Translations under genes and position numbers: made by a program
The notes under the pieces: model-generated
Database searches by the model: none
What the model was told of the DNA's origin: nothing
What the model saw: only the letters and a program-made list of their open reading frames with translations
Virus record (IMG/VR): IMGVR_UViG_3300028654_000034
Coordinates: 1 to 39,695 of that record
Strand: one strand, 5' to 3'
DNA: 39,695 nucleotides
From: a virus
Shown here: positions 1 to 39,695 of the stretch, piece after piece
How the letters are laid out: each line of letters starts with the position of its first letter
Numbering within the stretch: the first letter of the stretch is position 1

Positions 1-151
1 CGGTTGGCGTGAGCCCCTTGTGCTTGCGGTGGGCCACCACCAGGTCGGCGAGCGCCGTGAGGCTGTCGGACGTCAGGCGCAGCGCGGTGTCTGCCTGGAT
101 GAATTGCCATCCTCCGGCGGGTTGGTCATTGGGAAACTTGAGAAGAGCCAT
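1..151 (-). CDS. Small phage protein of unknown function, N-terminal 50 residues only (runs off the left edge)
   Basis: The frame opens with ATG at 151, overlaps the last 26 bases of the terminase gene and stays open to the window edge. An AAGGA ribosome binding site sits 8 bases upstream of the ATG, inside the terminase gene, so translation is probably coupled. The visible protein starts MALLKFPNDQPAGGW and continues FIQADTALRL...VVAHRKHKGL. From memory, short phage proteins with this style (a W-x-[FY]-x-Q-x-[DE]-T strand followed by an amphipathic LxxLVxxHR helix) often sit next to terminase genes. No function is known to me. The C-terminal part is missing, so length and full domain content cannot be judged. 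Confidence 0.65.
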   Translation of the reverse strand, partial: MALLKFPNDQPAGGWQFIQADTALRLTSDSLTALADLVVAHRKHKGLTPT

Positions 152-1922
152 GAGTGAATTCCTTCGTGTACCGTTTCTGCGCGAGCTTGGCCAGGTCCCT
201 GAGTCGCCCCCAGTTGGACGCTCCGCTGGCCTGTAGGATCCCGGCGAGCATTCCCTTTCGGACCATCAGTTCCCCGATCTGGCAGAAGGGATCGCCGAAG
301 TCCGGGGACCTGCCCAGCCGCTTTTTGTATTCGGTCTTTGACTCTATCACCATCAGCTTCTTGTCCCCGCATTGCTTGAGCGCATACTTCCGGCCAGCGA
401 GATCCTTAACGGTCTTCGGATCGAGGTTGGACAGTCCGCAGATCATTCCCTCGCGCGCGAGAAACGACGCCCGGAACCACAGTTCCGCCACGAAGTACTT
501 GACCTGTTCCCGCGCCTCCATCGAATCGTTTAGCCGAAGCGGCCGCTCGGTGGCCTCGCCGCCATAGTAGATCGCCTGCACCTTCGGGCTCCACTTCGTG
601 CGAAGGAGCGCATAGACGCCGCGGGCGTTCCCGGTGCCGTCCATGATGAAATTCTCCGGCAGCACCCCCTCCAATCCGCACTCTCTCATGACGGCATCGG
701 CGACCTGCTGCTCCTTTTCCAGCCGGTCCTTGCCCACCTCGAGCTGGATCTTCACCGTCCGACGGGCCTGCGCGCAATACTTGCCGTCGCGCAACTGGCC
801 CATCTCGCCGAAGTGGAGCACGCAGTCATCGTAGTCGAACGCCGGGTCCAGCGTGGCAAATGGCGTCGGCGTGTAGTCGAACGCCACACTCTGCTTCGCC
901 TTCTCGATGGTCGGGGTGCTCCAGATGAGGCCGACCAATCCGTCGGGAGCCGGGAAACCCAGGACGAACATCCACCACTCGATTGAGTCCTCGCCGCTCA
1001 CGGCGCGGGTGTCATCGACGTACTTCTGGTCGAGCAGGTAAGGGAAAATGGTCCGCTTTGCCTTGATGTTGGGAGACATCAGCCCGTTGAAGTGCAGGCA
1101 GATTCCATCGGGCTGCACGGTCTCCCAGAACGTGTCGTTTTCGTTGACTGAACCCCAGCCGTTTCGCGGGCAGGCCCACTTCGACCCGAAGAGCGACTGC
1201 TTCAGCGACGGGTTGGTGAGGAGCGCGGCAATGAAGTCGGGCGCCACCCGGGCGTTGGCGATCGCCGTGTAGATCGCCTCGCCCATATCCTCGCACTCAT
1301 CCCCGATGATCCTCCGCCGGTCGGTGTGCTGGCCTCGGATCTTGCCGGCGGTGGTATCGGCCGAGTCCGTGGCGATGCCCTGGATCTGGAACCGATCGCT
1401 GTCGACGCGCTCACGGTCGCGCAGTCCGAACTTCAGCTCGTTGCTGGTCGTAGTCGGCTTGAAGAGCTTCAGGAAGGATTCCCGCATCACGCTGCGCTCG
1501 ATCGCCGTCATCAGGTCGCCCCAGATGCGCGTGCGCAACGAGTCAAACTTGGTCGTGGTGAACGTGGTCGAGGTGCTCATGGGCAGGGCCACATAGTCGA
1601 GGAACGCGCAGTGCGCGGTGACAAAACTCTTGCCGCTCGAGGTGTGGCCGATGACCGAGATGATCCGGTACTTCGTCCAAGCCCACGCGATGAGGTCGGC
1701 CCACTCATTCCACTCAAACTGGGGCCAGACGATCTTCCAGGCGTTCTTGAAGTGGGTCTCCTTGCTCTCCCCGGTGGGGAACTTGGCGCTCTTGGCGTAG
1801 CAGGTCAGCTCGATGTTGAGGTCGTTGACAACGTCCAGTTCCCAGAGATAGCCGTATTTCTTCTGCCACTTGGTCTTGTCGTAGGCTTCCTTCTTGGCTG
1901 GAGCGATGTCGGTGGTCGGCAC
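126..1922 (-). CDS. terL: Terminase large subunit (DNA-packaging ATPase and nuclease)
   Basis: This is the motor that translocates phage DNA into the prohead at the portal and cuts the concatemer. It has 598 residues, normal for the family. The ATPase domain shows Walker A at residues 92-99 (GHTSSGKS) and Walker B at about 205-210 (IIGDEC, with catalytic Glu 209 following the Asp). The RNase H-like nuclease domain shows an acidic LDPAF at 358-362, FIMDGTGNARG around Asp 428, and SPDFGDP at 539-545. Together these give the usual Asp triad. The start is GTG at 1922, with GAAGGTAG just upstream; no upstream ATG is in frame. The gene is divergent from the glycosyltransferase island. The downstream gene overlaps its 3' end. 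The probable small subunit lies about 20 kb away, which is unusual. Confidence 0.95.
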   Translation of the reverse strand: MPTTDIAPAKKEAYDKTKWQKKYGYLWELDVVNDLNIELTCYAKSAKFPTGESKETHFKNAWKIVWPQFEWNEWADLIAWAWTKYRIISVIGHTSSGKSFVTAHCAFLDYVALPMSTSTTFTTTKFDSLRTRIWGDLMTAIERSVMRESFLKLFKPTTTSNELKFGLRDRERVDSDRFQIQGIATDSADTTAGKIRGQHTDRRRIIGDECEDMGEAIYTAIANARVAPDFIAALLTNPSLKQSLFGSKWACPRNGWGSVNENDTFWETVQPDGICLHFNGLMSPNIKAKRTIFPYLLDQKYVDDTRAVSGEDSIEWWMFVLGFPAPDGLVGLIWSTPTIEKAKQSVAFDYTPTPFATLDPAFDYDDCVLHFGEMGQLRDGKYCAQARRTVKIQLEVGKDRLEKEQQVADAVMRECGLEGVLPENFIMDGTGNARGVYALLRTKWSPKVQAIYYGGEATERPLRLNDSMEAREQVKYFVAELWFRASFLAREGMICGLSNLDPKTVKDLAGRKYALKQCGDKKLMVIESKTEYKKRLGRSPDFGDPFCQIGELMVRKGMLAGILQASGASNWGRLRDLAKLAQKRYTKEFTHGSSQVSQ

Positions 1923-1968
1923 GAACTACCTTCAATCCCTGCCGGGAGCCATTGGCAAGCCATCACTT

Positions 1969-1999
1969 TTGTCTGGACTGCACCATTGGGGTGTATATT
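1969..1999 (+). promoter_or_regulatory. Putative promoter and operator for the ribbon-helix-helix/glycosyltransferase operon
   Basis: The 89-base gap between terL and the divergent plus-strand genes holds TATATT (1994-1999), a good -10 box, and a weak -35 TTGTCT at 1969-1974 (spacing 19). Between them lies an imperfect inverted repeat, TGCACC at 1979-1984 against GGTGTA at 1990-1995. The TGCACCA half-site recurs in three other control regions of this window, so an operator overlapping the promoter is plausible. Transcription would start about 8 bases before the ATG at 2012, giving a very short leader without a Shine-Dalgarno site. Inferred from sequence only. Confidence 0.4.
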
Positions 2000-2011
2000 G
2001 CATCTGTCTGC

Positions 2012-2152
2012 ATGAAATTTGTGCAAATCCGCATATACGGACCGTTGGCGCAGAAGCTCAAGGAAAAGGCCAAACAGGAGGACAGGTCGATCTCCAAGAC
2101 CGCGGCCCGGATCCTATTTGCCTCCCTCGCCAATGCACCTGCTCGCAAATAA
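2012..2152 (+). CDS. Ribbon-helix-helix (Arc/MetJ type) small DNA-binding protein
   Basis: This 46-residue protein starts MKFVQIRIYGPLAQKLKEKA and ends in Lys/Arg. The layout is a short beta strand (VQIRIY), helix (PLAQKLKEKAKQED), a turn with SISKTA, then a second helix (ARILFASLA). That is the whole of an Arc/ParD-like ribbon-helix-helix unit, which binds operator DNA as a dimer through the paired strands. The ATG at 2012 is preferred over earlier in-frame starts because those residues are encoded by the promoter region. It overlaps the next gene by 20 bases and is first in the glycan-modification operon. Autoregulation of that operon and of the divergent terminase is therefore a reasonable guess. 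An antitoxin is unlikely because no toxin gene follows. Confidence 0.6.
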   Translation: MKFVQIRIYGPLAQKLKEKAKQEDRSISKTAARILFASLANAPARK

Positions 2153-3179
2153 GTCCACGGTCGACATGGGGTGGTTTGGGCTGCTTACGCCAGGCACCTG
2201 GCTGGTCACCGACCAGAACGCCTGCGAGATCGGGCTGCACTGCACCCGCGGCGACTACCAGATTTCCCCGTTCACCGAGTGGAATCTGTCGGCCAACGTC
2301 GTGACCGCGCTCATTGTTGCCAATGGGGCCAAGGGAGACCTGCTTTTCCTTACCCCGGTGCTGCGCGAACTCCGGAGCCGTCTTCCCGAGATCAAGGTGA
2401 CGCTGGCCTGCTTTCCCATCCACCACTCGATGTTCGACGGGCTAGATCTTTTCGACCGGCTGATCTCCTATCCGGTGCCGTTTGACGAGGTGGAGAAATT
2501 CAGCCGGGTTATCTCGCTGGAGAACGTGATCGAGAACGCCGGCATGACGCACGCGACCGATGCCTTTGCCAGGAAGCTCGAGGTGGACGTGATCACCGAC
2601 TACCGGCCGGCGTACTGTCTGACGCCGTTCGAGCAGGCATGGGCCGAGGCCAGCTATCCGGCCACCGGTCGCCCGCGCGTGGGCCTGCAGATGGCTGCTT
2701 CGGTCAGCAATCGCAATTACCCGCTGGACCACTGGCTCAAGGTCATCAAGGGAATCATCGGCCGGGGCTGGGACGTGTTCGTCTTCGGGCACCCTGGGCA
2801 GTACCCCAAGCTGCAGACCAGTCCTCACCTCCACAACCTGACGCTGGACAAGATCGATTTCCGTAAGGCGGCGGCCGCGCTGTCCACCTGCCAGGCATTC
2901 TGCGGAGTGGATTCGGTGTGGGTCCATATGTGCCACGCGCTCGACATCCCGGCAGTCGGTTTGTACGGACCTTTCCCATGGGAGGCTCGGACGGCGAAGT
3001 CCCCGAAAACATTAGCTCTATCTGGGTTTGGCGAATGCGCTCCGTGTTTCTGGCATATCCACGCCGGCAGGCATTTCCCGCCCAACAAGCCCTGCAGCCA
3101 GAACGGAGTTTGTGTGGTGCTGGCATCCATCGAGCCTGACCGCATCATCTCGAAGATCGACTCCCTGAAGCCAAAATGA
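2133..3179 (+). CDS. Glycosyltransferase family 9 (heptosyltransferase-like)
   Basis: The product has 348 residues and resembles ADP-heptose:lipopolysaccharide heptosyltransferases (GT-B fold). The N-terminal Rossmann domain begins with NGAKGDLLFLTPVLRELR, which matches the family GDxLxxTPxLRxLR signature. The C-terminal nucleotide-sugar domain carries FCGVDSVWVHMCHAL and AVGLYGPFPWEAR, equivalent to the D-S-x-x-x-H-x-A-x-A-L and LFGPT motifs of the family. An N-terminal extension of about 60 residues before the first GT-B strand is unusual. The start is set at ATG 2133; ATG 2166 is an alternative and neither has a clear ribosome site. The stop overlaps the next start as ATGA. It probably acts in the host cytoplasm, either on lipopolysaccharide or on a phage component. 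The sugar and acceptor cannot be told from sequence. Confidence 0.8.
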   Translation: MHLLANKSTVDMGWFGLLTPGTWLVTDQNACEIGLHCTRGDYQISPFTEWNLSANVVTALIVANGAKGDLLFLTPVLRELRSRLPEIKVTLACFPIHHSMFDGLDLFDRLISYPVPFDEVEKFSRVISLENVIENAGMTHATDAFARKLEVDVITDYRPAYCLTPFEQAWAEASYPATGRPRVGLQMAASVSNRNYPLDHWLKVIKGIIGRGWDVFVFGHPGQYPKLQTSPHLHNLTLDKIDFRKAAAALSTCQAFCGVDSVWVHMCHALDIPAVGLYGPFPWEARTAKSPKTLALSGFGECAPCFWHIHAGRHFPPNKPCSQNGVCVVLASIEPDRIISKIDSLKPK

Positions 3180-4672
3180 AACAGGTCACCGTCAGCATCG
3201 CAACCTACGTAGCGCTTCCTTCCGCTCGTCTCTGCCTGAAGGCATTGATGATGCAGAAGGGCGTGGATTTCGATGTGATCCTGACGGCAAACGGATCTCC
3301 TCCGGCCGCAGCCTTCTTCCGCGAGGTCGCAGCGACCTATCCAGATCAGATCAGGTTCGTTGAGAACGAGGAGAACGAGGGGTTCATCGCTCCCAACGTG
3401 AAGGCCCTGTCAATGACGAGCACCCCGTTTTTCCTGATGCTCAACGACGACACGCAGCTACCTCCGAATGGTCTGGAACTTTTACTGAAGCCATTCGCCG
3501 ATGACGAGAAAACCGCTCTGGTCGGGGTCATGGGAGGATGCAGCGAGCTCGACGCAAACTTCGAAGGTAAGTATGGCCCGGCGCTGGAATACGTCGAGGG
3601 AGCGTGCCTGATGTGCCGCACGGACCTGGTGAAGAAGCACGGGCTGTTCGACCCTATGCTGCACTTCGCCTACTGCGAAGATAGTGATTTGTCTCTGCGC
3701 ATGCGGGAATTGGGCTACACGGTTGGCCGGGTCGTTATGGACATCCAGCATAAGCGTGGGGCGACTGCCCGCTACGTTCCCGGCATCTACGACGTGCGGA
3801 TGGCAAACCAGCAGTACTGCGCCAAGAAATGGGCGCTGTATCTCAAGACGCGCAAGTTTGATCCGGCCAACCCGCCGGCTACTTTGCCTGCACCAGCACC
3901 GTCCCCCGTGCCTGTGACGGCGGCCGCTCCGGTTCCAGTGAGCACCAATACCGTTCCACTGACCGTCGTCACTTGCACTGGGGACCGGCCGGAGGCGTTC
4001 GCGCTGGCGGAGCGATGGATGGCGCGGCAGACCGTGCAGCCAATCCAGTGGCTGGTCTTGGACGACGGTAAGGTATCGACCGTCTGCACCCAGGGTCAGG
4101 AATACTACTCCGACGCCAAGTGGCGCGGGAGGAACAGCATGGTGGACAAGATCAAGTTCATCCTGGAGAAGAACCTCGTTACGGGCGACGGCCTGGTCTT
4201 CTGGGAGGATGACGACTGGTACGCTCCAACGTGGCTGGAGTTTGTCTGGAACAGCCTGAAGATCGCCGACATCGTGGGGGAGGGCAGGGCGATCTACTAC
4301 AACGTCAAGTACCGCTGGTGGCATGAGCACGGGAACATGGATCACGCCTCGCTCTGCGAAACCGCTGTCGGCCGCAAATTCTACCCTCGGCTGAAGGAGT
4401 TGTTCAACACCTCGATGGACCCCTTCATCGACAACCGCATCTGGCGGGAGAACCGATTTAAGAAACACCTCGTCGATCCAACCAACCCCAATCGCCGGCT
4501 TTCGGTGGGCATCAAGGCCATGCCCGGGCGGATGGGATACGGGTCGGGCCACAACAAGCCAGAGCGCAGCTCAAAGATGGACCCGTCGCTCATCAAGTTG
4601 CGCGGACTGTTGGGTGATGAAGCCTATGCCTATGCAAATTACGAAGCCCCAAGCCGTGTCCCTCCCAAGTGA
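3176..4672 (+). CDS. Two-domain glycosyltransferase (two GT2-type domains joined by a Pro/Ala linker)
   Basis: The protein has 498 residues. Domain 1 (about 1-230) is a classical GT-A family 2 fold: TVSIATY at the start, LNDDTQL as the metal-binding DxD-type motif, a GACLM segment, and YCEDSDLSLRMRELGY, the acceptor-site ED motif typical of rhamnosyl/galactosyl transferases. A linker at about 233-262 is built of Pro, Ala and Val. Domain 2 (about 263-498) again starts with PLTVVTCTGDRP, then WLVLDDGK and VFWEDDDWYAP as a second DxD-like motif. A tandem GT2 protein suggests two successive transfers onto one glycan. The gene is coupled by ATGA to the GT9 gene. The direction of the whole island opposes the flanking late genes, which supports acquisition as a unit. 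Confidence 0.8.
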   Translation: MKQVTVSIATYVALPSARLCLKALMMQKGVDFDVILTANGSPPAAAFFREVAATYPDQIRFVENEENEGFIAPNVKALSMTSTPFFLMLNDDTQLPPNGLELLLKPFADDEKTALVGVMGGCSELDANFEGKYGPALEYVEGACLMCRTDLVKKHGLFDPMLHFAYCEDSDLSLRMRELGYTVGRVVMDIQHKRGATARYVPGIYDVRMANQQYCAKKWALYLKTRKFDPANPPATLPAPAPSPVPVTAAAPVPVSTNTVPLTVVTCTGDRPEAFALAERWMARQTVQPIQWLVLDDGKVSTVCTQGQEYYSDAKWRGRNSMVDKIKFILEKNLVTGDGLVFWEDDDWYAPTWLEFVWNSLKIADIVGEGRAIYYNVKYRWWHEHGNMDHASLCETAVGRKFYPRLKELFNTSMDPFIDNRIWRENRFKKHLVDPTNPNRRLSVGIKAMPGRMGYGSGHNKPERSSKMDPSLIKLRGLLGDEAYAYANYEAPSRVPPK

Positions 4673-5240
4673 CAGCAACGAGTGCTGGAAGGTTCATGGG
4701 CCCAAATGGGAGAAGTGGATTGGCCACCTGAAGGGAACTCCGGCCCAAGGGCTGGAGCTTGGCACCTTCCAGGGGGAATCGGCTGAGGCGATGCTCGACC
4801 ACATCTTCACGCATCCACAAAGCAGCTACACTTGCGTGGACACCTTCCAGGGGAGTGCCGAGCACCATGTCGGGGGATTCGACTGTTCCCAGTTGCTCCA
4901 GCAGACGACCCATCGGCTTGAACGCTTCGGTCATCGCGTTCATATCTCCGAAAGCCTGTCGAGCGCATACCTGATCAACGTCCGCAGGGAACTTGACTTC
5001 ATCTACGTTGACGCCGGGCACGACTCCATCAACGTCCTGCGCGACTCCGTGCTGGCCTGGGACCAGTTGGTTGTCGTAGGTGTCATGGTCTGGGACGATT
5101 ATTTGTGGCGTGAGTTTCCTGATCCGCTCGACTGCCCAAGACTTGCCATCGACTCGTTCCTCACGATCTACGATCGCAAGTTGGAAGTACTCCAGCCCCC
5201 GGGTTGGCAAATCGCAGTCCGGAAGCTCTCCGAAGCGTGA
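4614..5240 (+). CDS. Class I SAM-dependent methyltransferase, glycan-modification type
   Basis: The core matches the small class I methyltransferases often found in glycan loci. GLELGTFQGESA is the glycine-rich SAM-binding loop I, YTCVDTFQG follows strand 2 (acidic residue for the SAM ribose), DFIYVDAGHD is the motif II/IV region, and VVGVMVWDDYLW is the strand with catalytic-pocket acidic residues. The likely role is methylation of a sugar or a small carbonyl or hydroxyl group on the glycan made by the neighbouring transferases. The longest frame starts at ATG 4614 and overlaps the preceding gene by 59 bases. ATG 4632 and GTG 4656 are also possible and would shorten the overlap; no ribosome site decides it. 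The stop overlaps the next GTG as GTGA. Confidence 0.75.
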   Translation: MMKPMPMQITKPQAVSLPSDSNECWKVHGPKWEKWIGHLKGTPAQGLELGTFQGESAEAMLDHIFTHPQSSYTCVDTFQGSAEHHVGGFDCSQLLQQTTHRLERFGHRVHISESLSSAYLINVRRELDFIYVDAGHDSINVLRDSVLAWDQLVVVGVMVWDDYLWREFPDPLDCPRLAIDSFLTIYDRKLEVLQPPGWQIAVRKLSEA

Positions 5241-5974
5241 CCGTCGAGCTTCACGTATTGACGCGCAACGAAGAGCAGATGCTGCCGTTCACCTTGGCGC
5301 ATTACTCGTCGTTCTGCTCGAGGATCGTTGTCCACGACAGTTTCTCCACGGATAGGACCCGGGAGATTGCCGGCAAGTTTTCCGCTCAGGTGGTGGATTG
5401 GGACACCGGAGACAAGTTCAACGACCAGGCAGCCCGGATGCTCAAGAGCACCTGCTGGCATGGAACCAATGCCGACCGGGTGATCGTGATCGACTGCGAC
5501 GAACTGGTCGTTTTCCCCGAGGGCGTCGTGAAAACGCTGGAGGCATCCGGGCCCATCGTGAAACCGCAGGGCTACGAGATGCTTGGCTACTACTGGCCCA
5601 ATGACGGCGAATCCATCCTTGCGGCGATCCCCCATGGGGCGCGCGATGACAAGTGGTACGGCAAGCCGATTATCTTCAGCCCAAAACTAGTTGGAGAACT
5701 GGAGTTCTCGGCCGGCGCGCACTCAATTGAATGGGCCAAGGGACCGACCGGAAAGCCTCTGCGCATCCCCAAGGAAGCTACTTCTCCGACCGTAAAGCTG
5801 CTCCACTACCACCACGTCGGGCCGATTGAAGAGATCGCCCGGCGCTACGACGAAAGCCGCGCCCGGTTCGCCCAAGTAAACATTGACCACCGATGGGGGA
5901 TTCAGACGGATGGGATGACCGAGGCCCTGCGCAAACGCGAATTGATCCTAGCGAAGCTGGAGCGCGTGGTTTGA
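5237..5974 (+). CDS. Glycosyltransferase family 2, last gene of the island
   Basis: The protein has 245 residues from the GTG at 5237 and begins VTVELHVLTRNEEQMLPFTL, the usual first strand and NE motif of family 2 transferases of the Glyco_tranf_2_4 kind. IVVHDSFSTDRTREIA supplies the nucleotide-binding Asp, and VIVIDCDELVVFPEG is the metal-binding DxD-like motif. It lacks membrane segments, so it is probably a soluble cytoplasmic enzyme. GTG 5237 is chosen because it overlaps the upstream TGA and begins exactly at the conserved first strand. An ATG at 5204 would add 11 residues with no family match. It converges with the minus-strand late operon 12 bases downstream; I saw no clear terminator between them. 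Confidence 0.75.
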   Translation: MTVELHVLTRNEEQMLPFTLAHYSSFCSRIVVHDSFSTDRTREIAGKFSAQVVDWDTGDKFNDQAARMLKSTCWHGTNADRVIVIDCDELVVFPEGVVKTLEASGPIVKPQGYEMLGYYWPNDGESILAAIPHGARDDKWYGKPIIFSPKLVGELEFSAGAHSIEWAKGPTGKPLRIPKEATSPTVKLLHYHHVGPIEEIARRYDESRARFAQVNIDHRWGIQTDGMTEALRKRELILAKLERVV

Positions 5975-5986
5975 AGGAATTCTGAC

Positions 5987-8900
5987 CTACCGCATGTCGG
6001 TCATCCGTATTAGGTCCTTGTACCACGAGGGCTGGTTCTGGTAGATCTGGGCTCCGGTGGCGGCACCGGGGACCCCAAGAAGCGATCCGGCCGCTCCGAA
6101 TGCCTTGGCCCTCGTCGCGCGTCGTCCAGAGGGAGTGGCGTTGCGCCCAAACTCGCCTTTATCCATTGCGGCCTGGTAACTCGATTTCAGAGCTTGGATT
6201 GACGTATCAACCACCGGCACCCCGGTCTCTCCGTATTTCGACATGCCGACGATGTTTCCGATGAACGGAATCCTGCGGGAAAGCTCCGTCCCCATCTCCA
6301 TCGGGAGATCGGCCTTCCTCTTCGCGGATGCCTTGGATCCGGTGATCTTTCGATTGACCTCCACGATGAGCGATTCACCGGCAAGCATGGCGACGAAAGC
6401 CAGGGCCATAATCGTCAACTGCTTTATGTTCCCCTCTTTCACCCCCAGATCACCGATGTCGTGTTTCAGGAAACTGGACTGGCGCAGCATCGTGTTCTGA
6501 AACTGGAATAGGGCGTGGGTGTACGACATGTTCTTCCCGGTCAACGTGCCACGGGAAACCGCCTGGGGGAGATCCTTCCGGAGCGGAGAAGTCACGGACA
6601 TGCGGGAAATGACGAGCGCCTTTCGCTGGGCCTCCGTGTCGATCGGGATATTGGGGTAGTTTCTCCAGTCCTTGCCCGCATCGTTCAACTCCTGCAGATA
6701 GCGACCAAGAACGGTTGCCCGGGCATTGACCGTGTCCAGAGCGCGCTCGATGACGAAGGATCCTGCTTGGGCCCGCCGCCAGATGTTTCCGTTGGCCAGT
6801 TCGGCGATCGCGGGCTCACCTCCGAACCGCTGACTGATCTCGGCGAAGTTGCGAGCGATGAATGCGCGACCCTGAGGGGTGAACGCCTCCGCCATACCGC
6901 GGGCAAGGAAATCCGGCCGAACATTCGCCAGGGAAAAGGCGAAATTTGGAAGGTGCTTAAGCTGGGAAATCAGGCGAAGACCGATGACGCCAACCGACGT
7001 GTTTCGGATCATGACATCGAGCAGGCGACTCCGGGTGGCCCCGGCTGGCGCAGCGTCGCGCGCAACCGTGTCCAGCAGATTGAGCACATAGTCCTGCCCG
7101 AGTTTACCGTATCGTTCGGCGAACGCCGGATCCCTGACGATCTCACCCAGCATCTTGGTGTCGCGTTGCGTAGATAGCAGATGGGCGACCCGGCGAATAT
7201 GCCGATCAAGCGAATCGAGCGCGTTGAGCTTCACTCCTCCGCTCGCCTCGGGGATGCGCTCAATGGTCATCCCCTGCTCTGTCTTCGTGGTTCGTCGGGG
7301 GACGAAGTCGGCAGATAGTCCGTTGTTCCACGCGGCCAACTCGTCCAGGCCGGTCTCCCCACCCTTCGAGGCCACTGTCTTCAGGGCCTCTGGGTTGAGC
7401 ACAATCTTGTTCATGTCCTGCTGGAACATCCAGTAATCCTTAACCTCTTTCACGTCGATATTGTAGAGGTCGCGCATCATTTTCTTGATCGCGGGGAAAA
7501 CTGAATCTAGCACCTTGCGGGCGGTATCGTAGAAGAGCTTCTCCTTTGGAGTGATAGTCCGGTTGACGTGATCGATGAGCGCCGGAGAGACTCCGCTGTC
7601 CTGCAGGCGCTCAATCCCGTTTTCCTCCTTGGCGATCGCATAAATACTGATTCTCTCAAGCTCGACATTGTCGTATTTAAATCGGTCCAGGAGGTCTTCG
7701 AATGGCTTGAACAGCGCACGGCGCATGTTCATCTCGCTATTGTAATCGAGGTCGATGCGGCCGCCGACAATTCGGCAAAGCGGACCATCGTAGTAGGCAT
7801 TGCCATCGAGCGTGTCCAGCACCACGTCCCTCACCATGAGGCTTCGACCGACAGACGCGCCCCAGTTCATGGCCGACGCGATCTTGTTGCCGATCTGCAT
7901 TTCGATCCGAGCCGGTAAATTCAGGCGGATGCCCGGAGCAGAGGTCTTGAGTCGATCATTGAGTGCCAAGGCATTTCCGCTGGCCATGTCCTTTACCAAG
8001 GCCTCCTTCTCCCCGTCGTACAGCGCCTGGCGCCCACGGACCATCGTGCGGCCCAGCTTCTCGAGGAGCTTCACGCGATCGAGCAGTGCGCGAAGGACGG
8101 AAGTAGGAAGGTCTACGGCCGGCGTCTTGGCCAGCATGTCGAGTTGCTGGACGATGTCCGAGGGCACCCCGTGGTCTTCGCCCACGCGATCGATGTACTC
8201 CTTGGTCGACTCCAGCCGGCCGATCGTCTTGCCGCTGGGAGCTTCAAGCGAGACCTTGGAAAGTGCCTGCTCGATCTGCTTCTTGTACTCGACGTCCACC
8301 CCACCCGATTTGAGCGCTCGATCCACCGTCTTCTGGATCTCGTCGATGACCCCCTGCTTTTCGACCTCATCGATGCGATTGAGGATTCGAAAGGCAACAG
8401 CCGTCGACCGGCGGAACATCCCCTCTGGTGAATTTCCGATGACCGGCCGGCGCATGGCATCGGTGATCGCCGAGGTGAACGGGCCCTGGTCTTTGGTCGG
8501 GAGCTCTTTCACCAACGCCAAAAGGTCGGTGCGGATCTTGGTCGCCGCCTGCCTTCCGAGTTTGTCTTGGTCAAGCAGGAGCTGGCGTGTGCCTGCCGCG
8601 GCTCCGGCGGCGGCCGCCTGCTGGCCCTGATAGTAGGCGCGCATCTGACGCACGTCACTCGGCCGGCCAAGTCCGGTAGTTCGGGCGATCGCCTGCTTGG
8701 CGGTCTCTGGAGGTGCCGGCGGCTGCCATCCAGCCTCTCGCATTGCTCCGGCCTGCGCAACGGCCCCGGCGGAACCCGCCTGCTGCTGCCCGAGATAGTA
8801 CTGCCGAAGGGCGTCCTGCGTGCTCATCATCCCGTTGATCTGGGAGATGAGGGCGCGGGCCTTGACCCGAAGAGCCGGAGCGTTGTTGCCAGAAATAGGC

Positions 8901-10678
8901 TTGGCGAGCTCCACGGCGGTCGGTTCGGAGACCCCGGTATTTAGATCGATGATCTTCTGGGTATCCAGACGGCCACCTTCGCCGATGAGCGACGAGGCCA
9001 TGCGATGGACGGCGAAAAGCTGCTGGGGATTGAGCCCGGTGTCCGCGGCCATGGTCTTCATCCAAGCTTCCGGGTCAACCTGCCCGGCCTGAATGAGCGC
9101 CGCACCCTTGATCGCGTAGGACGGGAGAAGGACTGGGCCTGCCTCGGATGGGACCGATGAGACGGTCTGCGTGTCTCCAACGGGAACAGGAGCGGATGTT
9201 TTCTCGGGAGCGGCTGCGCGCAACGCCTCGGTATAGAACTGGCCCTTCAGGCCGAGTTCCTGCCCCTGTTTTACGAGCTTGTTGAACTGCTCGTCGCCTG
9301 GATTTTTGTCGAACTCGATTTGTAGCGCGGCTGTCTTCGCCTCAACCCCATCGTGAAGTTCCTTGAGTTTTGCCGCGGCTTCTTCGTTCCCAGCGATAGC
9401 TTCTCCAAACTGGGTGGCTTCTCCTGTGATGGTTGGGACGTTGTCCTCTGGAGCCCAGTGGGCTGCCGCCTCCTCTGGCGTCATCTTGTCGACCGCATCG
9501 AGGACAACAAGCGGATCATCCGTGGTGAACTGCCCCCGGGCATGCTCCAAGTCGCGCACGTTCCAGTTAGGCCCGCTTGGAATGGCATTTGGATCAGCTC
9601 CCAGGTACTGAAAGGTTTTGCTGGCCGGGAGCTTGGCCGACGCAGGGACAACCGGGGTCTCCGCCTTCACCTCGGGAACTGACTCGGGGATCACAGCCGG
9701 AGTGGCAACTGGGGCTGGAGACGGTTCAGCCGCAGGCGCAGGGGCCTCAGGCTGAGGAACTGGCTCCGTACTTTCCGTAATACGCAAATTGGCGTCTTGG
9801 ATTGGGGCAACCTCAGGGCCCGCTTCAGTTACTGGCTTCGCCATCTCAGCCGCCTTGTTCTCATACCACGCCTTAAGGTCATTGGTCGATCCGCCTTCGA
9901 ACCCTTGAGATTTGGCGTAGGTCTCCAGGTACTTGATTTTGCCGGGAGTCGCCAGCCCATGAACAGCCCCCGACAGCGCGGTCACGCCGGCATTGATGAT
10001 CACGTCGTCGATCGACACCGGACGTCCCTGGGCCACGTCGGTGAGCGTGGAGATACCGGCTCCGGCCACGGCGCCGATCCCTGCCTTGACCCCGATGCGA
10101 AGAAAAGGAGATACGATCTGGCCTCCAATCTTCATTGGAAGCATCTGCTGGATGGCGCCCGACGCAGCCCCGATCTGCTCAGCCTGGGCGATCTGCTCCG
10201 GGGTCTTTCCCTCCGCTATTCCGCGCTCCTGCTCGGCCCCGGCTCCTTGGCTTGCTGCGGCTCCGGCCGAGAGCGCCGGGCTCACCGCGGCCAATGGCGC
10301 AATGATCGCCGCGCTTCCCAGGATATTCGCAGCCGTGTTGGCCGCTCCTCCCTGCGGTTGCGCCGGCAACCGAGGAAGCAGCGTGGTCGCACCGTACTTG
10401 ATGACCTGCGCTCGCTCTTCATCCGACAGGCTGCGATGAACGAACTGCTCGGCCTCAGCCACCTTGTCCTCGTCGCTCTGGTTAATCGCCTGGCCCATCA
10501 TGGCCTCAAGCCCGGTTCCGATGTGACGTATGGCGTGCTCGCCAGCCAAGCCCACCTTGCTGAAGAACGTCATCTCCTTTGGCGATTCCAAATCGTCAAG
10601 CGCCGTTGATGGGGCCTGCAGGTCCGAAACCACGTCCTGTGATTTCGGCGGCTCCAGATCGTCTAGGGCCGCGGGCAT
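5987..10678 (-). CDS. Very large internal (ejection) virion protein
   Basis: At 1563 residues this is by far the longest gene, and it is last in the late operon, where short-tailed phages encode the protein ejected into the host envelope. Visible parts are a short N-terminal repeat (LDDLEPPK and LDDLESPK), a long Ala/Gly-rich hydrophobic region at about 105-260, a Pro/Ala/Val linker at about 290-345, a long mixed helical body, and near the C-terminus the stretch QLTIMALAFVAMLAGESLIV, a candidate membrane segment. The C-terminal third resembles, from memory, the large polyvalent internal proteins of podoviruses. No transglycosylase or protease active site could be recognised. The start is ATG 10678 with AAAGGA upstream. 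It probably forms part of the trans-envelope channel; this is inference. Confidence 0.65.
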   Translation of the reverse strand: MPAALDDLEPPKSQDVVSDLQAPSTALDDLESPKEMTFFSKVGLAGEHAIRHIGTGLEAMMGQAINQSDEDKVAEAEQFVHRSLSDEERAQVIKYGATTLLPRLPAQPQGGAANTAANILGSAAIIAPLAAVSPALSAGAAASQGAGAEQERGIAEGKTPEQIAQAEQIGAASGAIQQMLPMKIGGQIVSPFLRIGVKAGIGAVAGAGISTLTDVAQGRPVSIDDVIINAGVTALSGAVHGLATPGKIKYLETYAKSQGFEGGSTNDLKAWYENKAAEMAKPVTEAGPEVAPIQDANLRITESTEPVPQPEAPAPAAEPSPAPVATPAVIPESVPEVKAETPVVPASAKLPASKTFQYLGADPNAIPSGPNWNVRDLEHARGQFTTDDPLVVLDAVDKMTPEEAAAHWAPEDNVPTITGEATQFGEAIAGNEEAAAKLKELHDGVEAKTAALQIEFDKNPGDEQFNKLVKQGQELGLKGQFYTEALRAAAPEKTSAPVPVGDTQTVSSVPSEAGPVLLPSYAIKGAALIQAGQVDPEAWMKTMAADTGLNPQQLFAVHRMASSLIGEGGRLDTQKIIDLNTGVSEPTAVELAKPISGNNAPALRVKARALISQINGMMSTQDALRQYYLGQQQAGSAGAVAQAGAMREAGWQPPAPPETAKQAIARTTGLGRPSDVRQMRAYYQGQQAAAAGAAAGTRQLLLDQDKLGRQAATKIRTDLLALVKELPTKDQGPFTSAITDAMRRPVIGNSPEGMFRRSTAVAFRILNRIDEVEKQGVIDEIQKTVDRALKSGGVDVEYKKQIEQALSKVSLEAPSGKTIGRLESTKEYIDRVGEDHGVPSDIVQQLDMLAKTPAVDLPTSVLRALLDRVKLLEKLGRTMVRGRQALYDGEKEALVKDMASGNALALNDRLKTSAPGIRLNLPARIEMQIGNKIASAMNWGASVGRSLMVRDVVLDTLDGNAYYDGPLCRIVGGRIDLDYNSEMNMRRALFKPFEDLLDRFKYDNVELERISIYAIAKEENGIERLQDSGVSPALIDHVNRTITPKEKLFYDTARKVLDSVFPAIKKMMRDLYNIDVKEVKDYWMFQQDMNKIVLNPEALKTVASKGGETGLDELAAWNNGLSADFVPRRTTKTEQGMTIERIPEASGGVKLNALDSLDRHIRRVAHLLSTQRDTKMLGEIVRDPAFAERYGKLGQDYVLNLLDTVARDAAPAGATRSRLLDVMIRNTSVGVIGLRLISQLKHLPNFAFSLANVRPDFLARGMAEAFTPQGRAFIARNFAEISQRFGGEPAIAELANGNIWRRAQAGSFVIERALDTVNARATVLGRYLQELNDAGKDWRNYPNIPIDTEAQRKALVISRMSVTSPLRKDLPQAVSRGTLTGKNMSYTHALFQFQNTMLRQSSFLKHDIGDLGVKEGNIKQLTIMALAFVAMLAGESLIVEVNRKITGSKASAKRKADLPMEMGTELSRRIPFIGNIVGMSKYGETGVPVVDTSIQALKSSYQAAMDKGEFGRNATPSGRRATRAKAFGAAGSLLGVPGAATGAQIYQNQPSWYKDLIRMTDMR

Positions 10679-10681
10679 CGG

Positions 10682-11800
10682 CTATTGTCCTTTCGGACGG
10701 AATCCCCGGCTGATCAGGTAGGCTCGTGCAGAGTCGGTTGTGAGCAACCCGTCATCGACCGCCTGCTGCAAAGCCCGTTTCACTTCGTCTGGACTTCCTA
10801 CCGGCGGCTGGACGTGCCCCGAGACGATGGTATAGAGTTTCCCTGAAGGCTGAGCCGACTGAGCTTGTGCGGGCGTGGCACTTTCCTCGGTGGCAGGCGT
10901 CTCCGTTGCCGGAGAGGTGTTGACGTGGACCTCTGGGGCAGGAGCGGCCTCAGCGGGGGTCGCCGGCTGGGCGGCAAGGGCCAGCGCCTTCTTGCGAATG
11001 TCGGCTGCCTGCTGACGGAGGTTGGCCTTGATCACCGTATCCTCCTCCTTCTCCGAGGCGTGGTCGATCTCCGCAGCCATCTTCTCGTAGGCTCCTAGCG
11101 CAGCGCTGGAGGCCCGGCCTTGGTTCCTCTCCCCCTGCACGTTCTCCCGGCTGGTTGCCCCGATGGTCTCAGACTGAACTCTGGCCGCGTCATGGCCAGC
11201 CCCTACGACGATTCGAGAGTTTGCGGCTTCAAGTGCCCTGGCTTCCGCGGCCAATCGATTGCTCTCGGCGATCGCCTGATGCCCCTTCATGTTCTGGTCG
11301 GAGATGTAATTGGCGTGGGCATCGAACGCCGCCTTCTGGAAGGAATCGATGAGCTGCTTGCCCTCGGGGAGGACCGAATACTGAGCATACTTGGCGGCGA
11401 GCGCCTGATAGCCGTCGTACATGCTTCCCCAGTCAGGAGCCCCCTCACCGATAGGATTCCCATCCTCGTCCTCGGGCGGAGGGAGGTAGCCGGTGCTGGC
11501 AACATTCTCGTACTCCTGCATGATCCCTGGACTCTGGGACATGAACTGTGTGCGCAGGTCGGCCTGCCGCTTCGTTGAAGCAAGCTGGGCTCCGGAAGTG
11601 GCGATTTGAGACTGCGCTTCCGCAATCCGAACCGGCTTCTCGATCTCAAATTGCTGACGGCGCATGTCCATCTCCTCATTGGCCCTTCGGCTCTGCGCCA
11701 CCCGCTCCATGATGGACGACATGGTATTGGCCGAGGCGTTTGCCACGTCGGCGGCGTCCGTTGCCCGGCCCTCGGGATTGAATGTTGGGAGAACAGCCAT
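10682..11800 (-). CDS. Probable internal virion/ejection protein, coiled-coil type
   Basis: The product has 372 residues. Its first 80 residues are rich in Ala, Gln, Arg and Glu (SIMERVAQSRRANEEMDMRR), predicting long helices. More helix follows to about residue 270, then a Pro/Ala/Glu-rich linker and a small C-terminal domain with LYTIVSGHVQPPVGSPDEVK and a closing helix. No catalytic motif is visible. The start is ATG 11800 with an excellent GGAGG site upstream. It lies between two other probable ejection proteins, with gaps of only 3-5 bases, so it is part of one late transcript. This triple arrangement (small, medium, very large) resembles the ejection cassettes of T7- and P22-like phages. 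The assignment rests on position and composition, not on a recognised family. Confidence 0.6.
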   Translation of the reverse strand: MAVLPTFNPEGRATDAADVANASANTMSSIMERVAQSRRANEEMDMRRQQFEIEKPVRIAEAQSQIATSGAQLASTKRQADLRTQFMSQSPGIMQEYENVASTGYLPPPEDEDGNPIGEGAPDWGSMYDGYQALAAKYAQYSVLPEGKQLIDSFQKAAFDAHANYISDQNMKGHQAIAESNRLAAEARALEAANSRIVVGAGHDAARVQSETIGATSRENVQGERNQGRASSAALGAYEKMAAEIDHASEKEEDTVIKANLRQQAADIRKKALALAAQPATPAEAAPAPEVHVNTSPATETPATEESATPAQAQSAQPSGKLYTIVSGHVQPPVGSPDEVKRALQQAVDDGLLTTDSARAYLISRGFRPKGQ

Positions 11801-11805
11801 GGGTA

Positions 11806-12663
11806 TTATCCTCCGTTCATCATGCTGCTCATGTCACCGCCGGCAAAATTGGCGATGCCTCCGGAACTATCATAGCCTCCCCCAGTGTCGTTGCTCGCGT
11901 TGGAGCCCCCGTACTGGTTCATGCCCTGGCTCATATTGCCGCTTGGCATCCCGGTCTTCGCCCCGAACGCCCCGCCCCAGATCGCGCCAAGCTGCGCGTT
12001 GTACTGGCTGTTGGCGTTGACCAGCATCATGGTCTTGAAGTTGTTCAGGTCGACGTTCGCGTTCTCCTGCGCCTGCTTGTAGTCGTTGTTCTGCATCGTG
12101 GCCGCCGTCTCCTGGCCGGGCGTCACCATGTAGGACAAGGGGGACATCGGGCTCACCCGGGGAGCGGTGGAAGCCAGGAGGCTCGAGAGGTTTCCGGCCT
12201 GCTGGATGCGGGACTGCCCATACTGCAGTTCGTTCACCCCAAGGTCGCGCAGCAGCGAGAAGTCATTGAACTGACCGCGGGTGCCCGCCGAAATCCCTTT
12301 CTCCGCCGAGATCCGTTCCAAGTTTTGCTGGACGTCCGCGGGAAGGTCGTAGGGATTGGTGAGCAGGTCGTTGGTCGTGGACATCAACTTCCCCTGCAGC
12401 TTGCTCCAGCCTGGAAGCGCCTGCTCCATCATCGAATTGGCCTGCCCCTGCTCAAAGGTATTGGTGGCGCTCTCCACCTGCTGGGCCTGGGCCTGCGTGT
12501 TCTGCGTCGCCGTGAGCGCGTCCCGGGTCTGCGTCTCCGGGTTCAGATAGGTGCCGGCAAACTTAGGAGCCTTGAGCTTTTTCGAACCCCAGATCGACCC
12601 AGCGAACTCGCCGGCCGAGGCAATCGATTCGAACATACTTCCAAACATGCTTGATCCACCCAT
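11806..12663 (-). CDS. Probable small internal virion/DNA-ejection protein
   Basis: The protein has 285 residues. It starts with a short hydrophobic Gly/Ser/Met segment (SSMFGSMFESIASAGEFAGS), has a Gln/Ala-rich helical middle (TQNTQAQAQQVESATNTFEQ), and ends in about 55 residues dominated by Gly, Asn, Ser, Met and Asp. Low-complexity tails with these residues are common in phage ejection proteins. A strong ribosome site, AGGAGA, lies 8 bases before ATG 12663. The 43-base gap upstream is the longest within this part of the operon, apart from that before the collar-like gene. No enzyme motif is seen. Function is inferred from position upstream of the larger internal proteins. Confidence 0.6.
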   Translation of the reverse strand: MGGSSMFGSMFESIASAGEFAGSIWGSKKLKAPKFAGTYLNPETQTRDALTATQNTQAQAQQVESATNTFEQGQANSMMEQALPGWSKLQGKLMSTTNDLLTNPYDLPADVQQNLERISAEKGISAGTRGQFNDFSLLRDLGVNELQYGQSRIQQAGNLSSLLASTAPRVSPMSPLSYMVTPGQETAATMQNNDYKQAQENANVDLNNFKTMMLVNANSQYNAQLGAIWGGAFGAKTGMPSGNMSQGMNQYGGSNASNDTGGGYDSSGGIANFAGGDMSSMMNGG

Positions 12664-12706
12664 ATATAATTTCTCCTAGGACGTAGTTGTTTGGTGGATA
12701 TTCACG

Positions 12707-13489
12707 CTATTGCTTCAGCAACCTGAAATAGTAAATGGTCTTCTGACGCATATCGATCGGAACCTGGCCCGTGTTCGGATCGTCGTACACCAGGTCCGCC
12801 GTGTAATTGGTGGTCGCCTGCCCGCTGACCACCGGGAAGACCGCCGGTTCCTGGTTGCCGTTCTGGTGGTGGCCGTTGAAAAGGTCCCATCCTGACTGGA
12901 GGGGAAGCCGGAAGAGCGGAAGATTGTCGTGGATGAGGTCGATCTGATCATTGCCCGCGGTGTCACCCATGTGCGCCCCGGTCCCCGTGCCGCTGGAAAT
13001 GACGTTCGCCACCACGCAGCCGTCCGAGTCGCTATCGTATTCCCAGCCGGGGTTGTTGGCGAGCGCCGTAGTCAGGTCCGCCGCCTTGACCTCCTTCACG
13101 TCCCCGGGAGACCCCGCGAGGGTTCGCCACTGGCTGCGCTCGTAGATCAGCGTGCAGTTGATCGTCGTATCGAGGAAGAGCATTCCGTTCGACGCCGGAT
13201 TGGGGCGCGCCGCGGTGGCTCCACTTGGCACGGTCATCGGAATCGGGGTCCACGCGGACCCGTTCCACGCGTTCCACGCGATCGGATTGTACGCGTTGTC
13301 CGTCTGGAACCACGGGTAGCCACGCGAATCCTCGTCCGGGGTCGTCGGACCGTAGTTGATCCCGTTGAACGAGTCGAGGCCGACGATCGACTCGTACTGG
13401 GCGAAGAGATTGAGCAGGTCCTGCAGCGATCCCGGGATCTCCGTCCCCTGCGGGGCGGTCAGGGCTTGAAGTGTCGCTGTGAGGCTCAT
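12707..13489 (-). CDS. Tail collar/fibre-like protein
   Basis: The product has 260 residues. The N-terminal 60 residues hold a short helix (LQDLLNLFAQYESIVG). A middle part rich in Trp, Asn, Gly and Pro (NAWNGSAWTPIP) resembles beta structure of fibre proteins. The C-terminus has GNDQIDLIHDNLPLFRLPL and ends PIDMRQKTIYYFRLLKQ. That end pattern, a DNLP-type segment plus a final hydrophobic strand, recalls the tail-collar domain at the tip of many phage fibres. It lies directly downstream of the nozzle gene, a usual place for receptor-binding proteins. The 55-base gap before it (13490-13544) is AT-rich and could hold a weak internal promoter; there is no good ribosome site. The receptor specificity is unknown. 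Confidence 0.55.
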   Translation of the reverse strand: MSLTATLQALTAPQGTEIPGSLQDLLNLFAQYESIVGLDSFNGINYGPTTPDEDSRGYPWFQTDNAYNPIAWNAWNGSAWTPIPMTVPSGATAARPNPASNGMLFLDTTINCTLIYERSQWRTLAGSPGDVKEVKAADLTTALANNPGWEYDSDSDGCVVANVISSGTGTGAHMGDTAGNDQIDLIHDNLPLFRLPLQSGWDLFNGHHQNGNQEPAVFPVVSGQATTNYTADLVYDDPNTGQVPIDMRQKTIYYFRLLKQ

Positions 13490-13544
13490 GGGAAATGTTA
13501 ACTAAGAGGATTGAATCGACTTTACAATACAATATCCGGAGGGG

Positions 13545-16025
13545 TCAGTTCCCACGGCCGGAGAATCCGCCGCTGTTCGAGGTGGCCGATCCACCGGGAT
13601 TGGTCACGACGCACCGCACCGACCCGGTTTCCGCCTGGCTGTTGTTCAGGGACAGGGTGTTGGTCGTGGTCCCATTGCACGTAACGTAGCCGTTCGGGCT
13701 GGTGAAGTTGTTCTGGCCATCCGTCAAATTCACCCAGGGGCCAAGGTTCCACCACTGCAACTGCCACTGGTAGGAGAGCGGCGCAGCCCCGGTGGCCGTG
13801 ATCCCGAAGGAGTTCGTCGCGTTGCTCGAATAATGGTTGGGCGGCTGGCTGGTGATGACCGGGATGGGAACGGGGACCAGGATCTCGGCCTCATGGCTAT
13901 CCACCGCGGAGGTGCCCCCCCCCGTGCACCCCCGGTTGCTCCAGCCATTGTTGGCCGTGCAGCGGTACTTGTATCCGTCCATCGAATACTGGATGTTGGT
14001 GATCGCCAGGTCCGGTGTCTGGCTGCCCGAGTACAGGGTTCCGTCCACGGTGTTGTTCCACGTGGAACCGTGGTCGTGGGACTCCTGCCACTGGAGGCTG
14101 ATGGGCGGGGCTCCCGCAGGCACCGCATGCATCGTGACGTTGTCGCCCGGGCTCAGGGTGGTGCTGGCGGCCGGCTGGGTGGTGAAATTGACCAGTTGCC
14201 CATCGAACCCGAAGTCGACGTCCAATGAGTACGTGATCTGGTTCCCGGTGATATCCTCCTGGATCGGCTGGTCCGTCACAAGGTCCCGGCGGGCGTACGG
14301 GGTCTCGGCCACCGCCGTGGCGTGCGCGGTCATCTTGTAGATCTTCGCCCGGCCGGTCCACCCGACCCTGAACTGGAACTCGAACCCGGTATGCACCCCG
14401 TAGCCGTCGGCTCCGACCAGGTTCTGGGGAATGGTGAAACTCTTGAGCTGGGCCCGGGACTGCTTGGCGAGATTTTTCCAGGTGTGCGGGGTGGGGCCCT
14501 GCGGATCGGTGGTCTTGGCATTCACGCTCAGCGCGTCCCACTGGTTCCACTTCGCCTTGCCGTCCGCCCGCCACCACACCTTCAGGTCGACCTGTCCGTT
14601 CATCTCCGACAGATACACGTCGAATCGGGCCAGAGACTTCCGGTTGCGGGAGTTTCCAAAGGACCTGACGGCCGTCTCCAGGTAGCAGGAGATCGGGCTC
14701 ACGACATCGGTCGCACCGGTATCGGAGCAACTGATGAGTTGGTCGGAGACCTGCTGCTGCATCTGCGGCATGATCTCCCAGAGGGCATTCGACCCGCTAT
14801 CGTGGTGGACGACGGCAAAGGCCCGGGGGCGTCCGTTGAATTGGCCGGTGAACAGGTGCGTGACGTTGAGCCCGGTCCATTGCCCGTCGTAGGCGGCGGA
14901 CGACTTGCCCTTCATCACGGAGTACGGGGCGAAGTCCAGGGAAATGAGGTCGCGCCAGGACACCCCGCCAACCTCGTTGAGATAGGGGCTGGACGTCACG
15001 ATCAGCCGGTTGTCGAAGTAGATCGCCGAGCAGAACCTGAGGAGCGACGGAAAATCGTAGTCGGTGAGCCGGCTGACTTCCCGGCTGATCGGGGAGCTGC
15101 CGGCCGACGACTCATCGCTGTTCGAGGCATACAGGGACCGGATGCCACCGTCGGAGTCCCGCCAGTAGATGTCCTGGTTTACGGATGCCACCGCCCAGTG
15201 ACCGGCGCACCCCGCGCTCCTCAGAACATTCGTCACGAACCCGGGGCCGCCCCACTGGTCTCGGGCGCTGATGTCTGCTCGCACCGACTCGGTGGCCCGG
15301 GCGCTCATGATGACGAGCGGTCCGTAGTCGGCCGACCCGTTCGTGGCGATGAAGGCCATGGCGTTTATCCCGTTGGGGATCGTGATGTCGCCTCCGCCCA
15401 CCAGGTAATTGGACTCGGTGAAGATCAGTTCGCTGCCCTTTTTCTGCCGGATGTCACCCGCGGCGATGTTCATGTCGTCCACCGCCACCCACAGGCGTCC
15501 GTTGCCGTACGCCATCTGCCGGCCGCGCGGGACCCCGGGGGTGCCCGTGAACTCCCCGGTTGGATCGCTCCGCGTAGCCGTCGATCCATCGTACAAAATG
15601 GGATTCGACTCGAAATCCTGGACCACCAGGGTCTCGATCGTCTGCTGCATGAAGACCTGCTTGACGAGGGCGCTGTTGCGCCATTCAAGTGCGATCTCCT
15701 CCCACAAATACTTGCCGTTGACCCGCAGGCGGAAAAGGCGGCCGCCGCCGGAAATGACGCCCATGCCCTGCTGCACCCCGAAATATCCGGCGCCTTGGAT
15801 CAGGCCGGAGGGCAGGATCATGCGAAACTTGAGCGAGGGCCGGGTCTGCGGCTTGCCGCCGCGGATCGCTCCATTGAGCATCCAGGCAACCTGGTTTCCA
15901 ACCGAGGGGATTCCAATCAGATCCGGGGACACCGCCGAGTTGACGCCGGCCAATACGTCCCCGAAATTCTCAGGGAGGAACTGCCCGGGTAATGGTCCTT
16001 GCGCCTGCTGTTGCTGGACTGGCAT
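13545..16025 (-). CDS. Tail nozzle-like (T7 gp12-type) protein with two C-terminal Ig-like domains
   Basis: The protein has 826 residues. Residues 1 to about 600 are beta-rich, with features of podoviral nozzle proteins: SPDLIGIPSVGNQVAWMLNG near the start, a propeller-like run of strands (GRQMAYGNGRLWVAVD, IYFDNRLIVTSSPY), and repeated Trp/Gly turns. From about residue 625 two Ig-like modules follow. The first has NFTTQPAASTTLSPGDNV, ISLQWQES and YKYRCTANNG. The second has SQPPNHYSS, PLSYQWQLQW and GSVRCVVTNPGG. These are the usual QPxxxxVxxG, YQWQ and YxCxVxN signatures, each with a Cys/Trp core. Ig-like additions on virion proteins usually mediate weak binding to cell-surface glycans. The nozzle call is inferred from fold style and gene order; the Ig-like domains are directly visible. 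Confidence 0.65.
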   Translation of the reverse strand: MPVQQQQAQGPLPGQFLPENFGDVLAGVNSAVSPDLIGIPSVGNQVAWMLNGAIRGGKPQTRPSLKFRMILPSGLIQGAGYFGVQQGMGVISGGGRLFRLRVNGKYLWEEIALEWRNSALVKQVFMQQTIETLVVQDFESNPILYDGSTATRSDPTGEFTGTPGVPRGRQMAYGNGRLWVAVDDMNIAAGDIRQKKGSELIFTESNYLVGGGDITIPNGINAMAFIATNGSADYGPLVIMSARATESVRADISARDQWGGPGFVTNVLRSAGCAGHWAVASVNQDIYWRDSDGGIRSLYASNSDESSAGSSPISREVSRLTDYDFPSLLRFCSAIYFDNRLIVTSSPYLNEVGGVSWRDLISLDFAPYSVMKGKSSAAYDGQWTGLNVTHLFTGQFNGRPRAFAVVHHDSGSNALWEIMPQMQQQVSDQLISCSDTGATDVVSPISCYLETAVRSFGNSRNRKSLARFDVYLSEMNGQVDLKVWWRADGKAKWNQWDALSVNAKTTDPQGPTPHTWKNLAKQSRAQLKSFTIPQNLVGADGYGVHTGFEFQFRVGWTGRAKIYKMTAHATAVAETPYARRDLVTDQPIQEDITGNQITYSLDVDFGFDGQLVNFTTQPAASTTLSPGDNVTMHAVPAGAPPISLQWQESHDHGSTWNNTVDGTLYSGSQTPDLAITNIQYSMDGYKYRCTANNGWSNRGCTGGGTSAVDSHEAEILVPVPIPVITSQPPNHYSSNATNSFGITATGAAPLSYQWQLQWWNLGPWVNLTDGQNNFTSPNGYVTCNGTTTNTLSLNNSQAETGSVRCVVTNPGGSATSNSGGFSGRGN

Positions 16026-16045
16026 CTGGAGTACCTACAGATCCG

Positions 16046-16450
16046 TTACACGAAAAAGACGAGCAATTTCCACGACGCCAGGCCCGGGGCGATCGGGGCG
16101 AGCGAGAGGTTGGTGAGGAAAATCCGCACGGTCTGCAGTTCAACGACCTGCGCTGACAACTGGCCGAAGAACATGGCGGAGGGAGAACCCACGACGCACG
16201 GACACCCGGGCATCGCCGAAAGGATCGTCTCGTCGTGCGCCACGGTCTGGAGCGGGAGAATGGTCCCCGGGTCCCAGTCGAAATTCCATGACACATAGAT
16301 GGGTTTCGATCCGGGGACCGGAGACGGCAGTTGCTGGATGATGCGCTCAACCACCGTGGTCTTGGTGGAGGCCTCGGGGATCACCGGCCGGTTTCTGACT
16401 GCACTCCAGTCAACCGACAGCGCGACGTCGGCTCTGGGCACCCGCTTCAT
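16046..16450 (-). CDS. Small virion-associated protein of unknown function in the tail operon
   Basis: The product has 134 residues and no family I recognise. It begins MKRVPRADVALSVDWSAVRN, has strand-like segments PIYVSWNFDWDPGTILPLQ and AQVVELQTVRIFLTNLSLAP, and ends in a hydrophobic LLVFFV. The content is mostly beta. It overlaps the upstream adaptor gene by four bases (ATGA) and precedes the nozzle gene by 20 bases, so it is clearly co-translated with tail components. A tail-completion or connector accessory role is possible. Nothing in the sequence fixes it. Confidence 0.55.
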   Translation of the reverse strand: MKRVPRADVALSVDWSAVRNRPVIPEASTKTTVVERIIQQLPSPVPGSKPIYVSWNFDWDPGTILPLQTVAHDETILSAMPGCPCVVGSPSAMFFGQLSAQVVELQTVRIFLTNLSLAPIAPGLASWKLLVFFV

Positions 16451-17490
16451 CGGTAGGCCCGGAAAGTCCCGACATTGAACCCGCGCTGAAAGGTGAGGCT
16501 GGGGACCTTGCTCTTTCCCTGGTGGGCGATGCCGTCCTCCTTCATCAGCTGCACGGCCCTGGAAACCTGGGCGCTCGCCTCATCGATGGCCCCGATCGAT
16601 GCCTTCTGCTGGGCAATGATCATGGCCTCCAGAGCGGTGACATTGCCAATCATCAGGGTGTCGGTGTCGGCCGAGACCGGAACGAACCGGCGCCGGCACC
16701 GGGCCAGCACAATCCGGTCGCGAACCCCGGTCTGGGTGCGCCAGAGACCCGGGATGAAGTACCGGCGGTACGAGGGCAGCGTCTGGTTGTACTCCAAGGT
16801 CGCCAGCGGGCTCTGGACATTGGCACCATTGGCCGCCACGATCTTGATGAACGAGTTGGTGACCGGCTTCTGGATCGAGGTGATCGCCGCAAAACTGGCG
16901 GATCCCGTCAGCACCTGGCTGCCGGTGCCCGCGGTGAACACCACGGTCTCCCCGTTCTGCCACACCCCGTTGCGCTGCGTTCTCACCGGATGGCCGTCGG
17001 GATCGGTGCCCTGAACGGTGACCGAAACATCCACGTCGTCCGCCTGGTCGTTAAAATACAGCAGGTGGTACGGACCGTCGTCTATCGGGATGTCCGCCTG
17101 GGTGGGGTACTCCCCGCGGTCCGCGGCGACATGGATCCAGTCCACCCGGCGGCTGCGCAGGTTGCCCTGGGAATCCTTTTCCTCGTCCCTGATCACCCCT
17201 GGTCCGTACTGGCAGAATTCAAACCACGGGCTGCGGATCTCCTTCGGACAATCATCCACCGTCACCGCAATCAGCCGCTCAAATTGGTGGGGCAGCGTCA
17301 GGAGCCCGGTCTGCTGGTCAAAGCGGATGTACCAGCGGTCGACCACGTTGGGCCAGTCCCCCTTGGAAATTAATTCCTCCGTCGCCTTATTTATGTACTC
17401 GACGACCAATGCGTCGGTCGCCGGCAGCCCGGTCGTGGAGCACACGCGGGAGAGGCGGTCTTTGACCTGGCCCAGCGACTGGAGGATCAT
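16447..17490 (-). CDS. Head-to-tail adaptor-like protein (T7 gp11/P22 gp4 type)
   Basis: The protein has 347 residues. The N-terminal helical segment, LSRVCSTTGLPATDALVVEY then INKATEELISKGDWPNVVDR, fits the helical start of podoviral adaptor proteins: a helix carrying an N-A-x-E-x-L motif, followed by a Gly-Asp-Trp turn. A beta-rich middle follows (YIRFDQQTGLLTLPHQFERL). A long insertion with Gly/Thr strands runs from about 150 to 240. The C-terminal helix (NVTALEAMIIAQQKASIGAI) returns to the adaptor style. Adaptors dock on the portal and receive the nozzle, which matches its place upstream of the nozzle-like gene. The gene order and the first 80 residues are the evidence; the rest is inference. 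No clear ribosome site precedes ATG 17490. Confidence 0.55.
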   Translation of the reverse strand: MILQSLGQVKDRLSRVCSTTGLPATDALVVEYINKATEELISKGDWPNVVDRWYIRFDQQTGLLTLPHQFERLIAVTVDDCPKEIRSPWFEFCQYGPGVIRDEEKDSQGNLRSRRVDWIHVAADRGEYPTQADIPIDDGPYHLLYFNDQADDVDVSVTVQGTDPDGHPVRTQRNGVWQNGETVVFTAGTGSQVLTGSASFAAITSIQKPVTNSFIKIVAANGANVQSPLATLEYNQTLPSYRRYFIPGLWRTQTGVRDRIVLARCRRRFVPVSADTDTLMIGNVTALEAMIIAQQKASIGAIDEASAQVSRAVQLMKEDGIAHQGKSKVPSLTFQRGFNVGTFRAYR

Positions 17491-17536
17491 GGCTACCAGC
17501 CATTACCCCTAGCGCATTGAAAGACAAGGACGAAAC

Positions 17537-17869
17537 TTACTTCGATCCCTTGGACTTTCCCTCCGGCACAATCGTGAAGAGCGGCGCCGGCCGGCTGTCG
17601 ACCACGGCCATCACCCGGTCCTCCTTCGTGAAGGCCACGTCATTCCCGTCGAGTTTGAGCACCAGCACCTGGGCCACCCCGACCACGGCCCACTGCCCGG
17701 CCTTGATCTGCTTGCACAGGGGGCCCACGGCCACGACCTTTGCCAGGACCGTGGGGGCCTTCTGCATATTTTGCGGCAGGTAGATCGACCCAATCTTCTC
17801 CTGCCCGCCCTCAAGGGTGATCTGGATATTGTCGCCAACCGGCTGGAACTCAGTGGTATTTTCCTTCAT
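17537..17869 (-). CDS. GroES-like co-chaperonin
   Basis: The product has 110 residues from ATG 17869. Line by line it follows the Cpn10 fold: FQPVGDNIQITLEGGQEKIG (compare PLGDRVLVK...), GSIYLPQNMQKAPTVLAKVV containing the IYLP mobile-loop/LP segment, VVAVGPL, IKAGQWAVV, LVLKLDGNDVAFTKEDRVMA, and a C-terminal low-complexity tail. The mobile loop that binds GroEL is the QEKIGSIYLP part. Phage GroES proteins (T4 gp31 is the known case) cap host GroEL so that the capsid protein can fold. Here the gene is first in the late tail operon. The longer frame upstream (to 18016) is rejected because it adds non-family residues. The head genes it might serve lie outside the window. Confidence 0.8.
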   Translation of the reverse strand: MKENTTEFQPVGDNIQITLEGGQEKIGSIYLPQNMQKAPTVLAKVVAVGPLCKQIKAGQWAVVGVAQVLVLKLDGNDVAFTKEDRVMAVVDSRPAPLFTIVPEGKSKGSK

Positions 17870-17907
17870 TGTGCTGACGAGCAAAACTGCCGCCCAGCCC
17901 AAGTCAA

Positions 17908-17922
17908 TATAATCTTGCACCA
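17908..17922 (+). promoter_or_regulatory. Putative promoter -10 with overlapping TTGCACCA operator
   Basis: TATAAT at 17908-17913 is a perfect -10 box, directly followed by TTGCACCA (17915-17922) where the transcript would start. A GTGCA, the reverse of the motif core, follows at 17935-17939. The ATG at 17953 lies about 33 bases downstream of the predicted start. No convincing -35 box is visible, which suggests activation or a phage-specific factor. The region is divergent between the late operon and the small-gene operon. Confidence 0.45.
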
Positions 17923-17952
17923 CGTTAAACCACCGTGCAGCATACTGGCGAC

Positions 17953-18588
17953 ATGATCGCGGCACTTTACGTTGAGACTGGTGGCTGTTATTTCGGACTT
18001 CCAGAAGTCGATCCATGGGACATCACACGGGATGCTAGAAAATATCCGGGGCCGTACCCAATTGTAGCTCACCCCCCTTGCGAACGATGGGGTCGATTTT
18101 CTGAAGGGTCCATGACGCGGAAAACCTACCACACTGGCGAGGATGGTGGATGTTTCGCGTCGGCATTTATAGCTCTGCGCAGATTCGGAGGCGTTTTGGA
18201 ACACCCTGCGCATTCCAAGGCTTGGGAAGTTTTCAATCTACCCCCACCTTTTAGCATTGGTGGCTGGCGTGAAATAGACCGGAGACTGTGGACTTGCGAG
18301 GTGGAACAAGGGCATTATGGACATGTCGCCCGTAAGAAGACCTGGCTGCTGGCTGTTGGTCCAGAACCTCCTGAGCTGATATGGGGACCGTCCCCTCAGC
18401 GGCTTCCTAGCAAACGCCTGCTCGAACGGGGCTACGAGTCCGCTAGGCGTTGTGGGATGGTGGCCAACCAGTGTTCAAAACATCGGCAACGTACCCCAAT
18501 CCCATTCAGGGATCTCCTGCTCTCCATCGCCAGCCAAAAACCGTTATACAGCATATGGCCCAATGAATCCCAAGCTCCGCCAATTTGA
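17953..18588 (+). CDS. Conserved phage protein with an HPPC motif (methyltransferase-like, function unproven)
   Basis: The product has 211 residues from ATG 17953. It starts MIAALYVETGGCYFGLPEVD, continues PWDITRDARKYPGPYPIVAH with HPPCERWGRF at 40-49, and then has GGVLEHPAHSKAW, GHYGHVARKKTWLL and PPELIWG. I recognise this order of motifs as recurring in many phages. The PPC element resembles the catalytic loop of cytosine C5 methyltransferases, and LEHPAHS follows strand order, but no SAM-binding FxGxG loop is visible at the N-terminus. A DNA-modifying or nucleotide-modifying role is only a suggestion. It is the first gene of the small-gene operon, lies under a good promoter, and overlaps the next gene by 26 bases. 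Confidence 0.65.
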   Translation: MIAALYVETGGCYFGLPEVDPWDITRDARKYPGPYPIVAHPPCERWGRFSEGSMTRKTYHTGEDGGCFASAFIALRRFGGVLEHPAHSKAWEVFNLPPPFSIGGWREIDRRLWTCEVEQGHYGHVARKKTWLLAVGPEPPELIWGPSPQRLPSKRLLERGYESARRCGMVANQCSKHRQRTPIPFRDLLLSIASQKPLYSIWPNESQAPPI

Positions 18589-18751
18589 GGATGCCATCAA
18601 TACCGCGCTCTCCGAAGCGGACGGCGACCTGGAGATCGCTGAAATCATCGGAGTGTTGCAGCTGAAGCTTCATCTCATCTGCCAGCGAGTCATCACCCGG
18701 TCAATCGAGAGCGATCCCGCCGACTACTGGAAGTTCCTCAAAAACGAGTGA
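18563..18751 (+). CDS. Small acidic protein, unknown
   Basis: The product has 62 residues starting MNPKLRQFEDAINTALSEAD and ending YWKFLKNE. Two amphipathic helices seem likely (EDAINTALSEA and EIIGVLQLKLHLICQRVI). The start at 18563 overlaps the preceding gene by 26 bases; longer frames upstream run through that gene and are not credible. It is part of a tightly packed plus-strand run of tiny genes. No function can be given. Confidence 0.55.
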   Translation: MNPKLRQFEDAINTALSEADGDLEIAEIIGVLQLKLHLICQRVITRSIESDPADYWKFLKNE

Positions 18752-18753
18752 CC

Positions 18754-18951
18754 ATGAGTTTCTACGCCGAAGTCTATATGCGCTGCGATAAATGCCAGGC
18801 GATCATGGCCAAGACGGTGATTCAGGCCGATCCAGAGAAATTGAAATCCGCCCGCTGGAAGATGGAGCAAAAAACCAAGGCCCTGGAACTCCCACGCCAC
18901 CGCAGGAGAACACTTCACTTTTGCTCCAAATGCGCAGACATAGCTCCATGA
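18754..18951 (+). CDS. Small zinc-ribbon-like protein
   Basis: The product has 65 residues with two Cys pairs, MRCDKCQA near the N-terminus and HFCSKCAD near the C-terminus, a CxxC-x(n)-CxxC layout that suits a zinc ribbon. The centre is a basic helix (KLKSARWKMEQKTKALEL). ATG 18754 is preferred, though a GTG at 18748 overlaps the upstream stop. The stop overlaps the next start (ATGA). It might bind nucleic acid or an RNA polymerase part; this is a guess from the fold. Confidence 0.55.
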   Translation: MSFYAEVYMRCDKCQAIMAKTVIQADPEKLKSARWKMEQKTKALELPRHRRRTLHFCSKCADIAP

Positions 18952-19262
18952 AGACGAACGCCCTGCCCGGCTTCCCCGTGAGCCCGCGCCTGCAGCGCCA
19001 GTTGGGGATCAGGATGGTTGCCCCGCCGGAGGGCTCCAAGATCTGCCGCTGCGGCCTGTGCCACGAAAGGATCTGGCTGGGGCCATTCCAGGTCGCCTTC
19101 CTTAACGACCATCCGGTCACCAGCACGCCAGTCTGCTTTGGGTGCATCCGAGACCTTAATCCTGGCTACAAGGAACTCACTCACCTGGGCGGCACCTCCG
19201 GCAGCTACCAGATGCTGGACGGGCGCATCATCTCCAACGTCACCTCGACCGACAAAAACTGA
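18948..19262 (+). CDS. Small Cys-rich (zinc-binding) protein, unknown role
   Basis: The product has 104 residues from the ATG that overlaps the previous stop. Residues about 29-39 read CRCGLCHERIW and a later CFGCIRDL gives a second CxxC, so one zinc site is likely. The first 25 residues (PGFPVSPRLQRQLGIRMVAP) look unstructured. The C-terminus is polar. It is the second zinc-ribbon-like gene in a row, perhaps working with its neighbour. The longer frame upstream of ATG 18948 lies inside the previous gene and is rejected. Confidence 0.5.
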   Translation: MKTNALPGFPVSPRLQRQLGIRMVAPPEGSKICRCGLCHERIWLGPFQVAFLNDHPVTSTPVCFGCIRDLNPGYKELTHLGGTSGSYQMLDGRIISNVTSTDKN

Positions 19263-19486
19263 TGAACGCCACCAAAAAAGGCATCCCGGCAAGGAATCTC
19301 TATGTCCGTGACCGGATCTACATTTGCCGCAATGCTCCTCTGGGAAAGAAGCGCGCTGACGATCCCGGCAGGGAGGGCGCCTACCCCATCTGGCGGATCG
19401 ACGCTATCACCGGTCTGCCCATCGTCATCTCCAAGTTCACCAATAAGCTCGAGGTCGTCACGTCATGGATAATGGCCAACCGATAG
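19262..19486 (+). CDS. Small basic protein, unknown
   Basis: The product has 74 residues. It has a beta-rich core (NLYVRDRIYICRNAP, AYPIWRIDAITGLPIVIS) and several Lys/Arg. The start overlaps the upstream stop as TGATGA and its end overlaps the next gene by 22 bases. The style recalls small phage proteins with an SH3-like barrel, but that is no more than an impression. No function assigned. Confidence 0.5.
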   Translation: MNATKKGIPARNLYVRDRIYICRNAPLGKKRADDPGREGAYPIWRIDAITGLPIVISKFTNKLEVVTSWIMANR

Positions 19487-19659
19487 ACCCGGACGCATTC
19501 TTGCCGCGGGAGAAGTTCGAGCGGCTCAAGGCGGCCGGTGAAATCCAGCCGGACTGCATCTTCCCCGTCCTCGACTACGACGTCTGCCGCCAGATCTGGT
19601 ACACCAGCCCGCTCATCAACGCGCTGCGGTCGCAATTCAAGCAGGAGATCAACCGATGA
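19465..19659 (+). CDS. Small acidic protein, unknown
   Basis: The product has 64 residues starting MDNGQPIDPDAFLPREKFER. The N-terminal half looks helical (REKFERLKAAGEI); the second half holds CIFPVLDYDVCRQIWYT. Two Cys are present, without a clear metal site. It is coupled to its neighbours by a 22-base overlap upstream and ATGA downstream. Unknown. Confidence 0.5.
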   Translation: MDNGQPIDPDAFLPREKFERLKAAGEIQPDCIFPVLDYDVCRQIWYTSPLINALRSQFKQEINR

Positions 19660-19790
19660 AACTGCGAGGGATCATCCTGTGGATCGTGGCGATCGGCCTG
19701 ATCTGCTCCATGCCCACCGCCTGCCGCTTTCGCATCTGGCGCCACCGCTTCCCCGCCGAGCCCGCCTGGCATTTCCTCGTCGCACCATGA
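19656..19790 (+). CDS. Tiny membrane or secreted peptide
   Basis: The 44-residue peptide begins MKLRGIILWIVAIGLICSMP and continues TACRFRIWRHRFPAEP. Two basic residues followed by a hydrophobic stretch of about 15 residues and then a Cys resemble a signal anchor or a weak lipoprotein signal, though the lipobox (PTAC) is poor. The ATGA overlap at 19656 and the ATGA at its 3' end support it as a real translated gene. A small membrane effector of phage infection is possible. Confidence 0.5.
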   Translation: MKLRGIILWIVAIGLICSMPTACRFRIWRHRFPAEPAWHFLVAP

Positions 19791-19990
19791 ATTATCTTCA
19801 GATCATCCGCCCCTGCATCGAACGCATTCCCGGCGTGGCTGCCCGGATGACCGACAAACAGGCGATCGCCTTTCAGTGGACCAGAGACGTGATCTTTTTG
19901 ACGATCGATCACTGCAGGAGGCTGGTCGGCGACAAGTACCTCTTCAACCAAGTCAACCAACCCCAGAACGCTCAGGAGATCGACCCATGA
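19787..19990 (+). CDS. Small protein, unknown
   Basis: The product has 67 residues starting MNYLQIIRPCIERIPGVAAR. It is mostly helical (QAIAFQWTRDVIFLTIDHCR) and polar at the C-terminus (NQVNQPQNAQEIDP). It is coupled by ATGA on both sides. The start at 19787 is chosen because the longer frame covers the upstream peptide in another reading. No family recognised. Confidence 0.5.
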   Translation: MNYLQIIRPCIERIPGVAARMTDKQAIAFQWTRDVIFLTIDHCRRLVGDKYLFNQVNQPQNAQEIDP

Positions 19991-20142
19991 TCCGCAAATC
20001 CTACCTGTGGGCCTACCGCCGCGGCCGCTTTCGCATCGGCATCCGCTGGCCGGTGGGCTGGCGCTACCCAACGACCTCCGAATACATGGCAGCATCGTTC
20101 ACCGTCGGACTGCTGCTCGGTATTCTGCTCATGCTGCTATGA
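19987..20142 (+). CDS. Tiny membrane protein with one C-terminal transmembrane segment
   Basis: The 51-residue protein has a strongly basic N-terminal half (YRRGRFRIGIRW) and a C-terminal hydrophobic run (AASFTVGLLLGILLMLL). This gives an N-in, C-out tail-anchored topology by the positive-inside rule. The next start is a four-base overlap. Together with the neighbours at 19656 and 20139 it forms a trio of membrane peptides. A role at the cell envelope during infection is the simplest reading. Confidence 0.5.
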   Translation: MIRKSYLWAYRRGRFRIGIRWPVGWRYPTTSEYMAASFTVGLLLGILLMLL

Positions 20143-20303
20143 AACTCCCACTCCTCATCCTCGGGATCATGGCCTTCATCGCCCTAGTCTTCGGCCTGAT
20201 CAACCTGCTCGCTGACGGCAACCTCACGGTCACCGAATGGCTGTACGGCATCGGCAATGGCCTCGTGCTAATCGTCATCGTCTGGCCGGAGGGCAAGCCG
20301 TGA
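20139..20303 (+). CDS. Small two-segment membrane protein, followed by an in-frame UGA and 24 more open codons
   Basis: The 54-residue protein has segment 1 in LPLLILGIMAFIALVFGLIN and segment 2 in LYGIGNGLVLIVIVW, joined by a short loop (ADGNLTVTEW). A holin-like shape is possible but the lysis genes lie elsewhere. Oddly, the same frame continues after the UGA at 20301-20303 for 24 protein-like codons (RAPWRSPTISEFDSKTGAPK) and ends in a TGA that overlaps the next ATG exactly, as other joins in this operon do. The gene may therefore have been longer, with the UGA arising by mutation or being read through. Confidence 0.5.
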   Translation: MKLPLLILGIMAFIALVFGLINLLADGNLTVTEWLYGIGNGLVLIVIVWPEGKP

Positions 20304-20374
20304 AATCCCCGCGCCCCCTGGCGCAGCCCCACCATCTCCGAGTTCGACTCCAAGACCGGAGCGCCCAAAGACCC

Positions 20375-20575
20375 ATGACCTTCCCTCCTCCTTCCTACAT
20401 CGTTGGCGGCTTCAATTCCCTGGCCGATGCCGAGGCCTATCTTGCAGGAGACCGCTCAAAACTCCTCCCCACCTACATCCCCGTCCAGTCTACCGAAGGC
20501 ATCAAGGTCGTCTTCAATGAGAACATCCACTACGTTCTTGAATTCCAGTCCGTCTCAACCCAAGCTCCATTCTGA
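20375..20575 (+). CDS. Small protein, unknown, last gene of the operon
   Basis: The product has 66 residues starting MTFPPPSYIVGGFNSLADAE. YIVGGFNSLADAEAYLAGD looks like a helix-turn motif for a small fold, followed by a beta part (GIKVVFNENIHYVLEFQSV). ATG 20375 overlaps the preceding TGA. An alternative GTG start at 20300 would also overlap a stop and add 25 basic residues. A strong terminator follows 56 bases after the stop, so this closes the operon. Confidence 0.5.
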   Translation: MTFPPPSYIVGGFNSLADAEAYLAGDRSKLLPTYIPVQSTEGIKVVFNENIHYVLEFQSVSTQAPF

Positions 20576-20631
20576 ACGACAATAGGATCGCGGCCTGAAC
20601 GGTCGCCAAGAATCTATTCACCTAGTGCCGG

Positions 20632-20660
20632 AAAGCCCTCGAGAAAATCGGGGGCTTTTT
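20632..20660 (+). terminator. Rho-independent terminator of the small-gene operon
   Basis: An 11-base-pair stem pairs AAAGCCCTCGA (20632-20642) with TCGGGGGCTTT (20648-20658), with one G-T pair and a GAAAA loop, and runs into a T tract at 20656-20660. It is placed after the last plus-strand gene and faces a convergent minus-strand gene that ends 6 bases away. Confidence 0.9.
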
Positions 20661-20665
20661 CATGC

Positions 20666-20896
20666 CTACGGATCGAACACACCCCATTGCTTCCCGGTTC
20701 CACTCGCCTTCTCCAGACCCACCGAAGAGACCTCCGCCTCCTCCGCCACCTCCCGGCAGTCGTACGCATTGTGCACCAGCACCGGGTTCTCAAACACCAT
20801 CCCGTCGCTGTCCTGCCACCGGACCTCCGGACAGCACTCGCACCCCTCCCCCATCACGTGCGGATGCTCATCGTCCAGCGGGATCACGTTCACCAT
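20666..20896 (-). CDS. Small conserved phage protein with a Cys cluster and VHNAxDxRE tail motif
   Basis: The product has 76 residues. It starts VNVIPLDDEHPHVMGEGCEC, continues CPEVRWQDSDG, and has ENPVLVHNAYDCREVAEEAE. I recognise the order as a widespread small phage family: an N-terminal V-x-P-L-[ND]-D, a hydrophilic GxCxC site, an acidic stretch, then VHNAxDGRE-like. Its function is not known. The C-terminal 20 residues are unstructured. It stands alone on the minus strand, convergent with the terminator at 20632, and is separated from the nuclease gene by 133 bases holding an inverted repeat. Confidence 0.6.
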   Translation of the reverse strand: MVNVIPLDDEHPHVMGEGCECCPEVRWQDSDGMVFENPVLVHNAYDCREVAEEAEVSSVGLEKASGTGKQWGVFDP

Positions 20897-20942
20897 GCCA
20901 CCGGACTACCCCCGCTCCACCCAGGTTTCAAGCCCGGACCCA

Positions 20943-20969
20943 ATTCACGGTTTACCCCATACCGTGAAT
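20943..20969. repeat. Perfect 9-bp inverted repeat in an intergenic gap
   Basis: ATTCACGGT (20943-20951) and ACCGTGAAT (20961-20969) are exact reverse complements with a 9-base spacer. The site lies about 50 bases upstream of the 20896 start and 60 bases past the nuclease stop. No T run follows on either strand, so it looks more like an operator or an RNA hairpin in the leader of the small gene than a terminator. Confidence 0.6.
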
Positions 20970-21029
20970 CCTGCCAGCCGGATACTTTCCTGACCCCACC
21001 GTTTCTTCAGGGACGATTTGCACCCCGGG

Positions 21030-21461
21030 CTACTTGAATACCTCCCAAGCCTCGGCATACCGGCAATACCCATTTATCCCATCCCGGTAGAGATCGACGT
21101 TATTCCCAGTGACCTTTGTGATCGGGATGAGATACCACCTCGCCTGATCTCCGATGTAGATCGCCAGCACGTCCACCCAGAGTTCACGGTAATGCGTTTT
21201 TCCGCTCCCTTTGCCAGCCCCGCATTTTACCCGATAGGTCTTCTTTTCATAGCCAGATCCATGCTTGTTTGACAGATACGAGGTCGTCTTGACCTGCACC
21301 TTCCAGAACTTCCTCTTACCATCGTGAACCACCCAGTCATAGGGATAGATGTTTGACTCCGGACCAAGCACCGTCAGTCCTCGCTTCACGCATTCCATCC
21401 GGAATAGTTGCTCGACGTAATACGCGTGCCTCTGCACACCCATTCGATCCAGGGTGACCAT
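21030..21461 (-). CDS. PD-(D/E)XK-type nuclease, homing-endonuclease-like (I-Ssp6803I style)
   Basis: The product has 143 residues from ATG 21461 (a second ATG at 21443 is possible). The helix YYVEQLFRMECVKRGLTVLG is followed by SNIYPYDWVVHDGKRKFWKV and then VQVKTTSYL. The spacing G-P-x(6)-YDW-x(9)-QVK fits the PD-(D/E)XK core, with the usual Glu replaced by Gln (QVK). That same D...QxK variant is known in the I-Ssp6803I family. The C-terminal half has KTHYRELWVDVLAIYIGDQ, a typical late strand of this fold. It may act as a homing or repair nuclease. It stands next to the small terminase gene, and freestanding nucleases often lie beside terminase genes. The TTGCACCA palindrome overlaps its start. 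Confidence 0.6.
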   Translation of the reverse strand: MVTLDRMGVQRHAYYVEQLFRMECVKRGLTVLGPESNIYPYDWVVHDGKRKFWKVQVKTTSYLSNKHGSGYEKKTYRVKCGAGKGSGKTHYRELWVDVLAIYIGDQARWYLIPITKVTGNNVDLYRDGINGYCRYAEAWEVFK

Positions 21462-21479
21462 TGCACCATCGTGATGCAA
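21461..21479. promoter_or_regulatory. Imperfect palindrome with TTGCACCA half-sites, at the nuclease start
   Basis: TTGCACCA at 21461-21468 faces TGATGCAA at 21472-21479, reverse complement TTGCATCA. The arms agree in seven of eight bases. The site abuts the start codon of the minus-strand nuclease gene. The same half-site appears in the control regions at 17915 and 29020, and as TGCACCA at 1979. A repressor operator is the simplest idea. Confidence 0.4.
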
Positions 21480-21672
21480 AAAACTTCGCGAGGCAAGCCC
21501 ATCCTGTGCGTGAGGTACCCGGAACTCGAGGTGGCCGGCCAATCGGCCCCCTACCCCCCACCGCCGCCACCCCCTATGCCTGGCTGCGTGCGCTGCTGAC
21601 GTGCTGCCACGCTGTGCGCTGTACTGCGAGCATTCCGGTTGCTTGCGCGCATTGCGGGTTTGCTGTTGAGAC

Positions 21673-21733
21673 TGCGATCAGCGAATCGCATGTCGCATAA
21701 TAGGTATTATGTCTACTGGTGCCGATATGGCAC
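21673..21733. repeat. Cluster of three short palindromes downstream of the small-terminase gene
   Basis: Three exact inverted repeats lie in 61 bases: TGCGAT/ATCGCA (21673-21690, 6-base loop), CATAATA/TATTATG (21696-21711, 2-base spacer) and GTGCC/GGCAC (21719-21733, 5-base loop). They sit in the 287-base gene-free gap 21462-21748, which also has a C-rich tract at about 21547-21574. None is followed by a T run. A packaging (cos/pac) site or another protein-binding site is conceivable since TerS ends 16 bases away. I see no gene in this gap. Confidence 0.55.
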
Positions 21734-21748
21734 ACGCTATTGCGACTG

Positions 21749-22384
21749 TCAGCTTGCGGTCGGAGTCGCAACGACGTCGACCGCTTGCGCAGTTGCCGGT
21801 CCAGTTTGCTGTTCACCTGGCGCGCCTGGCGTCACGTCGCGCGGCATGGGGCGGATCCCGCTCTCTGGCATTACGAATAACGAGAGGTTGACGTTGCCAT
21901 TGCTACCAGCACCTATCGTATCCGCTCTGTCAATACCGCGGCATTTCCGTGATATGTCTGCAAAGTTACGAATGCCGCCGGACCACGATTGAAAATCACG
22001 AGCGGAAAACTTCCCGCGCTTCTTCACACTCTCACGCGCGCGATTCATGCCAGAGAATATCAGTTCTTCGCTTTCAATCGCTACGGCGTTGTAGATTTTC
22101 GCAAGGCTAGCGTCCGCGCGTGTTGATGCCGATTGCGCGCTTTTCATGAGTTTCTGCTGTCGAATAATCGTCCAGCCCTCGCGATGACACAGCTGAGAAA
22201 CTTGGTTTGGGGTGAGCTTAGTCTCCTTGGCAATCTGTTGGCTGGAAAGGAATCGCGTCAAATAGAGGGATTGAACCCTTGCGCGTGTCTCCATGGGAAT
22301 CGTGCCGTTGCCACTACTGCCGATGGAATGGCGTTTTTGACCGGCCAGCGAAATGGCCTTTGCGGGTGTTTTTGTGGCGATCAT
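21749..22384 (-). CDS. terS: Probable terminase small subunit (helix-turn-helix DNA-recognition protein)
   Basis: The product has 211 residues. After a Lys/Ala/Ser-rich N-terminus it has RARVQSLYLTRFLSSQQIAK followed by ETKLTPNQVSQLCHREGW, a helix-turn-helix of the kind used by small terminase subunits (A-x-x-LYLxGxSxxxIAxxTGLxxxxVxxxxxREGW). The central part is a long helical region (ADASLAKIYNAVAIESEELI, ARESVKKRGKFSARDFQSW) suited to oligomerisation. The C-terminus is disordered and Pro/Thr/Ala-rich. Small subunits bind the packaging site and hand DNA to TerL. It lies 20 kb from terL and in a more AT-rich stretch, which is unusual. A generic phage HTH regulator cannot be excluded. Confidence 0.6.
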   Translation of the reverse strand: MIATKTPAKAISLAGQKRHSIGSSGNGTIPMETRARVQSLYLTRFLSSQQIAKETKLTPNQVSQLCHREGWTIIRQQKLMKSAQSASTRADASLAKIYNAVAIESEELIFSGMNRARESVKKRGKFSARDFQSWSGGIRNFADISRKCRGIDRADTIGAGSNGNVNLSLFVMPESGIRPMPRDVTPGAPGEQQTGPATAQAVDVVATPTAS

Positions 22385-22411
22385 ACGTTTGACGGAAGGG
22401 AATCGGACTAG

Positions 22412-22498
22412 GGAAGCTATGTTTGCTTCCGAAGCGGAAGCTGGAAACCAAAGGGGTGAATTGTCGAGCTTATAATCTCAGAGGGAAACTCAGAGGGA
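22412..22498. promoter_or_regulatory. Divergent control region with inverted repeat, -10 box and direct repeats
   Basis: The 231-base gap 22385-22615 separates terS (minus) from the accessory plus-strand genes. It holds GGAAGC/GCTTCC/GGAAGC (22412-22417, 22425-22430, 22436-22441), a TATAAT at 22471-22476, and immediately after it two exact copies of CTCAGAGGGA (22477-22486 and 22489-22498, period 12 bases). A regulator binding both repeats would cover the start of a plus-strand transcript. No good -35 box is visible. Confidence 0.4.
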
Positions 22499-22615
22499 GA
22501 ATTTTGGTAAAAAAGTTGTAAGTAATCGGGTTGATTGCAGATTTGACTCGATTGTGATGCGGAAGTGTCGCAGGGTTGTATTCCGACAGTGAAACATCCG
22601 AATAAAACGAATCCA

Positions 22616-22882
22616 ATGACCTTTACATGCTCTCATATCGATAACGGTTTCTATCGCATTTCCGATAAGGCGGCCGGAGCTTTGGCTAAGCTGAAAGACC
22701 GCAAGCTTCCCCGTCACGGCTATGAGATTCGCGTCGAAGTATCGCCTTGTCTGTCCGCTTGGCTGCAGCGCACACCATTGCGCTATCGCACTGATTCCCC
22801 AGCGCGCGGATGGGTGTGGTCTATCTATCGAGTCGAAGGAATGTCTTACCCCGTCGGCGGACAATTCACAATAACCCTTTGA
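22616..22882 (+). CDS. Accessory protein, unknown
   Basis: The product has 88 residues starting MTFTCSHIDNGFYRISDKAA and holding LKDRKLPRHGYEIRVEVSPC. A mixed alpha/beta small domain is likely. ATG 22616 is preferred because the preceding in-frame residues belong to the control region. There is no Shine-Dalgarno site; the ATG is preceded by CGAATCCA, like several other genes of this island. It is the first gene of the island transcribed away from terS. I recognise no family. Confidence 0.55.
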   Translation: MTFTCSHIDNGFYRISDKAAGALAKLKDRKLPRHGYEIRVEVSPCLSAWLQRTPLRYRTDSPARGWVWSIYRVEGMSYPVGGQFTITL

Positions 22883-22922
22883 CCCTGCGTTGTGCCCATC
22901 CGCGAGGGTGGGCAGACCGCAA

Positions 22923-22946
22923 CGTCAACCCGTCAACCCGTCAAAA
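22923..22946 (+). repeat. Three tandem 8-bp repeats just upstream of a start codon
   Basis: CGTCAACC, CGTCAACC and CGTCAAAA lie head to tail and end three bases before the ATG at 22950. They occupy the place of a ribosome binding site, which is otherwise absent. Three repeats with an 8-base period could bind a protein or be a replication slippage product. Confidence 0.55.
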
Positions 22947-22949
22947 CAA

Positions 22950-23378
22950 ATGACCGCTCAAAATCTGCTTAATCAGTTAAAACGCTCCTCTCCCTCGCTT
23001 GCTTTTTCCGTTTCTCGCGAACGGGATGAGAATTTCTGTTGGGACGGCGATGGTCCAGATCCTATCGACGAAGGGTTTGAGCCCTGCGATGTGACTGTGA
23101 CAGCCAGCTCCATTGTCAAAGGTTCGCTTCGCGAAGGGACGAATTTCCTTGGCGGCTCATACTTCAAACTGGATGAGCCTTGCGATGACGTACACGGTTA
23201 CCTGCCGCAAATGCTCGATGCCGCCCTAGACGACTTGACCCATTCGCTTCCCATAGACGCCCCAGCCGGTCTGTTCCAAGAGATTCTTGCTGCCCATGAG
23301 CTGATTACTTCCGAATTGCGAAAACGCTGGGAAGCGCAGCCAGCGGCCGCTGGCATTGCGCTGCTGAATTCCCTCTGA
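22950..23378 (+). CDS. Acidic accessory protein, unknown
   Basis: The product has 142 residues. It starts MTAQNLLNQLKRSSPSLAFS and has the acidic middle DENFCWDGDGPDPIDEGFEP, then CDVTVTASSIVKGSLREGTN. The C-terminal third is helical (AGLFQEILAAHELITSELRK). Asp/Glu richness suggests a DNA-mimic or a binding partner, but this is only a possibility. There is no Shine-Dalgarno site; the tandem repeats at 22923 stand in its place. No family recognised. Confidence 0.55.
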   Translation: MTAQNLLNQLKRSSPSLAFSVSRERDENFCWDGDGPDPIDEGFEPCDVTVTASSIVKGSLREGTNFLGGSYFKLDEPCDDVHGYLPQMLDAALDDLTHSLPIDAPAGLFQEILAAHELITSELRKRWEAQPAAAGIALLNSL

Positions 23379-23403
23379 ACTAAAACCCTCTTCCCCTTTC
23401 CCC

Positions 23404-24063
23404 ATGTCCACAGTTTCTCTCACCCTTCGAAGCAAGAACACCAAGACGGGGAATATCCCCGTTTCGATGACGGATCCGAATAGCTGTCCCGACAGCTGCC
23501 CTATGAAAGCGAAAGGCTGCTATGCGAAAAGCGGCCCGCTCTCATGGGTGTGGAATAAGATGCGCGGCATGCAATGGGATTCGTTCTGCAGCGCAATCGC
23601 TTCGCTTCCCCTAGGGCAAATTTGGCGCCATAATCAGGCCGGGGATTTGCCGGGGATAGGTGAGCAAATCGATCACCATGCGCTTGGCTCTTTGGTCAAG
23701 GCGAACGTCGGACGGAAGGGATTCACCTATACCCATAAATACGGGACGGAATCCAATCGCGAAGCGATTCGAAGCGCAAATGCCAACGGATTTACCGTCA
23801 ACCTTTCGAGCAATTCGCTGGCGCATGCCGATACCCTTCTGGCCATGAATTGCGGTCCCGTTGTCACCTTGCTTCCCTCTGATGCGAAGCATGGAACGAC
23901 AACGCCAAACGGCGCGCGCGTGGTGGTTTGCCCTAAGGCAACGGGGAAAGCGGCCAGCTGTGACGCATGCCGCTTATGCCAGCATGCGAATCGATCATAC
24001 GTCATCGGATTTCCCGCCCATGGCGCGAGCAAGAAAACCGTCGAAGCAATCGCCAACAGCTAA
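23404..24063 (+). CDS. Conserved phage/plasmid protein with two Cys clusters, unknown function
   Basis: The product has 219 residues. The N-terminus reads STVSLTLRSKNTKTGNIPVS, then DPNSCPDSCPMKAKGCYAKS. The K-T-G-x-I-P-V-S...CPxSCPxxxxGCYA order is one I recognise from unrelated phages and plasmids. A second cluster, CDACRLCQHANRSYVIGF, lies at about 190-207. Conserved parts between them include GIGEQIDHHALGSLVKANVG, FTYTHKY and VNLSSNSLAHADTLLAMNCG. Six to eight conserved Cys make a zinc or iron-sulfur centre probable. The middle resembles an alpha/beta barrel in strand rhythm. The gene is the longest of the island. Its leader is C- and T-rich and lacks a Shine-Dalgarno site. Confidence 0.65.
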   Translation: MSTVSLTLRSKNTKTGNIPVSMTDPNSCPDSCPMKAKGCYAKSGPLSWVWNKMRGMQWDSFCSAIASLPLGQIWRHNQAGDLPGIGEQIDHHALGSLVKANVGRKGFTYTHKYGTESNREAIRSANANGFTVNLSSNSLAHADTLLAMNCGPVVTLLPSDAKHGTTTPNGARVVVCPKATGKAASCDACRLCQHANRSYVIGFPAHGASKKTVEAIANS

Positions 24064-24073
24064 CATTTTTCCA

Positions 24074-24331
24074 ATGCAAACCACCATCAGAACCGTCTCG
24101 CCGTTTCAGCTAAAACTCGCGTCGATTGCCATCGAAGCGATTGCCGCAATGCGCTCAGAGGGAACCGTGGGCGCAAGTGTCGACTGCCTATGGCAAGCGA
24201 TTCACCTGCGTGGCGTCGACTGCCAGTTGAAGGGCGCACCGCGCGGCACGAATTCCGTTTACTACGCCAAAGAGATTTTCGCGGACGTCTGCGAGTCCGT
24301 ACCCTGCATTTGCTCCTTCATTATCGATTAA
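24074..24331 (+). CDS. Small accessory protein, unknown
   Basis: The product has 85 residues starting MQTTIRTVSPFQLKLASIAI. An N-terminal helix (EAIAAMRSEG) precedes a Cys-containing part (VDCLWQAIHLRGVDC) and the C-terminus ADVCESVPCICSFIID. Five Cys are present. The longer frame upstream of ATG 24074 overlaps the preceding gene in a different reading and is rejected. The copy of CTCAGAGGGA inside it (about 24156) repeats a motif of the control region at 22477. Unknown. Confidence 0.5.
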   Translation: MQTTIRTVSPFQLKLASIAIEAIAAMRSEGTVGASVDCLWQAIHLRGVDCQLKGAPRGTNSVYYAKEIFADVCESVPCICSFIID

Positions 24332-24349
24332 CCGCCAGACCTATTCCCC

Positions 24350-24922
24350 ATGATCACGCAAAACAATCAGTCCGTGGTTCCGGCTTACGGTCGGGATTAC
24401 AAGTCAGCTAAGTCAGCCATTGCCGACTTCCTCGCCGGCAAAGATTTTGAGCAACGGTTCTTCCCAGTGCAGGGTGGAACCTACGTTTCCGTCACCGACT
24501 TTGCGCCTGGCGTGCGAGTAAATATCCGCTATTGCCGGCAGACCAGAGTTGCCGTCGCCACCGTGCCGCTGAAACGCTATGACAAGGAGACGCTCAAGCA
24601 GTACTGCGCCGACCATCCGGCCAAACTCGAGGAAGCCGCCCCTCCACATATCGTGGTGGCCGAGCCGGCACCGACCGCACCGACCGCACCGGAGCCTCGC
24701 AGCTGGAAGACCGAGGTTCATATCCCCAATCCAATGCGCGACGAGTGGGCGACCAACGCCTGCCGCTTTGCCACGAAGAAGGAAGCCGAGACGGCCGGTA
24801 TCGAGCTTTTGAGCCGATGGATTGTGCCGGACGATTCGCGCGCGGCGCCGTCCGACGACCCGGTCAACTACAAATTCAACTTCGACACGTACCGCACCGA
24901 ACGAATCGAACCCACGCCATGA
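24350..24922 (+). CDS. Two-domain phage accessory protein, unknown
   Basis: The product has 190 residues. The first part has VVPAYGRDYKSAKSAIADFL and GTYVSVTDFAPGVRVNIRYC, a small-domain layout known to me from many phages (PAYGRDYKS...G-K-D-F...V-N-I-R-Y). A linker built of Pro, Ala, Thr and Glu follows at about 105-120. The second part, EVHIPNPMRDEWATNACRFA and GIELLSRWIVPDDSRAAPSD ending in a V-N-Y segment, is another recurring phage module. The fusion of the two modules is uncommon. The stop overlaps the next ATG. The leader is C-rich without a ribosome site. No biochemical role is known to me. Confidence 0.6.
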   Translation: MITQNNQSVVPAYGRDYKSAKSAIADFLAGKDFEQRFFPVQGGTYVSVTDFAPGVRVNIRYCRQTRVAVATVPLKRYDKETLKQYCADHPAKLEEAAPPHIVVAEPAPTAPTAPEPRSWKTEVHIPNPMRDEWATNACRFATKKEAETAGIELLSRWIVPDDSRAAPSDDPVNYKFNFDTYRTERIEPTP

Positions 24923-25023
24923 TCTTCGCCCTTGAAATCCTTGCCAGCTTCGTGGCCTACGTGCTTTTCTGCGCGTTCCTCGGCTGGCTCATCTTCACCG
25001 TCGACAACGACGAAGAGCAGTAA
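24919..25023 (+). CDS. Single-span membrane peptide
   Basis: The 34-residue peptide begins MIFALEILASFVAYVLFCAF, continues hydrophobic through FLGWLIFTV and ends with acidic residues (DNDEEQ). One transmembrane helix fills almost the whole length, with the acidic end likely outside or at the interface. The start overlaps the preceding TGA (ATGA). A very small phage membrane protein; unknown. Confidence 0.5.
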   Translation: MIFALEILASFVAYVLFCAFLGWLIFTVDNDEEQ

Positions 25024-25126
25024 CCCTTTCACGGTTTCCGGTTCCCGCCCTGGCGGAAAGGACCGGCAAGAGCAGGCCATCTTCGGACTGGACCGTGATC
25101 CTTTCGACTCCCAAACCAAAAATCCA

Positions 25127-25357
25127 ATGATCATCAAACCCGTGAAACTGATCCCGCGCACCGTGCGCATGTCCCCCGAAGACTGGCAACGCTGCCTGTG
25201 CGCCATGGCCAACGACGCCAAACAGTACCGCTCAATGCAGGAGTGGCTGCTCGAGGCTGTCATTGAGAAGGCACAGCGCCAGGAGCTCGCCTATTTGACC
25301 GCCGGCCTTACCGCCGGCAATGCCAATGAAACCTCCCCGACAGCCCCCGCCCAGTAA
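25127..25357 (+). CDS. Ribbon-helix-helix-like small protein
   Basis: The product has 76 residues. KPVKLIPRTVRMSPEDWQRC has a strand (PRTVRM) followed by a helix beginning at SPEDW; then MQEWLLEAVIEKAQRQELAY is a second helix, in the strand-helix-helix order of the Arc/CopG fold. The tail is Thr/Ala/Pro-rich. A DNA-binding regulator of the accessory genes is the best guess. The upstream gap 25024-25126 contains an imperfect GC-rich hairpin at about 25035-25064 (CCGGT and ACCGG arms). The ATG follows AAATCCA and lacks a ribosome site, like others of this group. It overlaps the next gene by 32 bases. Confidence 0.5.
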   Translation: MIIKPVKLIPRTVRMSPEDWQRCLCAMANDAKQYRSMQEWLLEAVIEKAQRQELAYLTAGLTAGNANETSPTAPAQ

Positions 25358-25439
25358 CCGATGGTGGCTGGTTCAGTGCCTGATCCTGGGTGCTGCGATC
25401 GGCGCCATGTTCTGGGTGTTCCCCTGCCTGCATCCATGA
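25326..25439 (+). CDS. Tiny membrane peptide
   Basis: The 37-residue peptide starts MKPPRQPPPSNRWWLVQCLI and continues with a hydrophobic run (LGAAIGAMFWVF) to CLHP. A short basic, Pro-rich N-terminus and one membrane span fit an N-in topology. It overlaps both neighbours (32 bases upstream, ATGA downstream), which is why it was considered. Lower certainty because of length. Confidence 0.4.
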   Translation: MKPPRQPPPSNRWWLVQCLILGAAIGAMFWVFPCLHP

Positions 25440-25585
25440 CGACCTTCTTCGCCATCGCCAAGTACGCCTTCCTAGTCGGCGCCTGCTGGGCCCTGTTCCA
25501 CACGCCGCAGCATGACTGGCTATTCGGTGGGCTCTTCGCGCTGTTCCTGTTCGCGTCGGTTTTCCGGCCGATCAAGAACGGATAA
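25436..25585 (+). CDS. Small membrane protein with two spans
   Basis: The 49-residue protein has TTFFAIAKYAFLVGACWALF and LFGGLFALFLFASVF as two hydrophobic segments, with HTPQHDW as the loop and RPIKNG as the basic end. It is coupled to the preceding peptide by ATGA and followed 22 bases later by a strong terminator, so it ends the accessory operon. A holin-like shape without further evidence. Confidence 0.5.
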   Translation: MTTFFAIAKYAFLVGACWALFHTPQHDWLFGGLFALFLFASVFRPIKNG

Positions 25586-25607
25586 GCGGCAAAACCTGCC
25601 TACCATG

Positions 25608-25637
25608 AGGCCGGATCCACCAGGGTCCGGCCTTTTT
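25608..25637 (+). terminator. Rho-independent terminator of the accessory operon
   Basis: AGGCCGGATCC (25608-25618) pairs with GGGTCCGGCCT (25623-25633) with one wobble pair and an ACCA loop, then TTTTT to 25637. It acts on the plus strand; the other strand has no T run. The remaining bases 25638-25750 hold no gene that I can support. Confidence 0.9.
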
Positions 25638-25750
25638 GCTGGCCTGAATCGATTCTAGGCGTTCTGGCGATAGCCCGGGTGCCGAAATGAAATAGTGACC
25701 GTTGCCTCAAAATAGGCGGCTCTGCGCTCAACGGCGGTGGCAAGGCTGGC

Positions 25751-26032
25751 CTACGGGACGTACGGCTTGATCTGGAATTCGCCGGACGCGAACAACCCCT
25801 GGAACCGCGGGTAGTCATCCAGCAGCGTGCCCTTGAGCTTGGAAGCGAGCTTCGTGCTGCGATTGATCGCCGACTCAGCAGACTTTCGACCTTTAAAGAT
25901 CGATGGCGCCGCGCCAGGCACCGGCAGCAATATCCTGGCAGATGAATTAATGAACGTGCCGATCCTGTCTGCCGGGGACGAGAGGACGCACGGGATGTTG
26001 GACTTGGTGACGAACACGGGTTGTTTCTTCAT
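25751..26032 (-). CDS. Small basic protein, unknown, last gene of the replication operon
   Basis: The product has 93 residues starting MKKQPVFVTKSNIPCVLSSP. Its second half, IFKGRKSAESAINRSTKLAS and FASGEFQIKPYV, has the pattern FxGxKxAExAIxRTxKxA...L...GxYxI, which recurs in small phage proteins next to replication genes. The Ala/Lys-rich helix may bind nucleic acid. It is coupled to the preceding gene by ATGA. No terminator is obvious after it on this strand. Confidence 0.55.
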   Translation of the reverse strand: MKKQPVFVTKSNIPCVLSSPADRIGTFINSSARILLPVPGAAPSIFKGRKSAESAINRSTKLASKLKGTLLDDYPRFQGLFASGEFQIKPYVP

Positions 26033-26232
26033 TGGGAATGGGGTTCAGATTTACATCCTGTCTCGATGTGGGCCAATAACTTGAGCGCGGCTATGCCTTC
26101 CTGCAGTGCCTCGACATGCCCGCGGTGGATCATCTCGTACCGCTTGCGGCGATGCTCGACGCACTTGTCGGCCTGGCGCTCAGCCTCGATAACCATGTGC
26201 TCGAGGCGCTCGATGGCGGATGCGGTGGTCAT
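26029..26232 (-). CDS. Small helical protein, unknown
   Basis: The product has 67 residues starting MTTASAIERLEHMVIEAERQ. Heptad-like spacing of Leu, Ile, Met and Ala (ERLEHMVIEAERQADKCVEH, EALQEGIAALKLLAHIE) suggests a short coiled coil. It overlaps both neighbours by four bases. Its place just downstream of the helicase gene suggests a replication accessory protein, without further support. Confidence 0.5.
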   Translation of the reverse strand: MTTASAIERLEHMVIEAERQADKCVEHRRKRYEMIHRGHVEALQEGIAALKLLAHIETGCKSEPHSQ

Positions 26233-26387
26233 GTCTCGGGTGCCACGCAGATCGCGAGCTCAATGGCCTTGATGACCAAGTCCAGCTTCGCGCCGGTCGG
26301 GTCATCCTCCGCAAAATCCCCGAATTGTTTTTGCTTAAGCAGCCTGGTCCTAAAGATGACCAGAGTTTCGCGCAGTTTTTCTTTCAT
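26229..26387 (-). CDS. Tiny protein between helicase and coiled-coil gene
   Basis: The 52-residue product reads MKEKLRETLVIFRTRLLKQK then FGDFAEDDPTGAKLDLVIKA and a Cys-containing end (ELAICVAPET). Both ends overlap neighbours in the ATGA style: start 26387 overlaps the helicase stop and its stop overlaps the start at 26232. That coupling is the main evidence that it is real. A helical protein; function unknown. Confidence 0.55.
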   Translation of the reverse strand: MKEKLRETLVIFRTRLLKQKQFGDFAEDDPTGAKLDLVIKAIELAICVAPET

Positions 26388-27634
26388 AGTATTGAGTCAA
26401 ACGTGAATATAGGCCCACAGAAATTCATCTTGCAGATGACGTTGCGGATGCCGTTCCGGCACTTGGCCTGCATCCATTCAACGGTCAGCGATGAGGCACC
26501 GGCCACCGCCGACGTCTTGTCCTCGTTCAGGAACCAGACGACGTCAGCATCCTGCTCGATCGCCCCCGACTCGCGCAGGTCCGACAGCATCGGCCTGCGG
26601 TCGTGGATCTCGGACTGGCGGTTGATCTGATGGAGCAGGAGCAGGGGACATGGAAGGGTGGCGGCCAAGTTCTTGAACGTGCGGCTGATGATCGCCACCT
26701 CGCGCTCCCGGGTACTGTACTTGCTTCCGGTTTCCGCCTCAACCAGACCAAGATAGTCAACAATCACGATACCCAGCGGATAAGTGGAGTTAAGCAGGCG
26801 GATCCTCGCCTCGATCTGAGCTAGAGTCCTTTCTCCATCGGCCTCAAATATATGCAGCAGACCGCGCGGCAGTGATTCGAGCGCCGCCAGAACCAAGTCC
26901 GGCTGGACTGACCGCGCCGCCATCCTTGCCAGGCGAACAAGGAGCGAAGGGCCTCGCATCTCGAGCGAGAAGATTGCCGCGTGCTTGCCGTCCTTCGCCG
27001 ACTTCGCGGCGTAGGCCAGTGCCAGGGCTGTTTTCCCGACAGATGGCCGGGCCGCGAGGATGACATAGTCTCCCGCCCTGATCGGACCAAAGTCGATGTC
27101 CACCGACCTCCACGGGCCAGGCATTGCGCCGGCCAGCGGATTCCGGATCATCTCCTTGGCCTCGTTGATCATGGTCGACGTCGTGCGGGGCGTTGGGATG
27201 ACTCCGGCCTCTCCGACCTTGGCAAGGATTGGATGGAGCCGCTCCCATGATTCAGCCCAGTCAACCGCCGGCTTTTGAATGGACAACTGGGCCTCGGACA
27301 GCAGTGCCGCCACCCTGCGCTGCCGGGAAAGCGCCATGACGTCCTGCGCAAATTGGCCTGCGCGGATAGACGTCGGCTCAATCGTGCTGATCTCCAGGAT
27401 CTTGCCTGAGTCTATCTTCTCGTTTACTCCGGCGTTGACCGCGCGCCAGACCGCTACGGCATCTATCTGGCCGTCTACCGCGCAAGCGCAAATCGCCTGA
27501 AATATCAGGCCGTTGATCGGCAGGTAAAAGTCTGATGCCTTCAGGCCGGAAGCCACGGCCTGGCGCACATCGCCGGCATCCTGCATGAGCGACGAAAGAC
27601 AGTGGCGCTCGATCTCTTGGTTATTGGGCGGCAT
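26384..27634 (-). CDS. Replicative DNA helicase (DnaB-like)
   Basis: The product has 416 residues from ATG 27634 and unwinds DNA at the fork as a hexamer. The N-terminal primase-binding domain is visible at 1-100 (EIERHCLSSLMQDAGDVRQA). The RecA-like C-terminal domain carries Walker A ARPSVGKT at 195-202, Walker B IVIVDYLGL from 289, and LLHQINRQ as motif H3 region, followed by RPMLSDLRESGAIEQDADVV and the arginine-finger region near the C-terminus. All major DnaB motifs are intact. An extended start at 27715 is rejected because its 27 extra residues are encoded inside the upstream gene and do not fit the family. It overlaps the upstream initiator-like gene by 14 bases and lacks a Shine-Dalgarno site, so translation is probably coupled. 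Confidence 0.9.
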   Translation of the reverse strand: MPPNNQEIERHCLSSLMQDAGDVRQAVASGLKASDFYLPINGLIFQAICACAVDGQIDAVAVWRAVNAGVNEKIDSGKILEISTIEPTSIRAGQFAQDVMALSRQRRVAALLSEAQLSIQKPAVDWAESWERLHPILAKVGEAGVIPTPRTTSTMINEAKEMIRNPLAGAMPGPWRSVDIDFGPIRAGDYVILAARPSVGKTALALAYAAKSAKDGKHAAIFSLEMRGPSLLVRLARMAARSVQPDLVLAALESLPRGLLHIFEADGERTLAQIEARIRLLNSTYPLGIVIVDYLGLVEAETGSKYSTREREVAIISRTFKNLAATLPCPLLLLHQINRQSEIHDRRPMLSDLRESGAIEQDADVVWFLNEDKTSAVAGASSLTVEWMQAKCRNGIRNVICKMNFCGPIFTFDSIL

Positions 27635-28418
27635 GGGCTTTGCGATAATCGCTGGCCAGAACGTAGGGATCGGAAGGCGCATAACCGTTCGATCCAAACT
27701 CTGCCCAATGGCCACATAGAGCGGCCGGCGTGAGCGCAGCCTCCCGGTATTTGCTGCGGTAGCACTGCGCCCTGCGATTCATCTCGTCAGGAGTGACGTC
27801 AGGGCTCGCCTTCTTTATCTCTGCGGCTTTCACCGCACAGGTGCGCGCAGCGGATGACGTCATCTGAAGAGGATCGCAGCCGCATGCCGAGGCTAAGGCA
27901 TCACAGAGTTCATTCCTGGGTCTTGGCTTTTTTGCTTCACTTGCCGCAGGCGGAGCCGGCGGAATGTATGTTTCTGGGCTTATGGGCTTCTGAGCTTCTT
28001 CCCCGTTACATTCGCGTACAGGAGCGTTACATTGACCGTTACTATTGCGTTTCCGGCCCGTTACAGCATCTTCTGCATACTTCTTATCCCTCAGTTTAGC
28101 AACACGTAATCGAGTTTGTTCTTTAGTGATTGACTCGCGTAACATCCGGCGTGAGATCAGCGTTACAACACCGTTACACTCCGTATGATCGCATGTGCCA
28201 AGCAACCGAAGTTCGTCAATGCAGCCCCGCGTCTTTTCGGGACTCTGGCCGATGGTGCGCGCCCAGCCATCCATCGAAAGTGCGAGTTGGCCGCGGGTGG
28301 GCGAGAAATGAAGCGCGCACAGAATATCAATCCATGCACCTTTGGCCTCAGGACTGAGCGCCCGCGTGTCCTTCACCCAGTCTCCTGGGTAGAATTGCAG
28401 GAACGGAAGGCCGGACAT
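27621..28418 (-). CDS. Replication initiator/helicase-loader-like protein (DUF1376-type N-terminus)
   Basis: The product has 265 residues from ATG 28418. Its N-terminus, MSGLPFLQFYPGDWVKDTRA then LSPEAKGAWIDILCALHFSP, resembles the DUF1376 winged-helix domain (FxxFYxGDWLxDTxxLSxExxGAYxxLL) of phage replication proteins. The following DGWARTIGQSPEKTRGCIDE is the second half of the domain. A hydrophilic linker at about 130-165 and a C-terminal helical domain (MTSSAARTCAVKAAEIKKAS) follow. It immediately precedes the DnaB-like helicase, the position of lambda O/P-like genes. It probably recognises the origin or loads the helicase. The origin is not evident from iterons in this gene. ATG 28418 is chosen since the upstream stop is one base away. 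Confidence 0.65.
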   Translation of the reverse strand: MSGLPFLQFYPGDWVKDTRALSPEAKGAWIDILCALHFSPTRGQLALSMDGWARTIGQSPEKTRGCIDELRLLGTCDHTECNGVVTLISRRMLRESITKEQTRLRVAKLRDKKYAEDAVTGRKRNSNGQCNAPVRECNGEEAQKPISPETYIPPAPPAASEAKKPRPRNELCDALASACGCDPLQMTSSAARTCAVKAAEIKKASPDVTPDEMNRRAQCYRSKYREAALTPAALCGHWAEFGSNGYAPSDPYVLASDYRKAHAAQ

Positions 28419-28419
28419 G

Positions 28420-28617
28420 TCAGTTTCCCCCATTGGCCGGCAAAGCGAGCTTTCTTTCAGTCTCTCGCTGCGACCGGGGAAGACTGACCTGCTCGAAAAT
28501 CGATACTACTTCGACCAGCTTTTGAGCGAGTGCTCGGAGGAGTTCTTCGTCGTGGATGGCATTTTCAAGCTCGAAACAGAACGCGATCGCGAGGCGTTCT
28601 GTGTATCGTTTTGTCAT
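28420..28617 (-). CDS. Small protein upstream of the replication genes, unknown
   Basis: The product has 65 residues from ATG 28617, starting MTKRYTERLAIAFCFELENA, then HDEELLRALAQKLVEVVSIF and a basic end (RSQRETERKLALPANGGN). A helix-rich fold is likely. It ends one base before the next ATG, so it is co-transcribed with the initiator. The 133 bases between it and the next upstream gene (28618-28750) hold no gene I can support. Confidence 0.5.
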   Translation of the reverse strand: MTKRYTERLAIAFCFELENAIHDEELLRALAQKLVEVVSIFEQVSLPRSQRETERKLALPANGGN

Positions 28618-28750
28618 GGGAATAGAACCCCGCTCCGGGCCGGCGGAAAGGTTCATCGCGAGATGCCTTAGGCTCCCGCCAGTCGCCGACCCGAAGGGGG
28701 AATTGTTAGGTGATGAACGAACGGTGAAACATGGGAGATTGAACTATCCC

Positions 28751-28969
28751 TTACACGACCATCCTGTCGCACCTCGGCCGGCCGTCAAGCTTTGTCCGCG
28801 CCGGTATCGGCTGAAAGCGATTCGGGGTGAAGTGGCAGGCGGTAGAACTGGCGGTTGTGTAGCCCAGCGGCCCGCAGCAATGGCGGAAGAACGCGCAGGC
28901 GTTGCACCTCCCAACAGAATAACTGTTTTCGTGTTGGGCGGCCAGGTTGAGTTCGGGCTGGGTGGTCAT
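28751..28969 (-). CDS. Small Cys-rich protein, unknown
   Basis: The product has 72 residues from ATG 28969, starting MTTQPELNLAAQHENSYSVG. Cys spacing CNACAFFRHCC then a later ACHF suggests metal binding. The C-terminus is basic (ARTKLDGRPRCDRMVV). It is first in the leftward replication operon. The divergent region 28970-29055 carries the TGCACCA repeats. No ribosome site is seen. Unknown. Confidence 0.5.
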   Translation of the reverse strand: MTTQPELNLAAQHENSYSVGRCNACAFFRHCCGPLGYTTASSTACHFTPNRFQPIPARTKLDGRPRCDRMVV

Positions 28970-29019
28970 GGGCAAGAGAGATTAATTCGCTCATGGCCTT
29001 GCGAATGTCCAGATTAAAC

Positions 29020-29037
29020 TTGCACCATTCTGCACCA
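29020..29037. promoter_or_regulatory. Double TGCACCA motif in the divergent early control region
   Basis: TTGCACCA at 29020-29027 and TGCACCA at 29031-29037 are direct repeats with centres 10 bases apart, i.e. one DNA turn. They lie between the leftward replication operon (start 28969) and the rightward recombination operon (start 29056). Two half-sites on the same DNA face suit cooperative binding of a regulator. The -10 and -35 elements are not clear; the AT-rich ATTAAACT at 29013-29020 may be a -10 box. Confidence 0.4.
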
Positions 29038-29055
29038 CATGCTTTCCTGCATGGA

Positions 29056-30033
29056 ATGAAAGCCAAAACAATCGTTGCCATTCTTTCCAAGCGTTTCGCC
29101 AATTATCTCGAATCGATCGAAGACGAGGCGGTCAGAAAGATCGTGGCTGACAACTCGATCATCACTGGTGGCAGCATCGTCTCGATGCTCTGCAACGAGA
29201 ACATCAGCGACTTTGACATTTATTTTCGCACGCCGGACGCCGCGGAGGCCGTCGCCCACTACTACGTCAAGAAACTGCTCGAGAGCCCTCCGCCCTGCTT
29301 CAAAAACAGCCCGACCCACACGGTCAAGGTGAGTGTCTTGCGCGAAGATGACCGGGTGAAGATCGTGGTGAAGTCGGCGGGAGTGGCGGGCACCGAACAG
29401 CCGCAGGAAAACTACCAGTATTTTGAGGGGATACCCGATAGTGAGTCGGCCGCGCAGGAGGCCGCCGCCTATGTCGAAGGAGCCACCGCGAACATCGAGG
29501 CTTTGGATGAAGAGCCGGGGTCGCGGCTCGAGCAGACGGCGCCGGAAGATCCTAAGGCCCCGAAGAGATACCGGGTGCTGTTCGTCACCAGCAACGCGAT
29601 CACCTTGGCGAACAAAGTGCAGCTGGTCATCAGGTTCACCGGGGAGCCCGACGAGATCCACAAGAACTACGATTTTGTCCACTGCACGAACTACTGGACG
29701 AGCTGGGACAAGAAACTCACGCTGCGCAAGGAGGCGCTTGAGGCGATCTTGTCGCGAGAACTTAGATACACCGGCAGCCGCTATCCCATCTGCTCGATGA
29801 TCCGCACGCGGAAGTTCATCAAGCGTGGCTGGACGATCAACGCCGGCCAGTTTGTGAAGATGGCGTGGCAGGTCAGCGAGCTGGACTTGAAGGACGTCAA
29901 CGTGCTCGAGGAGCAACTGGTTGGGGTCGATGCTGCCTATTTCGGTCAACTGATCGAACTGCTGCGCAAGAGCGAGCACCCCGACAAAGTCGACGGCAAT
30001 TACCTGATGACGATCATCGACCGGCTCTTCTGA
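29056..30033 (+). CDS. Nucleotidyltransferase-fold protein (polymerase beta-type motif), function unknown
   Basis: The product has 325 residues from ATG 29056. IITGGSIVSMLCNENISDFD and IYFRTP at residues 35-60 contain the nucleotidyltransferase signature hGGS-x(11)-DhDhY (G38, S40, D52, D54). The third carboxylate is not certain. A variable acidic insertion at about 115-175 (DSESAAQEAAAYVEGATANI, DEEPGSRLEQTAPEDPKAPK) precedes a second conserved half with HKNYDFVHCTNYWTSWDKKL and ALEAILSRELRYTGSRYPIC. I recognise this family from many phages, usually near recombination genes, with no established substrate. It could add nucleotides to tRNA, RNA or protein, or be a template-independent DNA transferase. 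It is first in the recombination operon. Confidence 0.65.
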   Translation: MKAKTIVAILSKRFANYLESIEDEAVRKIVADNSIITGGSIVSMLCNENISDFDIYFRTPDAAEAVAHYYVKKLLESPPPCFKNSPTHTVKVSVLREDDRVKIVVKSAGVAGTEQPQENYQYFEGIPDSESAAQEAAAYVEGATANIEALDEEPGSRLEQTAPEDPKAPKRYRVLFVTSNAITLANKVQLVIRFTGEPDEIHKNYDFVHCTNYWTSWDKKLTLRKEALEAILSRELRYTGSRYPICSMIRTRKFIKRGWTINAGQFVKMAWQVSELDLKDVNVLEEQLVGVDAAYFGQLIELLRKSEHPDKVDGNYLMTIIDRLF

Positions 30034-30090
30034 TCACCCAAACACTTTCGATCGCCCTACTGATTAACCAATGGGCATCGTACTACCAAC

Positions 30091-31368
30091 ATGAATACAC
30101 CGACAGAAACCATCACGCCTGAGGTGATGCAGGACAACGCGCCCGCCGAGCAAAGCAAGCTGGCGGTCATCGGCAAGGAACAGGGACTGGCGCCCAGCGA
30201 CGTCGCCTCCCTCGAGAAGGCGTTCGCGCCTCTCTTTCAAGAAGCAGATTCTTGGGCGAAGCAAGTCGCCATGATCAAGGTCACCGATGCCAGCCAGACC
30301 GCCATGATGAAGATGGCCCGTACTGCCCGGCTGGGACTGAAGGAGATCAGAGTCAAGGCCGACAAGGTGCGCAAGAGCCTCAAGGATGATGTCGTGAGGC
30401 GCGGGAGGGCCATCGACGGGGCGTATGCGCTCGTTGAATACGTCTGCAAGCCTTTGGAGCAACAGCTGCAGGAGCAGGAGGATTACATCGAGCTGCAGGA
30501 GGCCAAGCGGAAGGGCGAATTGAAGGCGATCCGCGGCGAGCAAATGACCGCGCTGGGCGCCGATCCCACGCTCTATGCCCTCGGCGAGATGAGTGAGGAG
30601 ACCTGGCAGCAACTTTACAGCGGGATCCAACTGGCCAAGAAGCAGGCCGAGGAAACCGCCAAGCGGCTGGAGGCCGAGAAGATCGCACGCGAGACTGCGG
30701 AACTGAAGGCTCGCGAGGAGCAGCGGCTGGAGAACGAGCGGCTCAAGAAGGAGGCGGCGGAGAAGGAAGCCGCGCTCGAGGCGGAGCGCAAGGCTGCCGC
30801 GCAGGCTGCGAAGGAAGCTGCGGCGAAGGCGAAGAAGGAGCGGGAAGCCCTGGAGGCCAAGGCAAGGGCTGAACGCGAAGCGGTCGAAGCGCACGCCAAA
30901 GCGGAGCGGGAGATCGAGCGCAAAGCCGCCGATGAAGCGTTCCGGAAGTTTCGCAAGGAAGAGCAAGACCGGGCTCTTGCCGCCGCCGCTGCTGCTCAGA
31001 AGGAGCAAGACCGGCTGCGCGAACTGGCGGCGCTCGAACAGAAGAAAGCCGATGACGCCCGGGCCAAGGCTGAGTCTGAGGCCCACAAGCAGCGCGTAGC
31101 TCGCGAACTGGTGGAGGCTGAGATTGCTGCCATGAAAGAGCGGGAGGCTAAAGCGGCGGACGCTTTTCTGGCCGCGAAGGCAGCAAAGGCGCAACGTCCC
31201 GAGGCAGACCAACTGCGCGACTTCGCGACTCAACTGCGGTCGATCCCGCATCCCAAGCTCATGTCGGAAGCTGGCATCGCTCTCAGCGTGAAGCTCTCCC
31301 AGCAGGTCACCAAGTTCTGCCAATGGATCGAGGCCCAGGCCGCAACGCTGGAGGATCCAATGTCATGA
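30091..31368 (+). CDS. Long coiled-coil protein of the recombination operon
   Basis: The product has 425 residues. Residues 1-130 form a helical domain (SLEKAFAPLFQEADSWAKQV, RLGLKEIRVKADKVRKSLKD). Residues about 150-370 are a continuous charged coiled coil rich in Glu, Lys, Ala and Arg. The final 50 residues (LRDFATQLRSIPHPKLMSEA) form a small domain. The first domain resembles the phage family that accompanies RecE/RecT or Erf genes (DUF1351-like), but I am not certain. It could be a scaffold for the exonuclease and the Sak4-like ATPase. The 57-base gap before it lacks a clear ribosome site. A long antisense open frame over the coiled coil is a composition artefact. Confidence 0.6.
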   Translation: MNTPTETITPEVMQDNAPAEQSKLAVIGKEQGLAPSDVASLEKAFAPLFQEADSWAKQVAMIKVTDASQTAMMKMARTARLGLKEIRVKADKVRKSLKDDVVRRGRAIDGAYALVEYVCKPLEQQLQEQEDYIELQEAKRKGELKAIRGEQMTALGADPTLYALGEMSEETWQQLYSGIQLAKKQAEETAKRLEAEKIARETAELKAREEQRLENERLKKEAAEKEAALEAERKAAAQAAKEAAAKAKKEREALEAKARAEREAVEAHAKAEREIERKAADEAFRKFRKEEQDRALAAAAAAQKEQDRLRELAALEQKKADDARAKAESEAHKQRVARELVEAEIAAMKEREAKAADAFLAAKAAKAQRPEADQLRDFATQLRSIPHPKLMSEAGIALSVKLSQQVTKFCQWIEAQAATLEDPMS

Positions 31369-32249
31369 AAGCTGGATTCATCAGCATCAACGAGCGCGAT
31401 TACCACGCCGACAAGATCGGCGAGATCCCGACGCTCAACCACGGGACCGCCACGACGCTCGTCGCGAAGAGCCCCGAACACGCCTGGCAGGAACATCCCC
31501 GATTCGGCGCAGCGAGCAAGGAGGAGACCAACGAGATGTCGTTCGGAGACGTCGTCCACCAATTGATCCTCGGGAAGGGACAGGGCATTGCTATCTTCGA
31601 GGGTAAGACCTGGCAGGGGAAGGAGGCCGGTGCCTTCTGGGATCATGCGGTGTCCCTCGGCAAGACCCCGGTGCTGCTCAAGGTCTTCAAGCGGGCGGAG
31701 GCCTGCTGCGCGGCATTCCGGGCTAAGATCGCGAAGTTCCCCGAGCTCCAAGTGCAGTTCGGCTTGGGGCGATCCGAGCAGGTCATGGTCTGGAACGAGG
31801 GGCCCGTCTGGTTCCGGGCCATGTGCGACAAGCTGTTCATCGACGAGGGCGCGCACAAGGCGGTGATCTTCGACGTGAAGACAACGGACGACGCGCGCGA
31901 GCGGTGTTTCGCCAACAAGGTCCGGGGATTTGGCTATGATTTGCAATTCGCGCAATACACCTACGGCCTCCAAGCGCTGCGACCGGATCTCGCCGGCCGG
32001 GTCCGGTTCATCTTCCTGACCATCGAGACGAGCCCGCCATTCGCTCTGGTGCCCTACGAGCTCGATGGTGAGTGGCGTGCCATCGGTGTCAGCCGCTACT
32101 GCCGCGCGATCAGCCTGTGGACGGAATGCCTCAAGCAGAACCGATGGCCCGGGCTGGCCGCTGACATTGTGAAGATCGTCCCCAAGAGCTGGGAACTGAC
32201 GATGGAGTTCGGCGAGGAATCTCTCGGCGAGAAGATGGAGAAACTGTAA
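31365..32249 (+). CDS. RecE-like PD-(D/E)XK exonuclease (DUF3799/YqaJ-related)
   Basis: The product has 294 residues from the ATG that overlaps the previous stop. Nuclease core motifs are visible in order: FGDVVHQLIL (His 65), an acidic SEQVMVW at 137-143, MCDKLFID (Asp 155), VIFDVKTTDD (Asp 170, Lys 172), and YDLQFAQYTYGL (Gln 194, Tyr 198). This is the Cas4/RecB/RecE-type arrangement H...D...DxK...QxxxY. Such enzymes degrade the 5' strand of double-stranded ends to give 3' tails for annealing. The next gene is a Sak4-like ATPase, one base after the stop. The full set of catalytic residues makes activity likely. Confidence 0.8.
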   Translation: MKAGFISINERDYHADKIGEIPTLNHGTATTLVAKSPEHAWQEHPRFGAASKEETNEMSFGDVVHQLILGKGQGIAIFEGKTWQGKEAGAFWDHAVSLGKTPVLLKVFKRAEACCAAFRAKIAKFPELQVQFGLGRSEQVMVWNEGPVWFRAMCDKLFIDEGAHKAVIFDVKTTDDARERCFANKVRGFGYDLQFAQYTYGLQALRPDLAGRVRFIFLTIETSPPFALVPYELDGEWRAIGVSRYCRAISLWTECLKQNRWPGLAADIVKIVPKSWELTMEFGEESLGEKMEKL

Positions 32250-32250
32250 A

Positions 32251-33234
32251 ATGACCACACGAACATTCACAGACGAACAGGCGTCGCGGCAATCGGTCCC
32301 ATTGCTCCTTGGCATCGCAGGTTGCTCGGGCAGTGGGAAAACTTTCTCGGCGCTGAGGCTCGCGGCCGGCATGCAGCGGGTTATTGGCGGCGAGATATTT
32401 TTTATTGATACAGAGCACCGAAGGGGCCTGCACTACGCCGACTACTTCAAGTTCCGGCACGTCAACTTCGAGCCTCCGTTTGGACCTCTCGACTACCTCC
32501 GCGCGATCGAGTACTGCGTTGGGAAGGGGGCTAAGATATTGGTGATCGACTCGATGACCCATGAACACGCATCAGAGGGCGGCGTAATGGACCGATCCGA
32601 GAAGTTCCTCGAGCAACGCTGTGGCGACGACGAGCGGGCGCGCGACAAGATGTTCATGCTCTCGCTCAAGGCTCCAAAGCTAGAACGGCGCAAGCTGAAC
32701 ACGGCTATCGTGCAGATGGGGATCAACTCGATTTTTTGCTATCGAGCTACGGATCGCGTAAAGCCGGTGCAGGGGCAGGGCATCAAGCATATTGGCTGGC
32801 AACCGGAAACCACCAGCCCGCTGGTCTACGAGATGGCGCAGTGCTTCCTGCTTCCGCCAGGATCGGACGGCCGGCCGGAACTGAATCCCGCGGAGAACGC
32901 CGAGAAGATGCTGACTAAGACGCCGGCCCAGTTCCGCGAGTGGTTCAAGCCGGGCTTCCAGCTCAACGAGGATCTCGGCCAGAAGATGGCGGAGTGGGCG
33001 CGCGGGCCCGTGGGCGCCGCGGAGCCACCTCCTGCGGCCACTCCAGAGTTCGTTGCGCCGGCCGGCTGGGAAAACTGGAGCGACGAGGAGCGCGGTGACA
33101 ACCGGGCGCATGCCGGCACCCCCGAGTTCCGGGCGTGGTGGAAGACGCTGTCGGCTGAGGCCAAGCTGAAACTCCAAACCAAGACTCACGAGTGGGGAGA
33201 AGTCGCGAAAGATGCCGATGCCCGCAAAGGTTAG
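32251..33234 (+). CDS. Sak4-like RecA-fold ATPase (single-strand annealing/recombination)
   Basis: The product has 327 residues. Walker A GCSGSGKT is at residues 24-31 and Walker B ILVIDSM at about 95-102, in a small RecA-like core (AAA_24 style). EIFFIDTEHRRGL is the second acidic motif and NSIFCYRATDRVK the strand-4 region. The C-terminal 110 residues have KTPAQFREWFKPGFQLNEDL, a Pro-rich linker and a Trp-rich WENWSDEERGD. Phage Sak4 proteins are RecA relatives that act with SSB or an exonuclease. The neighbours (RecE-like upstream, RusA-like downstream) fit a phage recombination cassette. The start lies one base after the preceding stop. Its exact activity is inferred from family and neighbourhood. 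Confidence 0.75.
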   Translation: MTTRTFTDEQASRQSVPLLLGIAGCSGSGKTFSALRLAAGMQRVIGGEIFFIDTEHRRGLHYADYFKFRHVNFEPPFGPLDYLRAIEYCVGKGAKILVIDSMTHEHASEGGVMDRSEKFLEQRCGDDERARDKMFMLSLKAPKLERRKLNTAIVQMGINSIFCYRATDRVKPVQGQGIKHIGWQPETTSPLVYEMAQCFLLPPGSDGRPELNPAENAEKMLTKTPAQFREWFKPGFQLNEDLGQKMAEWARGPVGAAEPPPAATPEFVAPAGWENWSDEERGDNRAHAGTPEFRAWWKTLSAEAKLKLQTKTHEWGEVAKDADARKG

Positions 33235-33595
33235 TGAGGCGGTTCGCCGTCTCAATCCCGGGGTATTCGATGAAAATACGCATCGTGCTAGAAGGGTATC
33301 GAACCCCGTCTCCAAACAGGCTGTACCGCCGGCATTGGTCCGCTCTGACCAAGGTGCGCAAGGAAGCGCATCAGGCGGTACAGCTCGCCCTCATGTCTCC
33401 ATCGTGCTTTACCGTTGTGGAACCCAGCTCGACACCGACCAGAAGTACGCCTCAGTGAAGTGGATCTTAGATGCCCTTGTCGAGTGTGGCCAGTTGCCAG
33501 GAGACAAAGAGGGCGACATCACGCTCGAGGTGAGCCAAGAGAGAGTAGCCCACCGCAAAGAAGAAAAGACAGTCGTTGAAATAACCACCCCGTGA
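33212..33595 (+). CDS. RusA-like Holliday-junction resolvase, C-terminal half in this frame
   Basis: The frame gives 127 residues. From about residue 62 it reads VSIVLYRCGTQLDTDQKYAS then VKWILDALVECGQLPGDKEG, which is the RusA catalytic core: strand, L-D-x-D (normally followed by Asn, here Gln), helix KxxLDALxxxG, then acidic residues, and closing in VAHRKEEKTVVEI. Residues 1-60 of this frame match no RusA element, while another frame over the same bases (33270-33458) encodes a good RusA N-terminus. One explanation is a one-base frame change around 33380-33440. Single-domain RusA-type relatives with unrelated N-termini also exist in phages, so this frame alone might be functional. The start may be 33212 or 33218; both overlap the ATPase gene. 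Confidence 0.55.
   Translation: MPMPAKVSEAVRRLNPGVFDENTHRARRVSNPVSKQAVPPALVRSDQGAQGSASGGTARPHVSIVLYRCGTQLDTDQKYASVKWILDALVECGQLPGDKEGDITLEVSQERVAHRKEEKTVVEITTP
33270..33458 (+). pseudogene. RusA-like N-terminal half in an overlapping frame (possible frameshifted part of the resolvase)
   Basis: From ATG 33270 this frame encodes MKIRIVLEGYRTPSPNRLYR then RHWSALTKVRKEAHQAVQLA. This matches the N-terminal strand and PSxNxLYRxHW motif of RusA-type resolvases. After about residue 42 the frame becomes unlike the family (SSTPTRSTPQ) and stops at 33458. The missing catalytic part is found one frame away (-1) at 33395-33595. Possible readings are an indel in this genome or its sequence, a programmed -1 shift (no classic slippery heptamer seen), or chance overlap. 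Confidence 0.5.
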
Positions 33596-33732
33596 ACCCC
33601 ACGCTTAAAACCACGCTGATCATCGGAGCCGTGCTTGCGCTATCGCTCATTGCAGCGGTGCTCCACGAGTTCATGACGTGGCCGAAAGCCAAGGACGATC
33701 CGGCCAACAAAATCGACTACGACGAAACATGA
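33592..33732 (+). CDS. Small single-span membrane protein
   Basis: The 46-residue protein starts at a GTG overlapping the resolvase stop (GTGA) and ends in an ATGA overlap with the HNH gene. It has a hydrophobic span (TLIIGAVLALSLIAAVL) and a charged tail (WPKAKDDPANKIDYDET). Topology N-in/C-out or the reverse is not settled. Its presence inside the recombination operon is unexplained. Confidence 0.5.
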   Translation: MNPTLKTTLIIGAVLALSLIAAVLHEFMTWPKAKDDPANKIDYDET

Positions 33733-34271
33733 GAAACGAAATGCAATTGCACGACGAAAGAGGAAGATGGGCGGAAGGGCCTGACGCTAGAACGCGCTTT
33801 ATGGCGAAGGTTAGGAAAGGATCAACCGACGCTGATTGCTGGATCTGGACCGCAGGCACAAGGACGAATGGGTATGGGCAATTTTACTTACATGGTGCCG
33901 ATACGCAGGCTCATCGTACCGCTTGGCTGATATTTAAAGGGCCGATTCCTGATGGACTGTATGTGTGTCACCACTGCGATGTCAGGTTATGCGTTAATCC
34001 TGCCCATTTGTTCCTTGGTACTGGGACTGACAACCAACTAGATTGCTCATCTAAAGGACGCTGTTTTCTGCAGCGATACCCTGAACGTTCACCAACGCGC
34101 AAATTAACCGAGGCGCAGGTACGGGAAATCATGAGTCTGAAAGGGCAACAGTCTGGTTGCGCGCTTGGGAGGAAATTCGGAGTATCAGATCACTCGATTT
34201 ACAGTATATGGAACGGTAGCAAATGGCGGCATTTGGCCCTAACTCCCGTTGCGTCGCAGAACCGAGACTAG
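33729..34271 (+). CDS. HNH homing-type endonuclease with C-terminal DNA-binding helix-turn-helix
   Basis: The product has 180 residues from ATG 33729. The N-terminal HNH_3-type nuclease shows CWIWTAGTRTNGYGQFYL, AHRTAWLIFKGPIPDGL and VCHHCDVRLCVNPAHLFLGT; the His of CHHC, the Asn of VNPAH and the final His form the HNH site. The C-terminus SPTRKLTEAQVREIMSLKGQ and LGRKFGVSDHSIYSIWNGSK is a resolvase-like helix-turn-helix typical of group I homing endonucleases in phages. The base composition is more AT-rich than its neighbours, in line with mobility. I see no intron around it, so it is probably a freestanding (moron) endonuclease. Confidence 0.85.
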   Translation: MRNEMQLHDERGRWAEGPDARTRFMAKVRKGSTDADCWIWTAGTRTNGYGQFYLHGADTQAHRTAWLIFKGPIPDGLYVCHHCDVRLCVNPAHLFLGTGTDNQLDCSSKGRCFLQRYPERSPTRKLTEAQVREIMSLKGQQSGCALGRKFGVSDHSIYSIWNGSKWRHLALTPVASQNRD

Positions 34272-34282
34272 AAAGGAACAAC

Positions 34283-34984
34283 GTGAACGTCCAAACATAT
34301 GAACCTTGTGGATTCGGAATGCACACTGTCATGGAGAGTGGCAGTTATGTCCTGACAAATGAGTATCGTAAGCTGGAGGCCGAGCTTGATGTTGCGCGGG
34401 CGGTGATCGCGGCTAAGGACCAAGCACTAGAAATGATGAAGGACATTTTGCGAAAGAACTCATGGGGTCCGTACAACGTGCGCCCCGTCGTTGCGCTGGC
34501 AGAGCAAGCTCTGGCCCTGACGCCCGCGAGCGGGGACAAGGAGATTATTGACCAATTCCAGATCGAAACGATTCGTCATGCAGCAAACGCGATCTTCAAT
34601 CAACTGTCAGAAGCACATGCTTGCCACGGGACCGAACAGGGGCAGAAGGCAATACTAGTCGCGCAACGACTTGCCGATTTGATCGTACAATCTAAAGCCG
34701 CAGGTGCCGCCATCAACGCCGCCCGGAGCGAGGGCAAGGAGGAACTTTGGCTGGTATGGAGCAACGAGCATGGCGCGTGGTGGGGGCCGAACGAATCGGG
34801 CTACTACACCGATATCAGGAGCGCGGGAAGGTACAGGAAAGAGAAGGCCATGGAGTGTGCTGATTCGCGCAGCCATATCAAGAGGAAGCTTCCTCCTGAA
34901 GTGATAATCTCGGAACGTGACGCAATGGCGGGAATAGATCCGAACGCCGCCCGTCCCGCGGGCAAGGAGGGGAACAGGCCATGA
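34283..34984 (+). CDS. Phage protein with C-terminal WSNEHGAWW domain, unknown
   Basis: The product has 233 residues from GTG 34283, which follows an AAAGGA ribosome site by 5 bases; this decides the start over ATG 34223. The first part is helical (YRKLEAELDVARAVIAAKDQ, coiled-coil like). The end holds LWLVWSNEHGAWWGPNESGY and TDIRSAGRYRKEKAMECADS, a domain found in many phage proteins (WSxEHxAWWxPxxxGYTxDxxxAGRYxxxEA). The domain has no known enzyme activity. It may be an inhibitor or binder that phages attach to different partners. The next gene is coupled by ATGA. Confidence 0.65.
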   Translation: MNVQTYEPCGFGMHTVMESGSYVLTNEYRKLEAELDVARAVIAAKDQALEMMKDILRKNSWGPYNVRPVVALAEQALALTPASGDKEIIDQFQIETIRHAANAIFNQLSEAHACHGTEQGQKAILVAQRLADLIVQSKAAGAAINAARSEGKEELWLVWSNEHGAWWGPNESGYYTDIRSAGRYRKEKAMECADSRSHIKRKLPPEVIISERDAMAGIDPNAARPAGKEGNRP

Positions 34985-35274
34985 GCGTAGGAGGCAAAGT
35001 AATCGAAACGATCGACACGGGTACTCGCGTGTGGATCAACACCAAAGAGAAACCGGAGTATCATTCGGAATGCGCAATCTACGTCGAGCGCACTCCGGCA
35101 GCGCTTGCTGTCTCCGAAGGCGACATTGTCTGGTGGCAAGGAGCCTATGCCATGTGGACCCCAAAGAATCAGCACGGTAAGACCTACACCAAAACAGACA
35201 TGAAACTGAAACGAATCGGTTTCTCTGGCGTATCTCGTCCCGCAACCCCGCCGGTCGCCCGGCCTGAAAGGTAA
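34981..35274 (+). CDS. Small phage protein with VWWQG motif, unknown
   Basis: The product has 97 residues from the ATG overlapping the preceding stop. It starts MSVGGKVIETIDTGTRVWIN and has VSEGDIVWWQGAYAMWTPKN, a small beta-barrel-like pattern that I have seen in other phage accessory genes. The tail is basic and Pro-rich. It may bind nucleic acid. No function assigned. Confidence 0.55.
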   Translation: MSVGGKVIETIDTGTRVWINTKEKPEYHSECAIYVERTPAALAVSEGDIVWWQGAYAMWTPKNQHGKTYTKTDMKLKRIGFSGVSRPATPPVARPER

Positions 35275-35275
35275 G

Positions 35276-35440
35276 ATGAAAAAAGCAAACGCAGACTACT
35301 GGAAATATCGGCTGGAATGCGAGAAGGCCGATCATCGAGACACAAAACACGACTTCGCTAACTCAGTAAACCTTCAGCGCCATGAGATCATGCGGCTGCA
35401 GAAGATTATCGAGCGAGCAAAGAAAGCCCTAAACAAATGA
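35276..35440 (+). CDS. Small helical protein, unknown
   Basis: The 54-residue product starts MKKANADYWKYRLECEKADH and ends with RLQKIIERAKKALNK, a Lys/Arg-rich helix pair. A good ribosome site (AAAGG) lies 6 bases before the ATG. It overlaps the next gene by ATGA. Probably a helical hairpin; unknown. Confidence 0.55.
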   Translation: MKKANADYWKYRLECEKADHRDTKHDFANSVNLQRHEIMRLQKIIERAKKALNK

Positions 35441-35736
35441 CCGCTAAAATCAAGCCGACAAAGCCCCACCGCCCGGTCAAGGCGTGGTTCAACCCCATCC
35501 TCATTATAGCCGATGAGCATCACGTTGAAGGCGACCTGCCCTGCGTGATCGTGCCCACCGACCCGGCCAGCGTCGAGTCCATGGTCGAGAAGATGGCGAA
35601 GGCTCTCTATGTGGACACCAATGGGCACATGGAATGGGGATCATGGGATTCCTGCAACGAGGAATGCAAAGAAGCATGTCGCGAGTCAGCCCGCGCCGCC
35701 TTGACTGCTCTCCACCCCAACCTGAAACGGAAATAG
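35437..35736 (+). CDS. Small acidic protein, unknown
   Basis: The product has 99 residues starting MTAKIKPTKPHRPVKAWFNP. It contains ADEHHVEGDLPCVIVPTDPA and a C-terminal helix SCNEECKEACRESARAALTA with three Cys. The pattern 'beta strand plus EGD plus amphipathic helix' is not one I can name. It is coupled by ATGA to the preceding gene. Unknown. Confidence 0.5.
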   Translation: MTAKIKPTKPHRPVKAWFNPILIIADEHHVEGDLPCVIVPTDPASVESMVEKMAKALYVDTNGHMEWGSWDSCNEECKEACRESARAALTALHPNLKRK

Positions 35737-35739
35737 CTT

Positions 35740-35964
35740 ATGAAAATACCTGAAACAATCCTGAGCTGCCCGTTCTGCGGCAGTCTTGAAGTCGAAATCT
35801 GCCGCACCAACCCCGACGCCTGTTGGGTCGCGTGCGCAAACGAATATTGCGAAGCGGAAACCAAATCCCATCGGACGCGTAGCGGAGCAATTCGCTACTG
35901 GAACACCCGAGCCATCCGATGCGAGACGGCGACCGTAATTCAAGATGACGATAAACGGAAATGA
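35740..35964 (+). CDS. Lar-like zinc ribbon (restriction-alleviation family)
   Basis: The product has 74 residues. CPFCGSLEVEICRTNPDACW, VACANEYCEAETKSHRTRSG and AIRYWNTRA give the Lar order: CPFCGS, a second Cys set (C..C/C), an acidic stretch, and AIxxWNxR at the end. Lar proteins of Rac prophage dampen type I restriction; many phages carry such small CPFCG..WNxR proteins with unproven roles. A four-Cys zinc site is likely. The spacing and size fit well. It precedes a signal-peptide mini-gene by ATGA. Confidence 0.65.
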   Translation: MKIPETILSCPFCGSLEVEICRTNPDACWVACANEYCEAETKSHRTRSGAIRYWNTRAIRCETATVIQDDDKRK

Positions 35965-36029
35965 CCCGCGCCATCCTGCTGCTCCTGCTGGCCGTCCCGT
36001 GTTTCGCTCAGGTTGACGATGCGCTATGA
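35961..36029 (+). pseudogene. Signal-peptide-only mini-gene, resembling a truncated lysis-enzyme start
   Basis: The frame encodes only 22 residues: MTRAILLLLLAVPCFA, a complete signal peptide with AxA-like site, followed by QVDDAL and a stop. The full lytic transglycosylase at 36704 begins with a similar signal and then QVDEARLL. The next gene (36026) starts with the bases ATGAAAACACC, as does the gene that follows the real transglycosylase (37066). So this looks like a deleted duplicate of the transglycosylase plus follower pair. Alternatively it is a real secreted or membrane peptide. Confidence 0.45.
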
Positions 36030-36316
36030 AAACACCTGACAGGAAAGGCGTATGGTCATGGAGTTACCTTCAACCCTGCATCGAATCATCCTACCCGGTA
36101 CATATGCAGCCACGCCGACTCCCGAAACCCACAGTCATAACCCAGGAGGTTGATGTTTACGAAGGCCCTAACGGCTCCCTCTGTGTCTGGGGTGAAGACA
36201 TCGGCATGGTTAACTACGAACAGAATATCACCCACGGTGATGAAATGCTCGGCCATGTCATGGCAAGCCTGCTAGACGGGGAATGGAAGTTTTTGCACCC
36301 TTTAGATGTCACCTAA
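36026..36316 (+). CDS. Small protein, unknown
   Basis: The product has 96 residues starting MKTPDRKGVWSWSYLQPCIE. It has the centre VITQEVDVYEGPNGSLCVWG and EMLGHVMASLLDGEWKFLH. A small alpha/beta domain is likely. The ATG overlaps the previous stop (ATGA). The gene is followed by a 106-base AT-rich gap with an extended -10 promoter, so the operon may be split there. Unknown. Confidence 0.5.
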   Translation: MKTPDRKGVWSWSYLQPCIESSYPVHMQPRRLPKPTVITQEVDVYEGPNGSLCVWGEDIGMVNYEQNITHGDEMLGHVMASLLDGEWKFLHPLDVT

Positions 36317-36406
36317 AAACCGTGTCAAGCATTATTTTCAAGATCGTGTAATCATCAACTTGTGAAGTCGGAACCGTCTAAAACGTACATTTAAGAAAAG
36401 CTGATA

Positions 36407-36415
36407 TGGTATAAT
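36407..36415 (+). promoter_or_regulatory. Extended -10 promoter, apparently leaderless
   Basis: TGGTATAAT at 36407-36415 is a perfect extended -10 (TGnTATAAT). The ATG of the next gene is at 36423, so the transcript would start on or next to it, with no room for a ribosome site. The 106-base gap (36317-36422) is AT-rich; a -35 box is not clear, which suits an extended -10 promoter. It would drive the lysis-region genes. Confidence 0.7.
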
Positions 36416-36422
36416 ACGCGCG

Positions 36423-36710
36423 ATGAACACAACAACCAAAGCAGAAAGAGATCAGTTAAACACCGAGCGTCGCGCACGGGAACGCGAGGCTAGTCGCAAA
36501 TGTTGTGCCGAGCGTTTCGGCCTGAAGATTGAAGAGGTGATCGACCACCATTCAGGAAGCTGTTATGATAAGGTGTGGGTCACGACAAAGGCCGCGGCCG
36601 AAAAGGTCTGCGGTGTCGTCAAGGAAGACACTGTTAATGGCGGCTGGTACGACGGGATGCCGCTCGGAGGCATTGTCAAGGACGGGCAAATCTACGAAGT
36701 GATGTGCTGA
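36423..36710 (+). CDS. Small protein with leaderless start, unknown
   Basis: The product has 95 residues starting MNTTTKAERDQLNTERRARE. The N-terminal 35 residues are a charged helix; then CAERFGLKIEEVIDHHSGSC, WVTTKAAAEKVCGVV and a Gly-rich GGWYDGMPLGG follow. The ATG is 7 bases from a perfect extended -10 box, so the mRNA is probably leaderless. It overlaps the transglycosylase start by 7 bases. Perhaps an expression or lysis regulator; this is only based on position. Confidence 0.55.
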   Translation: MNTTTKAERDQLNTERRAREREASRKCCAERFGLKIEEVIDHHSGSCYDKVWVTTKAAAEKVCGVVKEDTVNGGWYDGMPLGGIVKDGQIYEVMC

Positions 36711-37069
36711 CGGTGCGCTACTTGATCTTATTCCTCCTACTTGCCCCGCGCCTTGTCTCCCAGGTGGATGAGGCGCGGCTGCTGCGGGCCATTTCCGCCG
36801 TCGAAAGCAACTGCAACCCTGCGGCTGTGGGATCTCACGGCGAACGGGGCGCCGAGCAGATGCTACCGGCCATGCGCCGGCATTACGGCACGCCCATGGC
36901 CATGCTGCATGACTTAGAACGCCAGTTGCCACGCATCGGGATCGACCCGACGCCCTACACGCTGGCTCTAGGATACCACCTTGGCATCACCAAGCTCGCC
37001 CGGCGCGAGATCCCCGACAGCGCCGTGGCTTACGCCCAGCGGGTGCGGGCAATCTACATTTCACCATGA
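36704..37069 (+). CDS. Secreted lytic transglycosylase-like lysis enzyme
   Basis: The product has 121 residues from ATG 36704 (GTG 36713 also possible). A signal peptide or signal anchor occupies residues 3-19 (TVRYLILFLLLAPRLVS), followed by QVDEARLLRAISAVES with the catalytic Glu at 34 (AVES). The motif SNCNPAAVGSHGERGAEQM is the SLT-type ES..NP.AvG...GxGLxQ region, with GLM changed to GAEQM. The C-terminus YTLALGYHLGITKLARREIP ending YAQRVRAIY is typical of the family (A-Y-N-x-G...YxxxVxxxY). It cuts peptidoglycan at release. Export by the host Sec system is suggested by the signal. Size is smaller than most, so it may be a minimal catalytic domain. Confidence 0.75.
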   Translation: MLTVRYLILFLLLAPRLVSQVDEARLLRAISAVESNCNPAAVGSHGERGAEQMLPAMRRHYGTPMAMLHDLERQLPRIGIDPTPYTLALGYHLGITKLARREIPDSAVAYAQRVRAIYISP

Positions 37070-37296
37070 AAACACCACCTAAAACCGTCCCCCAATTGCT
37101 GCAGGAGTTCCAGCAAAATCCCAGTCTCGAAACTGGCTGCGCCGTCCTGAAAGAAACTGGCGCCTCATCCATCAAGATAGCCGTCAAATCTAAAACCGGA
37201 GTTCCCCTTGCTGCCCTGATAATCGTGAAGGGCAAACCTGAGTCTAAGGAGATTCTGGATGCCGTAGAGGCAATCGAGCACAATTGGGACAAGTAG
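37066..37296 (+). CDS. Small protein, unknown, lysis region
   Basis: The product has 76 residues starting MKTPPKTVPQLLQEFQQNPS. The remainder is alpha/beta (GASSIKIAVKSKTGVPLAAL, IIVKGKPESKEILDAVEAIE). It is coupled to the transglycosylase by ATGA. The first 11 bases of the gene equal those of the gene at 36026. No known family. Confidence 0.5.
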   Translation: MKTPPKTVPQLLQEFQQNPSLETGCAVLKETGASSIKIAVKSKTGVPLAALIIVKGKPESKEILDAVEAIEHNWDK

Positions 37297-37346
37297 GGTT
37301 TCCCCTTATTTGATTCGGCAAGCGGAGTGGCTACGCTGAAGGCACT

Positions 37347-37544
37347 ATGAGCCTTATCTCGCTGGTCGTTGTTCTTATCGTCGTCGGGGTGTTGCTGTGG
37401 CTTGTTAACACCTACATCCCGATGGCCCAGCCCATCAAAACGATCATCAATGTCGTGGTGATCATCGCCGTCGTCCTCTGGCTGCTTTCGGCTTTCGGCA
37501 TCCTGGGTGATGCCAACGCCGTGCGCGTGCCGCGCCTGCACTAG
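37347..37544 (+). CDS. Two-span membrane protein, Thivi_2564-like, holin candidate
   Basis: The product has 65 residues. LISLVVVLIVVGVLLWLVNT is span 1 and TIINVVVIIAVVLWLLSAFG is span 2, joined by YIPMAQPIK. This matches the Thivi_2564 small membrane family by sequence style (LVxLVVVGVLLWLVNTYIPM...IxxIxNxVVVIxVxLWLL). Its place two genes after the transglycosylase suggests a holin or lysis helper. In bacterial genomes the family is uncharacterised. The ribosome site AAGG lies before the ATG. Confidence 0.65.
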   Translation: MSLISLVVVLIVVGVLLWLVNTYIPMAQPIKTIINVVVIIAVVLWLLSAFGILGDANAVRVPRLH

Positions 37545-37592
37545 GCGTTCACCCCATGGTCGGAGTTGGGTTCAGGGCGTATGATCCCGGCC

Positions 37593-38012
37593 ATGGATCA
37601 CCACCACGACCATGACGGGCACCAGTGGAGCCGGGAGACTTCTCTACTGCTCGAAAAACTTGAACACATCTCTCGCCAACTCGTTCAAATCATGTCCACT
37701 CAAGCTGATCTCGTTGCTGCCGCCACCACCCTATCCACCGCTTCCGACGCCGTCAGCGTCAAGCTCGACACGCTCATCCAGACGGTTGACGCCGTCGTTG
37801 TCGCCCTTCAGGGCGCCGACCTCGATCCGACTGCCACTGCTGCGCTCGCCGCCATGAAGGCTTCCGCCGTCACCGCCGCCGCCGCAGGCGACAAGGTGGA
37901 CGCCGAAGTGACCAAGCTCGACGCCGTGCTTCCGACCCCCGCTCCCGCGGCCCCGGTCACCCCGGTCACCCCGGTCACCCCCGCGACCCCGGTCAAGCTT
38001 CCGCCCCGCTAA
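37593..38012 (+). CDS. Coiled-coil protein with a Pro/Val/Thr repeat tail, unknown
   Basis: The product has 139 residues from ATG 37593; ATG 37581 is also possible. The N-terminus is His-rich (MDHHHDHDGHQW). A helical region follows (LLLEKLEHISRQLVQIMSTQ, AVSVKLDTLIQTVDAVVVAL), then an Ala-rich segment, and the end is a PAPAAP stretch with three copies of the triplet V-T-P, encoded by repeated GGTCACCCC units. Small proteins of this coiled-coil plus Pro-tail kind occur in phage late and lysis regions. It is the last gene before a terminator. Confidence 0.5.
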   Translation: MDHHHDHDGHQWSRETSLLLEKLEHISRQLVQIMSTQADLVAAATTLSTASDAVSVKLDTLIQTVDAVVVALQGADLDPTATAALAAMKASAVTAAAAGDKVDAEVTKLDAVLPTPAPAAPVTPVTPVTPATPVKLPPR

Positions 38013-38016
38013 CCGA

Positions 38017-38226
38017 TCACGGTTCCGGTTTACCTTCAGCCTCCGGCTTCACCGCCGGGGGCTTTTTGTTGCTCGCCCGGTGGCGCCGCAGCGCTTCCCG
38101 GTACTGCGCGTAGAGCGCTTTATCCTCCGGGCTGGAGAAGACGTAGGGAGTGGCCGGAAGGGCTTTCCTCAGCCGATCAATCTCAGCAAACCGACTGCTC
38201 TTGCCGCGCGTTGCCTTCGGCTTCAC
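38017..38226 (-). CDS. Small basic protein, unknown
   Basis: The product has 69 residues. It starts at GTG 38226, directly after the stop of the next upstream gene. KPKATRGKSSRFAEIDRLRK is basic and helical, then TPYVFSSPEDKALYAQYREA. The tail KKPPAVKPEAEGKPEP lies over the hairpin of the opposite-strand terminator at 38038. It is last in the minus-strand group. Unknown. Confidence 0.5.
   Translation of the reverse strand: MKPKATRGKSSRFAEIDRLRKALPATPYVFSSPEDKALYAQYREALRRHRASNKKPPAVKPEAEGKPEP
38038..38067 (+). terminator. Rho-independent terminator of the plus-strand lysis operon
   Basis: A 10-base-pair stem (38038-38047 with 38054-38063, one G-T pair, loop TTCACC) runs into TTTTT at 38063-38067. 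It sits 25 bases after the last plus-strand gene and inside the 3' end of the opposing gene. Confidence 0.85.
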
Positions 38227-38679
38227 TCACGGATTTACGCTCAACCCCTCCGGCTTCTGCCGGCTGATCAGGCGGTTGAGCCGGTCGATGATGAGCTTTT
38301 CGTCGTCTCGGAAGGTGTCGAGCTTGGCGATCAGCACGGCCTCGTTGGTGCGCACGGTCGAGATCGAATCGTTGATTTCCTTTAGCGCGCGCTTCTCTTC
38401 GTCGGTGAATGAACGGTGCTCGGCCACGTAGCTCTCAAGTTGCGTGACGTGCGCCGGCAGATCCCTCAGCGGGGCGACCGCCGCGGCGAATTGGTTCATC
38501 ATGTCGACGTGCTGCGCGGACATCGCCTGGCTGGATTTAACAACCTGCTGATCGACGTATTCAGGGGTGGCGTACGTCTTGGTCAAATAGAATGTCGTCC
38601 AGCACCAAAGCGCACTGGCAATCAAGACCGCCAAAGTGGCCCATTCTCCGAGGGTTTTGGGGAAGAAAGAGGGTCTCAT
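38227..38679 (-). CDS. Membrane-anchored coiled-coil protein (spanin-like layout)
   Basis: The product has 150 residues. A single N-terminal span (WATLAVLIASALWCWTTFYL) is followed by a long periplasmic-type coiled coil (TPEYVDQQVVKSSQAMSAQH, LIAKLDTFRDDEKLIIDRLN) and a hydrophilic end (RQKPEGLSVNP). One span plus coiled coil suits an inner-membrane spanin, though no lipoprotein partner is evident. The start overlaps the preceding gene by four bases. Its function in host lysis is inference. Confidence 0.5.
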   Translation of the reverse strand: MRPSFFPKTLGEWATLAVLIASALWCWTTFYLTKTYATPEYVDQQVVKSSQAMSAQHVDMMNQFAAAVAPLRDLPAHVTQLESYVAEHRSFTDEEKRALKEINDSISTVRTNEAVLIAKLDTFRDDEKLIIDRLNRLISRQKPEGLSVNP

Positions 38680-39215
38680 TTGGTCAGCAGGATCTTGGTT
38701 ATAACCGGGCTCAGGACGTTCCAGACAAATTCGGCCATCAGGATTATCCCAATAACCAAGGACATCGTGCGCGCAGTGTTATCCTTGGTCTCGGTCGCCT
38801 GGACCTTCGCTCCGGCCTTCTCGCTTGTCAAAGCGACGAGGGCTCGATCCGTGGCGCTCTGGCGGTCCACCACCTCCTGATGCCTTTTGTCCCAGGCCGA
38901 CACTGCTGCGTCGATCTTGTCCTGGATGGTATTTCTCAACTCCTCGATCTTCTCCTGGATGGCGATGAGCGAGGGAATCGTCACAAACGTCGCCGCCTGA
39001 TCGGTGAGGGTCTGGCGAAACTCGTTCACCGAGTCGAAACGGCGCTCCATGGACGTCTCTGATTTGGCATTTGCTTCCTTCACGGCGGCCAGAGCGGCTA
39101 TCACCGCCTTCTCCTGCGCGGAAAACCGTTCGCCGTATATCCTGTCCCGTTCATCCAGCGTGCGCTCGATAAACTCCCTGAGCGAGACGGTTTCAGGATG
39201 ATCTTCCGGTGTCAT
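38676..39215 (-). CDS. Coiled-coil protein with C-terminal transmembrane segment
   Basis: The product has 179 residues. It starts MTPEDHPETVSLREFIERTL, then RFSAQEKAVIAALAAVKEAN, ERRFDSVNEFRQTLTDQAAT and a helical continuation. ARTMSLVIGIILMAEFVWNV is the C-terminal span. I recognise the SLREFIE.TL.ERDRxYxERF and FDSVNEFRxxLxDQA pattern from many phages, where the gene usually sits near the lysis genes or at the end of the head operon. The role is unproven. It is coupled to both neighbours by ATGA. Confidence 0.6.
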   Translation of the reverse strand: MTPEDHPETVSLREFIERTLDERDRIYGERFSAQEKAVIAALAAVKEANAKSETSMERRFDSVNEFRQTLTDQAATFVTIPSLIAIQEKIEELRNTIQDKIDAAVSAWDKRHQEVVDRQSATDRALVALTSEKAGAKVQATETKDNTARTMSLVIGIILMAEFVWNVLSPVITKILLTK

Positions 39216-39370
39216 GGTCGTCGGGATTTTTCGGCGGCGAGATCAGCCTTGGCGCGCATCAGCTCAAATGCAAGATTTTGGATCTTCAATCGCAGGGGCA
39301 CAAAAGAAATCACCCCGCCAATCAAAAGACCGGCGAGGTGACAGAGAACCAGTTTTGCCCAGATGGGCAT
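39212..39370 (-). CDS. Small membrane protein
   Basis: The 52-residue protein starts MPIWAKLVLCHLAGLLIGGV, continues ISFVPLRLKIQNLAFELMRA and has a basic tail. One hydrophobic span is followed by an amphipathic helix. It starts 3 bases after the preceding stop and overlaps the next gene by ATGA, so it is a real member of this coupled minus-strand group. Possibly a lysis helper. Not certain. Confidence 0.55.
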   Translation of the reverse strand: MPIWAKLVLCHLAGLLIGGVISFVPLRLKIQNLAFELMRAKADLAAEKSRRP

Positions 39371-39373
39371 CGG

Positions 39374-39625
39374 TTACTTGTGCGGAGCGGGCGGAGCGCC
39401 AAACCGCTTCTCGTTTGCCTCGGTCTTGGCCGCGACGAGCGCCTGCTCGGCGACGGTCGCCTCTTCTCCCTCCAGATTTTGGATGAGCGGGAGGAGGGTG
39501 TTGTCGATCAGCTCGACCAGTCCCTCGGCGGCGGCCACGACGGCTGCGGATCCGGGGACGAAGACGGCGGCGGCCGCGCCGAGCGCATTGGCGATTTCCG
39601 TGATTTGTTCAGCGGTGAGATTCAT
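39374..39625 (-). CDS. Ala-rich helical protein, unknown
   Basis: The product has 83 residues starting MNLTAEQITEIANALGAAAA, then VPGSAAVVAAAEGLVELIDN and LIQNLEGEEATVAEQALVAA. It is highly helical, Ala/Val-rich and partly hydrophobic, with a Pro-Lys end. It might associate with membranes. ATG 39625 has no good ribosome site. The 36 bases upstream separate it from a frame that enters from the right edge. Confidence 0.5.
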   Translation of the reverse strand: MNLTAEQITEIANALGAAAAVFVPGSAAVVAAAEGLVELIDNTLLPLIQNLEGEEATVAEQALVAAKTEANEKRFGAPPAPHK

Positions 39626-39661
39626 GATGTATGATGTTGGCTGGGTTGCGGGTGACTGCCG

Positions 39662-39695
39662 TTACTGCGCTCCGGCGTGAGCCGTGCGGAAGGCA
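39662..39695 (-). CDS. C-terminal end of an unidentified gene entering from the right edge
   Basis: The last bases on the minus strand read AFRTAHAGAQ and stop at 39662. The segment is only ten residues, so the product cannot be identified. It is included because the frame is open to the edge and the next gene is on the same strand. It may be a head gene by the expected order of the missing portal/capsid block. Confidence 0.3.
   Translation of the reverse strand, partial: AFRTAHAGAQ

Follow-up and report, generated by a model that had tools for sequence, protein, structure and literature searches.

What does the cysteine-rich protein encoded at 23404..24063 on the + strand of this viral DNA do? 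The window, by which we mean the whole stretch analysed, is an IMG/VR virus record of 39,695 bases, and the initial annotation had read the protein as an Fe-S or zinc enzyme. This idea is partly supported by the results below, from which we conclude with moderate confidence that the protein is a small, non-canonical radical-SAM-type phage enzyme that still uses S-adenosylmethionine (SAM).

The DUF7227 family and its invariant cysteines

The gene proposed at this place was confirmed as an open reading frame (ORF) on the + strand that starts with ATG and encodes 219 amino acids. Its product matched the Pfam family DUF7227 (PF23872) over residues 4–217 with an E-value of 9.1e-84 and a score of 280.9 bits, above the gathering cut-off of 27, and is a full-length member of the family; a match of this strength indicates that 23404..24063 is no chance reading frame. 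The protein also matched phrog_2554 (E 9.9e-44), of which PF23872 forms a part. It carries the motifs KTGNIPVS (residues 14–21), CPDSCPMKAKGC (residues 28–39) and CDACRLC (residues 186–192).

Relatives were found in 185 of 50,697 phage records, 166 of these 185 being named Pseudomonas, and in 2 of 72,556 plasmid records, which bears out the earlier remark that the pattern recurs in unrelated phages and plasmids. In IMG/VR, DUF7227 was confirmed in at least 509 of 599 stretches and the family GP88 (PF17338), to which we return below, in at least 589; members of the two families occur in Pseudomonas, cyanobacterial, SAR11 and mycobacterial phages. GTDB contigs yielded 28 DUF7227 loci, nine of them from Variovorax (L102, L105–L110, L113 and L123; two in one strain), and, in a sample of 299 genomes from one phylum, the family was present in 2, one of them the centre of the sample. 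On a Variovorax plasmid (L013), the DUF7227 gene adjoins YqaJ and DUF932 genes. The relative in Prochlorococcus phage P-RSP2 looks broken: its 128-aa ORF (L012:2857-3243) holds the N-terminal cysteines only, and the similarity goes on in a second piece. A gene of the Tunturiibacter phage Tunturi_2 (L007:4959-5693) is annotated as a DNA methyltransferase, yet matches both DUF7227 and GP88; the name is probably wrong.

The statement that no function is established holds for DUF7227, whose name, like that of DUF5131, was absent from the literature searched, a corpus without subscription journals and preprints. The accessions PF17338, PF23872, PF07505, TIGR04471 and TIGR04474 were likewise absent from this corpus, in which COG4422 occurs in two papers.

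The proposal of a metal enzyme had been staked on conservation of the cysteines in homologues, and a family-wide alignment showed that they are conserved. All seven cysteines of the protein (28, 32, 39, 176, 186, 189 and 192) are invariant in 66 of 66 alignment rows, the window included, and are kept in 120 of 120 relatives of a wider set that left aside a copy of the window (L001), two truncated ORFs (L012 and L124) and one sequence with Ns at the motif (L103). Besides the cysteines, the residues Y40, W50, W74, R75, G80, D81, L82, H111, N133, S135 and P152 are invariant in the 66 aligned proteins.

The predicted fold and its link to radical-SAM enzymes

An AlphaFold2 model of the protein, built from 66 sequences (pLDDT 96.4, pTM 0.92), contains strands at residues 20–22, 73–79, 105–110, 131–136, 153–157, 172–175 and 200–204, with helices between most of them. 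A cysteine loop and two helices follow strand 20–22, and the second cysteine cluster follows strand 172–175. The protein is thus predicted to be an alpha/beta half-barrel with the first cysteine triplet after strand 1, and the alpha/beta domain anticipated earlier is borne out by the model. The two clusters that had been described at either end of this domain are present, but their simple end placement does not hold: the first follows strand 1, and the second lies between strands 172–175 and 200–204.

The initial annotation had suggested a comparison with radical-SAM and barrel folds. In VIA-align, the first seven matches of the model were radical-SAM enzymes, led by QueE (Z 6.4, rmsd 4.8, 164 residues) and including viperin (Z 6.1, rmsd 4.2, 159 residues), and such enzymes, as read from their titles, made up 16 of the 50 matches shown. 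Radical-SAM enzymes therefore came first, but with weak scores: the topology of a half-barrel with a cysteine loop after strand 1 agrees, at Z values of 6.4 and under, and the best barrel outside the superfamily, CutC, scored 5.5, less than 1 below the top. By themselves, these predicted-structure matches are suggestive, not decisive. Because other barrels come within 1 Z unit of these matches, we rejected a specific function like that of QueE or viperin. Foldseek gave no match of the model in the PDB at E<=0.001, and sequence searches of the PDB, whether by the window protein or by the DUF7227, GP88 and DUF5131 profiles, returned nothing credible at E-values up to 10. Foldseek comparison with the viral predicted structures of BFVD paired the model, at probability 1.00 in each case, with a GP88 protein at E 9.5e-4 and with a Gp37/Gp68-like protein at E 1.5e-3. 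Residues 15 and 19 of anSMEcpe, which we take to be two of its three cluster cysteines, would correspond to C28 and C32 if the alignments run gap-free from their first aligned residues (16 to 3, 17 to 4).

The firmer link to radical-SAM enzymes is a chain of homology through two other phage families. Three DUF7227 members (L007, 35.9 bits; L116, 30.9; L119, 26.1) passed the GP88 gathering cut-off of 24.4 bits with matches spanning nearly the whole profile; seven other members scanned alongside had no GP88 match at E<=0.1, and the window protein scored 12.1 bits, below the cut-off. Matches to GP88 at E<=10 were obtained for 18 of the 66 aligned members (best, 3.4e-8). Profile comparisons between the two families were collinear from the cysteine loop to the C-terminus, with E-values of 1.1e-5 and 1.8e-5, and a larger DUF7227 alignment reached only 0.018 against the GP88 profile. 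The Pfam GP88 model in turn passed its own cut-off on two proteins at DUF5131 places. DUF5131 proteins matched TIGR04471, 'radical SAM mobile pair protein A', with E-values of 5.1e-28 and 1.6e-27 (98.1 and 96.5 bits, below the equivalog cut-off of 355). A DUF5131 model (pLDDT 93.4) has the same strand and helix order as the DUF7227 model and matched spore photoproduct lyase both in Foldseek (E 5.2e-4) and in VIA-align (Z 13.9, rmsd 3.0, 199 residues), where matches 1 to 47 were radical-SAM enzymes, judged by title or general knowledge.

The chain DUF7227–GP88–DUF5131–TIGR04471, together with the DUF5131 fold, connects the family by homology with radical-SAM enzymes, whereas the direct comparison of the DUF7227 and DUF5131 profiles was not significant (E 0.14), nor was that of GP88 with DUF5131 (E 0.26). 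HMMs built from our own narrower sets did not detect one another (best real cross-family E-values 0.79 to 46, none under 1e-3; best shuffled or reversed decoys 5.4 to 84), so the chain depends on the broader GP88 model of Pfam together with NCBIfam and structural evidence. The window protein did not match the Pfam Radical_SAM model at E<=1, and this model was absent from the 20 Pfam families listed for the 66 DUF7227 members at E<=10. The chain points to DUF7227 being a radical-SAM-type enzyme. It also argues against a zinc-binding barrel that would resemble radical-SAM enzymes in the common barrel arrangement only. The weak PDB matches of the window model and the CX2CX2C motif, which occurs in zinc proteins too, would fit such a barrel, and we nevertheless hold it to be highly improbable in view of the sequence path from GP88 through DUF5131 to radical SAM.

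The three families share three cysteines in the same loop at different spacings: CX3CX6C in the DUF7227 protein of the window, CX6CX3C in GP88 (triplet kept in 79 of 79 rows) and CX6CX2C in DUF5131 ('phage Gp37/Gp68', PF07505; kept in at least 79 of 80 rows). GP88 proteins resemble DUF7227 in size and, through the three members above, are homologous to it over nearly the whole profile; stretches of the type R-x-N-x-x-[GS]-D, [YD]-x-T-[HK] and S-x-[EN] align between the two. DUF5131 resembles DUF7227 in the strand and helix order of the models and in a cysteine triplet ending in CYA, and is often found beside TcmP genes. All three are basic, with median isoelectric points of 9.3 for DUF7227 (n = 122), 9.7 for GP88 (n = 80) and 8.9 for DUF5131 (n = 80). 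The C-terminal four-cysteine cluster is present in DUF7227 only, GP88 having three conserved cysteines and DUF5131 likewise lacking the cluster.

The DUF7227 model agrees in topology, at the weak scores given above, with the half-barrel and the cysteine loop after strand 1 of the radical-SAM superfamily (spore photoproduct lyase, QueE, viperin), and the family differs from it in cysteine spacing, in GD for GGE, in its small size and in its own kind of second cluster. Instead of the canonical CX3CX2C, the window protein has CX3CX6C (Cys28–Cys39; codons 23485..23520), and some members have longer last gaps; other radical-SAM families with odd cysteine spacing exist. We propose that these three cysteines hold a [4Fe-4S] cluster, which would bind SAM and cleave it reductively. 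The radical-SAM GGE(P) motif after strand 2 is replaced by AGDL, and GGE would correspond to GD or SD across DUF7227, GP88 and DUF5131. The stretch RHNQAGDL at the end of strand 2 (R75–L82; 23626..23649), in which R75, G80, D81 and L82 are invariant in 66 of 66 proteins, is the putative counterpart of GGE. On strand 4, N133, L134 and S135 (23800..23808), the first and last of them invariant, may contact the SAM ribose, and the invariant GD and these strand-4 residues would line the SAM site. Cys176, which stands outside CDACRLC, also belongs to the second cluster (Cys176–Cys192, CX9CX2CX2C; 23929..23979), invariant in 66 of 66 and 120 of 120 proteins; we propose that its four cysteines hold either an auxiliary Fe-S cluster or Zn, in a second metal site that would lie near the substrate. 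The active-face loops of the barrel hold 10 of the 18 invariant residues (p 0.04), or 6 of 11 without the cysteines (p 0.12), and their mean conservation is 0.51 against 0.57 for the opposite loops; conservation is not clearly concentrated at this face.

The departures from the canonical motifs raise the alternative of a degenerate relative that has kept the barrel and the metal sites but lost SAM cleavage, and that acts early by binding a host protein, as inhibitor or decoy, its metals serving as structural staples. The non-canonical spacing, the loss of GGE and the length of 219 aa would all suit such a binder. Yet the seven cysteines, R75, D81, H111, N133 and S135 are invariant beyond the needs of a scaffold, and the equivalent triplet is kept in nearly every GP88 and DUF5131 row given above; we therefore consider a degenerate binder rather unlikely.

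Exchange of DUF7227 and GP88 at one locus

GP88 loci and one group of DUF7227 loci have neighbours in common, and in some viruses the two families share a genomic slot. Comparison of 123 DUF7227 with 80 GP88 loci gave 256 pairs (20 and 13 loci) similar on both flanks, and in the 12 both-flank pairs printed blastn found no match inside the gene. The left flanks of L040 (DUF7227) and L291 (GP88) are 93.2% identical over 2,889 columns, the match ending 21 and 7 positions upstream of the start codons, and similarity resumes 15 positions after both stop codons (95.9% over 711 bases), while blastp found no significant match between the two proteins (best E 0.078). This pair shows an exchange that is exact to the ORF. 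For L042 and L288, the right flanks are 99.93% identical over 2,980 bases and the left similarity (92.8% over 2,182) breaks off 717 and 538 positions short of the genes, so that the seam is not gene-exact there.

We then sampled the slot through its neighbours. Among 80 loci fetched by a 77-aa cysteine-rich downstream gene (the best 80 of 555 relatives of a query from a DUF7227 locus), 43 carried GP88, 37 carried DUF7227, and none had both or neither. Among 80 fetched by a small-terminase-like upstream gene (the best 80 of 187), 67 could be assessed: GP88 was present in 29 and DUF7227 in 17, none had both, 21 had neither, and the other 13 were too short. The 21 loci with neither form show that the slot gene does not occur throughout the lineage. 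In this upstream-fetched sample, the 77-aa gene accompanied 38 of 46 loci with a slot gene, none of the 21 without one and none of the 13 short loci (38/46 versus 0/21, Fisher p 3e-11). The gene (L053:1997-2227; the same gene in L411–L486) lies immediately downstream of the DUF7227/GP88 slot in one lineage, and 10 cysteine columns of its product are conserved in 80 of 80 proteins, the best 80 of 555 relatives. The 77-aa protein may be a partner of the slot enzyme.

Slot type changed at least 18 times over 77 rows on a tree of the downstream flank (200 shuffles: mean 23.8, range 17–29) and 11 times among 46 rows on a tree of the terminase-like gene (shuffle mean 13.0, 9–17). Counts so near those of the shuffles indicate that slot type is nearly unlinked from its flanks, within samples and quick trees that come from short sequences, contain related rows and contigs recurring between samples or metagenomes, and are blurred by recombination. 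The clean whole-gene exchange suggests that DUF7227 and GP88 do the same job; they would be alternative forms of one tool, one whole gene being substituted for the other at a shared locus in some viruses. No relative of the 162-aa ORF upstream of the window gene (22890..23378, +) was found in IMG/VR, so the exchange is known from one viral lineage and not from the window's own.

The exchange with GP88 is the surprising part of the finding. As a natural experiment in which close viruses differ in one enzyme, it offers a direct approach to early phage genes of unknown function, and placing both families on a radical-SAM-type scaffold, in one case with a putative second metal site, would make testable enzymes of two families without known function. 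By analogy with alternative types of DNA modification, the either/or locus might hold two radical-SAM-type enzymes that mark the same kind of target differently, allowing escape from type-specific host defences; the target could be phage DNA, host RNA or a defence component, and the small cysteine-rich protein commonly follows. We offer this combined picture as speculation with a low chance of being right; if true, these would be radical-SAM enzymes of a new class, devoted to counter-defence or host takeover.

Genomic context and possible role

The window gene lies in a + strand cluster (22565-25585) beside a divergent − strand block, and is the largest ORF taken as a gene in this cluster, in agreement with its earlier description as the largest gene of the island. 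The 162-aa upstream ORF, in the same cluster, belongs to no known family. Downstream are an 85-aa ORF (24074..24331, +) with no PHROG match and a 190-aa ORF (24350..24922, +), whose relatives adjoin DUF7227 in two searched loci (downstream in L091, upstream in L069). A divergent 211-aa ORF (21749..22384, −) has no Pfam or PHROG match and, by its position, would resemble the small-terminase-like gene of the either/or lineage. Among the other proteins encoded by the window are a DnaB-like helicase and one resembling exonuclease VIII. Informative family matches around the gene were limited to the helicase and a primosomal protein at greater distance, and window 22200-24600 showed no promoter-like site.

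In several T7-like phages, DUF7227 or GP88 is placed among the first genes, the place occupied in T7 by early host-takeover genes. In P-SSP7, CRP-345, S-SRP01 and Himinglaeva, the gene lies near the record start or behind DNA maturase B, ahead of the integrase. GP88 starts within the first 2 kb in HTVC024P, HTVC035P, HTVC115P, HTVC134P, HTVC309P, HTVC120P, HMO-2011 and Lo5R7ANS, and in CRP-6 and CRP-235 it reads inward within 2 kb of the right end. This genome-end position is not universal (exceptions are HTVC023P, TRX32-1, XacN1 and Pseudomonas phages), and its comparison is blurred by circular or permuted records. All early genes of one pelagiphage are of unknown function according to PMC12753301, in the consulted sections of which we found neither early-expression data for DUF7227 nor the name of the family.

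We scanned 90 of the 124 listed nearest same-strand ORFs. The named Pfam families among the 90 were integrase (3), DUF932 (3), ArdC N-domain (2), metallopeptidase (2), H-NS (2) and others (1–2 each), and no recurrent pathway partner appeared; the neighbour clusters within 4 kb at 8 and 6 loci were identified as DUF932 by one member each. These results bear on a metabolic alternative, a radical-SAM enzyme in nucleotide or cofactor metabolism, QueE- or viperin-like in kind, that supplies phage replication. The leading VIA-align matches and the transaldolase and thymidylate synthase genes near DUF7227 in P-SSP2 and S-SRP01 would fit it, but the QueE and viperin matches lie within 1 Z of unrelated barrels, the scanned neighbours hold no recurrent partner, and exchange with GP88 better suits a diversifying gene. 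We regard such a metabolic enzyme as unlikely.

Around DUF5131, two neighbour clusters at 27 and 7 of 80 viral loci were identified by one member each as TcmP ('three-Cys-motif partner protein'), with adjoining genes at L199:2246-3106 and L177:2290-3576; no TcmP-like gene was found beside DUF7227 or GP88. In one genome, a gene for a DndC-like PP-loop protein (L146:2622-3965, −) adjoins the DUF5131 gene, a neighbour that hints at nucleic-acid modification. DndC is treated in PMC10853773.

The seven invariant cysteines, the model, the homology chain, the either/or slot, the early placement and the basic isoelectric point argue for DUF7227 as a radical-SAM-type enzyme, against which stand the non-canonical cysteine spacing and GGE region, the weak PDB matches, the null profile comparisons, the TIGR04471 scores below equivalog level and the lack of a clear concentration of conserved residues at the active face. 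Gene-for-gene exchange and early placement would also fit the host-facing binder discussed above. For the radical-SAM-type enzyme, we infer that the likeliest role is that of an early enzyme acting on nucleic acid, a nucleotide or a defence component. The protein would be made early in infection and would modify a single target, for which a nucleic acid or nucleotide is the likeliest candidate, in the service of host takeover or counter-defence. Taken alone, a nucleic-acid or counter-defence role is a tentative assignment.

Other parts of the window hold two glycosyltransferases, of families 9 and 2 (2019-4672, +), a 1,563-aa ORF with no Pfam match at E<=0.01 (5987-10678, −) and an ORF with a weak match to the phage co-chaperonin GroES family phrog_3188 (17537-18016, −; E 8.8e-6). 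A Shine-Dalgarno-like stretch was present in only 6 of the 24 window genes checked, and several start codons are preceded by a run of C (CCCATG) instead; places concerned include 23398-23406, 24344-24352 and 12707-13489.
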